This document shows, one piece after another, positions 1 to 64,000 of a stretch of DNA of 64,000 nt. A program made the translations under genes and the position numbers. The notes beneath the pieces are model-generated. The model did no database searches. It had not been told where the DNA came from and worked only from the letters and a program-made list of their open reading frames with translations. Each line of letters opens with the position of its first letter. Positions within the stretch are counted from its first letter, which is position 1. The stretch covers positions 1-64,000 of the forward strand of contig JAPHQV010000008.1 in NCBI GenBank assembly GCA_026197075.1. Direction: 5' to 3'. This DNA comes from Gammaproteobacteria bacterium (GTDB lineage: Bacteria; Pseudomonadota; Gammaproteobacteria; DSM-19610).

Positions 1-98
1 CGGAAGCTGAGGCAAACTACTACCGGCAACTCGCCAGTCAGGATGCAATAGCCGCCTGACTTAAACCAAACAGCCTCCTCAAAACCCGGGGCGGTTCA
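1..98 (+). mobile_element. Right end of an IS3-family insertion sequence (cut by window edge)
   Basis: The first bases encode the last residues of a transposase, followed by a terminal repeat whose complement begins TGAACCGCCCCGGGTTTT, the kind of end carried by many IS3-family elements, finishing in CA at position 98. Only this end is inside the window, so the subgroup and whether the element is intact cannot be told. It borders a low-GC accessory stretch up to about 1560. Confidence 0.7.
3..59 (+). CDS. IS3-family transposase OrfB, C-terminal end only
   Basis: An open frame enters from the left edge and ends at TGA 57-59. Its last residues read EAEANYYRQLASQDAIAA, which resembles the C-terminus of IS3-family OrfB (DDE integrase-type) transposases, where an ANYYRQ stretch near the end is common. 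The catalytic core is outside the window. The terminal inverted repeat follows within 40 bases, as expected for the OrfB end. Identification rests on a short peptide plus the matching terminus. Confidence 0.65.
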   Translation, partial: EAEANYYRQLASQDAIAA

Positions 99-131
99 AA
101 ACGGTCCATATATCTCCTCAGCTAATATGAC

Positions 132-220
132 ACTTAACCACTAAGGCCAGCTGCGCGGCTGTGCGCGTAAAGTGTCCACGAAAGTGGGCTAGTTCATCGG
201 GCTAAGCCGTATTGTTAGAC
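132..220 (-). other. Possible degenerate attC-like recombination site
   Basis: Read on the minus strand, the protease gene ends inside GTCTAAC, so its TAA stop lies in a sequence matching the integron inverse core RYYYAAC, and 89 bases on there is GTTAAGT, which fits the core GTTRRRY. A stop codon embedded in the inverse core is typical of gene cassettes. The inner arms pair poorly, so the site may be degenerate or the resemblance accidental. No integrase gene is in the window. Confidence 0.35.
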
Positions 221-916
221 GGCTTCTGATAGCCGCACGAATTCATTTATAACTGCACAATCGATAAACCGGAGAATTCCGCTCTTTGATGTGCCACGAA
301 TTAATAATCCAACCATTTGGCTTGGTTCTTCCGGATTTCGTGGGTATCTAAAAACAACCCCGCCACTTAGACCATCAAGTTCTTCAAGGGTGACTGAAGT
401 TTCAAGTTGAAGCTCATGGCAATGCTCCTCCGAGGTTTGACCCAGATAAATGCCTCGCAAGACGACTTGAGTAAAATGAATTCTTTTTACATCGTAATCT
501 ACGAACCTCGATTCGGAAGGAAAACCTAAAAGAAAAAGTTCCTCACCAGTTGATAATTTGGTGCAGTCGTAAAAATCACGACTTATATTCCAAGCATATA
601 GCTCAGAATCCGTCGACTCCCAAAATTCGTCCATATTAACTTTAAGCATATAGAGGTCCCGAAAGTCCTCATTATCAAGTCCTTTTTCGATCTGTAGCAA
701 TTCGCTGAAAGGAACTGAGATTGCTGAGTCGTCGCCTGGTGTAATCTTGAGGTCATGTGGTAACGCCCCTTGTTTTTCCATAACATGCCGAGCGGTAATC
801 CAATACACGTGTTGATCACTCGCTATAAAAAACGACGAGCCTATACCCCAGTATGGGTAGTCCGACTCCTTTGTAAAGAAGAGCACTGGCCTTGATGGTC
901 GCTCGTGTTCTTTCAT
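215..916 (-). CDS. Trypsin-like serine protease-fold protein, cassette-borne
   Basis: A 233-residue protein without signal peptide or membrane segment, so probably cytoplasmic. It has the layout of a trypsin-like peptidase domain: an N-terminal GIGSSFFI strand, His44 in TARHV, Asp87 in FRDLYMLKV, and Ser184 in LDGLSGGVV. Together these would form a chymotrypsin-type triad, although the usual GNSGGP is replaced by GLSGG. Such soluble trypsin-like proteins often sit in mobile or defence-related islands, with unknown targets. GC content is well below that of neighbouring core genes, no Shine-Dalgarno is visible, and the ATG lies three bases after GTTAGGC, a cassette core-like site. Substrate is unknown; it could also be an inactive relative. 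Confidence 0.7.
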   Translation of the reverse strand: MKEHERPSRPVLFFTKESDYPYWGIGSSFFIASDQHVYWITARHVMEKQGALPHDLKITPGDDSAISVPFSELLQIEKGLDNEDFRDLYMLKVNMDEFWESTDSELYAWNISRDFYDCTKLSTGEELFLLGFPSESRFVDYDVKRIHFTQVVLRGIYLGQTSEEHCHELQLETSVTLEELDGLSGGVVFRYPRNPEEPSQMVGLLIRGTSKSGILRFIDCAVINEFVRLSEAV

Positions 917-919
917 GTC

Positions 920-980
920 GCCTAACGATTTAACTCAGCTGCATGTGCGTAGCACGTGTCAGCTGCAGAGAATTGTTCTA
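920..980 (-). other. attC-like imperfect inverted repeat before the protease gene
   Basis: On the minus strand the sequence runs from GAACAATTCTCTGCAGCTG to CAGCTGAGTTAAATCGTTAGGC, whose arms pair imperfectly with unpaired bases, and it finishes in the canonical cassette core GTTAGGC three bases before the protease ATG. The 5' inverse core is not a clean RYYYAAC match. Read together with the site at 132-220, this suggests the protease gene is or was an integron-type cassette. Confidence 0.4.
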
Positions 981-1028
981 TGGCAGTCCACCGGTGCAAT
1001 TGCAACTTGGCGAGAAGGTGGAGAGGCG

Positions 1029-1128
1029 CAACGAAAACATTGGGAAGCGAAGCCAAAAACGTTGTCTTTTCCAAGCCAGCTTGAAACGTAACGTTTTTGG
1101 CTTCGCTTAATATCATGTTTTTTCGTTA
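1029..1128. repeat. Long hairpin with 19-bp perfect arms
   Basis: AAGCGAAGCCAAAAACGTT at 1045-1063 is matched by its exact complement at 1090-1108. The pairing continues imperfectly outward (CAACGAAAAC at 1029 against GTTTTTTCGTTA near 1117-1128), and the 26-base loop contains CCAAGCCAGCTTG, which can pair again. There is no gene here; overlapping small frames are by-products of the repeat. Confidence 0.75.
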
Positions 1129-1191
1129 CGCATATCCGCTTTCTTCGACAAGTTTTATCAGCAATAGTCGGTACTGACCATGGAACTACTA

Positions 1192-1280
1192 TTAGCGGGC
1201 GTGCGCCCGATAACACGAAACAGGGTGCACGCGCACGGATAACTGCCGATTTGGGTGAATAAGGTGCAGACGCCCGCTAA
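1192..1280. repeat. 89-bp unit with 11-bp terminal inverted repeats
   Basis: TTAGCGGGCGT at 1192-1202 and ACGCCCGCTAA at 1270-1280 are exact inverted copies. The left part TTAGCGGGCGTGCGCCCGATA resembles TATACGGGCGCGCGCCCGATA at 1411-1431. These GC-rich palindromes stand in an otherwise low-GC gap of about 350 bases (1217-1562) in which no convincing gene is visible. It may be part of a recombination site or a minimal non-autonomous element. Confidence 0.5.
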
Positions 1281-1410
1281 CATGCTTTTTTTATTTCCCA
1301 CATTCTTCATTCTTCATTGTTATTGGTTCATTTATAAGCCCTTTTCCCCACCCCTGGCAACCCGGCTCGAAATAACGCGCAGACGCCAGTTTATCCCGGG
1401 AATAGCCACT

Positions 1411-1433
1411 TATACGGGCGCGCGCCCGATAAT
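1411..1433. repeat. Second copy of the CGGGCG-palindrome motif
   Basis: TATACGGGCGCGCGCCCGAT followed by AAT contains the perfect palindrome GGGCGCGCGCCC and repeats the left end of the 1192-1280 unit about 220 bases away in the same orientation. Nothing else recognisable lies between it and the end of ligA. Confidence 0.45.
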
Positions 1434-1562
1434 ATCCAGGATCGGGAAATAAAGCGGGCGCGGTAACCAGATGATCTTGTAGTGGAAAAGCGCTCGTGCG
1501 CGGTGATTTGCATCCGGATGTGGTCGGCCAGGACGACTGTTTGCAGAGCAGTCCCGCCCGGT

Positions 1563-4365
<2,803 letters not shown>

Positions 4366-4380
4366 CGCATAGTATCCTGA

Positions 4381-7300
4381 CTACATCGCCGCCATCTGCA
4401 CCGCTTCGTCCACATCCACCGCCACCAGGCGCGAGACACCGGGTTCGTGCATGGTGACCCCGGTCAGCTGGTTGGACAACTCCATGGTGATCTTGTTGTG
4501 GGTGATGAAGATGAACTGCACCGTCTCGGACATCTCCCGCACCAGGTCGCAGAAACGACCCACGTTGGCATCGTCCAGGGGTGCATCCACTTCGTCGAGC
4601 ATGCAGAAAGGCGAGGGGTTGAGGCGGAAGATGGCGAACACCAGGGCCACGGCCGTGAGCGCCTTCTCGCCACCGGACAACAGGTGGATGGTGCTGTTGC
4701 GTTTGCCGGGGGGGCGCGCCATGACGGTAACACCCGTGTCGAGCAGGTCCTCGCCGGTCAGCTCCAGGTAGGCGTGGCCGCCGCCGAACAGGCGCGGGAA
4801 CAACTCCTGGATACCGGAATTGACCTTGTCGAAGGTCTCCTTGAAACGGGTGCGGGTCTCGCGGTCGATCTTGTGGATGGCGCTTTCCAGGGTTTCCAGG
4901 GCGTCGCTGATATCCTTGTGCTGGGCGTCCAGGTACTGCTTGCGCTCGCTCTGTTCGTCGTATTCCTCGATGGCCGCCAGGTTGATGGGGCCCAGGCGCT
5001 GGATACGCTGGGCAAGGCGTTCCGCCTCCTCTTCCCAGGCCTGCGCATTGGCCTCTTCCGGCAGTTCCTGGCGTAACGCCTCCAGCTCGAAACCGGTTTC
5101 CTCCAGCTGCTCCAGCAGAGTCTGGCTGCGCACGCGGATCTCCTGGGAGGCGATGCGCGCCTGGCTCAGGGCCTCGCGCAGCTCCTGGCTGGCGCGTTCC
5201 TTGGTGCCGCGGTCCTGTTCCTGGATGCGCAGGTCGTGTTCGATGGCCTCCACCCGGCGGCGCGCCTCGGCCAGCTCCGTCTCCACCGCGCGGCGGCGCG
5301 ACAGGGACTGGGTGAGTTCCTCCTCCATCTCGCGCAGGGGTTCGGCACTGCTTTCCAGGGCAGCGCGCAGTTCTTCACGGCGCTGCTGAAGGTGGGTTTC
5401 CTGGCTGCGCATGCGCTCCAGGTTGTGGGTGGTGTTGTCGCGCACCGTGCGCTGCGACTGCAGCTTGTGGCCGATGCCCTGGGCACCATCGCGGTCGGCC
5501 TGGGCGCGGGCCCGGGTATCGTCCAGGGTGCGGCGCAGTTCCTCGCGCCGGGCGGCGCGTTCCTCGCGCTCGCTGGCCAGGGCCTCCATGGCGGACAGGG
5601 CCTCGTGCAGGCGCGAGCGGGCCTGGGCATGTTCCGCGGTGTCGCGTTCCTGTTGCGCGTCCAGTTCGGCGATCTCCCCGGCCAGGGTCTTGATGCGGTC
5701 CTGTACCTGGTCGAGCCGGGAGCGGCGCGCGCCGAGCTGGGCACGCAGTTCGCTATGGGCGCGGTGGGCCTGGTTGACCTCCACCTGCAATTCGTCACGG
5801 CGCCGTTCGTTGTCCTGCAATGCCTCGCGGGCCTGGTCCAGGGCCTCCTGGAACTGCTCGATCGCCTCCTCGGCCTCGGCCAGGGCGGCGCGGCTGACAC
5901 CAATTTCCTTTTCGCGGGCCAGCACGCCGGCCTGCTGGTCCTCGTCGCGGGCCACTCGCAGCCAGCCGGCGGAAAGCCAGATGCCTTCGGGCGTAACGAT
6001 GGATTGGCGCGCCTGCAGCTGGCCGCGCAGGGCCAGGGCCCGGCCCAGGCTGTCGGCCACGAAGACGTCGCCCAGCAGGCTGTCCAGGGACCAGGCGGCC
6101 TTGACCTTGCTGGACAGGGGTACCAGTTCACCGGCGGCGGTGGCCGTAGTGCCGCTGGCACGGGTATCCACCAGGGTCAGGGTGCCCTGTTCCAGGCTGT
6201 CGAGCCATTCGGCCACCGGGTCCACGCCATCCACACAGACCGCCTGCAGGCTGTCGCCCAGTACCGTTTCCACGGCCCGTTCCCAGCCGGCCTCCACCTC
6301 GAGCTGCTGCGCCAGGCGCGGCGCCTGGCCCAGGCCGCGGCTTTCCAACCACTGGTTGACGGCGCCGCTGCCCTGGCCCAGGGCGGCCTGCTGCAGGGCC
6401 TCCAGGGAAGCCAGGCGACCGCGCAGATCCTGTTGCCGGCCGCGCGCCTCGTTGAGTTCATTATTATGGCCCTGCAGCTGTCCACGCAGGCCCTCGATGC
6501 CGCCGCGCACCTGCTCCAGTTCTTCCTGCAGCTGCTGGGCGCGGGCTTCCCTCTCCTGTTCCTGCTCGGCCAGGGCCTCGAGTTCCAGTTCCAGGTCGGC
6601 GGCGGACAGGCCCTGGTGCTCCTGGCGCAGGCGCTCGAGACGCTGGGTCTGCTGCTGCAGCTGGCGTTCCAGGTGATTGATGCGGGTGCGCTCCACCTCG
6701 GCGGTCTGGGCCGGCTCGGCGGCGCGCCGGTTGAAGTCGTCCCATTCGTTCTGCCACTGCTGCATGGCCTGCTCGGCCTCGGCCAGGGCGGCGCTGGACA
6801 CCTCGGCGCGGGCACGCAGTTCTTCCAGTTCCGGCTCCAGCTGCAGCAGTTCCTGTTCGAGCTCTTCCAGGCGCTGGCCATCGATGCGGATATGGGCCTC
6901 CACCTCGTTCCAGGCCTCGTCGGCCTGGGTCAGCTCCTGCTGCTGGCGCTGGCGGGTCTCGCGGGCATGCTGGATGGCCTGCTCCACCCGTGCCACTTCG
7001 GCACCGAGTTCGTAGTAGTGACCCTGCACCTCGTTGAAGGTCTCGACCAGCTCCACGTGCTGCTCGCGGTTCTTCTCCATGGCCGCTTCCACGGCACGCT
7101 GGGCGGCGATCACCGCCTCGAGGTTGGTTTCCTGCTCGGCGATGGCGCGCGCCTGCTGTTCGTTCTGGCCCTGCATCTGGTCGTGGCGCAGGGTCAGCAG
7201 CTCGGCTTTGACGCGCCGCTCCTGTTCACGCAGTTCCTTGAACTTCTCCGCGGTGCGCGCCTGGCGGTTCAGCTTCTCCAGTTGTTTCTCAAGTTCATCA

Positions 7301-7893
7301 CGCAAGTCATTGAGACGCGCCAGGTTCTCGGAGGTGTGGCGCATGCGGTTTTCGGTCTCGCGGCGGCGTTCTTTGTACTTGGAGATGCCGGCGGCCTCTT
7401 CCAGGAACACGCGCAGGTCCTCGGGACGGGCCTCGATGAGGCGCGAGATCATGCCCTGCTCGATGATGGAGTAGCTGCGCGGCCCGAGACCGGTGCCGAG
7501 GAAGATGTCGGTGATATCGCGGCGCCGACAGCGGGCACCGTTGAGGAAATAGGCCGACTGGCCGTCGCGCGACACCTGGCGCTTGATGGAGATCTCGGCG
7601 TACTGGGCGTACTGGCCACCGAGGCCGCCGTCGCTGTTATCGAACACCAGCTCGATGCCCGCCTGGCCCACCGGTTTGCGGCCCGTGGAGCCATTGAAGA
7701 TCACGTCGCTCATGGACTCGCCGCGCAGGTTCTTGGCGGAGGACTCGCCCATCACCCAGCGCACCGCGTCGATGGTGTTGGACTTGCCGCAGCCGTTCGG
7801 CCCCACGATGCCCACCAGGTTGCTGGGGAAGTGGATGGTGGTGGGATCGACGAAGGATTTGAAGCCCGCGAGTTTTATTTTACTGAGTCGCAT
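4381..7893 (-). CDS. smc: Chromosome segregation protein SMC
   Basis: Condensin-type ATPase that compacts and helps partition the chromosome. The 1170-residue chain has an N-terminal head with Walker [10 protein letters not shown] near residue 32, two long coiled coils rich in Glu, Gln, Arg and Leu, a central hinge around residues 510-660 ([18 protein letters not shown]), and a C-terminal head with signature [14 protein letters not shown] and Walker [17 protein letters not shown] 7893 ([14 protein letters not shown]) is the family start; the 47 residues upstream in frame lack homology. First gene of smc-zipA-ligA, divergent from queF across 131 bases. Many enterobacteria use MukB instead, so SMC points away from them. 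No scpA or scpB is in the window. Confidence 0.97.
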
Positions 7894-8024
7894 GGGGCGC
7901 GAAGATACCGGCCGCTGATGTAAGATACAAGCTTGACTTTGCGCCCTGCCAGAGCAGGCCGCGGACCCCGTCCCGACAGGCCCACGGGCCTTTGCGTGAC
8001 ACTTGCAGCGAGTATCTGGAAACC

Positions 8025-8414
8025 ATGTCGACACAGCCCAGCAAGAACCTGGAAACCTTTGAAAATCCCCATCCGGACCGGGATTACAGCATCCACATCC
8101 ACACCCCCGAGTTCACCTGCCTGTGTCCCAAGACCGGGCAGCCCGACTTCGCCCTGCTGGACCTGGACTACATCCCTGACGCGCTCTGCGTGGAACTGAA
8201 GTCCTTCAAGCTCTACATCTGGTCCTACCGCGACGAGGGCGCCTTCCACGAGGCAGTCACCAACCGCATCCTCGACGACCTGGTCGCCGCCACCCAACCG
8301 CGCTTCATGCGCCTGACCGCCAAGTTCAACGTGCGCGGCGGGGTCTACACCACGGTGGTGGCCGAACATCGCCAGGATGGCTGGAACCCGCCGCCGAAGG
8401 TGGAGCTCCCCTGA
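8025..8414 (+). CDS. queF: NADPH-dependent 7-cyano-7-deazaguanine reductase QueF, short type
   Basis: Reduces preQ0 to preQ1 in queuosine biosynthesis. The 129-residue length makes it the single-domain (B. subtilis-like) form, not the ~280-residue E. coli form. The catalytic cysteine is in [13 protein letters not shown], and the QueF signature [13 protein letters not shown] follows. ATG 8025 ([12 protein letters not shown]) is preferred over an upstream TTG at 7992. The stop TGA at 8412-8414 overlaps the proposed CTG start of the next gene. With gluQ at 12928 the window carries two separate queuosine-pathway genes; other que genes are not seen. Confidence 0.95.
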
Positions 8415-9679
8415 GCCTGTACCTGGGCATCGACCTCGGCACCTCCGGCTGCCGGGTCTGCGCCATCGACGGGGACGGCCGTGAACGGGCCAGCCTGGCC
8501 CACCCCCTGCCCGCCCCGGTGCGCGACGGGGCGCGGGTAGAGCAGGACCCCGATCTCTGGTGGCAGAGCGTGTGCGCGCTGCTGGATGCCTTCAGCGCCA
8601 CCATCCCCGCAGGCGAGGTGCGCGCCATCGCCGTGGACGGTACCTCCGCCAGCCTCCTGCTCAGCGATGCAGAGGGCCGGCCCCTGGGCCCGGCGCTCCT
8701 GTACAACGACAACCGCGCCCGCGCCGAGGCGGACCGCATCGCGGACCTGGCACCAAAGCGCTCCGGCGCCCACGGCCCCTCCTCCAGCCTCGCCAAGCTG
8801 CTCTACCTGCTCGACCGGGAACCGGCCGACCAGGCCCGCCACGCCCTGCACCAGGCGGACTGGATCGCCGGCGGCCTGGGCGGACGCTGGGGCCTGAGCG
8901 ACGAGAACAACGCCCTCAAGCTCGGCTATGACGTGGAGCGGCGCAGCTGGCCGGACTGGCTGAACGCCCTCGGGCTGCCGCCCGGCCTGCTGCCCGAGGT
9001 GGTACCCCCCGGCACGCCCATCGGCACCTTGCGCGCGGACCTGGCGCATCGCTGGGGTTTCCCTACGGATACCCGCATCCTTGCCGGCACCACCGACAGC
9101 ACCGCCGGTTTCCTCGCCACCGGCGCCCGCGCCCCGGGCACGGCGGTCACTTCCCTGGGCAGTACCCTGGTGCTGAAGGTGCTGTCCCCCACGCCCGTGT
9201 TTGCCCCCGAGTACGGGATCTACAGCCATCGCCTGGGCGATCTGTGGCTGGCGGGCGGCGCCTCCAACAGCGGCGGCGCGGTACTGCTGCAATACTTCGA
9301 CCGCGCTCAGCTCGCCGAACTCACCCCGCGGCTGCGCCCCGAGGTCCCTACCGGCCTGGATTACTATCCCCTGTGCGCACCCGGGGAGCGCTTCCCCATC
9401 CAGGACGCGCAGCTGCCGCCGCGCATCGAACCCATCCCCGACGATCCCGTACGGCTGCTGCAGGGCCTGCTGGAAGGCATGGCGGATATCGAGGCGCGCG
9501 GCTACCGGCTGTTGGCGGAACTGGGCGCCCCGTACCCGACCGAGGTGCGCAGCGTGGGTGGCGGGGCCATGAACGCGGCCTGGACACGGATCCGCGCCGA
9601 CCGGCTCGGGGTGCCGGTGGTGCGCGCGGAGCACCAGGAAGCGGCATATGGCGCCGCGTTGCTGGCGCGGGGAATGTAG
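8411..9679 (+). CDS. FGGY-family sugar kinase (D-ribulokinase-like), probable CTG start
   Basis: ATP-dependent carbohydrate kinase of the FGGY family. The frame carries the N-terminal phosphate-binding LGIDLGTSG, a substrate region around YNDNRA, and the C-terminal GGGAMNAAW and EAAYGAALL signatures. It most resembles the shorter D-ribulose/D-xylulose kinase-like branch found in cyanobacteria and plants; substrate is an inference. The first ATG, GTG or TTG in frame (GTG 8519) would delete LGIDLGTSG. No canonical start lies between the upstream in-frame stop near 8177 and the motif. CTG 8411 overlaps the queF stop as CTGA and sits 6 bases after AGGTGGAG, so it is the likely start, giving 422 residues. 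Confidence 0.8.
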
Positions 9680-9742
9680 GAGCGGGCTCTGCCCGCGAAC
9701 GGTATCAGCCACCACGGTTCGCGGGCAGAGCCCGCTCCTACA
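9675..9742. repeat. REP element, inverted pair
   Basis: TGTAGGAGCGGGCTCTGCCC continues to CGCGAAC (9675-9700), and its exact complement occupies 9717-9742 with a 16-base spacer. This GTAGGAGCGG...CCGCGAA design is the common gammaproteobacterial (Pseudomonas-like) REP type; the unit overlaps the stop codon of the FGGY kinase. Relatives lie at 10991-11017 and 50915-50985. Confidence 0.9.
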
Positions 9743-9757
9743 TGGCTTTCCGGGTTG

Positions 9758-10915
9758 TCAGCCGGTCACGAAGCGGCGAATACGTTCCACCCCTTCCTGA
9801 AGCCGCGGGATGTCGGTGGTGTAGGCGAAGCGCACATGCTGGCTCGCGCGATGTTCACCGAAATCACGGCCCGGGGTGATGGCGACGCCGGCCTCTTCCA
9901 GCAATTGCCGGGAGAAGGCGAAGCTGTCGTCGGTAAAGCGGCTGCAGTCGGCATAGAGATAGAAGGCGCCCCGGGGCGTCACGGGGATCACGAAACCGAG
10001 TTCACGCAGGGCCGGCAGCAGATAGTCGCGCCGTGCCTGGAAGGCCGCACGACGTTCCTCGAGAATGGCCCGCGTCTCCGGCGTGAAGGCGACCAGGGCC
10101 GCGTGTTGGGACAGGGTCGGCGCCGCCAGGTACAGATTCTGCGCCAGGCGTTCCAGGCCTTCCACCTGGTCCGGCGGTGCCACGATCCAACCCAGTCGCC
10201 AGCCGGTCATGCCGAAATACTTTGAGAAGCTGTTGATGACGAACAGCTCGTCACTGACCGCCAGGGCCGTGGGTGCGTCGCTGTCGTAGGTCAGGCCGTG
10301 ATAGATCTCGTCGACGACGAGACGGGCACCGCGCGCCTGCGCCAGCTGCTGCAGGGCGGCCAGCTCCGCCTGGGCCAGCAGGGTGCCGGTGGGATTGGCC
10401 GGCGAGGCGACCATGAGCAAGCGGGTGTGCTCGGTCCAGTGCTGCTCCGCCATGGCGGCCGTCAACTGGTACCCGGTGGCGGCATCCACTGGCACGCCCA
10501 CGGGCTCGCCCTCCACCAGGTGCACGAAATTGCGGTTGCAGGGATAACCGGGGTCAGTGAGCAGCACCTGCTGGTCGCGATCCACCAGCAGTGCCAGCAC
10601 CAGGTGCAGGGCACCGGAGGCACCGGGGGTGACGACGATGCGCCCTGGATCCACCACCACGCCGTGCTGCTCGCGATAGAAATCGCTGATGGCGGCGCGC
10701 AATTCCGGCAGGCCCAGGGCCGGGGTGTACTGCGTCAGGCCCGCCGCCAGCGCCCGCTGACCCGCCGCCACGATGGGCGCCGGGGTCGGGAAATCGGGCT
10801 CGCCGATCTCCATGTGCACGATGTCGTGTCCCTGTGCCTCCAGCGCCCGCGCACGTGCCAGCAGCGCCATGACGTGAAAGGGCTGGATATGGGCCATACG
10901 GCGTGCCTGGGACAT
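9758..10915 (-). CDS. Pyridoxal-phosphate aminotransferase, class I/II
   Basis: A fold-type I aminotransferase of 385 residues. The PLP-binding lysine is in SFSKYFGMTGWRLGW near residue 235. Other family marks are EIGEPDFPTP near the N-terminus, SPANPTGT with the cofactor-pairing Asn, VVDEIYH with the conserved Asp and Tyr, and the substrate-carboxylate Arg in HVRFAYT near the C-terminus. It groups with aspartate/aromatic or MalY/AspC-like bacterial enzymes, and substrate cannot be fixed from sequence alone. It is convergent with the FGGY kinase across the REP pair and separated from the cbbY-like gene upstream by about 115 bases. Confidence 0.9.
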   Translation of the reverse strand: MSQARRMAHIQPFHVMALLARARALEAQGHDIVHMEIGEPDFPTPAPIVAAGQRALAAGLTQYTPALGLPELRAAISDFYREQHGVVVDPGRIVVTPGASGALHLVLALLVDRDQQVLLTDPGYPCNRNFVHLVEGEPVGVPVDAATGYQLTAAMAEQHWTEHTRLLMVASPANPTGTLLAQAELAALQQLAQARGARLVVDEIYHGLTYDSDAPTALAVSDELFVINSFSKYFGMTGWRLGWIVAPPDQVEGLERLAQNLYLAAPTLSQHAALVAFTPETRAILEERRAAFQARRDYLLPALRELGFVIPVTPRGAFYLYADCSRFTDDSFAFSRQLLEEAGVAITPGRDFGEHRASQHVRFAYTTDIPRLQEGVERIRRFVTG

Positions 10916-10990
10916 GGAGGTTTCCGATGTTTGCGAAGGCTAAATGGACTATGAATGGCCCGACGGGTCAAGCCGAAAGGCAGGATCACG

Positions 10991-11017
10991 GGTAGGAGCG
11001 GCCTATGGCCGCGAACC
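10991..11017. repeat. Solitary REP sequence
   Basis: GGTAGGAGCGGCCTATGGCC continues to GCGAACC and forms a GCGGCC-TAT-GGCCGC hairpin of the same family as the 9675 and 50915 pairs. It lies between the aminotransferase and the HAD phosphatase. Confidence 0.8.
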
Positions 11018-11029
11018 ACCAGGGAACGC

Positions 11030-11791
11030 CTAGGTTGCCTGGTGCAGCCTCCGCAGCAGGTCCACGTCCACATAGTCCTTGCCGAAGGCATCGCCGGCCA
11101 GCACGCGCATGGGGGCGTCAGGCTCGCCCAGGCTGTCCACCAGCAGCGCCGCGCCACTGAAATCATGGTCCAGGGTGTAGTCGCTGGGGGTCACCAGTGT
11201 CTTCAGGCCCGCATCGCGGGCGGAGCGCAAGCCATTCTCGGAATCCTCGAAGGCCAGGCATGCGGCCGGCGTGAGCCCCATCTTTTCCATGGCGTAGTCA
11301 TAGATGCCGGGATCGGGTTTCTTGCGCGGCACCACGCCGCCGGCGGCAATCACCTCGAACCAGTCGCAACCATCGGCCGCCAGGCTGTTCACCAACAGTG
11401 CCGTCACGTTCTCCGGCGTGGTGGTGGTGGCAATACCCAGGCGCAGGCCGGCCTGCCGCGCTTCCAGGAGCAACCGTTTCACGCCGGGGCGCAGGGGCAT
11501 GCCGCCAGTGCCCACGGTACGGGTGTAATACTCCGTCTTGGCCTGGTGCAGTTCGGCGATGAAGGCATCCAGCCCCTGGGGCGGCGCCAGACTGATGCCC
11601 TCGCTCTCGAGATAATGGCGAATGCGTTCCTTGCCGCCGGTGACAGCCAATAGTTCCCCATAGCGTCGGGGTGACCAGTCCCAGTCCAGTCCCGCGGCGG
11701 AGAAGGCCTCGTTGAAGGATTGGCGGTGAATCTCCTCGGTATCGGCCAGGGTGCCGTCCACATCAAACAGCAAGGCTTGCAGTTCGCTCAC
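11030..11791 (-). CDS. cbbY: HAD phosphatase, CbbY-like
   Basis: A haloacid-dehalogenase-type phosphatase of the CbbY branch, which in Calvin-cycle bacteria removes xylulose-1,5-bisphosphate, a RuBisCO inhibitor. Visible are the nucleophile motif LLFDVDGTLADTEE near the N-terminus, a CbbY-typical TTGGKERI-like VTGGKERIRHYL cap, the second motif IATTTTPENV, lysine in PRKKPDPGIY, and motif IV in AFEDSENGLRSA. GTG 11791 is favoured because GAGG lies about 10 bases upstream and the family begins near ELQALLFD; another GTG at 11824 is possible. No cbbLS or cbbX is in the window, so the exact substrate is inferred from resemblance. Confidence 0.8.
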   Translation of the reverse strand: MSELQALLFDVDGTLADTEEIHRQSFNEAFSAAGLDWDWSPRRYGELLAVTGGKERIRHYLESEGISLAPPQGLDAFIAELHQAKTEYYTRTVGTGGMPLRPGVKRLLLEARQAGLRLGIATTTTPENVTALLVNSLAADGCDWFEVIAAGGVVPRKKPDPGIYDYAMEKMGLTPAACLAFEDSENGLRSARDAGLKTLVTPSDYTLDHDFSGAALLVDSLGEPDAPMRVLAGDAFGKDYVDVDLLRRLHQAT

Positions 11792-12007
11792 AAAAGGTGC
11801 CTCGGTAGGTTCCAAAGGCCGCACAGGGTAGCCGAGGTCCCGGCCGGAATCACCCCGCAGCCCGCAGGGATGTGCCTGCGGCCGGCCCCGCTTGACTCAC
11901 CGCGGGCCGGGGTGGAGACTACCGCGCCTGATCGCAATCTCCGGATGAACGGGCCGCAAGGCCACGATCTCCGTTACGCACCCCAGGCCTGACGAGGGTA
12001 GCGCGGC

Positions 12008-12036
12008 TTGCGGCAGCAATTTCTTTCTGGTATACA
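12008..12036 (+). promoter_or_regulatory. Sigma-70 promoter of dksA
   Basis: TTGCGG at 12008-12013, a 17-base spacer and TATACA at 12031-12036 give a good sigma-70 promoter about 38 bases before the dksA ATG, predicting a leader of roughly 30 bases. Confidence 0.65.
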
Positions 12037-12073
12037 AACCCGTTTGATTATCGAGCATCTGGAGACCGCTTGC

Positions 12074-12820
12074 ATGGCCGTCAAGAAAAAGACCGCGCAG
12101 TCCAAGGCTACTACGGCCAAGAAGAAGACCGTTGCCAAGAAGACCGCAACCAAGAAGACGACCGCCAAGAAGGCGCCCGCCAAGAAAACCGTGAGCAAAA
12201 AGGCACCGGCAAAAAAGACGACCGCAAAAAAGGCACCGGCCAAGAAGGCACCTGCGAAAAAGACGCCCGCCAAGAAGACGGTAGCGAAGAAGCCCAGGGC
12301 CAAGCCCCAGACGGCAAAGACCGCCGCCAAAAAAGCGCCCGCCAGCAAAAAGGCCCCGGTGAAGAAATCCGCCGGCGCCAGGACCACTGCCCAGACAAAC
12401 ACGACCATCGGACCCGTACCCGGGATCGCCCCTTACCGCGAGAAGAAGGGCGAGCAGTACATGAGTGACACGCAGCTGTCTCATTTCCGCCAGATCCTGC
12501 TGACCTGGAAACGGGAACTCATGGAAGAAGTGGACCGCACCGTCCATCACATGCAGGACGAAGCCGCCAACTTCCCCGACCCCAACGACCGCGCCACCCA
12601 GGAATCGGAATTCAGCATGGAACTGCGGGCCCGTGACCGGGAACGCAAACTCATCAAGAAGATCGATGAGTCCATCGACATGCTGGACGACGGCGAATAC
12701 GGCTACTGCGAATCCTGTGGCGTGGAAATCGGCATCCGGCGCCTGGAAGCCCGCCCCACCGCGACCCTTTGCATCGACTGCAAGACCCTGGACGAGATCC
12801 GCGAAAAACAGCGTGGCTGA
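12074..12820 (+). CDS. dksA: RNA polymerase-binding regulator DksA with a histone H1-like N-terminal tail
   Basis: DksA binds the RNA polymerase secondary channel and works with ppGpp on stable-RNA and amino-acid promoters. The C-terminal ~140 residues match DksA throughout: [14 protein letters not shown], coiled-coil [13 protein letters not shown] with the two tip aspartates, and the zinc finger CESCG...CIDCKTL. The first ~110 residues are a Lys/Ala/Pro/Thr-rich array of [12 protein letters not shown]-type repeats, resembling histone H1 or AlgP-like DNA-binding tails and absent from the 151-residue E. coli protein. ATG 12074 follows a promoter at 12008-12036. An internal ATG (MSDTQLSHF) would cut off conserved DksA residues. 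gluQ follows after a terminator, as in enterobacteria. Confidence 0.93.
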
Positions 12821-12842
12821 TTCATGCCTGCGATGAACCTGA

Positions 12843-12870
12843 AAAAATGCCGGCTTTTGCCGGCTTTTTT
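12843..12870 (+). terminator. Intrinsic terminator after dksA
   Basis: AAAAATGCCGGC, a short TTT loop and the complement GCCGGCTTTTTT form a hairpin with a T-run 22 bases after the dksA stop. It would limit read-through into gluQ, an arrangement also described for dksA-gluQ in enterobacteria. Confidence 0.85.
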
Positions 12871-12927
12871 CACTTTTGGCCGCGGACTCTTGATGGATAC
12901 GTACCGGGGAAGATGAAGGGCATGCCC

Positions 12928-13833
12928 ATGACGGACACACCCGCAGTCTATCGTGGTCGTTTCGCACCTTCGCCCACGGGGCCACTGCACTTCGGCTCCC
13001 TGGTGGCCGCGGTGGGCAGCTACCTGGACGCACGCCGGCAGGGTGGAGAATGGCTGTTGCGCATGGAGGACCTGGATCCGCCGCGGGAACAACCCGGCGC
13101 CGCGGATCAGATCCTGCGCACCCTGGAAGCCTACGGTTTCGAATGGGATGGCCCGGTGTGGTACCAGAGCCAGCGCAGCGAGGCCTACCTGGCGGCCCTG
13201 GAGATCCTGCGCGATGCCGGCCTGGTATTCGACTGCGCCTGCACCCGCCGCGAACTCCGCGACCTGGCGCCGGCTGGTATCGACGGCCCTCTGTACCCGG
13301 GCACTTGCCGCAACGGTCTGCCGCCCGGACGCGCGCCCCGCGCCGTGCGCATGCGGGTCGCACCCCACAAGATCGGGATCGAGGACCGGCTGCGGGGACG
13401 GATCAGCCAGCAACTGGATACGCAAGTGGGAGATTTCATTCTGCGGCGTGCCGATGGTTTGTTTTCCTACCAGCTGGCCGTGGTGGTGGATGACGGCGCG
13501 CAGGGCATAACCGATGTGGTCCGGGGCTCGGACCTGTTGGACTCCACACCACGCCAGGTCTATCTGCAGCAGCGGCTCGGTCTCACCACACCGACGTACC
13601 TGCACCTGCCGGTGGCCACCAACCCGGCCGGCGAGAAGCTCAGCAAGCAGACCCATGCAGAGGCCATCCCGGCAGATGGCGACGTGGAACTCCTTTGCCG
13701 CACCCTGCGCTTCCTGGGACAGGAGGTCCCCGCCGACCTTGCCGGGGCGGATCCTACCGACTTCTGGGAGTGGGCCATCCGGCACTGGGACACGGCACGA
13801 ATTCCAGCCTGCCGCACCCTGTTGCCCGACTGA
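12928..13833 (+). CDS. gluQ: Glutamyl-Q tRNA(Asp) synthetase GluQ
   Basis: Attaches glutamate to the queuosine base at the wobble position of tRNA-Asp. It resembles the catalytic half of glutamyl-tRNA synthetase without the anticodon-binding domain: 301 residues, HIGH-like PSPTGPLHFGSL, KMSKS-like KLSKQTHAEA, and the zinc-binding cysteines in CACTRREL...YPGTCRNG that mark this family. ATG 12928 has GAAGGG seven bases upstream; two in-frame ATGs at 12913 and 12922 are less well spaced. It follows dksA as in many gammaproteobacteria. Together with QueF it shows queuosine use. Confidence 0.93.
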   Translation: MTDTPAVYRGRFAPSPTGPLHFGSLVAAVGSYLDARRQGGEWLLRMEDLDPPREQPGAADQILRTLEAYGFEWDGPVWYQSQRSEAYLAALEILRDAGLVFDCACTRRELRDLAPAGIDGPLYPGTCRNGLPPGRAPRAVRMRVAPHKIGIEDRLRGRISQQLDTQVGDFILRRADGLFSYQLAVVVDDGAQGITDVVRGSDLLDSTPRQVYLQQRLGLTTPTYLHLPVATNPAGEKLSKQTHAEAIPADGDVELLCRTLRFLGQEVPADLAGADPTDFWEWAIRHWDTARIPACRTLLPD

Positions 13834-13910
13834 GAGATACCGGCACTGGTCAATGGGGGGGACTTGGGTAGAATAAGGCAACACAGGCGGTATGCCAAAG
13901 GAGATCCTGC

Positions 13911-15848
13911 ATGTCGGAAGTCAAGGTCTATCCCGTGCCCCCGGAATTCGCGGCCCACACCCACCTCACCCGTGAGCAGGCCGAGGCCATGTACCGGCGC
14001 TCGGTGGAAGACCCTGAAGGCTTCTGGGCAGAGCAGGCAGAGCTGTTCCTCGACTGGGACAAGCCCTGGGACAAGGTGCTGGAATGGGACTTTCACCGCG
14101 CCCACATCCGCTGGTTCGAGGGTGGCAAGCTCAACGTCTGTTACAACTGCGTCGATCGCCACCTGCCCAACCGCGCCGCCCAGACAGCCCTGATCTGGGA
14201 AGGCGATGACCCGAACACCGACGCCACCATCAGCTATCAACAGCTCTACGACCATGTGACCCGCCTGGCCAACGCCCTCAAGGCGCGGAATGTGAAAAAG
14301 GGCGACCGGGTCTGTATCTACATGCCCATGATCCCCGAGGCGGTGTACGCCATGCTGGCCTGCGCCCGCATCGGTGCCGTGCATTCCGTGGTGTTCGGCG
14401 GTTTCTCTCCGGAATCCCTCAAGGACCGCATCCTCGACTCCGACTGCCAGGCGCTGATCACCGCCGACGAGGGCGTGCGCGGTGGTCGCAAGGTCCCCCT
14501 CAAGGCCAACGCCGACAAGGCACTCGCATCCTGCCCCAATGTACACAGCGTACTGGTGGTGAAACGTACCGGTGGCGAGATCGAATGGAACCCTCAGCGC
14601 GATGTCTGGTACCACGAAATCACCGCCGGGCAGTCCACCGATTGTCCACCGGAGATGATGGATGCCGAGGATCCTTTATTCATCCTCTACACCTCCGGCT
14701 CCACCGGCAAGCCCAAGGGCGTGCTGCACACCAGCGGCGGCTACCTGCTGTTCGCCGCCATTACCCATAAATACGTCTTCGACTACCATGACGGCGACAT
14801 CTACTGGTGTACCGCCGACGTGGGCTGGATCACCGGACATTCCTATATCGTCTACGGCCCGCTGGCCAACGGCGCCCAGTCCCTGGTGTTCGAGGGCATA
14901 CCCACCTATCCCGATGCCTCACGCTTCTGGCAGGTATGCGACAAGCACCAGGTCAACACCTTCTACACGGCGCCCACCGCCATCCGCGCCTTGATGCGTG
15001 AGGGCCCCGGGCCGGTGCAAAGCACTTCACGCCAGAGCCTGCGCCTGCTCGGTACCGTGGGCGAGCCCATCAACCCCGAGGCCTGGGAGTGGTATCACCA
15101 CCTGGTGGGCGAGGAACGCTGCCCCATCGTCGACACCTGGTGGCAGACCGAGACGGGCGGCCACATGATCACCCCGCTCCCCGGTGCCACCGACCTCAAG
15201 CCCGGTTCCGCCACTCACCCCTTCTTTGGCGTGGTGCCGGCCCTGGTGGACGGTGACGGCAAGGTGCTGGAAGGCGAGGCCGCGGGCAACCTGGTCATCA
15301 CCCGGCCCTGGCCGGGCCAGATGCGCAGCGTGTACGGCGATCACCAGCGTTTCATCGACACCTACTTCAAGACCTATCCCGGCATGTACTTCACCGGTGA
15401 TGGCGCGCGACGCGACGCCGACGGCTACTACTGGATCACCGGGCGCGTGGATGACGTGCTGAACGTGTCCGGCCATCGCCTCGGCACGGCGGAACTGGAA
15501 AGCGCCCTGGTGCTGCACGATGCCGTGGCCGAAGCCGCCGTGGTGGGCTACCCCCATGACCTCAAGGGCCAGGGCATCTATGCCTACGTGACCCTGGTCA
15601 AGGGCGTGGAACCGTCCGAGGAATTGCGCGCCGAACTGATCAAGCTGGTGCGCAGCGAGATCGGCCCCATCGCCAGTCCCGATGTCATCCAGTGGGCGCC
15701 CGGCCTGCCCAAGACCCGTTCCGGCAAGATCATGCGCCGCATCCTGCGCAAGATCGCCGCCAACGAAATCGACAGCCTCGGCGACACCTCCACCCTCGCC
15801 GACCCTGGCGTGGTACAGGATCTCACCGACAACCGTGCCAACCGTTAG
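13911..15848 (+). CDS. acs: Acetyl-coenzyme A synthetase
   Basis: Converts acetate, ATP and CoA to acetyl-CoA through an acetyl-AMP intermediate. The 645-residue length is standard. The P-loop-like motif [11 protein letters not shown], the A8 hinge region [18 protein letters not shown] and the C-terminal [13 protein letters not shown], which contains the lysine acetylated in regulated Acs enzymes, are all present. AAAGGAGATCCTGC precedes the ATG. The two-receiver regulator begins 15 bases after its stop and may be co-transcribed. Confidence 0.97.
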
Positions 15849-15863
15849 GGATCCAAACCCCGG

Positions 15864-16658
15864 ATGCAAACCCTGACGACTGCCCAGCTGGACCTGTTGC
15901 TGGTGGAACCCTCCGGCACCCAGCGACGCATCATCGAGGAATTCCTGCGCGGCCTGGGCGTGCAGCATATCCAGTGGGTGCAGGGCGCCGGCACCGCCCT
16001 CGAGGCCATGCACGGCCGCCAGCCCGACCTGGTGATCAGCGCCATGCACCTGCCTGACATGACCGGCACGGAACTGGTGCAGGAGATGCGCTTCGATGAC
16101 AACCTGCGCGACATCCCCTTCCTGCTGATCTCCTCGGAGACCAGCCTCAGCTACCTGGAACCCCTGCGCCAGGCCGGTGTAATCGGCATTCTGCCCAAGC
16201 CCTTCGACCGCGAACAACTGGAACGCTGCCTGTACAACACCCTGGATTTTCTGGAACCCCCGGAACTGAGCCTGAAGCGCTATGCACCCGACGAACTGCG
16301 CGTGCTGATCGTGGACGACAGCCTCACCTCGCGGCGCATGGTGCGCCAGGTGCTGGAACGCATGGGCATCGAACAGTTCAGCGAGGCGGAAAACGGCCGC
16401 GAGGCCATCGCCCTGATCGACCAGCAATACTTCGACCTCATCATCACCGACCTCAACATGCCACAGATGGATGGCCGCGAGCTGAGCGACTACATCCGCA
16501 ACCGCAGTCAGCAACCGGGCGTGCCCATTCTCATGTTCACTTCCGACCAGGACCAGGGCCGGCTGGCGGCCATCGAGCAATGCGGCGTGTCAGCGGTGTT
16601 CGACAAGCCCTTCGGGGCTGATGTGTTGCGCAGCACCATCGAGAAGGTATTGTCCTGA
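15864..16658 (+). CDS. Tandem-receiver response regulator, first receiver degenerate
   Basis: 264 residues made of two CheY-like receiver domains and no output domain. The second domain (about 145-264) is complete: VLIVDDS acidic pair, Asp196 in DLIITDLNMP, Thr in LMFTSDQ and Lys in VFDKPFG. In the first (about 8-125) the phosphorylated Asp is Ala60 (DLVISAMHLP) and the acidic pair is Glu-Pro (LLLVEPS), though the late Lys in ILPKPFD remains. So only the second can be phosphorylated, and the first is probably a protein-protein module. Its partner kinase is not in the window. Position after acs suggests read-through, but a link to acetate control is only a guess. Confidence 0.85.
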   Translation: MQTLTTAQLDLLLVEPSGTQRRIIEEFLRGLGVQHIQWVQGAGTALEAMHGRQPDLVISAMHLPDMTGTELVQEMRFDDNLRDIPFLLISSETSLSYLEPLRQAGVIGILPKPFDREQLERCLYNTLDFLEPPELSLKRYAPDELRVLIVDDSLTSRRMVRQVLERMGIEQFSEAENGREAIALIDQQYFDLIITDLNMPQMDGRELSDYIRNRSQQPGVPILMFTSDQDQGRLAAIEQCGVSAVFDKPFGADVLRSTIEKVLS

Positions 16659-17093
16659 ACCGGGACCACCAGGCCACAGCCGTCACCTTCCTGACGCACT
16701 AAAATCTCCTTCCCCGCCCTCCACGCCGAGCGTCACCTCGCCCAGGCAAGCCGCGCACGGCGCGCCGACCACCACACTCGGGCATGATTGGCCGAGCGCA
16801 TTTAACACATTGTTTATAAGAATATTAACTTCATTTCTCTCGATAACGAATCGCCAGTCCCTACCTGTTTCCCAGAAAAAGTTCAAGCCCGGAAAGGCAC
16901 GGCCGATACCTCATTCAGACGGTCGCGTCAAGTATTTGGCGTACATTACGGGGATGTAGCAGGGAATCGGGAAGGCTCCCGTCGCGACCGTGATACCAAC
17001 AGCAACGAGGGGAACCAGTGACGGGACCCCAAACCCGCGCAGCACGCTGACACGCAGGTCGGCCCTGCCTCAATCTGAACCGGGATATTCAAC
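16659..17093. other. Intergenic stretch without recognisable gene
   Basis: 435 bases between the two-receiver gene and the secreted beta-propeller-like gene. An AT-rich patch (16800-16860) is followed by a GC-rich leader-like part (16960-17080) with short inverted repeats such as GGGAAGGCTCCC. No convincing open frame, tRNA or known riboswitch was found. It probably holds the promoter and leader of the following gene. Confidence 0.5.
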
Positions 17094-18449
17094 ATGAAGT
17101 TGACCAAGACTTTCGTGAGCAGTGCCATGGCACTCTCCCTGCTGGGAACCTGCAACGCCTTTGCCGAGGATGCGAATATCTATTCCATCCAGTTTACCGA
17201 GGATGGCAAGCACCTGGTCACCGGGGGCAGCAGCGGCCTGTTGGCCGGACCTCGTGATGACTACACCGGCGGCATCAAGGTATGGGAAGCCAACACGGGT
17301 GAACTGGTTCAGGCCATGGGTCAACAGGAAGACCTGGATGCCGTGTTCGGGATGGATCACAGCCGGGTCGGGCAACGCCAGCCCGGCATCAGTAATTTCC
17401 GTGACCTGGTGATGTACGGTTCCTATCCCAATGGCAAAGTGCTGGTACTGCCCAGCTCGCTGGGACATATCACCGAAAGCCAGGCCGTACGTGCACCCGC
17501 CTTCATCGGCGGCGCCATGGATTTCAGCAACCCGACTCCGCAGAGGGTGAAGCTGGAAGGCTCCGGCAGTCGCGCCGGCAGCTGTGACGACAACCCCTAT
17601 ATGTATGACTATGTCGGCCCGGTGGTACCTTCCGACAATGGCCACTATGCTGCCATCGTCGTCAACATCTGTCACAAGCAGGTGGTAAGCGAACAGAATA
17701 CCCGTTACGACTACCAGTCCTCCCTGCTCGTCATGGATCTCGGCAGCCAGCAAATCATCCACAGCCGCGATAACATCGACGCCGGCGTGTATGCCCTGGG
17801 CATCAGCAATGAAGGTGACCGGATTGCCTACGTGGGCCGCGACCAGTTCGCCGTGCTGGACCTGGCAACGGGCGACAAGCAGCTGGTGGAAGAGTACAGC
17901 GACGCGGAGTTCATGATTCCGCGCCAGTTCAGCAAGCTGAACTTCAGCAAGGACGGCAACAAGCTGGTATCCCTGGACTTCATCTATGACATCAAGTCCG
18001 GTACCGAACAGCCCATGAGCTGGGTGGCCAACAATGCCGAGCCGCCGGAGCGCATTTCCAACGTGGCCATCGCCCCGGATTTGAGTTACTTCGTCATGGT
18101 CCAGCGCAAGCAGGCCCTGTTCATGATCGGCGAGGATGGGCTGCCGGTCTCCTATGGCCAGGCCGATGACATCCTGGTCATGGACACCAAGACCGGTGAA
18201 CAGGTGGCCCTGGAGATCACCGATTCACTGACCGAGGGCAAGCAGTGCGTGACCGATGTATCGCCGGACAGCGAACGCATCGCCGTGGCCTGCAATGGCG
18301 GCATCATGCGCATGTTCAATGCCCGTAACGGCGAAATGCTGTGGTCCAAGCGTAACGTCAGCTACAAGGCCCGGCAGCTGAGCAAGCATCTCATCCAGGC
18401 CTGGAACGATTATGGCACCACGGAGTTCCCCTTCCCCACCCTGAACTAG
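17094..18449 (+). CDS. Secreted WD40/YVTN-like beta-propeller protein of unknown role
   Basis: 451 residues with a signal peptide (KLTKTFVSSAMALSLLGTCNAFA, cleavage near residue 25), so exported. The mature part shows repeated beta-propeller-like blades: FTEDGKHLVTGG..GGIKVWEANTGELV, ISNEGDRIAYVGRDQFAVLDLATG, FSKDGNKLVSLD..IYDIKSG, VSPDSERIAVACNGGIMRMFNARNGEMLW. These are the pattern of YVTN/WD40 repeats. Two cysteine-containing inserts (SCDDN, NICHKQ) could form a disulphide. There is no catalytic motif or peptidoglycan-binding domain. A strong hairpin follows the stop. I do not recognise a named family; a scaffold or binding role in the periplasm is the most that can be said. Confidence 0.75.
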   Translation: MKLTKTFVSSAMALSLLGTCNAFAEDANIYSIQFTEDGKHLVTGGSSGLLAGPRDDYTGGIKVWEANTGELVQAMGQQEDLDAVFGMDHSRVGQRQPGISNFRDLVMYGSYPNGKVLVLPSSLGHITESQAVRAPAFIGGAMDFSNPTPQRVKLEGSGSRAGSCDDNPYMYDYVGPVVPSDNGHYAAIVVNICHKQVVSEQNTRYDYQSSLLVMDLGSQQIIHSRDNIDAGVYALGISNEGDRIAYVGRDQFAVLDLATGDKQLVEEYSDAEFMIPRQFSKLNFSKDGNKLVSLDFIYDIKSGTEQPMSWVANNAEPPERISNVAIAPDLSYFVMVQRKQALFMIGEDGLPVSYGQADDILVMDTKTGEQVALEITDSLTEGKQCVTDVSPDSERIAVACNGGIMRMFNARNGEMLWSKRNVSYKARQLSKHLIQAWNDYGTTEFPFPTLN

Positions 18450-18486
18450 GGCACGGGTTCGGGGATCCATCCTCATGACGATGCAC

Positions 18487-18518
18487 ACGCAACAGAGGCC
18501 TTCGGGCCTCTGTTGCGT
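18487..18518 (+). terminator. Strong hairpin, probable terminator
   Basis: ACGCAACAGAGGCC and GGCCTCTGTTGCGT pair perfectly over 14 bp across a TTCG tetraloop, 37 bases after the beta-propeller gene. The downstream T-run is poor (TATC), but stem strength and position suit a terminator. Confidence 0.75.
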
Positions 18519-18528
18519 TATCAAGGCA

Positions 18529-18644
18529 GCCATGACAAAGCCCCATGCTCCACTGGCAGGTGTCGGCCGCAGGGATGCGGCCGTCAAGCCTACAGGGACG
18601 TATTCACGGTGCCCTGCCAGTGGAGCATGGGGCTTTGTCATGGC
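18529..18644. repeat. Long inverted-repeat element, copy 1
   Basis: Two perfect 32-bp arms (18529-18560 and 18613-18644) enclose a 52-base loop containing GGCCGCAGGGATGCGGCC and TACAGGGACGTATTCACGG. The loop sequence is repeated, inverted, at 40781-40932, while the arms there are different but again self-complementary. No protein is encoded; frames through it are by-products. It lies between the terminator and the second FGGY kinase. Confidence 0.9.
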
Positions 18645-18664
18645 AGGCTTTGGTAATACCTGAC

Positions 18665-20074
18665 ATGGAATGCATTCTCGCCATCGACCAGGGCAGCCAT
18701 GCCACCCGCGCCCTGCTGTTCGACCGCGACGGACAGGTCCTCGCCCGTCACGAGCAGCGAGTGGACCAGTACGAGAGCCATCCGGGCTGGGTGGAGCTGG
18801 CGCCGGAACAGGTACTCGCCACGGTGCGCGCGGTGGTGGCGGAGGTACTTCCCCACGCCACCGGCCCGGTGACCTGTGCCGGCCTGGCGGTGCAGCGCTC
18901 CACCCTGGTGGCCTGGGAGCGCTCCAGCGGTGACCCGCTGGCGCCGGCCATCAGCTGGCAGGACACTCGCTGCTCCGAACTGCTGAAACGCTACGCCCGC
19001 CACGCCCCGCTCATACACCAGATCAGCGGCCAACCCCTGTCACCCGATTACCTGGTCGGCAAGATGCTCTGGCTACTGGAAGAGAACGAGACCGTGGCCG
19101 AAGCCGCCTCCCGGGGCGACCTGGTCATGGGACCGCTGGCCAGCTACCTGGCGCGCCACCTGCTGCAGGATGCACCCTTGATCGCGGATCACAGCAATGC
19201 CGCCCGCAGCATGCTCTTCAATATCAGCCATGGACAGTGGAGCCGCGCCCTGACCGGGTTGTTTCATATCGACCCGGCGGTGCTGCCGAAATGTGTGCCG
19301 ACCCTGGCCGGGCATGGGCTGCTGAAAGAGTCCGGCATTCCCCTCACCTGCCTTTGTGGCGACCAGAATGCCGCCATCCACGCCGGTGGTGAACCGCCGG
19401 ACAATCAGCTGATGCTGAATCTGGGCACCGGTGCCTTCCTGATGCGTGGCGTCGGCGGGCATCCCCCCGAAGAGGAACGCCTGATCGGCGGCATCGCCTG
19501 GAGCACGGCGCAGGAGCGCCGCTACCTGCTGGAGGCCTCCGTCAATGGCGTGGGCAGCGCCCTGCGCTGGCTGGAGAACCAGACCCAGACCGAGCTGCTG
19601 CGCCAGTTGCCGGACTGGCTGCACGAAATCGGCAGCCCGCCCCTGTTCCTCAACAGCATCGGTGGCCTGGGCTCCCCCTACTGGCGCCAGGATATCGAAC
19701 CCCGCTTCATCCCCGCCACGGAATCCGTGGGCCGGCGCGCGGTCGCCATTGTCGAAAGCATCGCCTTTCTCATCCACCGCAACCTGCAGGAGATGAACCT
19801 GGAAGGCGTCGATGGCATCCAGGTGTCCGGCGGCCTGTCGCCCCTCAATGGCCTGTGTCAACGCATTGCCGATCTCAGCGGCCTGCCCCTGCACCGCCAT
19901 GACGATCCCGAAGCCACGGCCCGCGGCCTGGCCTGGCTGGCCGCCGGTCGCCCCGGACACTGGCAGGGAAAACCCGCCGGCCGCCGCTTCCGGCCCGCCA
20001 GCAACTCGGGGCTGAAACAGCGTTACCACGAATTCATCCAGCGGCTGGAACAGGACGTTGCGGCGAAACCGTAA
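18665..20074 (+). CDS. FGGY-family carbohydrate kinase, glycerol kinase-like
   Basis: 469-residue ATP-dependent sugar or polyol kinase. The N-terminal AIDQGSHATRALLFD, the GDQNAAIHAGG segment and NLGTGAFLM follow glycerol kinase-like members, and the C-terminal FGGY signature region VDGIQVSGGLSPLNGLCQ is present. The exact glycerol kinase signatures diverge, so substrate is uncertain. ATG 18665 (MECILAID) removes 40 residues that would be encoded by the inverted-repeat element. The C-terminal tail FRPASNSGLKQRYHEFIQRL is nearly repeated in a fragment at 21804-21926. Class I aldolase and DUF1540 genes follow on the same strand, so the cluster may work on sugar phosphates. Confidence 0.85.
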   Translation: MECILAIDQGSHATRALLFDRDGQVLARHEQRVDQYESHPGWVELAPEQVLATVRAVVAEVLPHATGPVTCAGLAVQRSTLVAWERSSGDPLAPAISWQDTRCSELLKRYARHAPLIHQISGQPLSPDYLVGKMLWLLEENETVAEAASRGDLVMGPLASYLARHLLQDAPLIADHSNAARSMLFNISHGQWSRALTGLFHIDPAVLPKCVPTLAGHGLLKESGIPLTCLCGDQNAAIHAGGEPPDNQLMLNLGTGAFLMRGVGGHPPEEERLIGGIAWSTAQERRYLLEASVNGVGSALRWLENQTQTELLRQLPDWLHEIGSPPLFLNSIGGLGSPYWRQDIEPRFIPATESVGRRAVAIVESIAFLIHRNLQEMNLEGVDGIQVSGGLSPLNGLCQRIADLSGLPLHRHDDPEATARGLAWLAAGRPGHWQGKPAGRRFRPASNSGLKQRYHEFIQRLEQDVAAKP

Positions 20075-20335
20075 TGCCCGTAAAGAATTTCGAACGCACC
20101 TGCCATTGCCGATAAATCAAAATTATAAAGTCCATGTCTGTAATTTTCTCGTGAATAGCGATACCTGGCGACCCAAATTCTCGCAGTACTTCAAATAACG
20201 ACCGGCTTTTCGCGCGCCGGCAGCCGCCTGCCTCATAAAGAAAATTTCTTCGCCTGCCATTCGATTCTGGACTAGGTTCTGGGTGTTTCAAACGGAAAGT
20301 CCAATCCACGTGCGACTCACGCAATGGAGGTTGCC
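20075..20335. other. Intergenic gap, no gene seen
   Basis: About 260 bases, AT-richer than the flanks. It presumably holds the promoter of the DUF1540 gene, but no clear -35/-10 pair, hairpin or RNA gene stands out. Confidence 0.4.
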
Positions 20336-20632
20336 ATGAAGATGACCATCGATATGCCATATGTCGAAACTTGCACGGTCAGTGGCTGCGGCTACAACAA
20401 GGACGAAAAATGCCACGCGCGCGCCATCACAATCGGTGATGGCGTCCATCCCGGCTGTGACACTTCCTTCCTGGGGGCGCCAGGCCATACCCACGAAAAC
20501 AACCTGGCCGGGGTCGGGGCCTGCAAGGTCATGGGCTGCAGCTTCAATGATGACCTGGAGTGCGGCGCCGATCGCATTTCCGTCAGCATGAAGGGTGACA
20601 GCGTCCAGTGCATGACCTACCAGGCTCGCTGA
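20336..20632 (+). CDS. DUF1540-type cysteine-rich protein with two repeats
   Basis: 98 residues with eight cysteines in two matching modules: C-x4-C-x7-C-x14-C (residues about 13-41, CTVSGCGYNKDEKC) and C-x4-C-x7-C-x15-C (about 63-92, CKVMGCSFNDDLEC). This is the DUF1540 pattern, duplicated. Each module could hold a metal ion such as zinc, but no function is established. No signal peptide. A strong GGAGG lies five bases before ATG 20336. It lies 96 bases ahead of the class I aldolase gene on the same strand. Confidence 0.85.
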   Translation: MKMTIDMPYVETCTVSGCGYNKDEKCHARAITIGDGVHPGCDTSFLGAPGHTHENNLAGVGACKVMGCSFNDDLECGADRISVSMKGDSVQCMTYQAR

Positions 20633-20728
20633 TCGCCGGATCTGTCACGATGGACGGTGGCTCGGAAACCGCCGGGCCACCCGGTAACGAAACCAGAAAA
20701 CCTTTCCTTTCCAACAGGAGGAGCAAAC

Positions 20729-21763
20729 ATGGACATCGACCTTCTTGGGCAAACCGCCAGGGCAATGGTGGCCGCCGGCCAGGGGATACTGGCGATGGAC
20801 GAAAGCACCCCCACCTGCGGCAAGCGACTGCAATCGGTTGGGGTGGAAAACACCGAGACCAATCGCGTCGCCTACCGTTCCCTGCTGCTCGGTACCCCTG
20901 GACTGGGTGACTACATCAGCGGCGCCATTCTGTATGACGAGACCATCCGGCAACGCGACCCCGATGGCGCTCCGTTCCCGGAATTGATGAAACGACAGGA
21001 CATCCTCATCGGCATCAAGGTCGATACCGGCGCAAAGGACCTGGCACTACATAGCGGCGAGAAGATAACCGAAGGGCTCGACGGTCTGCGCGAACGCCTG
21101 GAGGAATACAAGACCTTCGGCGCCGGCTTCTGCAAATGGCGCGCGGTCATCACCATCGGCAAGGGCCTGCCGAGCCGCGCCTGCATCGAGGCCAACGCCC
21201 ATGCCCTGGCGCGTTATGCCGCCCTGTGCCAGGAGGCCGGTCTGGTGCCCATCGTCGAACCAGAGGTGTTGCTGGATGGCGATCATTCCATCGACACCTG
21301 TTACCAGGTCACCGTGGAGACCCAGCGCACGGTGTTCGAACAGCTCTATCGTCAGGGCGTGCGCTTCGAAGGCATGGTGCTCAAACCCAGCATGGTCCTG
21401 GCGGGTAAAGACCACGCCAAGCCGAGCGACATCCAGGAAGTAGCCGAGCGAACCCTCGAGTGCCTGCAACAGACGGTACCCGCGGCGGTACCGGGCATTG
21501 CCTTCCTGTCCGGCGGCCAGACCGACGAGCAGGCGACCCGGCACCTGAACACCATGAATCGGCTGGCGCAGGACCTCCACCTGCCCTGGCGCCTGACCTT
21601 CTCCTACGCCCGCGCCCTGCAGCACCCGGCACTGGAGACTTGGCGCGGTGAACCCGGCAAAGTCGAGGCCGCGCGCAAGGTGCTGTTGCAACGCGCCAAA
21701 CTGAACGCCCTGGCCAGCAAGGGTGAATACCGGGAGGAGATGGAACAGCAGAAGGCCGCCTGA
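20729..21763 (+). CDS. Class I fructose-bisphosphate aldolase
   Basis: Cleaves or forms fructose-1,6-bisphosphate by a Schiff-base mechanism in glycolysis, gluconeogenesis or the Calvin cycle. The 344-residue protein carries GILAMDESTPTCGKRL, ILIGIKVDTG, KWRAVI, and the Schiff-base lysine in FEGMVLKPSMV, with LSGGQTDEQAT for phosphate binding. It is the eukaryote-like class I type, known in several proteobacteria. AGGAGG lies eight bases before ATG 20729. It follows the DUF1540 gene, and a kinase-tail fragment lies just downstream. Confidence 0.95.
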   Translation: MDIDLLGQTARAMVAAGQGILAMDESTPTCGKRLQSVGVENTETNRVAYRSLLLGTPGLGDYISGAILYDETIRQRDPDGAPFPELMKRQDILIGIKVDTGAKDLALHSGEKITEGLDGLRERLEEYKTFGAGFCKWRAVITIGKGLPSRACIEANAHALARYAALCQEAGLVPIVEPEVLLDGDHSIDTCYQVTVETQRTVFEQLYRQGVRFEGMVLKPSMVLAGKDHAKPSDIQEVAERTLECLQQTVPAAVPGIAFLSGGQTDEQATRHLNTMNRLAQDLHLPWRLTFSYARALQHPALETWRGEPGKVEAARKVLLQRAKLNALASKGEYREEMEQQKAA

Positions 21764-21803
21764 CGGGACCGGCCAGGGACGGTATGGCCACTTCCCACAA
21801 TTT

Positions 21804-21926
21804 CTGGCCTGGCTGAGCGCCGGCCGCCATTTCCGGCCTGCCAGCAACTCGGAGCTGAAACAGCGCGACCGCGAATTCATCCTGCGGTTGGATGAAGCCC
21901 TGGGCCAGCAACATAACCTTAAGTAA
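21804..21926 (+). pseudogene. Fragment of an FGGY kinase paralogue, C-terminal tail
   Basis: The last 40 codons of an open frame read LAWLSAGRHFRPASNSELKQ then RDREFILRLDEA before a TAA stop. This matches the end of the kinase at 18665-20074 (LAWLAAGRP...GRRFRPASNSGLKQRYHEFIQRLEQ), except for an 11-residue internal deletion. Everything upstream of it is the aldolase gene and a short spacer, so no start or kinase core is left. It looks like the surviving 3' end of a duplicated kinase. Reuse as a short peptide cannot be excluded, but no ribosome-binding site is visible. Confidence 0.8.
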
Positions 21927-21978
21927 TTAATGGTTTTGGACGCTACTCTGATGAGAGGGCAGCAGGAACACCAGAGCC

Positions 21979-24978
21979 ATGGTTACCGAGACCAGGACGG
22001 ACCATCGAAAAGCTGACAGCGCCCACTACGCGGGCGTGCCGGTCTCGACCCTGGCCGTGGGCCTGGTCCTGTTCTGGAGCCTGGCGGTGCTCGCCTCCCT
22101 GGTATGGAATGTCCACCAGGTGCGGAACCTGGTGCTGGAACAGGCCAGCATCGAGCTGCGCGCCAATTTCTTCAAGGACCTGACCTTCCGCCGCTGGGCC
22201 AGCCAGCATGGCGGGGTGTATGTCCCCGTCACCGAGCATATCCAGCCTGATCCCTATATCGACTATATCCCGGAACGTGATGTACGCACCCCCTCGGGGC
22301 GCCTGTTGACACTCATCAACCCGGCGCTGATGGTGCGCCAGTTCAACGAACTGGCGCAAGAGACCTATGGCGCGCGCGGGCACCTGAGCGGGATTGATCC
22401 CATCAATCCCGACAACCGCGCAGACCCCTGGGAGGCACGGGCGCTGGAGCGCTTCCAGCAGGGCGAGGAGGAAGTCAGCGGCATTTCCGACCTGGATGGA
22501 GCACCCTATCTGCGCCTGATCCGCCCCATGATCATGGCGGACAACTGCCTCGCCTGTCATCATCAGCAGGGTTACCAGGAAGGCGATCTCGCCGGTGGCA
22601 TCAGCGTATCCGTTCCCCTCGCCCCCCTGTACCAGACCGCCGATCGTCGCATCCATTCCTTGGCCTCCGCCCATGGACTGCTCTGGCTGCTCGGGCTCAG
22701 CGGCATCGGGCTCGGTACCCGGCAACTGGCACGGCGTGCCAGGGAATCCAATACCGCCTACCGTCAACTGCACGAGCACGAGGAACGCACCCGCGCCATC
22801 CTGGGGGCCTCGCTGGACGGTATTATCGCCATCGATGCCGATGACCGCATCGTCGACTGGAACCCGCAGGCGGAAACCATCTTCGGCTGGCCCAGGGAAG
22901 AGGTACTGGGCCGCACCCTGGCCGACACCATCGTGCCCCGGGATCTGCGCACGGCACACCAGAATGGGCTGCGCAACCACTTACGCACGGGAGCGGGGCG
23001 TCTTCTTAATCGCCGCGTCGAACTGACGGCACTGCGGCGCGACGGGAGCGAATTTCCCATCGAACTTTCCATCGCCCGCATCAGCCATGGGGGAGCAGCG
23101 CAGTTCAGTGCCTACGTTCGTGACATAAGTGAACGCCGCGACGCAGAGGAAAAGATCCACCGTGACTTCCACACCCAGCGAGTGCTGGCCGCGCTGCTCG
23201 AAACCTCCATGCGCCCCGATCATTTCATCAAGCGACTGCAACAGGCTCTGGTGTTGATCCTGTCAACTCCCTGGCTTTCCGTAAAGGGGACCGGATGCAT
23301 CTTCCTCGCCGATGAAAGGACAGGAGAATTGCACATGGTTGCCAGCCATGGGCTGCCCGACGAGATATTGAAAACCTGCTCCACCGTCGAAGCGGGAACC
23401 TGCCTGTGTGGGAAGTCCGCCGCGGAACGCAGCCTGGTGTTTACCTCCTGTGTCGATGAACAACATACCCACCGCTATCCCGGCATCACGGCTCATGGTC
23501 ATTATTGCGCGCCCATACTCATGGAAGAACAACTCCTGGGCGTCCTCAATATCTACCTGGACGAACACCACGAAAGCACGCCAGAGGAGATCCGCTTCAT
23601 CACCTCCGTGGCCTATACCCTGGCGGGCATGATCCAGCGCCATCGCGCGGAGGAGCAACTTCGCCATCATGCCTACCACGACAGTCTGACGAATCTGCCA
23701 AATCGAACCCTGTTCATGGACCGCCTGGAACACTACATTCAGTATTGCAAGCGCCATACCGGCTACCGCTGCGCCGTGCTCTACCTGGACCTGGACCGTT
23801 TCAAGACCATCAACGACAGCCTGGGACACGGTTTTGGTGACCGTCTGCTCCTCGAAATCAGTGGCAGAATCCGCGAGTGCATGCGCCCCGAAGACACCGT
23901 CGCACGCATGGGTGGGGACGAATTCACCCTCCTTCTGGAGGAAGTCAAGGAACCGGCTGATGCCTTGCGGGTTGCGGATCGCCTACACCAGTCTCTGCGT
24001 GAACCGTTCTGTATCGAGGATCGGGAAATCTTTGTCGCCGCCAGCATCGGAATCGCACTAAGCAGCACAGATGGTCGCGTCGCCACCGACCTGCTGCGTG
24101 ACGCCGACACAGCCATGTACCGGGCCAAGTCACAGGGCACGGGACACACGGTTCTATTCGATGAGCGCATGCATCTGCATGCCGTCGGTCAGTTGAACTT
24201 GGAGACGGAATTGCGCCAGGCCCTGGAACGCGGAGAGCTGCACCTGCATTACCAGCCTATCGTCGCGGCCGGCACGGGGCAGATACTGGGCTTCGAGGCC
24301 TTGGCGCGCTGGGAGCATCCCCGGCGTGGCCTGGTGCCGCCGGGAGAGTTCATACCGGTGGCCGAGGAAACCGGCCTGATCAACCCGATCGGCCACTGGG
24401 TAGTGGCCGAGGCCTGCCGCCAGCTACAGGAATGGCGACAGGATTATCCGGGGCATGCCGATCTCTACATGAGCGTGAATCTCTCGGCCAGGCAATTCCT
24501 GCAACCGGGCCTGCTGGAACGCATCGACCAGGTCATGGCTGAATCAGGTATCCCGCCCCACTGCCTGGCCCTGGAAATCACCGAAAGCGTGCTGGTGGAT
24601 AATCACGAATCCACCCACAAGACCCTGCTCGACCTGAAGGCACGCGGCCTGCACCTGTATATCGATGATTTCGGAACCGGCTATTCGTCTCTAAGCTATC
24701 TGCACACCTTCCCCTTCGACGCCCTGAAAATCGACCGTGCCTTCGTCAGCCGCCTGACCACCGACACGGAGGAAGTGGAGATGGTCTCGACCATCATCGC
24801 CATCGCCCGCAACTTCAACATGGGCGTGATCGCCGAAGGCGTGGAAACCGACACCCAGCTCGAGCGTATTATTGCCCTCGGCTGTGAACGGGTGCAGGGT
24901 TTTTATTTCGCCCCGGCCCTACCGCCCACGGAGGCCCGCTCCTGGCTGGAAAACCGGGGACAGACCACGGTTTCCTGA
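21979..24978 (+). CDS. Membrane sensor with DUF3365, PAS, GAF, GGDEF and EAL domains
   Basis: 999-residue bifunctional-type cyclic-di-GMP enzyme. Order: N-terminal transmembrane helix (about 24-46), a DUF3365/Tll0287-like extracytoplasmic sensor with a haem c motif CLACH (Cys190, Cys193, His194), a second membrane segment (about 232-250), PAS (about 270-390), GAF (about 395-555), GGDEF (about 560-725) and EAL (about 735-990). The GGDEF motif (RMGGDEF) and the EAL motif (FEALARWEH, with DDFGTGYSS) are intact, so both synthesis and breakdown are possible. The haem suggests redox, O2 or NO sensing, an inference. The final residues NRGQTTVS are encoded by a RAYT-family repeat at 24951-24973. Confidence 0.93.
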   Translation: MVTETRTDHRKADSAHYAGVPVSTLAVGLVLFWSLAVLASLVWNVHQVRNLVLEQASIELRANFFKDLTFRRWASQHGGVYVPVTEHIQPDPYIDYIPERDVRTPSGRLLTLINPALMVRQFNELAQETYGARGHLSGIDPINPDNRADPWEARALERFQQGEEEVSGISDLDGAPYLRLIRPMIMADNCLACHHQQGYQEGDLAGGISVSVPLAPLYQTADRRIHSLASAHGLLWLLGLSGIGLGTRQLARRARESNTAYRQLHEHEERTRAILGASLDGIIAIDADDRIVDWNPQAETIFGWPREEVLGRTLADTIVPRDLRTAHQNGLRNHLRTGAGRLLNRRVELTALRRDGSEFPIELSIARISHGGAAQFSAYVRDISERRDAEEKIHRDFHTQRVLAALLETSMRPDHFIKRLQQALVLILSTPWLSVKGTGCIFLADERTGELHMVASHGLPDEILKTCSTVEAGTCLCGKSAAERSLVFTSCVDEQHTHRYPGITAHGHYCAPILMEEQLLGVLNIYLDEHHESTPEEIRFITSVAYTLAGMIQRHRAEEQLRHHAYHDSLTNLPNRTLFMDRLEHYIQYCKRHTGYRCAVLYLDLDRFKTINDSLGHGFGDRLLLEISGRIRECMRPEDTVARMGGDEFTLLLEEVKEPADALRVADRLHQSLREPFCIEDREIFVAASIGIALSSTDGRVATDLLRDADTAMYRAKSQGTGHTVLFDERMHLHAVGQLNLETELRQALERGELHLHYQPIVAAGTGQILGFEALARWEHPRRGLVPPGEFIPVAEETGLINPIGHWVVAEACRQLQEWRQDYPGHADLYMSVNLSARQFLQPGLLERIDQVMAESGIPPHCLALEITESVLVDNHESTHKTLLDLKARGLHLYIDDFGTGYSSLSYLHTFPFDALKIDRAFVSRLTTDTEEVEMVSTIIAIARNFNMGVIAEGVETDTQLERIIALGCERVQGFYFAPALPPTEARSWLENRGQTTVS
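24951..24973. repeat. RAYT-linked repeat, copy a
   Basis: AAACCGGGGACAGACCACGG followed by TTT, with AAACCG/CGGTTT ends, lies inside the 3' end of the GGDEF-EAL gene and borders the RAYT gene. It is the inverted counterpart of copy b at 25734-25757. Confidence 0.85.
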
Positions 24979-24981
24979 AGA

Positions 24982-25677
24982 TCAACCATTCTGTTGCTTG
25001 GCCGGGCGCCCGTTTTTTCCTGGAACCACCCGCCGTTTCAAGGTAGACGCAATCTGCGCTTGGAACCACTGGTCGCCCAGGGCATAGTTGCCATTGGTTG
25101 CCTGTCGTATGGCATCAATATGCTTCGGGTCCAGGTGCGATGCGAACAATCCACGGTATGCCGATAATCGCTCTTCTTCAGTGTGGCCGAGTCTCAGATA
25201 ATGCTCATGCGGGCAAACCAATGGATCAGATCTCCCCAGTCCATTAGCCCCGTAGCTCGACCAGCGGTAGTCCCCCGGCCCCGCCACCATCCCTGCACGT
25301 ACCGGGTTCAATTCGATATATCGGCAGCAAGTCAGGATATACGCCTCGTCCTGTGCCAGACAGGATTTGAACCGACCTTCCCACAGGGTTCCACTGCGTT
25401 GGTATTTCCGGTTGATGTATTGCACATACCGCTGCCCCAGGTGTTTCATCATGAGCGCCGCACTGTCTTCTCGCCCAGGGGTCAACAACAGATGCACGTG
25501 ATTGGTCATCAGCACATACGCATGCACGGCACAATCATGTTTCAGCGCTTGCTCGAACAGAATACCCAGATAGCACCGATAGTCTTCATCAGCGAAAAAA
25601 CACTCGCTTCGGTTATTTCCTCGCTGAATGATATGCCATGGAATACCAGGTACAGCCAAACGCGCTCGTCTCGGCAT
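24982..25677 (-). CDS. REP-associated tyrosine transposase (RAYT, Y1/HUH type)
   Basis: 231-residue single-strand transposase related to IS200/IS605 TnpA. It carries the HUH metal motif as HVHLLLTP and a candidate nucleophilic tyrosine in RYVQYINRKYQRSG, plus the RAYT-typical GTLWEGRFKSCL and YIELNPVRAGMV segments. AAGGAGGT lies four bases before ATG 25677. The gene is bounded by inverted copies of GGTCTGTCC repeats (24951-24973 and 25734-25757), the usual setting for RAYT enzymes, which are thought to mobilise REP-type sequences. The window's GTAGGAGCGG REPs differ from these repeats, so the enzyme probably serves the GGTCTGTCC family. Confidence 0.9.
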   Translation of the reverse strand: MPRRARLAVPGIPWHIIQRGNNRSECFFADEDYRCYLGILFEQALKHDCAVHAYVLMTNHVHLLLTPGREDSAALMMKHLGQRYVQYINRKYQRSGTLWEGRFKSCLAQDEAYILTCCRYIELNPVRAGMVAGPGDYRWSSYGANGLGRSDPLVCPHEHYLRLGHTEEERLSAYRGLFASHLDPKHIDAIRQATNGNYALGDQWFQAQIASTLKRRVVPGKNGRPAKQQNG

Positions 25678-25733
25678 GCGGACCTCCTTGTCCTAGCGAT
25701 AAATATAAATTCGTTGCTCTGAGGACTAGCTTA

Positions 25734-25757
25734 AAAACGTGGTCTGTCCCCAGTTTT
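25734..25757. repeat. RAYT-linked repeat, copy b
   Basis: AAAACGTGGTCTGTCCCCAG followed by TTTT, inverted relative to copy a. The two flank the RAYT gene on both sides. Confidence 0.85.
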
Positions 25758-25800
25758 CGCCCATCAATTAGGCAAACCCTACTCTGTGTAAGAAGAAAAA

Positions 25801-25900
25801 GAAGACAGACCAAGGCTTCTCCTCCTTCTCAGGATCATAAGCATAATAACTGAGAACATATTCGACCAGCACAGAACTGGAAACCGTGGTCTGCCTCCTG
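25801..25900. repeat. RAYT-linked inverted-repeat unit U1
   Basis: A ~100-base unit with AGACAGACCAAGGCTTCTCC at its left and AAACCGTGGTCTGCC at its right, enclosing CTCAGGATCATAAGCATAAT. The same layout recurs at 26242-26344, with the small membrane-protein gene between the two. Confidence 0.75.
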
Positions 25901-25922
25901 TTCGTGTCCCGCGTTTGGCGCG

Positions 25923-26213
25923 TCAGATCAAAGAATATACCCCAATCACATATATAATAATCCCGAGCACGAGCAGATAAATCCTCAACGATGAATTTTC
26001 TTTTCCAGGGTATACAGTTGGGCCAACACCCATATGCATGGGAAGATTAACAATGTATGCAATAACAAAATGCATCCCGAAAAGCATCACAACGTATGAG
26101 ATTACAGACTGAACAATAGATTCATCCTGCGCTGCCAAATAGTGCGCCACTATTACCCCGAGCGTACTGGCCACTATGAGAACTGAGACTAACTTTCGAG
26201 TTGCATTCATCAT
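25923..26213 (-). CDS. Small membrane protein of unknown function
   Basis: 96 residues with three predicted membrane segments: about 8-28 (LVSVLIVASTLGVIVAHYL), 36-58 (VISYVVMLFGMHFVIAYIV) and 76-95 (IYLLVLGIIIYVIGVYSLI). The loop between the second and third is polar and includes GVGPTVYPGKENS. I recognise no family. Its GC is clearly lower than that of the core genes, and it lies exactly between two RAYT-linked repeat units (25801-25900 and 26242-26344), so it is probably an acquired gene. The ribosome-binding site is weak; ATG 26213 or 26210 could be used. Confidence 0.6.
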   Translation of the reverse strand: MMNATRKLVSVLIVASTLGVIVAHYLAAQDESIVQSVISYVVMLFGMHFVIAYIVNLPMHMGVGPTVYPGKENSSLRIYLLVLGIIIYVIGVYSLI

Positions 26214-26241
26214 TCCAACTATTCGACCTCAGAAAACAGGG

Positions 26242-26344
26242 AAACCGGGAGCAGACCACAGTTTCTCTTCCTCCTCAGAATCATAATAAGCAGGAAAATT
26301 GCTCGATCAGCATAGGCATGAAAACCGTGGTCTGTCCCCGGTTT
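26242..26344. repeat. RAYT-linked inverted-repeat unit U2
   Basis: Begins AAACCGGGAGCAGACCACAG and ends AAAACCGTGGTCTGTCCCCG, with CTCAGAATCATAATAAGC inside. It repeats U1 in the same orientation and abuts the pnp terminator. Confidence 0.8.
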
Positions 26345-26349
26345 GTAAT

Positions 26350-26379
26350 AAAAAAAGGGGCCGCAAGGCCCCTTTTTTT
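26350..26379 (-). terminator. Terminator of the rimP-pnp operon
   Basis: AAAAAAGGGGCC, loop GCAA and GGCCCCTTTTTT form a 12-bp stem. The flanking A- and T-runs make it work in both directions. It lies 20 bases after the pnp stop. Confidence 0.9.
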
Positions 26380-26398
26380 GTGCGGTGCGGCGGGGTGC

Positions 26399-28492
26399 TT
26401 ACTCGCCGCCCACCACGGCCTTCATGCTCAGGCGGATGCGGCCCTGCTTGTCCACTTCCAGCACCTTGACCTTGACGATCTCGCCTTCGGTGAGTTTGTC
26501 GCTGACGTTCTGCACCCGCTCCTCGCTGATCTGGGAGATGTGCACCAGGCCGTCCTTGCCGGGCAGGATGGTGACGAAGGCACCGAAGTCCATCAGCTTG
26601 GCGACCTTGCCTTCGTAGACGCCACCCACTTCCACATCGGCGGTGAGCTGCTCGATGCGACGGCGGGCTTCCTCGCCGGCGGCGGCATCCACGGAGGCGA
26701 CCTTGACGGTGCCGTCGTCGGTGATGTCGATGCTTGCACCGGTTTCCTCGGTCAGGGCGCGGATGGTGGCGCCACCCTTGCCGATGACGTCGCGGATGCG
26801 GTCGGGGTTGATCTTGAAGGTGATGTAGCGCGGCGCGAAGGCGGACATCTCGGTGCGCGGCGTAGAGATCGCCTTGTTCATTTCACCGAGAATGTGCAGG
26901 CGGGCCTGCTGGGCCTGGGCCAGGGCCTGGTCCATGATCTCGCGGGTGATGCCGAGGATCTTGATGTCCATCTGCAGGGCGGTGACACCATCGGTGGTGC
27001 CGGCCACCTTGAAGTCCATGTCGCCGAGGTGGTCCTCGTCGCCGAGGATGTCGGTCAGTACCGCGAAGCGGCCCTCATCCTTGATCAGGCCCATGGCCAC
27101 GCCGGCCACCGGCGCCTTGAGGGGCACGCCGGCATCCATCATGGACAGGCTGGAACCGCACACGGAGGCCATGGAGCTGGAACCGTTGGATTCAGTGATC
27201 TCGGACACCACGCGCACGGTGTAGGGGAAACCTTCCTGGGTCGGCATCACGGCGGCGACACCGCGCTTGGCCAGGCGGCCATGGCCGATCTCGCGGCGCT
27301 TGGGAGAACCCACGCGTCCGGTCTCACCCACGCAGTAGGGCGGGAAGTTGTAATGCAGCATGAAGAATTCGCGGCGCTCGCCCTGGATGGCGTCGATGAT
27401 CTGGGCATCGCGCGCGGTACCGAGGGTGGTGATCACCAGGGCCTGGGTCTCGCCGCGGGTGAACAGGGCGGAACCATGGGTGCGTGGCAGCACGCCGGTG
27501 CGGATGGTGATGGGGCGCACGGTCTTGGTGTCACGGCCGTCGATGCGCGGCTTGCCGTCGAGGATGCGACCGCGGACGACGGTCTTTTCCAGCTTCTCGA
27601 TGGCGCCGGCGACTGCCTCGGCTTCGAAGCGGGGTTCGGCATCCTCGGCGCTGAGCTGCGCCACCAGGTCGTCACGAACTGCGCTCAGGCGGGTGTAACG
27701 CTCCTGCTTGTCGGCGATCTGGTAGGCCTCGGTAATCGCGGCTTCGCCGGCGGCGGCCACGGCGCTCTTCAGCGCTTCATTGGTGGCGGCGGGCGCCCAC
27801 TCCAGGGCCGGCGCGTTCACCTCGGCCTTCAACTCATTGATGGCCTGGATCACCACCTGCATCTGCTCATGGCCGAACATCACCGAGCCCAGCATCACTT
27901 CTTCCGACAGTTCCTTGGCTTCCGATTCCACCATCAGTACGGCATCCGCGGTACCGGCCACGACCAGGTCCAGCTGGGATTCGGCCAGCTGGCTCATGCT
28001 CGGGTTGAGCACGTATTCGCCATTGATGTAGCCGACACGGGCGGCACCGATGGGGCCGCTGAAGGGCAGGCCGGAAATGGAGGTGGCCGCGGAGGCCCCG
28101 ATCAGCGACGCGATATCCGGATCGATTTCGGGATCGAGAGAGATGACGGTGGCGACGATCTGAACTTCGTTGGTGAAGCCCTTGGGGAACAGCGGACGGA
28201 TGGGGCGGTCGATGAGGCGCGAGACCAGGGTCTCGTTTTCGCTCGGTCGGCCTTCGCGGCGGAAGAAGCCACCGGGAATCTTGCCCGCCGCGTAGGTACG
28301 TTCCTGGTAGTCCACGGTCATCGGGAAGAAGTCGAGGCCTTCGCGGGCCTTCTTCATGCCGACGGTGGTCACCAGGACCTGCGTGTCCCCCATACTGACG
28401 ATCACGGCGCCACTGGACTGGCGGGCGATCTCTCCCGTTTCGATGGTGACGGTATGCTGACCGTACTGGAAGCTTTTCTTGATGGGGTTCAC
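26399..28492 (-). CDS. pnp: Polyribonucleotide nucleotidyltransferase (PNPase)
   Basis: 3'-5' phosphorolytic exoribonuclease of the RNA degradosome. 697 residues: two RNase PH-like domains (about 10-230 and 310-540) separated by a helical linker, then a KH domain ([22 protein letters not shown]) and an S1 domain ([16 protein letters not shown]) to about residue 690. Signatures [12 protein letters not shown] and [10 protein letters not shown] are present. Follows rpsO by 53 bases in the classic rpsO-pnp order. Confidence 0.97.
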
Positions 28493-28545
28493 GGGCGATT
28501 CCTTGAGCTATTGATGAAAGAAAGTAACCTGCGCCTTATCGTTGC

Positions 28546-28812
28546 CTAGCGACGCAGACCGAGCCGGCTGATCAGTTCCTGATAGCGGCTGGCGTCTTTC
28601 TTCTTCAGATAGTCAAGCAGCTTGCGCCGGCTGCTCACCATGCGCAGCAGTCCCTGGCGGGAATGATGGTCATGCTTGTGGGTGGAAAAGTGGTCGGTCA
28701 GGCTGGCGATGTTCGCCGACAGCAGGGCCACCTGCACTTCCGGGGAACCGGTATCACCAGCGGCCTGCTGGTAGTCCTTCACGATCTGGTTTTTCTGTTC
28801 CGTACTCAACAT
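28546..28812 (-). CDS. rpsO: 30S ribosomal protein S15
   Basis: 88-residue small-subunit protein that binds 16S rRNA early in assembly. It carries the family sequence [24 protein letters not shown] and [10 protein letters not shown]. Lies between truB (104 bases upstream) and pnp (53 bases downstream); in relatives S15 represses its own translation through the leader, which fits the longer upstream gap. Confidence 0.98.
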
Positions 28813-28916
28813 CTCGAATAACTCCCGAAATCATCAACTCTAGGTAAATGCAAGGCGCATATTCTAACTGTCAGCCCCCCCGGTCACAAGCACAAGTGGC
28901 GGTTTCCGGGCGGGTT

Positions 28917-29834
28917 TCAGGCCGTCTTCATCAGCCGCCGGGGCGCCACCCGGCCGTCGTCCAGGATCTCGCCCATGCCGAGGAAGGTACTTTCCCCCTC
29001 GTAGAGGCGCACCCAGCCGCTGGTGGGCGCCTTCGGCACCAGCACCGGCTGGCCCTGGCGCAGGTAGAAGGCGGCATCCCCGGTCAAGCGCACGCCGGGC
29101 CACTGGGCCAGGGCCGACTCCATGGGCAGCAGCAGGGCGTCCAGGCGGGCATAGCCCTCCCCGGCCAGGGCCTCCAGCTGCTCCAGGGTGACCAGGTCAT
29201 CGCCGCCGTAGGGCCCGACCCCGGTACGGCGCAAGGCCGTGACATGGGCGCCACAGCCCAGGACCTCGCCGATATCCTCGGCCAGGGTGCGGACATAGGT
29301 GCCCTTGGAGCAATGCACCTCGATCTCCAGGTTGGGGGATTCCCAGCTGAGCAGACTAAGTTCATGAATCACAATGGAACGGGCCTTGCGCTCCACCTCG
29401 ATGCCCTGGCGCGCCAGCTTGTAGAGCCGCTGTCCCTCGTGCTTCACGGCGGAGAACATGGGCGGCACCTGCTCCTGGGGTCCGCGGAAACGGTCCAGCA
29501 CGGCCTCCAGCTCGGCCAGGTCGTAGTCGCCCACCGGCCGGGTTTCCAGCACCTCGCCCTCGGCATCCTGGGTGCTGGTGGTTTCCCCCAGTTTGCAGAC
29601 CACCCGGTAATGCTTGTCGGCATCGAGCAGGAAGGCCGAGGCCTTGGTGGCCTCCCCCAGGCAGATGGGCAGTACCCCGGTGGCCAGCGGGTCCAGGCTG
29701 CCCGTATGGCCGGCCTTCTGCGCCTGGAACAGCCGCTTGACCTGCTGCAGGGCGGCATTGGAAGTCGCCCCCATGGGTTTGTCCAGCAACAAAATCCCGT
29801 TGACCGGGCGACCGTGTGTGCGGCGACGTGCCAT
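28917..29834 (-). CDS. truB: tRNA pseudouridine(55) synthase TruB
   Basis: Makes the universal pseudouridine 55 in the T-loop of tRNAs. 305 residues with the catalytic Asp in [12 protein letters not shown], the KPMGATSN motif near the N-terminus, and [15 protein letters not shown] 29834 has AAGGTGG five bases upstream and is preferred over GTG 29843. It follows rbfA by 24 bases and precedes rpsO in the infB operon. Confidence 0.97.
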
Positions 29835-29858
29835 TACTACCACCTTGCTAAAAAACGT

Positions 29859-30233
29859 TCAGGAATCCTGGGGATCCGGTTTATGTTTACCGAGAGCCGT
29901 ATCGATCAGGGCGCTCATGCGCGCCCCTTCTTCCAGGGAACGGTCGTGGATAAAGCGTAGCTGGGGCACGGAACGCAGCAGCATGCGCCGGCCCAGCTCG
30001 CGACGCAGGAAGCTGGCAGCGCGGGTCAGCACCTCCAGGGATTCCTTGGCGACCTGTCCTTCGCCGAGGACGGAAACGAATATCTTGGCGTGGGCCATGT
30101 CGCGGGACACCTCCACGCCGGAGATGCTCACCATCCCCAGGCGCGGATCCTTGACCTCATCACGAATCAGCACCGCCAGCTCGCGCTGGAGCTGCTCGGC
30201 GACCCGTAGAGACCTGGAGAATTCCCGTGGCAT
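29859..30233 (-). CDS. rbfA: 30S ribosome-binding factor RbfA
   Basis: Cold-shock-linked assembly factor that helps 16S rRNA 5'-end maturation. 124 residues of a single KH-like fold, with RVAEQLQRELAVLIRDEVKDPR at the start (split here: RVAEQLQREL, VKDPRLGMV), and VPQLRFIHDRSLEEG near the end. Starts 14 bases after infB. Confidence 0.96.
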   Translation of the reverse strand: MPREFSRSLRVAEQLQRELAVLIRDEVKDPRLGMVSISGVEVSRDMAHAKIFVSVLGEGQVAKESLEVLTRAASFLRRELGRRMLLRSVPQLRFIHDRSLEEGARMSALIDTALGKHKPDPQDS

Positions 30234-30247
30234 GTCTGCAGCCGCGC

Positions 30248-32800
30248 CTACTGGACGGTGCGCGCGACTTCCACCCGCTCGAAGACTTCGATCTGGTCAC
30301 CGGGTTTCACGTCGTTGTAGTTCTTCACACCGATACCGCACTCGGTACCGGAACGAACTTCGTTGACGTCGTCCTTGAAGCGCCGCAGGGATTCCAGCTC
30401 GCCCTGGTAGATGACCACGTTGTCACGCAGCACACGGATGGGGGCGTTACGCTTCACCACACCGTCCAGCACGATACTGCCGGCAATGGAGCCGAACTTG
30501 GGCGAAGTGAACACATCGCGCACTTCGGCCAGGCCGATGATGGTTTCCCGCACCTCGGGCGCGAGCATGCCGCTGACGGCACGCTTCACTTCGTCGATGG
30601 CATCGTAAATCACACTGTAGTAGTGCAGATCCACTTCGTGCTCTTCGATGAGGCGACGCGAGGAGGCATCGGCACGCACGTTGAAGCCGATCAGGATGGC
30701 GTTGGACGCCACCGCCAGGTTCACATCGGACTCATTGATACCACCCACGCCGCTGGAAACGATCTTCACCTTCACTTCGTCGGTGATGATCTTGGTCAGG
30801 GCATCGCGCAGGGCCTCCACGCTGCCCTGCACATCGGCCTTGAGCACGATATTGAGGTTTTCGATCTTGCCGGCACCCATCTGCGAGAACATGTCGTCCA
30901 GTTTGGCCTGTTGTTGCTTGGCCAGCTTCTGGTCGCGGGATTTCTCCTGGCGGAAGGCCGCCAGTTCACGGGCCTTGCGCTCGTCGGGCACCACCATCAC
31001 GTCATCACCGGCATTGGGCGTACCGGACAGGCCCAGCACCACGGCAGGCATGGAAGGGCCGGCGGACTCGATAGACGCGCCACTCTCGTCGAACATGGCG
31101 CGCACGCGCCCGTACTCCTCGCCGGACAGGATGATGTCGCCCTTGCGCAGGATACCGTTCTGCACGAGCACCGTGGCTACCGGTCCGCGCCCCTTGTCGA
31201 GGCTGGACTCGATAATGACGCCCTGCGCCGGGCAGTCCTCGACGGCCGTCAGTTCCAGCACCTCGGCCTGCAGCAGGATGGCATCGAGCAGTGCATCCAC
31301 GCCGTCGCCGGTCAAGGCGGACACAGGCATGAACATGGTCTCGCCACCCCAGTCTTCCGGAATGACTTCGTACTGGGACAGCTCATTCTTGACGCGGTCG
31401 GGATCGGCCTCCGGCTTGTCCATCTTGTTGACCGCCACCACCATGGGGACACCGGCCGCCTTGGCATGCTGCACGGCCTCCACGGTCTGCGGCTTGACGC
31501 CGTCATCGGCCGCCACCACCAGGATGACGATGTCCGTCACCTTGGCGCCACGGGCACGCATGGCGGTAAAGGCCGCGTGGCCGGGGGTATCCAGGAAGGA
31601 CACCACGCCCTTGTCGGTTTCCACATGATAGGCACCGATATGCTGGGTGATGCCACCGGCTTCGCCGGCCGCCACCTTGGTGCGGCGGATATAGTCCAGC
31701 AGCGAGGTCTTGCCGTGGTCGACGTGGCCCATGATGGTGACCACCGGCGGACGCGACACTTTTTCCCCGACCACTTCCTTCTGGCGCTCGGCCACGAAAC
31801 TCTGTTCCAGCGCATCCTCGTGGATCGGCTTGGCCACATGGCCGAGCTCTTCCACCACCAGGGTGGCGGTTTCCTGGTCGATGGGCTGGTTGATGGTGAC
31901 CATCACGCCCATCTTCATCAGAGTCTTGATCAACTCCGCGGCCTTCACCGACATCTTCTGGGCCAGCTCCGCAACGGTGATGGCCGCCGGGATGCTTACC
32001 TCACGTACCACGGGCGCGGTGGGCCGGGCAAAGCCATGCTCGCCGCCGCCACTGGATACGAAGGTCTGGCGCGACTTGCCCTTCTTCTTGCGACGACCAC
32101 TCTTGTCGGCGGAGACATGCAATTCCTCGCGACCATACTTGGTGCGGCCGGGGCGCTCTTCATCCCGATCTCCGCGGCCCTTGCGCGCCTCGGTCTTTTT
32201 CGGCCGCGCGTCGGCCGCGGCCTTCGGTGGAACGGGTTCCTCGGCTGCAGCGGCGACACGGGCGCTCTCGAGTGCCTCGGCCTCCAGGCGCGCGGCCTCT
32301 TCGGCCTGGCGCCGTGCCTCGGCTTCCTCGGTACGGCGCTTGGCATCTTCCTCTTCGCGGCGCTTCGCTTCTTCCGCCGCCTGGCGTGCCTCTTCCTGGG
32401 CCTTTAGCGTGGCCTCCTCTTCCGCCAGACGAGCGGCGCGTTCCTGGGCTTCCTGCTCCAGGCGCTCCTTCTCCTCGGCCACCAGCTCCGTACGCTTCAC
32501 ATAGGTGCGTTTCTTGCGCACCTCGACCGCCACGGTCTTGCTGCCACCGCGCGGCGAGCTGCTGCGCAGCTCCGTATGGGTCTTGCGCTTGAGCGTGATC
32601 TTCTTGGGCTCGGACGCCGACAGGGCTTCCTGTTTGCCGTGACTCTTGCGCAGAAAAGTCAGCAGCTGCATCTTTTCCTGGTCGTTGATGATGTCGTCGG
32701 CCTTGGTAATGGACAGACCGGCATCGCCCAGTTGCGACAGGAGTCGCTCGACGGGAAGTCCCACCACATCCGCAAACTGTTTGACTGTTACATCCGACAT
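30248..32800 (-). CDS. infB: Translation initiation factor IF-2
   Basis: GTPase that places initiator tRNA on the 30S subunit. 850 residues: an IF2 N-terminal domain ([13 protein letters not shown]), a long charged Glu/Arg/Ala-rich region up to about 290, a second IF2_N-type segment, the G domain with [14 protein letters not shown] and NKMDKPEA, then domains II-IV. ATG 32800 (MSDVTVKQF) removes 17 unmatched residues. It lies 23 bases after nusA in the operon. Alternative inner starts, as in E. coli, are possible but not evident. Confidence 0.97.
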
Positions 32801-32823
32801 ACTGTGTCTACCTTCGGGAGTGT

Positions 32824-34341
32824 TCAGGCTTGCTCTTCTTCGGCAAACCACGGGGCACGTGCGGTCATGATCAGACTACCTGCACGTTCTTCGTCCATGC
32901 CCTCGATTTCCATCAATTCATCCACGGACTGCTCGGCCAGGTCTTCCATGGTGACCACCCCGCGCCCGGCCAGGACGAAGGCCAGCTCGCGATCCATGCC
33001 ATCCATTTCCAGCAAATCCTGGGCCGGTTGCGCATCACCCAGCTGTTCCTCGCTGACGATGGCACGGGTGATCAGCACGTCACGGGCACGGCCGCGCAGT
33101 TCCTCCACCATGCCCTCGTCGAATTCCTCGACTTCCAGCAATTCCTGGGTAGGCACATAGGCCACCTCTTCCACGCTGGAGAATCCTTCCTGCACCAGGA
33201 TGACGGCAATTTCCTCGTCCACGTCCAGCTGTTCCATGAACAGCTTCTGCAGCGACTGCGCCTCGGCCTCGCTCTTTTCCTCGGCCTGCGCCTCGTCCAT
33301 CACGTTCAGGGTCCAGCCGGTGAGCTCACTGGCGAGACGCACATTCTGGCCGCCACGGCCGATGGCCTGGGACAGCTGCTCGGTATTCACCGCCACGTCC
33401 ATGCTGTGGGAGTCCTCGTCCACCACGATGGAGACCACCTCGGCCGGTGACATGGCGTTGACCACGAACTGCGCCGGGTTGTCATCCCAGAGAATGATAT
33501 CCACGCGTTCACCGGACAGCTCCGTGGACACGGTCTGCACCCGCGAGCCGCGCATGCCCACGCAGGCGCCGACGGGATCGATACGGGGATCGTTGGACTT
33601 GACGGCGATCTTGGCGCGCATGCCCGGGTCGCGGGCGGCACCCAGTATCTCGATCAGGCCCTGGCCCACTTCCGGCACTTCCAGCTTGAACAGCTCGATG
33701 AGGAATTGCGGCGCTACGCGGCTGATGAACAGCTGGGGACCACGGGGCTCGGAACGCACCTCGCGCAGGTAGCCACGCAGACGGTCGCCGGCACGCACGG
33801 ATTCACGGGGAATCATGTCTTCGCGATAGATCACCGCCTCGGAATTGCCGCCGAGATCGAGATACACGTTGCCGCGCTCCACGCGCTTGACGACACCGGT
33901 CACCAACTCACCGATGCGATCCTGGAAGGCATCCACGACCTGGGCGCGCTCTGCCTCGCGCACCTTCTGCACGATGACCTGCTTGGCGGTCTGGGCGCCG
34001 ATACGGCCGAACTCCACCGACTCGATCTGTTCCTCGACAAAGTCGCCGACCTGGATATCGGGGTTTTCCTCGCGGGCGGCCGCCAGCGTGGTCTGCCGCG
34101 CCGGAAACTCCATGGGAAAGGGGTTACCTTCCTCATCCACGTCGGGAATCACTTCCCAGCGCCTGAAGGTCTCGTAGTCTCCGGTCTTGCGATCGATTTC
34201 CACCCGCGCGTCGATTTCGGCAAGCGCGCGCTTCTTGGTCGCCGATGCCAGTGCGGCCTCGATCGCCTCGAAGATAATATTCTTATCGACGCCCTTCTCG
34301 TTGGAAACCGCGTCCACCACCAACAAGATCTCTTTGTTCAT
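32824..34341 (-). CDS. nusA: Transcription termination/antitermination factor NusA
   Basis: RNA polymerase-bound regulator of pausing, termination and antitermination. 505 residues: N-terminal domain ([15 protein letters not shown]), S1, two KH domains ([14 protein letters not shown] and [13 protein letters not shown]) and two C-terminal acidic repeats ending near [16 protein letters not shown] 34341 has CGGAGG eight bases upstream; GTG 34347 is less likely. Follows rimP by 24 bases. NusA controls its own operon in E. coli, consistent with the hairpin-rich leader here. Confidence 0.97.
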
Positions 34342-34365
34342 TGCCACTTCCTCCGAGCCGGATGC

Positions 34366-34821
34366 TCAGTATTCGGGTATCAAACGCGCCTGGTCGACCT
34401 GATCCAGCGGTAATTCAAATTCCTCGCCATCCACTTCCACGATGGCGTTGTCACCTTCCAGGCCCATCAGCAGCCCGGTGAAATTGCGCCGGCCCTGGAC
34501 CAGGCCGTGCATGCGCACCTTGACGCGATGACCGGCGAAACGCGCATAGTCCTGCGCCCTGAACAGTGGGCGGTCCAGCCCGGGCGAGGACACCTCCAGG
34601 GCATAATGGCCCTGGATGGGATCTTCCACATCCAGCAGGCCGCTGACCTGGTGGCTCACCGCCTGGCAATCTTCCAGCGTGATGCCATCCTCGTGGTCGA
34701 TATAGATGCGCAACAGTCCATTGGTGGACCCGCCGCGATATTCCACGCCCACCAGCTCGTAACCCAGACCAGACACCGCCGGCTCGATCAGCTCTCGCAA
34801 TTGCGCTGGTTGCTGGGACAT
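34366..34821 (-). CDS. rimP: Ribosome maturation factor RimP
   Basis: 30S assembly factor. 151 residues with an N-terminal alpha-beta domain (LIEPAVSGLGYELVGVEY), the conserved EDCQAVSHQVSGLLDVEDPI and VSSPGLDRPLF, and an Sm-like C-terminal domain. First gene of the rimP-nusA-infB-rbfA-truB-rpsO-pnp operon, preceded by its own promoter and a leader hairpin. Confidence 0.96.
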   Translation of the reverse strand: MSQQPAQLRELIEPAVSGLGYELVGVEYRGGSTNGLLRIYIDHEDGITLEDCQAVSHQVSGLLDVEDPIQGHYALEVSSPGLDRPLFRAQDYARFAGHRVKVRMHGLVQGRRNFTGLLMGLEGDNAIVEVDGEEFELPLDQVDQARLIPEY

Positions 34822-34835
34822 ACCGACACCACAAA

Positions 34836-34857
34836 CAAAAAATGGGCCCTAGGCCCA
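34836..34857 (-). terminator. Terminator-like hairpin in the rimP leader (possible attenuator)
   Basis: On the minus strand TGGGCC-TAG-GGCCCA is followed at once by TTTTTT, 15 bases before the rimP ATG and about 30 after the predicted start of transcription. Position in the leader suggests attenuation of the operon, as the stem alone would be a weak terminator. Confidence 0.5.
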
Positions 34858-34893
34858 CTTCGTTAACCGCTCAATTCCCGGAAAACGCCGGCC

Positions 34894-34922
34894 AGTATAC
34901 CAGCGAAACCGAAAATCTCCAA
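34894..34922 (-). promoter_or_regulatory. Sigma-70 promoter of the rimP-nusA-infB operon
   Basis: On the minus strand TTGGAG, a 17-base spacer and TATACT, giving a predicted start near 34887 and a leader of about 65 bases before the rimP ATG. Confidence 0.75.
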
Positions 34923-34973
34923 ATCAAACCGATGGTTAGCTCAACAAGTCCTTTCCAGGACGATCCCGGGAAA

Positions 34974-35039
34974 CGAAAAAACCCCGGGAACGGGGCTTTA
35001 CAGAAGGGCCAAACAACTCCGAAACCCCGAGCTGACCGA
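34974..35039 (-). ncRNA. Putative orphan small RNA upstream of rimP
   Basis: A near-consensus promoter (TTGCCA, 17 bases, TATAAT at 35046-35074) is followed 65 bases later by a perfect intrinsic terminator (34975-35000: GCCCCG-TTCC-CGGGG then TTTTTT). No open frame of note lies between. The unit would make an RNA of roughly 65 bases starting near 35039. It does not fold as a tRNA. In E. coli this place holds metY; here a short independent transcription unit has that position. Function unknown. Confidence 0.6.
34975..35000 (-). terminator. Terminator of the putative small RNA
   Basis: Minus-strand AAAGCCCCG, loop, CGGGGTTTTTTC: a GC-rich stem directly followed by six T residues. Confidence 0.8.
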
Positions 35040-35045
35040 GCGCGA

Positions 35046-35074
35046 ATTATAAGGAGACCCCCCGCATTTGGCAA
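35046..35074 (-). promoter_or_regulatory. Strong sigma-70 promoter of the putative small RNA
   Basis: Minus-strand TTGCCA and TATAAT separated by exactly 17 bases, one of the closest matches to consensus in the window. Confidence 0.75.
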
Positions 35075-35196
35075 GATCAGTCGTACCGGAGCAGGCACGG
35101 CCCGTTTCCCGGCGTGCGCGTCGATTCAGCTTCGATTCAGCTCCCGGGCGGACGCTATACTCAACCCAACCACTAGACCATAGGAAGGTGAACACC

Positions 35197-35607
35197 ATGA
35201 ACACCAAACGCACAACCCTGATGTCAGCCCTGCTGGCGGCCATCCTGGCCTCCACCACCACCCTGGCGGCACCCCCCGGAGGCGGCATGGGCGGCGGCCA
35301 GGGGCGCGTCGACAACGATGCACCGGGGCTCGAACGTGCCGAACAGGTACAGGAGCGCAACGAGGTCCGCAAGGAGATGCAGAAGGAATACCAGAAGGGC
35401 AATGGCAGCGGCGATCAGGACCGAGACCGTGAGCGCTACCGGGATCCGGATGCGGACCGTGACGCAGCCAAGGCGAAGGCCAAGGGGCAGGGCAGCAACG
35501 GCGGCGGCGACCAGGATCGTGTGCGCGACCGCATCCACCAGGATGAAAACGGCCGTGGCGAAGAGCCGCGCGAGCGCCGCTGGTGGTGGCCATTCGGGGA
35601 CCGCTAG
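35197..35607 (+). CDS. Secreted, highly charged low-complexity protein of unknown function
   Basis: 136 residues. A signal peptide (KRTTLMSALLAAILASTTTLA, cleavage near residue 25) is followed by GGGMGGGQG, then a hydrophilic stretch rich in Asp, Arg, Glu, Lys and Gly (QDRDRERYRDPDADRD) and a Trp cluster at the end (RRWWWPFGDR). No known domain is recognised; it may be largely unfolded. AGGAAGG lies nine bases before ATG 35197, and TATACT at 35156-35161 may be its -10. It leads the envelope cluster with an L,D-transpeptidase gene 60 bases on. Confidence 0.75.
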   Translation: MNTKRTTLMSALLAAILASTTTLAAPPGGGMGGGQGRVDNDAPGLERAEQVQERNEVRKEMQKEYQKGNGSGDQDRDRERYRDPDADRDAAKAKAKGQGSNGGGDQDRVRDRIHQDENGRGEEPRERRWWWPFGDR

Positions 35608-35667
35608 TAATGTCATAACGGCTGTGGAACACTTCCAGGGCATGGAGCCCCTGGAGTGGTATAGAGC

Positions 35668-36243
35668 ATGAAGTGGAATCATTGGCCGGCGAACGGGTTA
35701 TCCGCCCTCGTCGGCCTTCTGCTGTGCGGCCTCGCCTGGGCTCAGGCGGATCCCGTCAGTCCCGACCCGTGGTTATTGGTGGACACGCAAACCCAGACCC
35801 TCAGTATCCGGCGGGGGGACGAGGTGATCCAGACCTTTGCGGGCATCGCCATCGGCCGTTTTGGCACCACCGAGGCCAAGCGCACCCTGGACGGTAAGAC
35901 CCCGATGGGCGAATTCCGCATCACCCGCATTGCGGAACGGACCTCCTTTCACCGCTTCTTCGGTCTCGATTATCCCAACCTGACCCATGCGCAGGCCGGC
36001 CTGGAGACCGGACGCATTTCACGCGCCGAATTCGCCGCCATTCGCGCCGCACTGAAACAGGGCGCCACACCACCCCAACTGACCGCCCTGGGCGGCTTTA
36101 TCGGCATCCATGGCCTGGGGGACGGCGATCCCGTCGTTCATGAGGATTTCAACTGGACCAATGGGTGCGTTGCCCTGACCAATGAGCAGATGGATGACCT
36201 GGCTCAATGGGTATACGAGGGAATGCGTGTAATAATTCGTTAG
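35668..36243 (+). CDS. L,D-transpeptidase (YkuD), exported
   Basis: 191 residues with a signal peptide (LSALVGLLLCGLAWAQA, to about 26). The YkuD catalytic region has His148 in FIGIHGLG and nucleophile Cys167 in NWTNGCVAL, the Ser/Asn-x-Gly-Cys pattern, though the usual Arg after Cys-Val is Ala. Such enzymes form 3-3 peptidoglycan cross-links or attach Braun-type lipoprotein to the wall. It stands directly before lpp (115 bases), which favours an anchoring role. A second enzyme of the family lies on the other side of lpp. Confidence 0.9.
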   Translation: MKWNHWPANGLSALVGLLLCGLAWAQADPVSPDPWLLVDTQTQTLSIRRGDEVIQTFAGIAIGRFGTTEAKRTLDGKTPMGEFRITRIAERTSFHRFFGLDYPNLTHAQAGLETGRISRAEFAAIRAALKQGATPPQLTALGGFIGIHGLGDGDPVVHEDFNWTNGCVALTNEQMDDLAQWVYEGMRVIIR

Positions 36244-36358
36244 GCACCCCTTGTTATTCTCCAGGGCGCCACGGAGAATGCGCATCGCGCGGTACATGCG
36301 GGTCCGCATGCCTCTGCTACAACCAGTTTCCCAGCGTCGTTACAAGGAGATCCACGAC

Positions 36359-36640
36359 ATGAACCATAAAGTACTGCTCACCGGCGCACTGCTCGCCGGC
36401 ACTATCGCCCTCGGCGGCTGCGCCAGCACCTCCGAGATCGCCACCCTGCGCACCCAGGTGGAACAGGCCCAGGCAACGGCGGATTCCGCCGCCACCAGCG
36501 CCGCCGCCGCCAGCCGGGACGCCGCCGCCGCCAAGGCCCTCGCGGAACAGGCCCAGGCCGATGCCGCTGCCGCCAAGGCGAAGTCCGAAGACACCGATGC
36601 CAAGATCGATCGGATGTTCAAGAAGACCATGTACAAGTAA
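36359..36640 (+). CDS. lpp: Major outer-membrane (murein) lipoprotein, Lpp/OprI-like
   Basis: 93 residues. The lipobox LGGC puts the lipidated cysteine at residue 21. The mature part is an Ala-rich coiled coil with heptad-like spacing (TLRTQVEQAQATADSAA, AAAKALAEQAQADAAAA) and ends in KKTMYK, with the C-terminal lysine used by Lpp for linkage to peptidoglycan. ATG 36359 has AAGGAG eight bases upstream. A strong terminator follows. Flanking L,D-transpeptidase genes on both sides would supply the enzymes that attach it to the wall. The Ala-rich sequence is closer to OprI of pseudomonads than to E. coli Lpp. Confidence 0.88.
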   Translation: MNHKVLLTGALLAGTIALGGCASTSEIATLRTQVEQAQATADSAATSAAAASRDAAAAKALAEQAQADAAAAKAKSEDTDAKIDRMFKKTMYK

Positions 36641-36653
36641 CACCGCGTTCCGC

Positions 36654-36690
36654 CCCCGCGGGACCTGCTGGTCCCGCGGGGTTTTTTTTT
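36654..36690 (+). terminator. Intrinsic terminator after lpp
   Basis: CCCCGCGGGACC, loop TGCT, GGTCCCGCGGGG and nine T residues: a 12-bp perfect stem, matching the high, discrete expression usual for lpp. Confidence 0.95.
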
Positions 36691-36693
36691 GCC

Positions 36694-37689
36694 TCAGTCC
36701 GACAGGGAAATCGCCACCGGATACCCGCGCGCCTCATGTACGGCCGCGTTGATCAGGCGCCCGCTGAGTCGTGCCGGACGCTCGGCTACCGCCGCCCGGA
36801 TGACGTCCATGGCGTTCTCCATCAGATGTTGCCGTCCCTCCACGTCCTCCTCCAGGGGCGGATGCACCTCGATATACAGGGTATTCAACAGCCAGCCGAT
36901 CTTGACGGGCTGATTGACGATGCGCACCGGCGTGTCCACCGGGATCTCGTCATAGAGTGCGGCGATGTCCTCGGGATACATCCGCAGGCAACCATGCGTC
37001 ACCCGCATGCCGACGCCCCAGGGCTTGTCGGTGCCGTGGATCAGGTAGCTGGGGATGCTCAGGCGCAGGGCATGTCGTCCCAGTGGGTTATCCGGGCCGG
37101 CCGGCACCACTTCCGGCAGGGTCTCGCCGCGTTCCGCCGCCTCGGCGCGAATGGAGGCCGGCGGACGCCAGACCGGGTCCTTCTGTTTGCTGATGATGCG
37201 CCAGCTGCCCAGCGGGGTTTCCCAGTCCATGCGCCCGACACTGACCGGGTAGGTCCGTACCACCCGGGGTTCACCGGCCTTGGCCGGAGGGTAGTAATAC
37301 AGGCGCATCTCGGGCACGTTGAGCACCAGGCCGACGCGCTCGGCCATGGGCAGGATATAGCGGGTGGGCAAGGTGACAGGCGTGCCCTCGCCCGGCAGCC
37401 AGCGATCCACGCCGGGATTGGCGAGAATCATCTCATCATGGCCGATTTGATAGCGACGGGCGATATCCAGCAACGTGTCTTCATGGACAGCCGGAATGTC
37501 CCGCACCTGGCCCACCAGGTCCACATCCTGCGGCGGCAGGGGGAAGGTCTGCCCATGGGCGGCAGGTACCAATAACGCCAGCATCAGCAGCCAGTATCGT
37601 GGCAGCGATCGCCGACAGGGCCTTTTTTCACCCTGCCGGCGGATGCCGGTCTCCCTGGATGCCGGCATCCGCGACGCTACCCTCTTCAT
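36694..37689 (-). CDS. L,D-transpeptidase of the ErfK/YbiS/YcfS/YnhG type
   Basis: 331 residues: signal peptide or anchor (YWLLMLALLVPAAHG), a LysM-like segment (VHEDTLLDIARRYQIGHDEMILANPGV in two parts: DTLLDIARRYQIG, MILANPGV) and a YkuD domain with SYLIHGTDKPWGVG and catalytic RVTHGCLRMYPED, all canonical. This is the architecture of the E. coli enzymes that attach Braun lipoprotein to diaminopimelate. ATG 37689 has GAGG five bases upstream. It is convergent with lpp and lies 45 bases after lptE, in the place where holA often follows. Confidence 0.93.
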   Translation of the reverse strand: MKRVASRMPASRETGIRRQGEKRPCRRSLPRYWLLMLALLVPAAHGQTFPLPPQDVDLVGQVRDIPAVHEDTLLDIARRYQIGHDEMILANPGVDRWLPGEGTPVTLPTRYILPMAERVGLVLNVPEMRLYYYPPAKAGEPRVVRTYPVSVGRMDWETPLGSWRIISKQKDPVWRPPASIRAEAAERGETLPEVVPAGPDNPLGRHALRLSIPSYLIHGTDKPWGVGMRVTHGCLRMYPEDIAALYDEIPVDTPVRIVNQPVKIGWLLNTLYIEVHPPLEEDVEGRQHLMENAMDVIRAAVAERPARLSGRLINAAVHEARGYPVAISLSD

Positions 37690-37734
37690 CAGAACCTCAA
37701 CCACCTTTGCCCACCCCGATTTCCGGACCGGAAA

Positions 37735-40932
<3,198 letters not shown>

Positions 40933-41009
40933 TGGGGAGCTGCAAGCCCTTCCCCTACGCCACCGGCTGGGCCACACTGGGAAAAGAGAAGGACCACGGG
41001 AGACACACA

Positions 41010-41537
41010 ATGAGCAGCGAAAAACACCCCACCCCCACCGAACGTCTGGTGGATGCCTATGACCGCATGATGGAACGGGTCAGCGCCAGCCTCGAGGAGG
41101 CCGAGGAAAAGGCCCGACCCACCCTGCAGAAGCACCTGGACCGGGCCGTGGACAAGACCGTCGAGCTGGAGGAACTGACCCGCGAGGAGGCGGAGAAGGT
41201 CGCCGCCTGGCTGCGCCGCGACCTGCGCGACGCCGGGCAACACCTGGCGGAAACCGGCGACGAGCTGGGGCACTGGCTGAAATTCGACATCGAACTCATG
41301 GAACAGCGCCTGTACGAGTTCCTGGCCCGTGCCGCCGACAAGACCAAGCTGGAGCAACTGGAGCTGCGGGAGACCCTGCAGGCGGATCCTCCTCACCACA
41401 GTGGCGAGATCACCGGCCCCGGCACTTTGTACTGTTCCGGTTGCGGACAGGCGATGCACTTCCACCGCACCGGCCATATTCCGCCATGTCCCAAGTGCCA
41501 TGGCAGTAATTTCCGGCGCGCGCCAGTGAAGCGCTGA
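41010..41537 (+). CDS. ybeL: Zinc-ribbon protein YbeL (DUF1451)
   Basis: 175 residues: an N-terminal helical, Glu-rich part (MMERVSASLEEAEEKARP) and a C-terminal zinc ribbon with two cysteine pairs, LYCSGCGQAMHF and PPCPKCHGSNF. Function is not established. It is divergent from leuS, as in E. coli. ATG 41010 is the start; the very long open frame upstream in the same phase is the shadow of leuS. pilU follows 55 bases on. Confidence 0.9.
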   Translation: MSSEKHPTPTERLVDAYDRMMERVSASLEEAEEKARPTLQKHLDRAVDKTVELEELTREEAEKVAAWLRRDLRDAGQHLAETGDELGHWLKFDIELMEQRLYEFLARAADKTKLEQLELRETLQADPPHHSGEITGPGTLYCSGCGQAMHFHRTGHIPPCPKCHGSNFRRAPVKR

Positions 41538-41592
41538 ACCAATCCAGGACCCGTTGGGGAACGACCTGGCGACTGATAACGAAGGGGGGAAC

Positions 41593-42657
41593 ATGACACA
41601 ACTGGTGAATCTGCTTGCGCGTACCCGGGATCTGGGTGCCTCGGACCTGTTGCTCAGTAATGCCGCGCCGCCGGCCTGGCGGGTGAACGGCAAGCTCATA
41701 CCGCGCGAGGGTGAGGTCATCAGTGCCGACGAACTCGGCAGCTTCGTACGCAAGGTGCTGACGAAGGAACAGCTGGCACGCTTCGACCACGAACTGGAAA
41801 TGAACGTGGCCCACCGTTTCGGGGAACTGGGGCGGTTCCGCATCAATGTGTTCCGCCAGCGCGGCCACCTGGCCATGGCCTTGCGGGCAATCCCGGATAC
41901 CATCCCCTCCTTTGCCGAGCTGGGACTACCGGAGCGAGTCGGCGAGCTGGCACTGCTCAAGCGCGGCCTGATCATCATGGTCGGCGGGGCCGGCTCGGGG
42001 AAATCCACCACCCTGGCGGCCATGATCGAACACCGCAACCAGCACGACCGCGGGCATGTCATTACCGTGGAAGACCCCATCGAGTACACCTTCAAGCACC
42101 GCGAGTGCATGATCAACCAGCGCGAGGTGGGGCTGGACACCCGCTCCTTCCACGACGCCCTGATGAATTCCCTGCGCCAGAGCCCCGACGTACTGATGAT
42201 CGGCGAAGTGCGCGACCGCAAGACCATGGAGCGGGCCATCGAGTTCGCCGACACGGGACATCTCTGCCTTACCACCCTGCACGCCAATTCCTCGGACCAG
42301 GCCTTCGATCGCATCGTCAACCTGTTCGAGGAACATGAGCGCCAGCAGGTGCTGGCCAGCCTGTCCGCCAACCTGCGCGCGGTGATCTCCCAGCGCCTGG
42401 TGCCCACCCTGGACGGGAAACGCACCTGCGCCTTCGAGCTGATGGTGAATACACCCCTGGTGGGCGACCTGATCCGTCGTGCCGAGCACCAGTCCATCAA
42501 GCAGGCAATGGAAAAGGACGAGACCTACGGCATGGTGTCCTTCGACCAGTGCCTGTACGAACACATGCAACAGGGTCGCATCGGCGAGTCCACGGCCCTG
42601 GAGTTCGCCGATTCCCCCAGCAACCTGAAGTTGCGCATCCGTCTTAACGGCGGGTAA
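41593..42657 (+). CDS. pilU: Type IV pilus retraction-associated ATPase PilU
   Basis: Hexameric secretion-superfamily ATPase that assists PilT in pilus retraction. 354 residues: Walker A GGAGSGKST near residue 138, Asp box ITVEDPIEY, Walker B DVLMIGEVRD, and His box HLCLTTLHANSSDQA. The sequence around MERAIEFADTGHLC and the C-terminus follow PilU rather than PilT. GGGGGGA precedes ATG 41593. pilT and other pil genes are not in the window, so it stands alone between ybeL and a phosphate transporter. Confidence 0.9.
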   Translation: MTQLVNLLARTRDLGASDLLLSNAAPPAWRVNGKLIPREGEVISADELGSFVRKVLTKEQLARFDHELEMNVAHRFGELGRFRINVFRQRGHLAMALRAIPDTIPSFAELGLPERVGELALLKRGLIIMVGGAGSGKSTTLAAMIEHRNQHDRGHVITVEDPIEYTFKHRECMINQREVGLDTRSFHDALMNSLRQSPDVLMIGEVRDRKTMERAIEFADTGHLCLTTLHANSSDQAFDRIVNLFEEHERQQVLASLSANLRAVISQRLVPTLDGKRTCAFELMVNTPLVGDLIRRAEHQSIKQAMEKDETYGMVSFDQCLYEHMQQGRIGESTALEFADSPSNLKLRIRLNGG

Positions 42658-42689
42658 CCCGGTAACAGACCCCGGCCGCGCCCCATGTC

Positions 42690-44357
42690 ATGACCCCCTG
42701 GATGATCATCAGCTTCGCCGGCGGCATCGGCCTGTTCCTGCTGGGCATGAAACTCATGACCGACGGCCTCAAGGTGGCGGCGGGCGATGCCCTGCGTGAC
42801 ATCCTGGCCGGCTGGACCGCCACCCCCCTGCGCGGCCTGTCTTCCGGCATCCTGATCACCGCCATGGTGCAGTCCTCGAGCGCGGTGATCTTCGCCACCA
42901 TCGGCTTCGTCAATGCCGGCCTGCTCACCCTGATCCAGGCGGTGGGCGTCATCTATGGCAGCAATCTCGGCACCACCATCACCAGCTGGCTGGTGGCCCT
43001 GATCGGTTTCAAGATGGACCTGCAGCTGCTGTCCCTGCCCGCCATCGCCCTGGGTATGGTGTTGCAGATCAGTGGCGGCGGCCGCCGCACCGCCCTGGGC
43101 CAGGCCCTGGCGGGTTTCGGCATCTTCTTCATGGGCATCGATGTGCTCAAGGATACCTTTGCCGGCCTGGAACAACAGATCCCCTTCGACGCCCTGGGCG
43201 ACACCGGCCAGCTCGGCCTGCTGCTGTTCGTGTTCATCGGCATCCTGCTTACCGTGGCCATGCAATCCTCCAGCGCCGCCCTCGCCGTCACCCTGACGGC
43301 AGCGGCGAGTGGCGTCATCCCCCTCACGGCCGCCGCCGCCGTGGTGATCGGCGCCAACGTGGGCACCACCTCCACGGCAGCCTTTGCCGTGCTCGGCGCC
43401 ACTCCCGCGGCCAAGCGCGCCGCCCTGGCCCATGTGCTGTTCAATCTGGTTACCGGCGTGGTGGCCTTCCTGACCCTGCCGCTGCTGCTCTGGCTGGTGC
43501 ATGGCATCACTCTGTTGCTGGGACTGGCCGAGGCACCGGCCACCTCGCTGGCTATCTTCCATACCCTCACCAAGCTGCTCGGCGTGCTGATCCTGTGGCC
43601 GGTCACACCCAGACTGGTGGACTTTCTTGGCAATCGCTTCCGCACCGCCGAGGAAGACGAAAGCCGCCCCCGCCACCTGGATGGCAACGTCCTCACCACG
43701 CCCGGACTGGCCCTGGATGCCCTGTACATGGAAACCCTGCGCATCGGTGCCATCGCGCGGCGTGCCGCCAAGGATGCCCTCAACACCGAGACGGCGCCCG
43801 GCCAGCGCCTGGAGCAGGATCGCCGCGCCGTGGACCAGCTGGTGCTGGCGCTGGGTGAATTCACCAACCAGGCACAGCGCGTGGACCTGCCCAAGAGTAT
43901 GAGCGGGCTATTCCCCCACATCCTGCGCGTGACCCAGTACTACAGCGACATGAGCGAACGCGCCACCGGCATCGCCGCCATGCAGGCGCGCCTGACCAGC
44001 ATTTCCGACACCCAGCTGGCAGACCACTTGGCCCGCTTCAAAGGTGCGGCGGTGGAACTGCTCGACAGTACCGACGTGGAACGGGAGGACTTCTCCGCCA
44101 CGACCTGCACGGAGCGTTTGCACCAGCGTCTGATCGAATACCAGGAACTCAAGAGCCACTTGCTGCGTGCCGGCAGCGAGGGGCGACTCTCCATCCGCCA
44201 GATGGTGGCACGTTTGGACGAAGCCAGCGCCATCCGCCGCATGCTGGAACAGGCGGTAAAGGCCACCCCCTACCTGGAGGAAGTCCGTCAGACCCTGCGC
44301 CACCATGACGGGGAAGAGACGGAGCCGGCCGGCAATGAAGCGGGGAGTGAAGAGTGA
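42690..44357 (+). CDS. Na+/phosphate cotransporter family protein with PhoU-like tail
   Basis: 555-residue inner-membrane protein with two inverted Na_Pi_cotrans repeats in residues about 1-315, each with the QSSSA motif (MVQSSSAVIFATIG and AMQSSSAALAVTL). A cytoplasmic helical C-terminal part (about 335-545) resembles PhoU. Likely takes up or exports phosphate with sodium, as YjbB does in E. coli; direction is not clear from sequence. The stop overlaps the GTG of hypF by four bases (GTGA). Confidence 0.92.
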   Translation: MTPWMIISFAGGIGLFLLGMKLMTDGLKVAAGDALRDILAGWTATPLRGLSSGILITAMVQSSSAVIFATIGFVNAGLLTLIQAVGVIYGSNLGTTITSWLVALIGFKMDLQLLSLPAIALGMVLQISGGGRRTALGQALAGFGIFFMGIDVLKDTFAGLEQQIPFDALGDTGQLGLLLFVFIGILLTVAMQSSSAALAVTLTAAASGVIPLTAAAAVVIGANVGTTSTAAFAVLGATPAAKRAALAHVLFNLVTGVVAFLTLPLLLWLVHGITLLLGLAEAPATSLAIFHTLTKLLGVLILWPVTPRLVDFLGNRFRTAEEDESRPRHLDGNVLTTPGLALDALYMETLRIGAIARRAAKDALNTETAPGQRLEQDRRAVDQLVLALGEFTNQAQRVDLPKSMSGLFPHILRVTQYYSDMSERATGIAAMQARLTSISDTQLADHLARFKGAAVELLDSTDVEREDFSATTCTERLHQRLIEYQELKSHLLRAGSEGRLSIRQMVARLDEASAIRRMLEQAVKATPYLEEVRQTLRHHDGEETEPAGNEAGSEE

Positions 44358-46627
44358 AGGATGAGGAGCATCAAGCCTCGCACACGGTGCGTCTCGTTCT
44401 CGATGGCCGGGTGCAGGGTGTGGGTTTCCGGCCCTTTGTCTACCGGCTCGCGCTCCGGCATGGCCTGCGGGGCTGGGTATGCAACCGGCTCGGGGAGGTG
44501 GAGATCCTGGTGCAGGGAGGCGCGGCGGCCATCGCGGCTTTCCGCCGCGCTCTGCTGGAACAGGCTCCGCCACTGGCACAACCCCGGTTGCGTACGGAAC
44601 AAACCCTGCCGCCGGAACCCTTGCCGGATTTCGAGATCCGCGCCAGCCATGCGGATCATCCGGCGCGCATTCATCTGCCACCCGATTATTTCGCCTGCGC
44701 GGACTGCATCGCGGAGATTCAGGATCCGAGCCAGCGCCGCTACCGCTATCCCTTCACCAACTGCACCCAGTGTGGTCCGCGCTACACCCTGATCCGCGCC
44801 CTGCCCTACGACCGGCCCAACACGGCGCTGGCGGACTTTCCCCTGTGCGCGGACTGCGCATCGGAATACCGCGATCCCGCCGACCGTCGCTTCCATGCCG
44901 AACCCCTGGCCTGCCCGGCCTGTGGACCACGACTGAGCTTCGTCGTACCGGGAACGACGCCTATCCAGGACAACGAGGACGCCCTGCGTGCCGCCGTGAA
45001 TGCCTTGCGCCGGCAAGCCGTGCTGGCCATCAAGGGCGTTGGCGGCTATCACCTGGTGTGTGATGCCGGCAACGATGCCGCCATCGCCGACTTGCGCACC
45101 CGCAAGCAGCGACCCCACAAGCCCCTGGCGGTGATGTTTCCCACCCGGGGCATGGATGGAATGGAGGCCCTTGCTGACTGTGTCGAACTCGATGATGCGA
45201 CCCGGACCCTGCTGCAAAGCGCTGCACGGCCCATCGTACTGGCGCGCCGCCGCGATACCTGCCCCCTGTCCTCCCTGCTGGCGCCAGGCCTGTGCGAGCT
45301 GGGCGTGATGCTGCCCTACAGTCCACTGCATCACTTGTTGCTGAGTGATTTCGACGCGCCCCTGGTCATGACCTCGGGCAACCTCAGTGGCGAGCCGGTG
45401 TTGACCGACAATGACGAAGCGGAACGGCGCCTGGCCGGTATCGCCGATGCCTTCCTGCACCACGATCGGCCCATCGTCCGTCCGGCGGACGATTCGGTCT
45501 ATCGCGCCAGTGCCGGCCGGCTGCGGCCGCTGCGCCTGGGACGTGGCACGGCACCACTGGAACGGGAATTGAACGCGCCGGTCGCGCAACCCACCCTGGC
45601 CGTGGGCGCCCACCTGAAGAACACCATCGCCCTCGCCTGGGACGACCGGGTGGTGATCTCGCCCCACATCGGTGACATGGGCACGCGCCGCAGCCTGGAG
45701 GTCTTCACCCGCCTGGTGGAAGACCTGCAACAGCTGTACCAGGTGCAGGCCGAACGGCTGGTATGCGATGCCCATCCCGATTACAGCAGCAGCCGCTGGG
45801 CCCGGGATGCCGGCCTACCGCTGCAACGAGTACTGCATCACCATGCCCACGCCAGCGCCCTGGCCGGGGAATGGGCGCTCGAGTCGCCGAGCCTGGTATT
45901 CACCTGGGACGGCACCGGATTGGGCGATGCGCAGCAGCTCTGGGGTGGCGAGGCCTTCCTGGGCCGGCCGGGACAGTGGCGGCGCGTCGCCAGCCTGCGC
46001 CCCTTTCGCCTGCCGGGCGGGGAAAAGGCCGGGCGCGAACCCTGGCGCAGCGCCGCGGCCCTGTGCTGGGAAACGGGCCACACGCCTCCCTTTCTGCCCG
46101 CGCAGGCCGACCTCGCCCATCAGGCCTGGCAGCGCGGTGTGCATGCACCCTGGAGCAGTGCGGCGGGAAGACTGTTCGATGCCGCCGCCAGCCTGTTGGG
46201 TATCACCCAGCAGGCCAGCTTCGAGGCACAGGGTCCCATGCAGCTGGAGGCCATGGCGAGCGAAGGCCAGGCCATCCCCCTGCCACTGCGCCGACACGAA
46301 GGTGTGCTGGAGCTGGACTGGGCACCGCTGCTGCCCGCTATGATGGAGGCAGGCCGTTCCGTGCCACAACGGGCCGCGGACCTGCATCTGAGCCTGGCCC
46401 TGGGCATCCGCGACCAGGCCCTGGCCCTTGCGCAGCAACATGAATTCCAGCAGATTGGCCTGTGTGGTGGCGTGTTTCAGAATGCGCGGCTGGCTGGGCT
46501 CAGCCGTGACGCACTGGTGGCCGCGGGTTTTCGCGTCTTCATCCCGGAAGCCCTGCCTCTGAACGATGCCGCCATCAGTTTCGGCCAGATCATCGAAAGC
46601 GCCGCCCAACCTCCACACAGGACCTGA
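44354..46627 (+). CDS. hypF: Carbamoyltransferase HypF, [NiFe]-hydrogenase maturation
   Basis: Makes the carbamoyl group that becomes the cyanide ligands of the [NiFe] centre. 757 residues: acylphosphatase domain (GRVQGVGFRPFVYRLA), two zinc fingers (CADCIAE...NCTQCGPRYT and CADCASE...ACPACGP), a YrdC-like domain (AVLAIKGVGGYHLVCDA), and a Kae1-like domain with HHHAHASAL and GGVFQNARLAG. GTG 44354 overlaps the previous stop. hypE follows immediately. hypABCD and hydrogenase genes are not in the window. Confidence 0.95.
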   Translation: MKDEEHQASHTVRLVLDGRVQGVGFRPFVYRLALRHGLRGWVCNRLGEVEILVQGGAAAIAAFRRALLEQAPPLAQPRLRTEQTLPPEPLPDFEIRASHADHPARIHLPPDYFACADCIAEIQDPSQRRYRYPFTNCTQCGPRYTLIRALPYDRPNTALADFPLCADCASEYRDPADRRFHAEPLACPACGPRLSFVVPGTTPIQDNEDALRAAVNALRRQAVLAIKGVGGYHLVCDAGNDAAIADLRTRKQRPHKPLAVMFPTRGMDGMEALADCVELDDATRTLLQSAARPIVLARRRDTCPLSSLLAPGLCELGVMLPYSPLHHLLLSDFDAPLVMTSGNLSGEPVLTDNDEAERRLAGIADAFLHHDRPIVRPADDSVYRASAGRLRPLRLGRGTAPLERELNAPVAQPTLAVGAHLKNTIALAWDDRVVISPHIGDMGTRRSLEVFTRLVEDLQQLYQVQAERLVCDAHPDYSSSRWARDAGLPLQRVLHHHAHASALAGEWALESPSLVFTWDGTGLGDAQQLWGGEAFLGRPGQWRRVASLRPFRLPGGEKAGREPWRSAAALCWETGHTPPFLPAQADLAHQAWQRGVHAPWSSAAGRLFDAAASLLGITQQASFEAQGPMQLEAMASEGQAIPLPLRRHEGVLELDWAPLLPAMMEAGRSVPQRAADLHLSLALGIRDQALALAQQHEFQQIGLCGGVFQNARLAGLSRDALVAAGFRVFIPEALPLNDAAISFGQIIESAAQPPHRT

Positions 46628-46628
46628 T

Positions 46629-47630
46629 ATGGACAGCCACATCACCCTCGCCCACGGCAACGGCGGTCGCTACATGCGCGAACTCATCGACGAGGTGTTC
46701 GCGCGCCACCTCGGCAACCCGGAGCTGGATGTGCAGGCCGATGCCGTGCCCATCGAACTCGGCGCCGGCATACCCCTGATGACCACCGACGGCTTCACGG
46801 TGCAGCCCCTGGAATTCCCCGGCGGCAATATCGGTTCCCTGGCGGTGCACGGCACCACCAACGACCTGGCGGTGGCCGGCGCCATTCCGATCTGCCTGAC
46901 CCTCAACGCCTTCATCGAGGAAGGTCTGGAGACGGCGCGGCTGGAACGCATCATTGTTGCCCTGGCCGAGGCTGCGCGCGAAATCGACGTACGGGTGGTG
47001 GCCGGTGACACCAAGGTGCTGCCCCGCGGCGAGGGCGGCGGCCTGTATCTGGCCACCACCGGCATCGGCCTGCGTGCGCCCGGGGTGGACCTGGGCCTGC
47101 ATCACATCCGGCCCGGCGACCGCCTGCTGGTGAGCGGCCCGGTGGGCGACCACGGCATCGCCGTCATGCTGGCCCGGGAGCAGTTTGGCCTGCGCGGCGA
47201 CCTGCAGTCCGACTCCGCCAGCGTGCTGCCCCTGACGCGCGTCCTGCTACAGGCGCCCGGCCTGCGCTTCATGCGCGACCCCACCCGTGGCGGCCTGGCC
47301 ACGGTGGCACACGAGATCGCCCGTGCCACCGGCCTGGGGGTACGCCTGGAGCAGGAACGGATCCCGGTGCGCGACCCCGTGCAATCGGTGTGCGACATGC
47401 TGGGCTACGATCCCCTGTTCCTGGCCTGCGAGGGCCGCGTGGTGGCGGTGGTGGCGGCCGAGGCCGCCGCGGAGCTGCTGGTGCGCTGGCAGGCCCTGCC
47501 CCAGGGCCGTGACGCCCGCGACATCGGCACCATCGAGGCCAGCCACGGTCACGTGGTGCTGGTCACGCCGCTGGGTGGAGAGCGCATCCTCGAGGAACTG
47601 GAGGACGACCCCCTGCCACGAATCTGCTAG
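46629..47630 (+). CDS. hypE: Carbamoyl dehydratase HypE
   Basis: Converts the carbamoyl group received from HypF on its C-terminal cysteine to thiocyanate for [NiFe] cyanide ligands. 333 residues with AHGNGGRYMRELI at the start, TTDGFTVQPLEFPGG, GDTKVLP, MRDPTRGGLATV, and the required C-terminal end PRIC. It starts one base after the hypF stop. The pair is in the usual order, but without hypABCD. Confidence 0.96.
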   Translation: MDSHITLAHGNGGRYMRELIDEVFARHLGNPELDVQADAVPIELGAGIPLMTTDGFTVQPLEFPGGNIGSLAVHGTTNDLAVAGAIPICLTLNAFIEEGLETARLERIIVALAEAAREIDVRVVAGDTKVLPRGEGGGLYLATTGIGLRAPGVDLGLHHIRPGDRLLVSGPVGDHGIAVMLAREQFGLRGDLQSDSASVLPLTRVLLQAPGLRFMRDPTRGGLATVAHEIARATGLGVRLEQERIPVRDPVQSVCDMLGYDPLFLACEGRVVAVVAAEAAAELLVRWQALPQGRDARDIGTIEASHGHVVLVTPLGGERILEELEDDPLPRIC

Positions 47631-47633
47631 TTG

Positions 47634-47675
47634 TTGATCCGTATCAATGTGGTTCCAACGGCATCTGTCAATAAT
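47634..47675 (+). promoter_or_regulatory. FNR/ANR-type class II promoter
   Basis: TTGAT-CCGT-ATCAA at 47634-47647 is a perfect FNR-type box. AATAAT at 47670-47675 fits a -10 box. A start near 47682 puts the box centre 41.5 bases upstream, the standard position for FNR-dependent activation. The downstream gene begins at 47734. Confidence 0.75.
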
Positions 47676-47733
47676 CCCGGCAGATGAATGAACCATTTCC
47701 CCGCCCGGCGTGGAGCGAAGGGGATCCCGGACC

Positions 47734-49374
47734 ATGACACTACAGGTACACAGACCCGGCATGCCGCAACACCCGGTGACAGACAGCGACGGGCTTCGGA
47801 CGCTGGTGCAGAACCTGTGTCACAGGGAGCTGTTTGCCCACCCGGTAGATGATTTCCAGGTGATCGAGACCCATATCTCCTGTCTCCTGCTCACCGGCCC
47901 CTACGTCTACAAATTCAAGAAACCGGTCGACCTGGGCTTCCTGGATTTCAGCAGTCCGGAGGCGCGCCACTTCTACTGCGAGGAGGAACTGCGCCTCAAC
48001 GGCCAGCTGTCCCCCGAACTGTACCAGGGCCTGGTGCGGGTAACCGGGGATATCGAACATCCCGAACTGGACGGCGGCGGACCGCTGCTGGAATACGCGG
48101 TCAGGATGCGCCAGTTCCCGGAAGCACAACGCCTGGATCATGTGGCCGAGCGGGGTGAACTGAAACCGGAACATATCGATGCCCTGGCCGACCTGTTGGC
48201 TGACTTCCACCTCCACAGCCCCTCGGCCCCGCAGGACAGCCGCTTCGGCGAACCGGCCGAGGTACGCCGACCGGTGCTGGAGAATTTCAGCCAGATATCC
48301 CCCTTGCTGAACCATGCCGAGCAGCGCGCCATGCTTGACGAGGTACGCCAATGGACGGAACAGACCCTGTTGATGCTGCAGGAGGATTTCCAGCAGCGCC
48401 GCCACGACGGCTGGGTACGTGAATGCCACGGGGATCTGCACCTGGGGAATATCGCCCTGTTCGAGGGACGGGTCACCCTGTTCGATCGTCTGGAGTTCAG
48501 TCCCGCCCTGCGCTGGATCGATGTCATGAGCGATCTCGCATTCCTGATCATGGACCTGCGCCAGCGCGGGCAGCACCAGCTCGCCATGCGCCTGCTGAAC
48601 CGCTACCTGGAACAGAGCGGGGATTACCTGGGATTGGGTGTCCTGCGCTTCTACGTGATCTACCGTGCCATGGTACGCGCCAAGGTGGCCATACTGCAGG
48701 CGCGGCAACGGGTGGAACAGGGCCTGGATGCCACGGGACAGACAGAGGAATTCATCCATTACCTGCGTACCGCGCGGGACTACACCCGACCCGCCGCCAC
48801 GGCACCGCTGATCATCACCCATGGCCTGTCCGGTTCCGGCAAGAGCTGGCTGGGTGCCCAACTGGCCGAGTCACTGGGTGCGCTGCGCTTGCGTTCCGAT
48901 GTGGAGCGCAAGCGACTGTTCGCGCTGCAGCCCACCGACCGGGTACCCAGCGCCGTGGGCCAGGGCCTCTACCAGCCCGACGTCAGTCGCGAAACCTATC
49001 GGCGCCTGCACGCCGCCGCCTACATGGTGCTGGATGCCGGCTGCCCGGTCATTCTCGACGCCACCTTCCTGGACCGGGAGCAGCGGGATCTCATGCGGCG
49101 CCTGGCGCAGACCTCCGGTGCGCCCTTCATCATCCTCGATGTGCGCGCGCCCGAAGCGATACTGCGGGCACGCATCCTGGCCCGCCACCAGGAGCAGCGC
49201 GACGCCTCCGATGCCGACTTGAAGGTGCTGGAACACCAGCTCGAGAAACAGGATCCGCTGAGCGAGGAAGAACAGACCTACACGTTAGCAGTCGACAATG
49301 TGGATGGCCTGGACCTGGAACAGGTCATGAAGGATATCCAGGCCAGGGTGCGCAACCAGATGTCGCAACGCTGA
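47734..49374 (+). CDS. Fusion of phosphotransferase-like and AAA/P-loop kinase domains
   Basis: 546 residues in two parts. The N-terminal ~330 residues resemble aminoglycoside phosphotransferase/protein kinase folds, with YKFKKPVDLGF, catalytic loop CHGDLHLGNI and metal-binding LFDRLEF. The C-terminal part (from about 340) has Walker A HGLSGSGKSW and the pattern of P-loop kinases (AAA_33), including ILDATFLDREQR. Such fusions occur widely in proteobacteria, often near redox or anaerobic-stress genes, with unproven substrate. A perfect FNR-type box with correctly spaced -10 lies before it, suggesting induction at low oxygen. ATG 47734 preferred over GTG 47710. Confidence 0.85.
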   Translation: MTLQVHRPGMPQHPVTDSDGLRTLVQNLCHRELFAHPVDDFQVIETHISCLLLTGPYVYKFKKPVDLGFLDFSSPEARHFYCEEELRLNGQLSPELYQGLVRVTGDIEHPELDGGGPLLEYAVRMRQFPEAQRLDHVAERGELKPEHIDALADLLADFHLHSPSAPQDSRFGEPAEVRRPVLENFSQISPLLNHAEQRAMLDEVRQWTEQTLLMLQEDFQQRRHDGWVRECHGDLHLGNIALFEGRVTLFDRLEFSPALRWIDVMSDLAFLIMDLRQRGQHQLAMRLLNRYLEQSGDYLGLGVLRFYVIYRAMVRAKVAILQARQRVEQGLDATGQTEEFIHYLRTARDYTRPAATAPLIITHGLSGSGKSWLGAQLAESLGALRLRSDVERKRLFALQPTDRVPSAVGQGLYQPDVSRETYRRLHAAAYMVLDAGCPVILDATFLDREQRDLMRRLAQTSGAPFIILDVRAPEAILRARILARHQEQRDASDADLKVLEHQLEKQDPLSEEEQTYTLAVDNVDGLDLEQVMKDIQARVRNQMSQR

Positions 49375-49391
49375 CCAGCTGCTGTCGGGCT

Positions 49392-50906
49392 TCAGCTCGA
49401 CACGCGCCGGCGCCATAAGACCACAAGCGCCAACACCAGCAACGCTCCGCTCACCACCGGCCAGTTCCCCCACATGACATAGGGGGTGGCGCCAGTGCGT
49501 GGCTGCACCGGGCCGGTCAGCACCGCCACCTCGAACTGGGGGCTGCGCTGCACCACCCGGCCGCGCTCATCGATGATGGCGGAGATGCCGGTGTTGGTGG
49601 CGCGCAGCAGGTAACGCCCCGTTTCCCGCGCGCGCATGCGGGCGATTTCCAGGTGTTGGTGGGGCGCCAGGGAATCACCGAACCAGCCATCGTTACTGAC
49701 ATTCACCAGCAGGGCCGCGTCGGGCAGGGCACGAATGATCTCCTCGCCAAAGGCCACTTCATAGCAGATGGAAGTGCCGACGGCATGGCCGGCGGCCTGC
49801 AACAGTGGCTGGTCCGGCGCGCCGCGGGAAAAATCCGCCATGGCCAGATCGATGGCCGTCAGGAATCGTTCCAGCAGTGGCCGCCAGGGCATGTACTCGC
49901 CGAAGGGCACCAGGTGCTGCTTGTGGTAGAAGCGGTGCTGCTCTCCCACGGACATGACGGCATTGAAGTATTCCCAGCGCTCGCGATCGAGCAAGGGGAT
50001 ACCGATGAGCAGGTCCACGTCCCAGCGTTCCGCCGCGGCCTGCAGCTGTGGCAGCAGGTCCTCTTCCACCTGGTGATAGAAGGCGGGAATCGCCGTCTCC
50101 GGCCAGATGATCAGTTGGCTGTCGCGGCTGTCGCGGGTCAGTTCCGCGTAGCGTTCCACGGTACTCATCTGCACTTCCGGCAGCCACTTCATGTCCTGGG
50201 CGATGTTGCCCTGCAGCAGGCTGGCCTGCACGGGCGCGCCATCGGCCCGGGTCCACTCGATACGCTCGACCGGCAGACCGATCACCAGCAGCAGGCCGGC
50301 CAGGGCCAGCCAGCCAGCCCCCCGCGACCGCCGCGGCTCCCGCCAGGCCAGCGCCAGCAAACCGGCCAGCAGGGCCGCAAGCCAGGAGACGCCATACACA
50401 CCCAGCAATGGCGCAAAACCCGCCAGCGGGGTTTCGATCTGGCTGTAACCCAGATTGAGCCAGGGAAACCCGGTGAACACCCAGCCCCGCAACCATTCCG
50501 CCAACACCCAGGCGGCGGGCAGCAGCAGCAGGTAGCGTGGCGCGCCCCGCCGCGGACCGAAACGATTCACGCCCCAGGCGAGCAGGGCCGGGTACAGGGC
50601 CAGGGCCAATACCATGGCGAAGGCCGCGGCCGCCGAGGCCAATACCCCGGCATTGCCGTAATAATGAATGCTGACATAGACCCAGGACACGCCGACGCCG
50701 AACAGACCGATGCCGTAACACCAGCCACGCAACAGGGCGCGTCGCGCCGGCAGATCCTGTAGCAGGAGAAAGAACGCGGCCAGGGACAACCAGGCCAGGG
50801 GGTAGAATCCGAAGGGGGCGTAGGCCAGGGGCAACAGGGCGCCGGCCAGCAAGGCGGCCGCCTCGCCCCATCCCAGCGGGCTCCGGGACAAAATACCCCG
50901 GATCAT
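49392..50906 (-). CDS. lnt: Apolipoprotein N-acyltransferase
   Basis: Adds the third acyl chain to the N-terminal cysteine of lipoproteins in the inner membrane. 504 residues: about seven N-terminal membrane segments, then a nitrilase-type domain with catalytic Glu in IIWPETAIP, Lys in YHKQHLVPFGEY and Cys in GTSICYEVAFGE. Last gene of miaB-ybeZ-ybeY-corC-lnt, separated from corC by a REP pair. Substrates made in this window include Lpp and LptE. Confidence 0.96.
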   Translation of the reverse strand: MIRGILSRSPLGWGEAAALLAGALLPLAYAPFGFYPLAWLSLAAFFLLLQDLPARRALLRGWCYGIGLFGVGVSWVYVSIHYYGNAGVLASAAAAFAMVLALALYPALLAWGVNRFGPRRGAPRYLLLLPAAWVLAEWLRGWVFTGFPWLNLGYSQIETPLAGFAPLLGVYGVSWLAALLAGLLALAWREPRRSRGAGWLALAGLLLVIGLPVERIEWTRADGAPVQASLLQGNIAQDMKWLPEVQMSTVERYAELTRDSRDSQLIIWPETAIPAFYHQVEEDLLPQLQAAAERWDVDLLIGIPLLDRERWEYFNAVMSVGEQHRFYHKQHLVPFGEYMPWRPLLERFLTAIDLAMADFSRGAPDQPLLQAAGHAVGTSICYEVAFGEEIIRALPDAALLVNVSNDGWFGDSLAPHQHLEIARMRARETGRYLLRATNTGISAIIDERGRVVQRSPQFEVAVLTGPVQPRTGATPYVMWGNWPVVSGALLVLALVVLWRRRVSS

Positions 50907-50914
50907 GACACCGC

Positions 50915-50985
50915 CCTGTAGGAGCGGCCTCTGGCCGCGAAGTGCCTGGCACGGGCTGTTCGCGGCCAGAGGCCGCTCCTACAGG
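50915..50985. repeat. REP element, inverted pair, between corC and lnt
   Basis: CCTGTAGGAGCGGCCTCTGG continues to CCGCGAA (50915-50941), with its exact complement at 50959-50985. Same family as 9675-9742 with slightly changed stem. It lies inside an operon, so may affect read-through or mRNA stability. Confidence 0.9.
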
Positions 50986-51023
50986 AGGGCGCAGTCGAAC
51001 GGAGACGATTCACGTCTGCTCCG

Positions 51024-51902
51024 TCAGGATACCGTGCCCGTGGCCGGCGCCGTCACCGGTGCCGGTAACACCGAAAGGTGCAGCATGTGCACCCGCCGGT
51101 TGTCGGCACGCAGCACCTTGAACAGGTAACGGTCGATGGTCACCGTTTCACCGCGCTTGGGAAGATGTCCGAATTCATGCACGAGCAGGCCCCCGATGGT
51201 GTCGAACTCCTCGTCGCTGAAACCGGCCTCGAAGTATTCATTGAAATCCTCGATGGGAGTCAAGGCCTTCACCGTGAAGTGAGTGGCACTGTGCTTGCGG
51301 ATGTAATAATCCTCGTCCAGGTCGTGTTCATCCTCGATCTCGCCGACGATCTGTTCCAGCACGTCCTCGATGGTCACCATGCCCGCCACACCGCCATACT
51401 CATCCACCACGATGGCAATATGGTTACGGTTGGCGCGGAACTCCTTGAGCAGGACATTGAGACGCTTGCTCTCCGGAATGAACACCGCCGGACGCAACAC
51501 CTCGCGGATATTGAAGGCCTCTTCGTTTCCGGCCACGAAATAGCGCAACAGGTCCTTGGCCAGCAGTATGCCCAGCACCTCGTCGCGACTCTCACCAATG
51601 ACGGGAAAACGGGAATGGCCCGTGTCGACGATGGCGGGCAACATTTGCTCGAGGGAGCTGTCGCGGTTCAGGACTTCCATCTGGGAGCGGGGAATCATGA
51701 TGTCGCGGGCCTGCATCTCCGACACCTGCAGCACACCCTCGATCATGGCCAGGGCATCTGCATCGAACAGGGCGCGACGCTGTGCATCGCGTAGCAGGCC
51801 AAGCAACTGCTCACGGTCCTTGGGCTCCGCCAGCAAAGCCTGGCTGATGCGATCACGCCAGGATCGCTGGGCGGAACCAGTACTAGGTCGATCTTCGTTC
51901 AT
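51024..51902 (-). CDS. corC: CBS-domain protein CorC/YbeX
   Basis: 292 residues with two CBS domains (MIPRSQMEVLNRDSSLEQ and PAVFIPESKRLNVLLKEF) followed by a CorC_HlyC transporter-associated domain (DEFDTIGGLLVHEFGHLPKRG split: EFDTIGGLLV, FGHLPKRG). Linked to magnesium/cobalt efflux and ribosome-related stress in enterobacteria; exact role is still debated. Downstream of ybeY by 56 bases in the conserved operon. Confidence 0.93.
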   Translation of the reverse strand: MNEDRPSTGSAQRSWRDRISQALLAEPKDREQLLGLLRDAQRRALFDADALAMIEGVLQVSEMQARDIMIPRSQMEVLNRDSSLEQMLPAIVDTGHSRFPVIGESRDEVLGILLAKDLLRYFVAGNEEAFNIREVLRPAVFIPESKRLNVLLKEFRANRNHIAIVVDEYGGVAGMVTIEDVLEQIVGEIEDEHDLDEDYYIRKHSATHFTVKALTPIEDFNEYFEAGFSDEEFDTIGGLLVHEFGHLPKRGETVTIDRYLFKVLRADNRRVHMLHLSVLPAPVTAPATGTVS

Positions 51903-51958
51903 GGGTATCGGTGTGCCCGTTCATTGCGCATTGCCTGATTACTACAGGAGCGGCAATG

Positions 51959-52456
51959 TCAGGCAGGGTCTGCCTCCTCGTGATAAGGGTCCGGATAGCC
52001 TAACCGGGCCAGGATTCGTCGTTCAAGTCCTTCCATTTCCGCGGCCCCGGCATCGCTCTGGTGATCATAGCCCTGCAGGTGCAGGGTGCCATGCACCACC
52101 AGGTGGGCCCAGTGGGCCGGTTCCGACTTGCCCTGCTCCGCGGCCTCGCGCCGCACCACGGGGGCGCAGATCACCAGGTCACCCAGCAGACGCGTCTCTT
52201 CCACCTCTGGCGGCATGTCGAAAGGAAAGGACAGTACATTGGTGGGGCCGTTCTTGCCGCGGTAGGCTTCGTTCAATTCGGCGCTCTCGGCCTCGTCCAC
52301 CAGACGAATGACCAATTCCACGCCGTGGTTCTCCTTCTCCAGGGCCGCCTCGACCCAGTGCAGCAATTGTTCGGGCGCGGGCAGATCCGTGGCTTCCAGG
52401 GCCTGCTGGAAATCCAGGGTCGCCGCCATACCGGACACCACCACAGGCTCAATCAT
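51959..52456 (-). CDS. ybeY: Endoribonuclease YbeY
   Basis: Zinc-dependent single-strand endoribonuclease for rRNA maturation and quality control. 165 residues with the family motif [11 protein letters not shown] that binds zinc. ATG 52456 (MIEPVVV) overlaps the ybeZ stop by eight bases, indicating coupling; an upstream extension in frame has no homology. Confidence 0.95.
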
Positions 52457-53438
52457 GCTGGTCCTGCTCCCCCTCGTGTCGGGCATAGGCGCGCAGGATG
52501 CGCTGCACCATGGGATGGCGTACCACGTCTCGGGAATCGAAGTGGGTAAAGGCAACACCCTCCACCCCTTCCAGCACCTTCGTGGCGTGCTTGAGCCCCG
52601 AGGGCGTGGACTTGGGCAGGTCGATCTGGGTCACGTCACCGGTGATCACCACCGTGGAGCCGAAGCCGATACGGGTGAGGAACATTTTCATCTGTTCCAC
52701 CGTGGTGTTCTGCGCCTCGTCGAGAATGATGAAGGCATCGTTAAGGGTACGGCCGCGCATGAATGCGAGCGGCGCGATTTCGATCACGTTGCGCTCGATG
52801 AGTTTCATTACCTTGTCGAATCCGAGCATCTCGTACAGGGCGTCGTACAAGGGCCGCAGGTAGGGGTCCACCTTCTGGATCAGGTCGCCGGGCAGGAAAC
52901 CGAGACGCTCACCCGCCTCCACGGCCGGCCGCACCAGCACCAGGCGCCGCACCCGTTCCTGCTCCAGGGCCTGCACGGCGCTGGCCACGGCCAGGTAGGT
53001 CTTGCCAGTGCCCGCCGGCCCGATACCGAAGTTCACATCGTATTCAAGAATGCCCTGCAGATATTCCTGCTGGTGAGGACCACGACTGCGGATATTGGCG
53101 CGGCGGATCTGAACGACCACTGGCGCGGCCCGGGTGTCGGAGCCCTCCTGCTCCACCATGTCCTCCAGTCCCGCCTGCTGCAGAAACAGGTGTACCGACT
53201 GGGGCGATAAACTTTGTTCACCCGCGCTGTGATACAGGTCCTTGAGCAAGGTGCCGGTTACACGCGTGGATACCGCGTCGCCATTGATACGGAAATGGTT
53301 GCCGCGGTTGCTGATCTCCACGTCGAGCCGCTGTTCCAGCTGGCGCAGATGCTCGTCGAACTGGCCGCACAGATTGGCCAGGCGCTCGTTATCCGCGGGT
53401 TCGAGGACGAGTTCCAGGGAAGAGGGTTCGGGATCCAA
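52449..53438 (-). CDS. ybeZ: PhoH-like ATPase YbeZ
   Basis: 329 residues with Walker [12 protein letters not shown], Walker [12 protein letters not shown] and the PhoH-family [10 protein letters not shown] and [10 protein letters not shown]. Putative RNA helicase-like ATPase that acts with YbeY; its stop is inside the ybeY start. Lies 26 bases after miaB. Confidence 0.95.
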
Positions 53439-53464
53439 GGTCGGCTCTGAGGGTAAGAGAGGGG

Positions 53465-54832
53465 TCAGCCCCAGTTGGCGGCGCTGGCATCGGGCTTGTG
53501 TTCCGCCAGGCCAAGCAGGTCGCCGCGCAGGGAATTGGGGAAGGCCTCGGTGATATGCACGGTGACGAAACGGCCGACCAGGTCGGGACTGGCGGCGAAA
53601 TTCACCACCCGGTTGTTCTCGGTGCGACCGGCAAGCTCGTTCGGATCCTTGCGCGAGGGACCTTCCACCAGCACACGCTGTTGCGTGCCCACCATGGACT
53701 GGCTGATGGCAATGGCCATGCCGCTGATGCGCTGCTGCAGCAGGGCGAGACGCTGCTTCTTCACGTCCAGAGGCACGTCGTCGGGCAGATCGGCCGCGGG
53801 GGTGCCGGGCCGGCGGCTGTAAATGAAGCTGAAGGAATGATCGAAACCGATGTCCTCGATCAGGTCCATGGTGGCCTGGAAGTCGGCCTCGGTCTCGCCG
53901 GGGAAACCGATGATGAAATCGGAGGACAGGCTGATGTCCGGCCGCGCCGCACGCAGCTGACGAATACGCGATTTATATTCCAGGGCAGTGTGGTTGCGCT
54001 TCATCATGGCCAGGATGCGATCGGAACCGCTCTGTACCGGCAGGTGCAGGTGGCTGACCAGTTCCGGCACATCCCGATAGGCCTGGATCAGGCTGTCGCT
54101 CATTTCCTGTGGATGCGAGGTGGTGTAGCGAATGCGCTCGATGCCGTCGATGGCGGCGACATAATGAATCAACAGTGCGAGGTCGGCGGTATCGCCGTCG
54201 GCCATGAGACCGCGATAGGCATTCACGTTCTGGCCCAGCAGGTTCACCTCGCGCACGCCCTGGGCCGCCAGGGCGGCCACCTCGGCAATCACGTCATCGA
54301 AGGGTCGGCTGACCTCCTCGCCACGGGTATAGGGCACCACGCAGAAGCTGCAGTACTTGCTGCAACCTTCCATGATGGATACGAAGGCAGTCGGACCCTC
54401 GGCGCGAGGTTCCGGCAGAGAATCGAATTTCTCGATCTCGGGGAAGGAGATATCCACCACGGCGCCCTGGCCGCGACGGGCCTCGCTGAGCATATTGGGC
54501 AGGCGGTGCAGGGTCTGGGGCCCGAAGATCACGTCCACGTAGGGCGCGCGGTCGCGGATGGCAGCGCCCTCCTGGCTGGCGACACAACCACCGACGCCGA
54601 TCACCAGGTCCGGCCGCGCGGTCTTCCACTCGCGCCACTGGCCGAGCTGGGAGAACACCTTCTCCTGGGCCTTCTCGCGAATGGAACAGGTATTGAGCAG
54701 CAGCACATCGGCCTGCTGCGGATCGTCGGTGATTTCCAGGCCGTGGGAAGCCGCGAGCACATCGGCGATCTTGCCCGAATCGTACTCGTTCATCTGACAT
54801 CCGTAGGTCTTGATATACAGCTTGCCGGCCAT
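53465..54832 (-). CDS. miaB: tRNA-2-methylthio-N6-dimethylallyladenosine synthase MiaB
   Basis: Radical-SAM methylthiotransferase acting at A37 of tRNAs. 455 residues: UPF0004 domain with three cluster-binding cysteines ([23 protein letters not shown]), radical-SAM cluster [16 protein letters not shown], and a C-terminal TRAM domain. ATG 54832 ([12 protein letters not shown]) drops 23 unmatched residues. First gene of the miaB-ybeZ-ybeY-corC-lnt operon. Confidence 0.97.
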
Positions 54833-55164
54833 GCCTGTGCAGGAATTCGCCTGGTCACCAAAGGGCTGGGTAAGGTACCTGATTTGCGGGTTTTTTTCCA
54901 CCTAATCCCTGACCGTCCGCAGGGAAGCCCGGGCTGGGGCGTGGTGGTTCATTGTCCTGGGATTCAAGAGGTTAACCGTAAAGAACACCCAGAAATCATT
55001 ATTGAACCGCCAAGGCGCCAAGACGCCAAGAATTCATAAATAAAAAATGGCACTTGGCTTTTCAACAATGATTCTTCTTGGCGCCTTGGCGTCTTGGCGG
55101 TTCATTCCGGTTTTTCTTGGCGTCTTGGCGCCTTGGCGGTTCAAACACAAACATCGAATAAGAG
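54833..55164. other. Intergenic region between miaB and rnpB
   Basis: About 330 bases with no gene. The left half holds the miaB promoter region; the right half is occupied by three copies of the CTTGGCG repeat. Confidence 0.6.
55004..55142. repeat. CTTGGCG dispersed repeat cluster (three copies)
   Basis: GAACCGCCAAGGCGCCAAGA (55004-55032 in full), its complement at 55075-55103, and a third copy in that second orientation at 55114-55142 with the order of GCC/GTC swapped. The first two form a 29-bp hairpin with a 42-base loop. The third lies 22 bases past the 3' end of rnpB. Confidence 0.85.
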
Positions 55165-55505
55165 GAGTCGGCCGATAAGCCGGGTTCTGTCGAGAACAGT
55201 CATTCATCTGGGATGTCCGTCGCCGGACACCTCGAGCGACCTACCCGGGAACAGCGCGGGCCACGCCAATGTTCCCCTATTTGGTCTTGCTCCGGGTGGG
55301 GTTTGCCCTGCCACACCTGTTACCAGGTGCGCGGTGCGCTCTTACCGCACCATTTCACCCTTACCGGCGCCGAAGCACGTAGGCGGTATGTTTTCTGTGG
55401 CACTTTCCGTAGGCTCGCGCCTCCCAGGCGTTACCTGGCACCCTGCCCTGTGGAGCCCGGACTTTCCTCCATGGCTTGCGCCACAGCGACTGTCTGGCCG
55501 ACTCC
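55165..55505 (-). ncRNA. rnpB: RNase P RNA (type A)
   Basis: Catalytic RNA of RNase P, which trims tRNA 5' ends. On the minus strand it starts near GGAGTCGGCCAGACAGTCGC and ends with CGGCTTATCGGCCGACTCC, whose ends pair as P1. Conserved parts include GGAGGAAAGTCCGGGCTCC, AGGGTGAAATGGTGCGGTAA and ACAGAACCCGGCTTA. Length about 341 bases. No ordinary terminator is seen after it; repeats follow. Confidence 0.96.
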
Positions 55506-55512
55506 GCGCTCG

Positions 55513-55518
55513 ATTATC
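55513..55518 (-). promoter_or_regulatory. -10 box of rnpB
   Basis: GATAAT on the minus strand ends eight bases before the rnpB 5' end. The -35 region (TATCGT, 17 bases upstream) is weak and overlaps the end of the methyltransferase gene. Confidence 0.55.
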
Positions 55519-55544
55519 CGCCAATTGTCAGAAGGACGATAGGC

Positions 55545-56198
55545 TTATTTGGGTTCCTGGCGCTCGAAAAAAGCGGTCTGGGTCGGATGGCCGAGTTCGG
55601 GATGGCGTTCACCAAGACCGCCCAGGGTGACACGATAGCCGTTGCGCTGCGCCACCCCGACGCTCCAACGCCGGAAGCGGGCACGGTCCCACTCGAATTG
55701 ATGGTCCGGTTCGCGCCGCTCGTCGGGGGCCAGGCCGAACAACGGGTTGTATTCCCGGTTCGGAGTGGTCAGGTACAGGGCCCGGGGGCGCATGCCCCCG
55801 AACACGGCCCATTCGACCGCGGACAGTTCTTCCGGGCGCACATGCTCGATGGTTTCCACCATGGCGGCCGCGTCATAGTCCCTGAACGCCTCGTGGGCTT
55901 CCGCGTAGGAACCACACACCAGGCGCAGGCCAGGTCGCGCACCAGCCAGGTGTTCGGACAACAGGACCCGGGCCTCGAGCAAGGCATGGCCGGAGCGTTC
56001 GAGCCCGACGATATCCACGAACTGCGACTCGCCCGCCAGGCGGTGCAGCAGGTGGCCCGCGCCGCAGCCCAGGTCCAGCACGCGCCGGGCACCCGTGGCC
56101 TTGAGACGGTGCAATACCTGATCCAGGCGGTCCTCGTGCAACGAGGTCATGCGGCCCATCATGGAGGGTGATTGCGGTGGCACCGCTTGCATCAGCAT
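55545..56198 (-). CDS. Stand-alone Hen1-like RNA 3'-end methyltransferase domain
   Basis: 217 residues with a Rossmann methyltransferase core (VLDLGCGAGHLLHRL) and features typical of Hen1: VETIEHV (the Glu-x-x-Glu-His metal ligands), YLTTPNREYNPLF, and PDHQFEWDRARFRRW with a further His. Hen1 methylates the 2'-OH of RNA 3' ends; the bacterial form normally has an extra N-terminal domain and pairs with Pnkp for RNA repair. Here only the methyltransferase domain is present and no Pnkp is nearby. GGAGG lies nine bases before ATG 56198. It lies 63 bases after pgi and ends 39 bases before rnpB, on the same strand. Confidence 0.75.
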   Translation of the reverse strand: MLMQAVPPQSPSMMGRMTSLHEDRLDQVLHRLKATGARRVLDLGCGAGHLLHRLAGESQFVDIVGLERSGHALLEARVLLSEHLAGARPGLRLVCGSYAEAHEAFRDYDAAAMVETIEHVRPEELSAVEWAVFGGMRPRALYLTTPNREYNPLFGLAPDERREPDHQFEWDRARFRRWSVGVAQRNGYRVTLGGLGERHPELGHPTQTAFFERQEPK

Positions 56199-56261
56199 GG
56201 CGCCCGGCCTCCGCGCGGTACCGCATCAGGTGTCATGTTGACGGTTCCTTACCCATACCGC

Positions 56262-57914
<1,653 letters not shown>

Positions 57915-57919
57915 ACCTG

Positions 57920-59389
57920 TCAATCCTCTTCCAATGCATTGCGCCAATGCTGGTCATCACGGGTAAACAGGCGGCTCGCCTCTTCCGGACCCCAGCTCCC
58001 GGCGGGATAGGTGTGAATGAAATCGCGCTCCATGGACCATTCCTTCAGTATCGGGTCCACCACGCGCCAGGCCCAATTCACCTCGTCGTAGCGCAGAAAC
58101 AGGGAGTGATCGCCCTCGATCACGTCCAGCAACAGGGTCTGGTAGGCATCCAGTCGCGCCTTGTCGATGCCACAGGAAGTGGCATCGAGCCGCGTGGTCT
58201 CGGCGCGCATGTCGAGGCCCTGCTGTTTCACCTGCAATTCCAGGCGCAGACATTCGTTGGGCTGGATGTTCATGAGCAACCAGTTGGGTTTCAGGCGCTC
58301 GATATGGGTCTCCCGAAACAGTTGCTGGGGTGGGTGCTTGAAACGGATGGCGATCATGGAATTGTCGCGCGCCATGCGTTTTCCGGTGCGGATGAAGAAA
58401 GGCACGTTGCGCCAGCGCCAGTTGTCGATATACAGCTTCAGGGCCGTATAGGTCTCGGTGACACTGTCCCCGGGCACCCCGCGCTCTTCCAGGTAGGCAG
58501 GCAGCGACTCGCCATTCACCCGGCCGCGCGCGTACTGGGCGCGAAAGGCGTGGGCGCTGACGGCATTGCGGGGAATGGCGCGTATGGATCGCAGTACCTT
58601 CACCTTCTCATCCCGCAGGGATTCCGCGTCCAGGCAAGCCGGCGGCTCCATGGCCACCAGGGTGAGCATCTGCAAGAGATGGCTCTGAATCATGTCACGC
58701 AAGGCTCCGGCACCGTCGTAATAGCCGGCGCGACCTTCCGTGCCCTGGGCCTCGGAATGGGTGATCTGCACATGATCGATGTAATTGCGGTTCCACAGCG
58801 GCTCCAGCATCAGGTTGGCGAAGCGGAACACCAGGATATTCTGCACCGTGCCCTTGCCCAGGTAGTGATCGATGCGATAGATCTGTTGTTCGCCAAAATC
58901 ACGTCCCAGGCGCTGGTTCAGCCGCTCGGCGCTCTCCAGGTCATAGCCGAAGGGTTTTTCCACCACCACCCGGCGCCAGCCGTCGGTTTCCTGGTTCAGC
59001 CCCACGGCGCCGAGCTGGTGGCTGACCTTGCCGAAATCCACCGGCGCGATGGCCATGTAGAACACCAGATTGGGGGACAGATCCGGCGTGTCACGCAGAT
59101 AGTCACGCAGGGCCGGATAGACGTTCTCATCGCGCAGATCACCCTGGAAGAAATGCAGCCGCGGCAGGAAGCGCGCCAGTACATCGGCATCGGTGCCTCG
59201 ACCGGCCAGGGCACGCTCCACCTCGCCCCGCCAGTGCGCATCATCCCAGTCGCGGCGTCCGAAACCGACGACCCGCATGCCATCGGGCAGTTGCTCCGCC
59301 ACCTCAAGCTGATACAGGGCCGGTAATAGCTTTGTCAGTGCCAGGTTGCCGGTGGCGCCGAAGATGACGAAGGTGCAGTGATCGACCAT
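57920..59389 (-). CDS. zwf: Glucose-6-phosphate 1-dehydrogenase
   Basis: First enzyme of the oxidative pentose phosphate pathway. 489 residues with the N-terminal cofactor motif [13 protein letters not shown], and the substrate motif [11 protein letters not shown] 59389 (MVDHCTF) lies five bases after the gnd stop; a TTG at 59398 is less likely. Middle gene of gnd-zwf-pgi. Confidence 0.97.
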
Positions 59390-59394
59390 GGGCT

Positions 59395-60306
59395 TCAATC
59401 CTTGCCCACGGCATGGCCACCGAAGGCACGACGCATCACCGCCAGCAGGCGGTTACTGTAATCGGCCTTGCCCTGGCTGTCGAAGCGGCTGGCCAGGGCC
59501 AGGCTGATCACGGGTGCGGGAATGCCCTGTTCCACCGCTTCAAGCACGGTCCACCGGCCTTCACCGGAATCGGCCACCACCGGTGCAATGTCCGCGAGGC
59601 CCTGATCCTCGACCAGGGCCTCGGCGGTCAGGTCCAGCAGCCAGCTGCGCACCACGGATCCGTGGCGCCACAGCTCGGTGATCCGGGCAAGGTCCAGCGC
59701 GAAGGCCTCCTTGCCCTTGAGCAACGCCAGGCCCTCGGCGAGGGCCTGCATCATGCCGTACTCGATGCCGTTGTGGATCATCTTGGTGAAATGGCCGGCA
59801 CCCACCGGACCCACATGGGCCCAGCCCCGGTCGGGGGCGGGAGCCAGGCATTCCAGTGCCGGTCGGACCAGTTGCAGGGCCTGCTCGCTGCCACCCACCA
59901 TCAGGCAATACCCGTTATCCAGCCCCCACACGCCCCCGGAGGTACCGGCATCCATGAACAACAGGTCGTGCCCGGCGAGCAGCTCGCCGCGCCGCACGCT
60001 GTCGGGATAGTGGGCATTGCCACCGTCGATGACCAGGTCACCAGGATCGAGGAGTGGGATGAGGTCCTGCAGATGACGCTCGGTAACCTCGCCCGCCGGC
60101 AGCATCAGCCACACGACCCGCGGCGACTCCAGCTGGGCCACCGCCTGCGCCAGGGAAGCGGCGGGCAGCAGCCCTGTCTCGCGCGCCAGGGTCGTCACCA
60201 CTTCCTGGTTGCGGTTGTAGCCCACCACCTCGATGCCGCCGCGCCGCAGGCGCCGGGCCATGTTGGCGCCCATACGCCCCAGGCCGATCATTGCCATTTG
60301 CATCAT
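59395..60306 (-). CDS. gnd: 6-phosphogluconate dehydrogenase, short form
   Basis: Decarboxylates 6-phosphogluconate to ribulose-5-phosphate. 303 residues, the short type related to B. subtilis YqeC and often NAD-linked, rather than the ~470-residue E. coli enzyme. It has the GLGRMGANM nucleotide fold, [11 protein letters not shown], and the catalytic [22 protein letters not shown] lies five bases before ATG 60306. It leads gnd-zwf-pgi and is divergent from glgA across about 100 bases. Confidence 0.95.
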
Positions 60307-60407
60307 TCCATCCTCCTTTCGTTCACTACTCGCAATCCATATGCCCAAGTCTAGGGTAAATGGGTTATAAATACCCCTCGCGCGCCACCCTTGCCTGGAA
60401 ACCCGCC

Positions 60408-61862
60408 ATGAAGATTCTCTTCGCCAGCAGTGAGGTCTACCCGCTGATCAAGACCGGCGGCCTCGCCGATGTCTCCGGCAGCCTGCCGCGGGCCATCCGC
60501 AACCTGCGCCATGATATCCGCGTGGTATTGCCCGCCTACCGCGGCGTGGCGGAGCGCGCCGGCAAGATCAAGGTCCTGGCCAGCCTGGGGCTGGAGGGTG
60601 CACCCGGGGAGATCCGCATCCTGCAGGGCCGCCTGCCCGGCAGCACCGTGCCCCTCTACCTGGTGGACTGCCCCGAGCTCTTCGACCGCGACGGTGGCCC
60701 CTACAGCGCACCGGAAGGGGGCGACTGGCCCGACAATGCCCGGCGCTTTGCCCTGTTCGCGCGCGCCGTCAGTGCCCTGGCCCTGGACCGGGTCGGCCTC
60801 GGCTGGGCGCCGGAACTGGTGCACGGCAACGACTGGCAGACGGGTCTGGTGCCGGCCCTGCTGAGCCGGGAGGCACGGCGCCCGGCCACCCTCTTCACCA
60901 TCCACAACCTGGCCTACCAGGGGCTGTTCCCTCCCGAGACCCTGGTGGAGCTGAAACTGCCGCCGGACTGGTGGTCCCTGGACGGCTTGGAATTCTACGA
61001 CCAGCTGTCCTTCATCAAGGGCGGCCTGGTGTACGCCGACTGGATCAGCACCGTCAGCCCCACCTATGCACGGGAAATCCAGACCCCCGAGTACGGCTGC
61101 GGCCTGGAGGGTCTGCTGACCACGCGCGCCGATCGACTCAGCGGCATCCTCAATGGCATCGACTACCGCGACTGGAGTCCCTGCAACGATGCCCACCTGG
61201 TGCGTCCCTACTCGGTACGGCGCCAGGCCGGGAAGGCAGACAACAAACGCGCCCTGCAAAAGGATTTCGGCCTGCCGACGCGGGATGTGCCATTGCTCGG
61301 CCATGTAGGCCGGCTGGTGGAACAGAAGGGCATCGACCTGCTGTTGGAGGTACTGCCCGAACTGCTGGCGCGGGACATCCAGCTGGTGATCCTCGGCAGT
61401 GGCCACGCCGAACTGGAACGGATGCTGCAGGAAATCCAGGCGACCCATCCACGCCAGGTCGGCATCCGCATCGGCTACAGCGAACCCCTGGCCCACCGCC
61501 TGGAGGCGGGCGCCGATATGTTCCTGATGCCCTCGCGCTTCGAACCCTGCGGCCTGAACCAACTCTACAGCCTGCGCTATGGCACCGTGCCCATCGTGCG
61601 CCGCACCGGCGGCCTGGCCGACTCGGTGGTGGACGCCACCCCGGAACGGCTGGCGGACAACAGCGCCACCGGTTTCCAGTTCGAGGCCGCCGAGGCCCCG
61701 GCACTGCTGGTGGCCATCGAGCGCGCACTGGCACTCCATGCCCGGCCGGAGGCATGGCGCCGGCTGGTGACCCGGGGGATGCAACAGGATTTCAGTTGGA
61801 CCCGCAGCGCCCAACACTACCTGGAGCTGTACCAGCAACTGGTGGCGGCCAGGCACGTCTAG
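60408..61862 (+). CDS. glgA: Glycogen synthase GlgA
   Basis: ADP-glucose-dependent glycogen synthase. 484 residues, starting KILFASSEVYPLIKTGGLAD with the ADP-glucose-binding KTGGL, a GT5 fold (WQTGLVPALL, HNLAYQGLFP), and the C-terminal catalytic region PSRFEPCGLNQLYSLRYGT. ATG 60408 drops 16 residues without homology. Divergent from gnd, so shared control of sugar storage and oxidation is possible. Confidence 0.96.
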   Translation: MKILFASSEVYPLIKTGGLADVSGSLPRAIRNLRHDIRVVLPAYRGVAERAGKIKVLASLGLEGAPGEIRILQGRLPGSTVPLYLVDCPELFDRDGGPYSAPEGGDWPDNARRFALFARAVSALALDRVGLGWAPELVHGNDWQTGLVPALLSREARRPATLFTIHNLAYQGLFPPETLVELKLPPDWWSLDGLEFYDQLSFIKGGLVYADWISTVSPTYAREIQTPEYGCGLEGLLTTRADRLSGILNGIDYRDWSPCNDAHLVRPYSVRRQAGKADNKRALQKDFGLPTRDVPLLGHVGRLVEQKGIDLLLEVLPELLARDIQLVILGSGHAELERMLQEIQATHPRQVGIRIGYSEPLAHRLEAGADMFLMPSRFEPCGLNQLYSLRYGTVPIVRRTGGLADSVVDATPERLADNSATGFQFEAAEAPALLVAIERALALHARPEAWRRLVTRGMQQDFSWTRSAQHYLELYQQLVAARHV

Positions 61863-62138
61863 TTCCTGGATTACTCGCTACGCTCGCCCTTCAGGCCGCT
61901 CCTGCGGACGTTCAACGCGCTACGGGCTTTTTCGGCATGTGTCGGAATGATGAGCTGTGTAATGATGGAATACGACGGGCGATATCCGCATTGCCCCCTC
62001 GACCACCCCGCCAAACCCGAATTAACTCTCTAATTCAAATTAATTTTTTCACCTCAAGCCCATTCCTGGTTCAACGGGGTATAATAGGCGGCTTCGCGTA
62101 ACCGGTGGCCACGCACAGCGCTGGCCTTTTTTGTGCTT
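61863..62138. other. glgA-ppc gap with ppc promoter and leader hairpin
   Basis: 276 bases. TATAAT at 62080-62085 is the probable -10 of ppc; the -35 is poor. A terminator-like hairpin lies just before ppc. The left half shows no gene or terminator for glgA. Confidence 0.6.
62107..62132 (+). terminator. Terminator-like hairpin directly upstream of ppc
   Basis: GGCCACGC-ACA-GCG-C-TGGCC pairs with one bulge and runs into six T residues, ending seven bases before ATG 62139. The -10 box at 62080-62085 puts it in the ppc leader, so it may attenuate ppc or may terminate glgA transcripts. Confidence 0.55.
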
Positions 62139-64000
62139 ATGAATATGACCCCAAAAATCGCCATCGCCCCTGCTGACAAGGAACTGCGCTCACGCGTACG
62201 GCTGTTCGGCAACCTGCTGGGCCAGGTGTTGCGCGAGCAGGCCGGCATCCAGGTCTTCAATGCCGTGGAGACCCTGCGCAAGGGCTACATCCGCCTGCGC
62301 AAGGCCGAGGATCCCACCCTGCGCAAGCGCCTGGCCTGGGTGATCGACAGTCTCGATGCCGACAACCTGACCCACGTGGTACGCGCCTTCAGCATCTATT
62401 TCAGCCTGGTGAACATCGCCGAGGAGGCGCACCAGCATCGCCTGCGCCGGCGCCAGGCACGCGCCGGCGGCCCCCTCTGGGTAGGCTCCTTCGACCACAC
62501 CCTGCGCGACTTCGCCGAACGCGGCATCAGCGGGCCGCAGCTGCAACAACTGTTCGACCATTGCTGCTACATCCCGGTGTTCACCGCGCACCCCACCGAA
62601 TCCAAGCGCCGTGCCGTCATGCACGCCCTGCGGCGCATCTTCATGACCGCCGAGCAACTCAACGACCTGCGCCTGAGCAAGGCCGAGCGCGAGGAAGTGC
62701 ACGCCGAGCTGCTGGTGCATATCCAGATCCTCTGGAAGACCGACGAGGTACGGCTGCGCAAGCCCAAGGTGGAGGACGAGATCCGCAACGGGCTGTTCTA
62801 TTTTCACGAAAGCCTGTTCACCGCCGTCCCGGCCACCTACCGCTACCTGGAAAAGGCGGTACGTCGCCTGTATGGACAGGATGCGATCCAGGTACCGAGC
62901 ATGCTGCAGTTCGGTTCCTGGATCGGCGGTGACCGCGATGGCAATCCCTTCGTCAAACCCGCCACCACCGAATTGGCCATCCGCTTGCACATGCGCGAGG
63001 TATTGCGCGAATACATCCAGCAGGTGGAAGGACTGCGCAGTCTGCTCACCCATTCCATCCGCCTGTGCCAGCCGAACGATCCACTGATCCGCAGCCTGGA
63101 AGAAGACGGCAAGCGTTTCGGTCTGCGCCTGGGCGACGACCCGGCGCGCTTTGACAACGAGCCCTACCGACGCAAGCTGTTCATGATGCGCCACCGCCTG
63201 CGCCAGAACCTCTACCATGTGGCCGCGCTGGTGGACGACCCCCAGACCGCCAACCAACAGCGTCACCCCGACGCCTATGGCTCGGAAGATGAATTCCTCC
63301 AGGACCTGTACCTGATTCGGGATTCCCTCATCGCCCACGGCGATGCCAACGTGGCGGGACGGGAATTACAGGACCTCATCCGCCTGGCGGAGACCTTCGG
63401 TTTCTACCTGGTGCAACTGGATGTGCGCCAGGAATCCACCCGCCATACCGATGCCGTGGCCGAACTGTGCCGTGCCCTGCCCGGTAGTCCGGACTACCGC
63501 GCCCTGGACGAGGCCGGACGCATGGAACTGCTGGCGCGCACCCTCGGCCAGGACCAGTGTCCGGAACCGGACCGCGCCAGCCTGAGCGAGGAGACCCGCG
63601 AGACCCTCGAGGTGTTCGATACCATTCGACGCATGCGTGGCGAAAGCAGCCCCAAGGCCTTCGGCAACTACGTCATCTCCATGACCCACACGGCCAGCCA
63701 CATCATGGAAGTGATGTGGCTGGCCCATTGCGCGGGGCTGGCGGGCCGCGACCAGGATGGCTGGTTCTGCAACATCCGCATCAGTCCGCTGTTCGAGACC
63801 ATCGAGGATCTGTCCCACGTGGATGACGTGTTGCCGCGCCTGCTCGACGACGAGGTGTACAAGTCGCTGCTGGCGGCCTCGGGCAACCTGCAGGAAGTCA
63901 TGCTGGGATATTCGGATTCCTGCAAGGACGGCGGCATCGTGGCCGCCTCCTGGAATCTCTACGAGGCCCAGAAAAAGATCACCAGCATCGCCGCCAGTCG
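62139..64000 (+). CDS. ppc: Phosphoenolpyruvate carboxylase, 3'-truncated by window end
   Basis: Carboxylates phosphoenolpyruvate to oxaloacetate, refilling the citrate cycle. About 620 codons are in the window; the full protein is usually ~900. Catalytic His in VFTAHPTESKRR, the GGDRDGNP loop, and the catalytic Lys region VMLGYSDSCKDGG are visible. The start could be ATG 62139 or 62145; neither has a good ribosome-binding site, and a terminator-like hairpin ends seven bases upstream. The frame is open to the window edge. Confidence 0.97.
   Translation, partial: MNMTPKIAIAPADKELRSRVRLFGNLLGQVLREQAGIQVFNAVETLRKGYIRLRKAEDPTLRKRLAWVIDSLDADNLTHVVRAFSIYFSLVNIAEEAHQHRLRRRQARAGGPLWVGSFDHTLRDFAERGISGPQLQQLFDHCCYIPVFTAHPTESKRRAVMHALRRIFMTAEQLNDLRLSKAEREEVHAELLVHIQILWKTDEVRLRKPKVEDEIRNGLFYFHESLFTAVPATYRYLEKAVRRLYGQDAIQVPSMLQFGSWIGGDRDGNPFVKPATTELAIRLHMREVLREYIQQVEGLRSLLTHSIRLCQPNDPLIRSLEEDGKRFGLRLGDDPARFDNEPYRRKLFMMRHRLRQNLYHVAALVDDPQTANQQRHPDAYGSEDEFLQDLYLIRDSLIAHGDANVAGRELQDLIRLAETFGFYLVQLDVRQESTRHTDAVAELCRALPGSPDYRALDEAGRMELLARTLGQDQCPEPDRASLSEETRETLEVFDTIRRMRGESSPKAFGNYVISMTHTASHIMEVMWLAHCAGLAGRDQDGWFCNIRISPLFETIEDLSHVDDVLPRLLDDEVYKSLLAASGNLQEVMLGYSDSCKDGGIVAASWNLYEAQKKITSIAAS

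Follow-up and report, generated by a model that had tools for sequence, protein, structure and literature searches.

The short promoter-to-terminator unit at 34974–35074 (minus strand) of the window, by which we mean the whole stretch of 64,000 nucleotides analysed, can be read with good confidence as the first promoter (P1) and first terminator (hp1, corresponding to E. coli t1) of an attenuated leader of the rimP-nusA-infB operon from which metY has disappeared. The individual parts, their arrangement and the matching elements in relatives were all observed directly, as was the lack of metY. We consider the unit most likely to belong to a conventional regulatory leader and not to be a novel class of RNA. 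The original prediction of an orphan regulatory RNA unlike known families was not supported, as hp1 matches t1, the first terminator ahead of rimP in E. coli, which Naville and Gautheret (2010) described as an attenuator (PMC2965389). The leader and its operon contain the following features.

35046–35074, minus strand: promoter P1, TTGCCA-17-TATAAT, matching the consensus at 11/12 positions, with a GC-rich discriminator downstream
34974–35041, minus strand: short leader transcript of about 62–68 nt running from P1 as far as hp1, predicted from sequence
35022–35029, minus strand: candidate antiterminator CGGGGTTT, which can pair with AAAGCCCCG, the 5' arm of hp1, in intermediate folds
34976–34999, minus strand: first terminator hp1, AAAGCCCCG-TTCC-CGGGGTTTTTT, with the C-rich arm leading
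34894–34921, minus strand: promoter P2, TGGAGA-16-TATACT, with an extended −10 (TG)
34837–34861, minus strand: second terminator hp2 (the equivalent of E. coli t2), GTGGGCC-TAG-GGCCCATTTTTT
34366–34821, minus strand: rimP, the leading protein gene in the operon with nusA and infB (Pfam RimP_N, 2e-27)
32824–34347, minus strand: nusA, after rimP
30248–32851, minus strand: infB, after nusA

The promoter and the terminator hairpin on which the original prediction was based were both present (35074–35046 and 34999–34978), with 68 nt from the −10 element to hp1. Scanning both strands of 311 kb of the same genome revealed that P1 was the sole promoter matching the consensus at 11/12 positions or better, and that it was followed by a strong terminator within 40–150 nt. 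At 10/12, just two more pairs of promoter and terminator were obtained in the 311 kb, one of which was the initiator-tRNA unit. Promoter-like sites in the 2.2 kb around the unit numbered 2, compared with 0.6 expected. The claim that neither a tRNA nor an open frame lies inside was borne out: ARAGORN detected no tRNA between P1 and hp1, and the predicted transcript contained no ORF with a credible start, its single candidate being a 26-aa frame with a TTG start that runs through the terminator. The lack of another such promoter in the 311 kb, the strong terminator placed 68 nt after P1, and the absence of a tRNA and of a credible small ORF together confirmed that the promoter-to-terminator unit is real and beyond chance. 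Transcription from P1 would start ~6–8 nt past the −10 element. A leader peptide was considered and rejected, as both ATG and GTG are absent from the transcript, and a tRNA remnant inside it was rejected since its score was not significant (177 of 2000 shuffles scored as high).

We analysed hp1 further. Its sequence in the window is TGTAAAGCCCCGTTCCCGGGGTTTTTTCGTT, and its stem consists of nine pairs (34999–34978) with a T run through the stem end. Among 170 loci, the strict core AAAGCCCCG-N(3-7)-CGGGGTTTTTT was limited to the window, its one congener and the E. coli K-12 rimP leader, and it was obtained in 0 of 100 shuffles of the window. Compensatory changes in the stem were observed over 16 lineages, in an alignment that is small and partly out of register. 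Counting against the leader reading, CCCCG/CGGGG stems are generally common in terminators, and RsmY and RNAI also match weakly. The CGGGGTTT/AAAGCCCCG interaction comprises eight pairs and a run as long occurred in 106 of 2000 shuffles, so this pairing is weak, is not clearly beyond chance, and is only suggestive of an antiterminator. Directly past hp1, the segment 34951–34973 (CGTTTCCCGGGATCGTCCTGGAAAGGAC) was likewise identical between window and congener; it includes a short inverted repeat, GTCCT-GGAA-AGGAC, and is possibly a processing site.

Two elements between the unit and rimP were added to the earlier account, namely P2 (34921–34894) and the strongly conserved hp2 (34861–34839), P2 being situated between hp1 and hp2. 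P2 had no substitutions relative to the congener, and a similarly placed promoter was found in family members and others. The second hairpin represents the general rimP-leader motif, GGGCC..GGCCC followed by a T run, and a G-rich terminator of this type was present in 75 of the 91 gammaproteobacterial rimP upstream regions having enough sequence. The whole leader immediately precedes rimP-nusA-infB in the same orientation, which is the location described by Naville and Gautheret.

The same authors reported that several Gammaproteobacteria have an extra terminator ahead of the one usually found before rimP, so that CCCg...cGGG is followed by GGGc...gCCC, the upstream member of the pair having a potential antiterminator; they proposed NusA as the best candidate regulator of the tandem leader (PMC2965389). 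Both motifs were found in the window, CCCg...cGGG at 34999–34976 and GGGc...gCCC with its T run at 34861–34837. The two leaders share the downstream gene and a CCCCG..CGGGG hairpin followed by a GGGCC..GGCCC hairpin, both with T runs, and the window may also have an antiterminator for the first. The hairpins are ~115 nt apart in the window with a promoter inside, compared with an E. coli spacing of ~25 nt. Used as a control, the leader of E. coli K-12 scored 102 bits against RF01770, whereas the window scored 19.5 bits, which is under the gathering cut-off of 47. The alignment of RF01770 to the window was nevertheless full length (1–102), placing hp1 on hp1 and hp2 on hp2 with a long insertion between. 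By score the window is therefore outside the Rfam family, but its layout and motifs are those of the leader. At the gathering score, the single Rfam match in the window was RNase P (class A RNA, 55160–55505, minus strand, 354 bits). Weak matches to RNAI, RsmY, archaeal SRP and Bp1_162 were rejected as reflecting generic terminator shape or composition.

A close counterpart was also seen in the E. coli metY-rimP-nusA-infB operon, which has P-1 and P0 before metY, P2 at the 3' side of metY and t1 and t2 ahead of rimP, and which is controlled by NusA (PMC6511841). The unit had been said to occupy the position of E. coli metY, and this proved correct: the collinear region of E. coli K-12 reads metY, TATAAAGCCCCGATTTATCGGGGTTTTTTGTT (hp1), AACTGGGCTTTAGGCCCTTTTTTT (hp2) and rimP. 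Both leaders have the order promoter, t1, t2, rimP, a near-identical t1 core and an additional promoter before rimP. Unlike that of E. coli, the window leader has no metY tRNA, no initiator tRNA being present between the promoter and the first terminator, and its P2 is located between t1 and t2. In Salmonella, a rimP-leader RNA is listed among the ProQ-bound sRNAs derived from attenuators (PMC5391140), and the RNA predicted here from sequence would likewise be a short product of termination in the rimP leader. A short terminated RNA is thus to be expected from such a leader, and its presence alone would not make it a new regulator.

We compared the rimP upstream regions of the class. An intact tRNA-Met was found upstream of rimP in 44 of 91 regions, in which a promoter was typically followed by the metY tRNA, then by the C-rich and G-rich terminators in that order, and then by rimP. 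The C-rich terminator was detected in 59/91. It was kept in 23 of the 44 regions without any tRNA-Met, a number that counts the window and its congener, and in these a promoter was often recognisable 65–135 nt ahead. Clear cases of promoter and C-rich terminator without tRNA-Met were provided by six loci (L037, L042, L044, L051, L067 and L072). One of the nearest relatives by NusA (L034) has a tRNA-Met at the corresponding place. A single initiator-tRNA gene was detected in the genome; it is beside nuoN (at G000:C52), and its promoter has a −35 element identical to that of P1 (TTGCCA); the rimP-linked copy is lost. In two other genera of the same family that were searched, P1 and hp1 were absent while a P2-like promoter near −94 and hp2 were present, meaning that hp1 was lost there (or never present) or regained here, which counts against the leader reading. 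At two further loci (L053 and L021), a tRNA-Met reduced to its 3' part was observed 100–300 bases upstream of rimP, ahead of the rimP leader hairpins, and these are apparent intermediates in metY loss.

Conservation of the interior in relatives was seen in the one congener and not outside the genus. Compared with the congener, of which one genome was available for the comparison, there were 0 substitutions in the 72 nt from the −10 element through the terminator (34974–35045), where ~8 would be expected from a neutral divergence of ~12% (39 differences at 333 four-fold sites of rimP and nusA), whereas a search of 368 further genomes from the class gave no similarity to the unit interior. P1 contained one substitution, within the spacer, and upstream of it 16 of 122 bases differed. 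Five substitutions were counted over the 238 nt from P1 to hp2, four of them in the 137 nt outside the unit and down to hp2 (34837–34973). Because these outside parts are nearly as conserved, the constraint is on the whole leader and not on the unit alone.

These comparisons also bear on the other explanations. An independent, genus-specific RNA of ~65 nt that acts in trans, using the old metY promoter and terminator, would fit the strength of the promoter and terminator, the lack of any other element in the space they enclose, the 72 identical nucleotides, and the Salmonella precedent of ProQ-bound RNAs. We consider it unlikely, as the interior occurs in no other sampled genome of the class and, when aligned to other regions upstream of rimP, did no better than chance (3/95 at p≤0.05), its folding did not exceed that of shuffles (z = −0.08), and the conservation extends over the leader beyond the unit in the one congener compared. 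An independent or trans-acting function of the short RNA is unsupported, there being nothing for it beyond conservation in one congener. A combination of the two, in which the emptied cassette became a genus-specific RNA also acting in trans after metY loss and kept its role as the rimP leader's first stage, is quite unlikely as well.

That the unit is a functionless shell of metY, with promoter and terminator left as remnants after tRNA loss and the operon driven by P2 alone, is very unlikely. Relatives in the same family do manage without P1 and hp1, and forms in which the tRNA is missing or truncated occur here and there across the class, but a decaying relic should have diverged more than the one substitution in 101 nt seen across promoter, interior and terminator, against ~12% at four-fold sites. 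A match to consensus is no proof of function on its own, and the promoter-like and terminator-like strings could in principle be coincidental and untranscribed; this is extremely improbable, given that just one promoter in 311 kb scored 11/12 or better and precisely this one is followed by a terminator, that the strings are conserved in the congener, and that a homologous layout occurs elsewhere.

In the attenuated leader that we prefer, P1, as the counterpart of E. coli P-1/P0, would start a transcript that meets hp1 (t1) after ~65 nt. Most polymerases would probably halt there and free a short RNA, and the remaining ones would read through hp1, continue beyond hp2 (t2) and go on to rimP, nusA and infB; P2 would give a second start facing hp2 alone. 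By analogy with E. coli, NusA made from the operon would raise stopping at the hairpins and so limit its own synthesis. The ~65-nt terminated RNA probably exists as a leader product, and most likely the unit governs how much polymerase passes from P1 to the operon genes, with the short RNA as a by-product. In many relatives metY lies between P1 and hp1, and here the tRNA would have been lost with the promoter and terminator left behind. The window offers a clear added case of a rimP-nusA-infB leader that retains its first promoter and terminator after tRNA gene loss, and this retention suggests that they serve the operon and not the tRNA alone. It also illustrates that what looks like an orphan sRNA can, by comparison with relatives, be interpreted as an operon leader of a familiar kind.

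Several neighbouring features were noted. Divergent from the rimP leader, 35197–35607 encodes a 136-aa Gly/Arg/Asp-rich protein that is probably secreted and belongs to no Pfam family. Beyond it, an alanine-zipper outer-membrane lipoprotein ending in ..MYK (36359–36640, plus strand) is located between two genes identified by Pfam.

35668–36243, plus strand: YkuD L,D-transpeptidase gene
36694–37704, minus strand: YkuD L,D-transpeptidase gene

From its gene content, the region 35668–37704 looks like a module for anchoring the lipoprotein to peptidoglycan.
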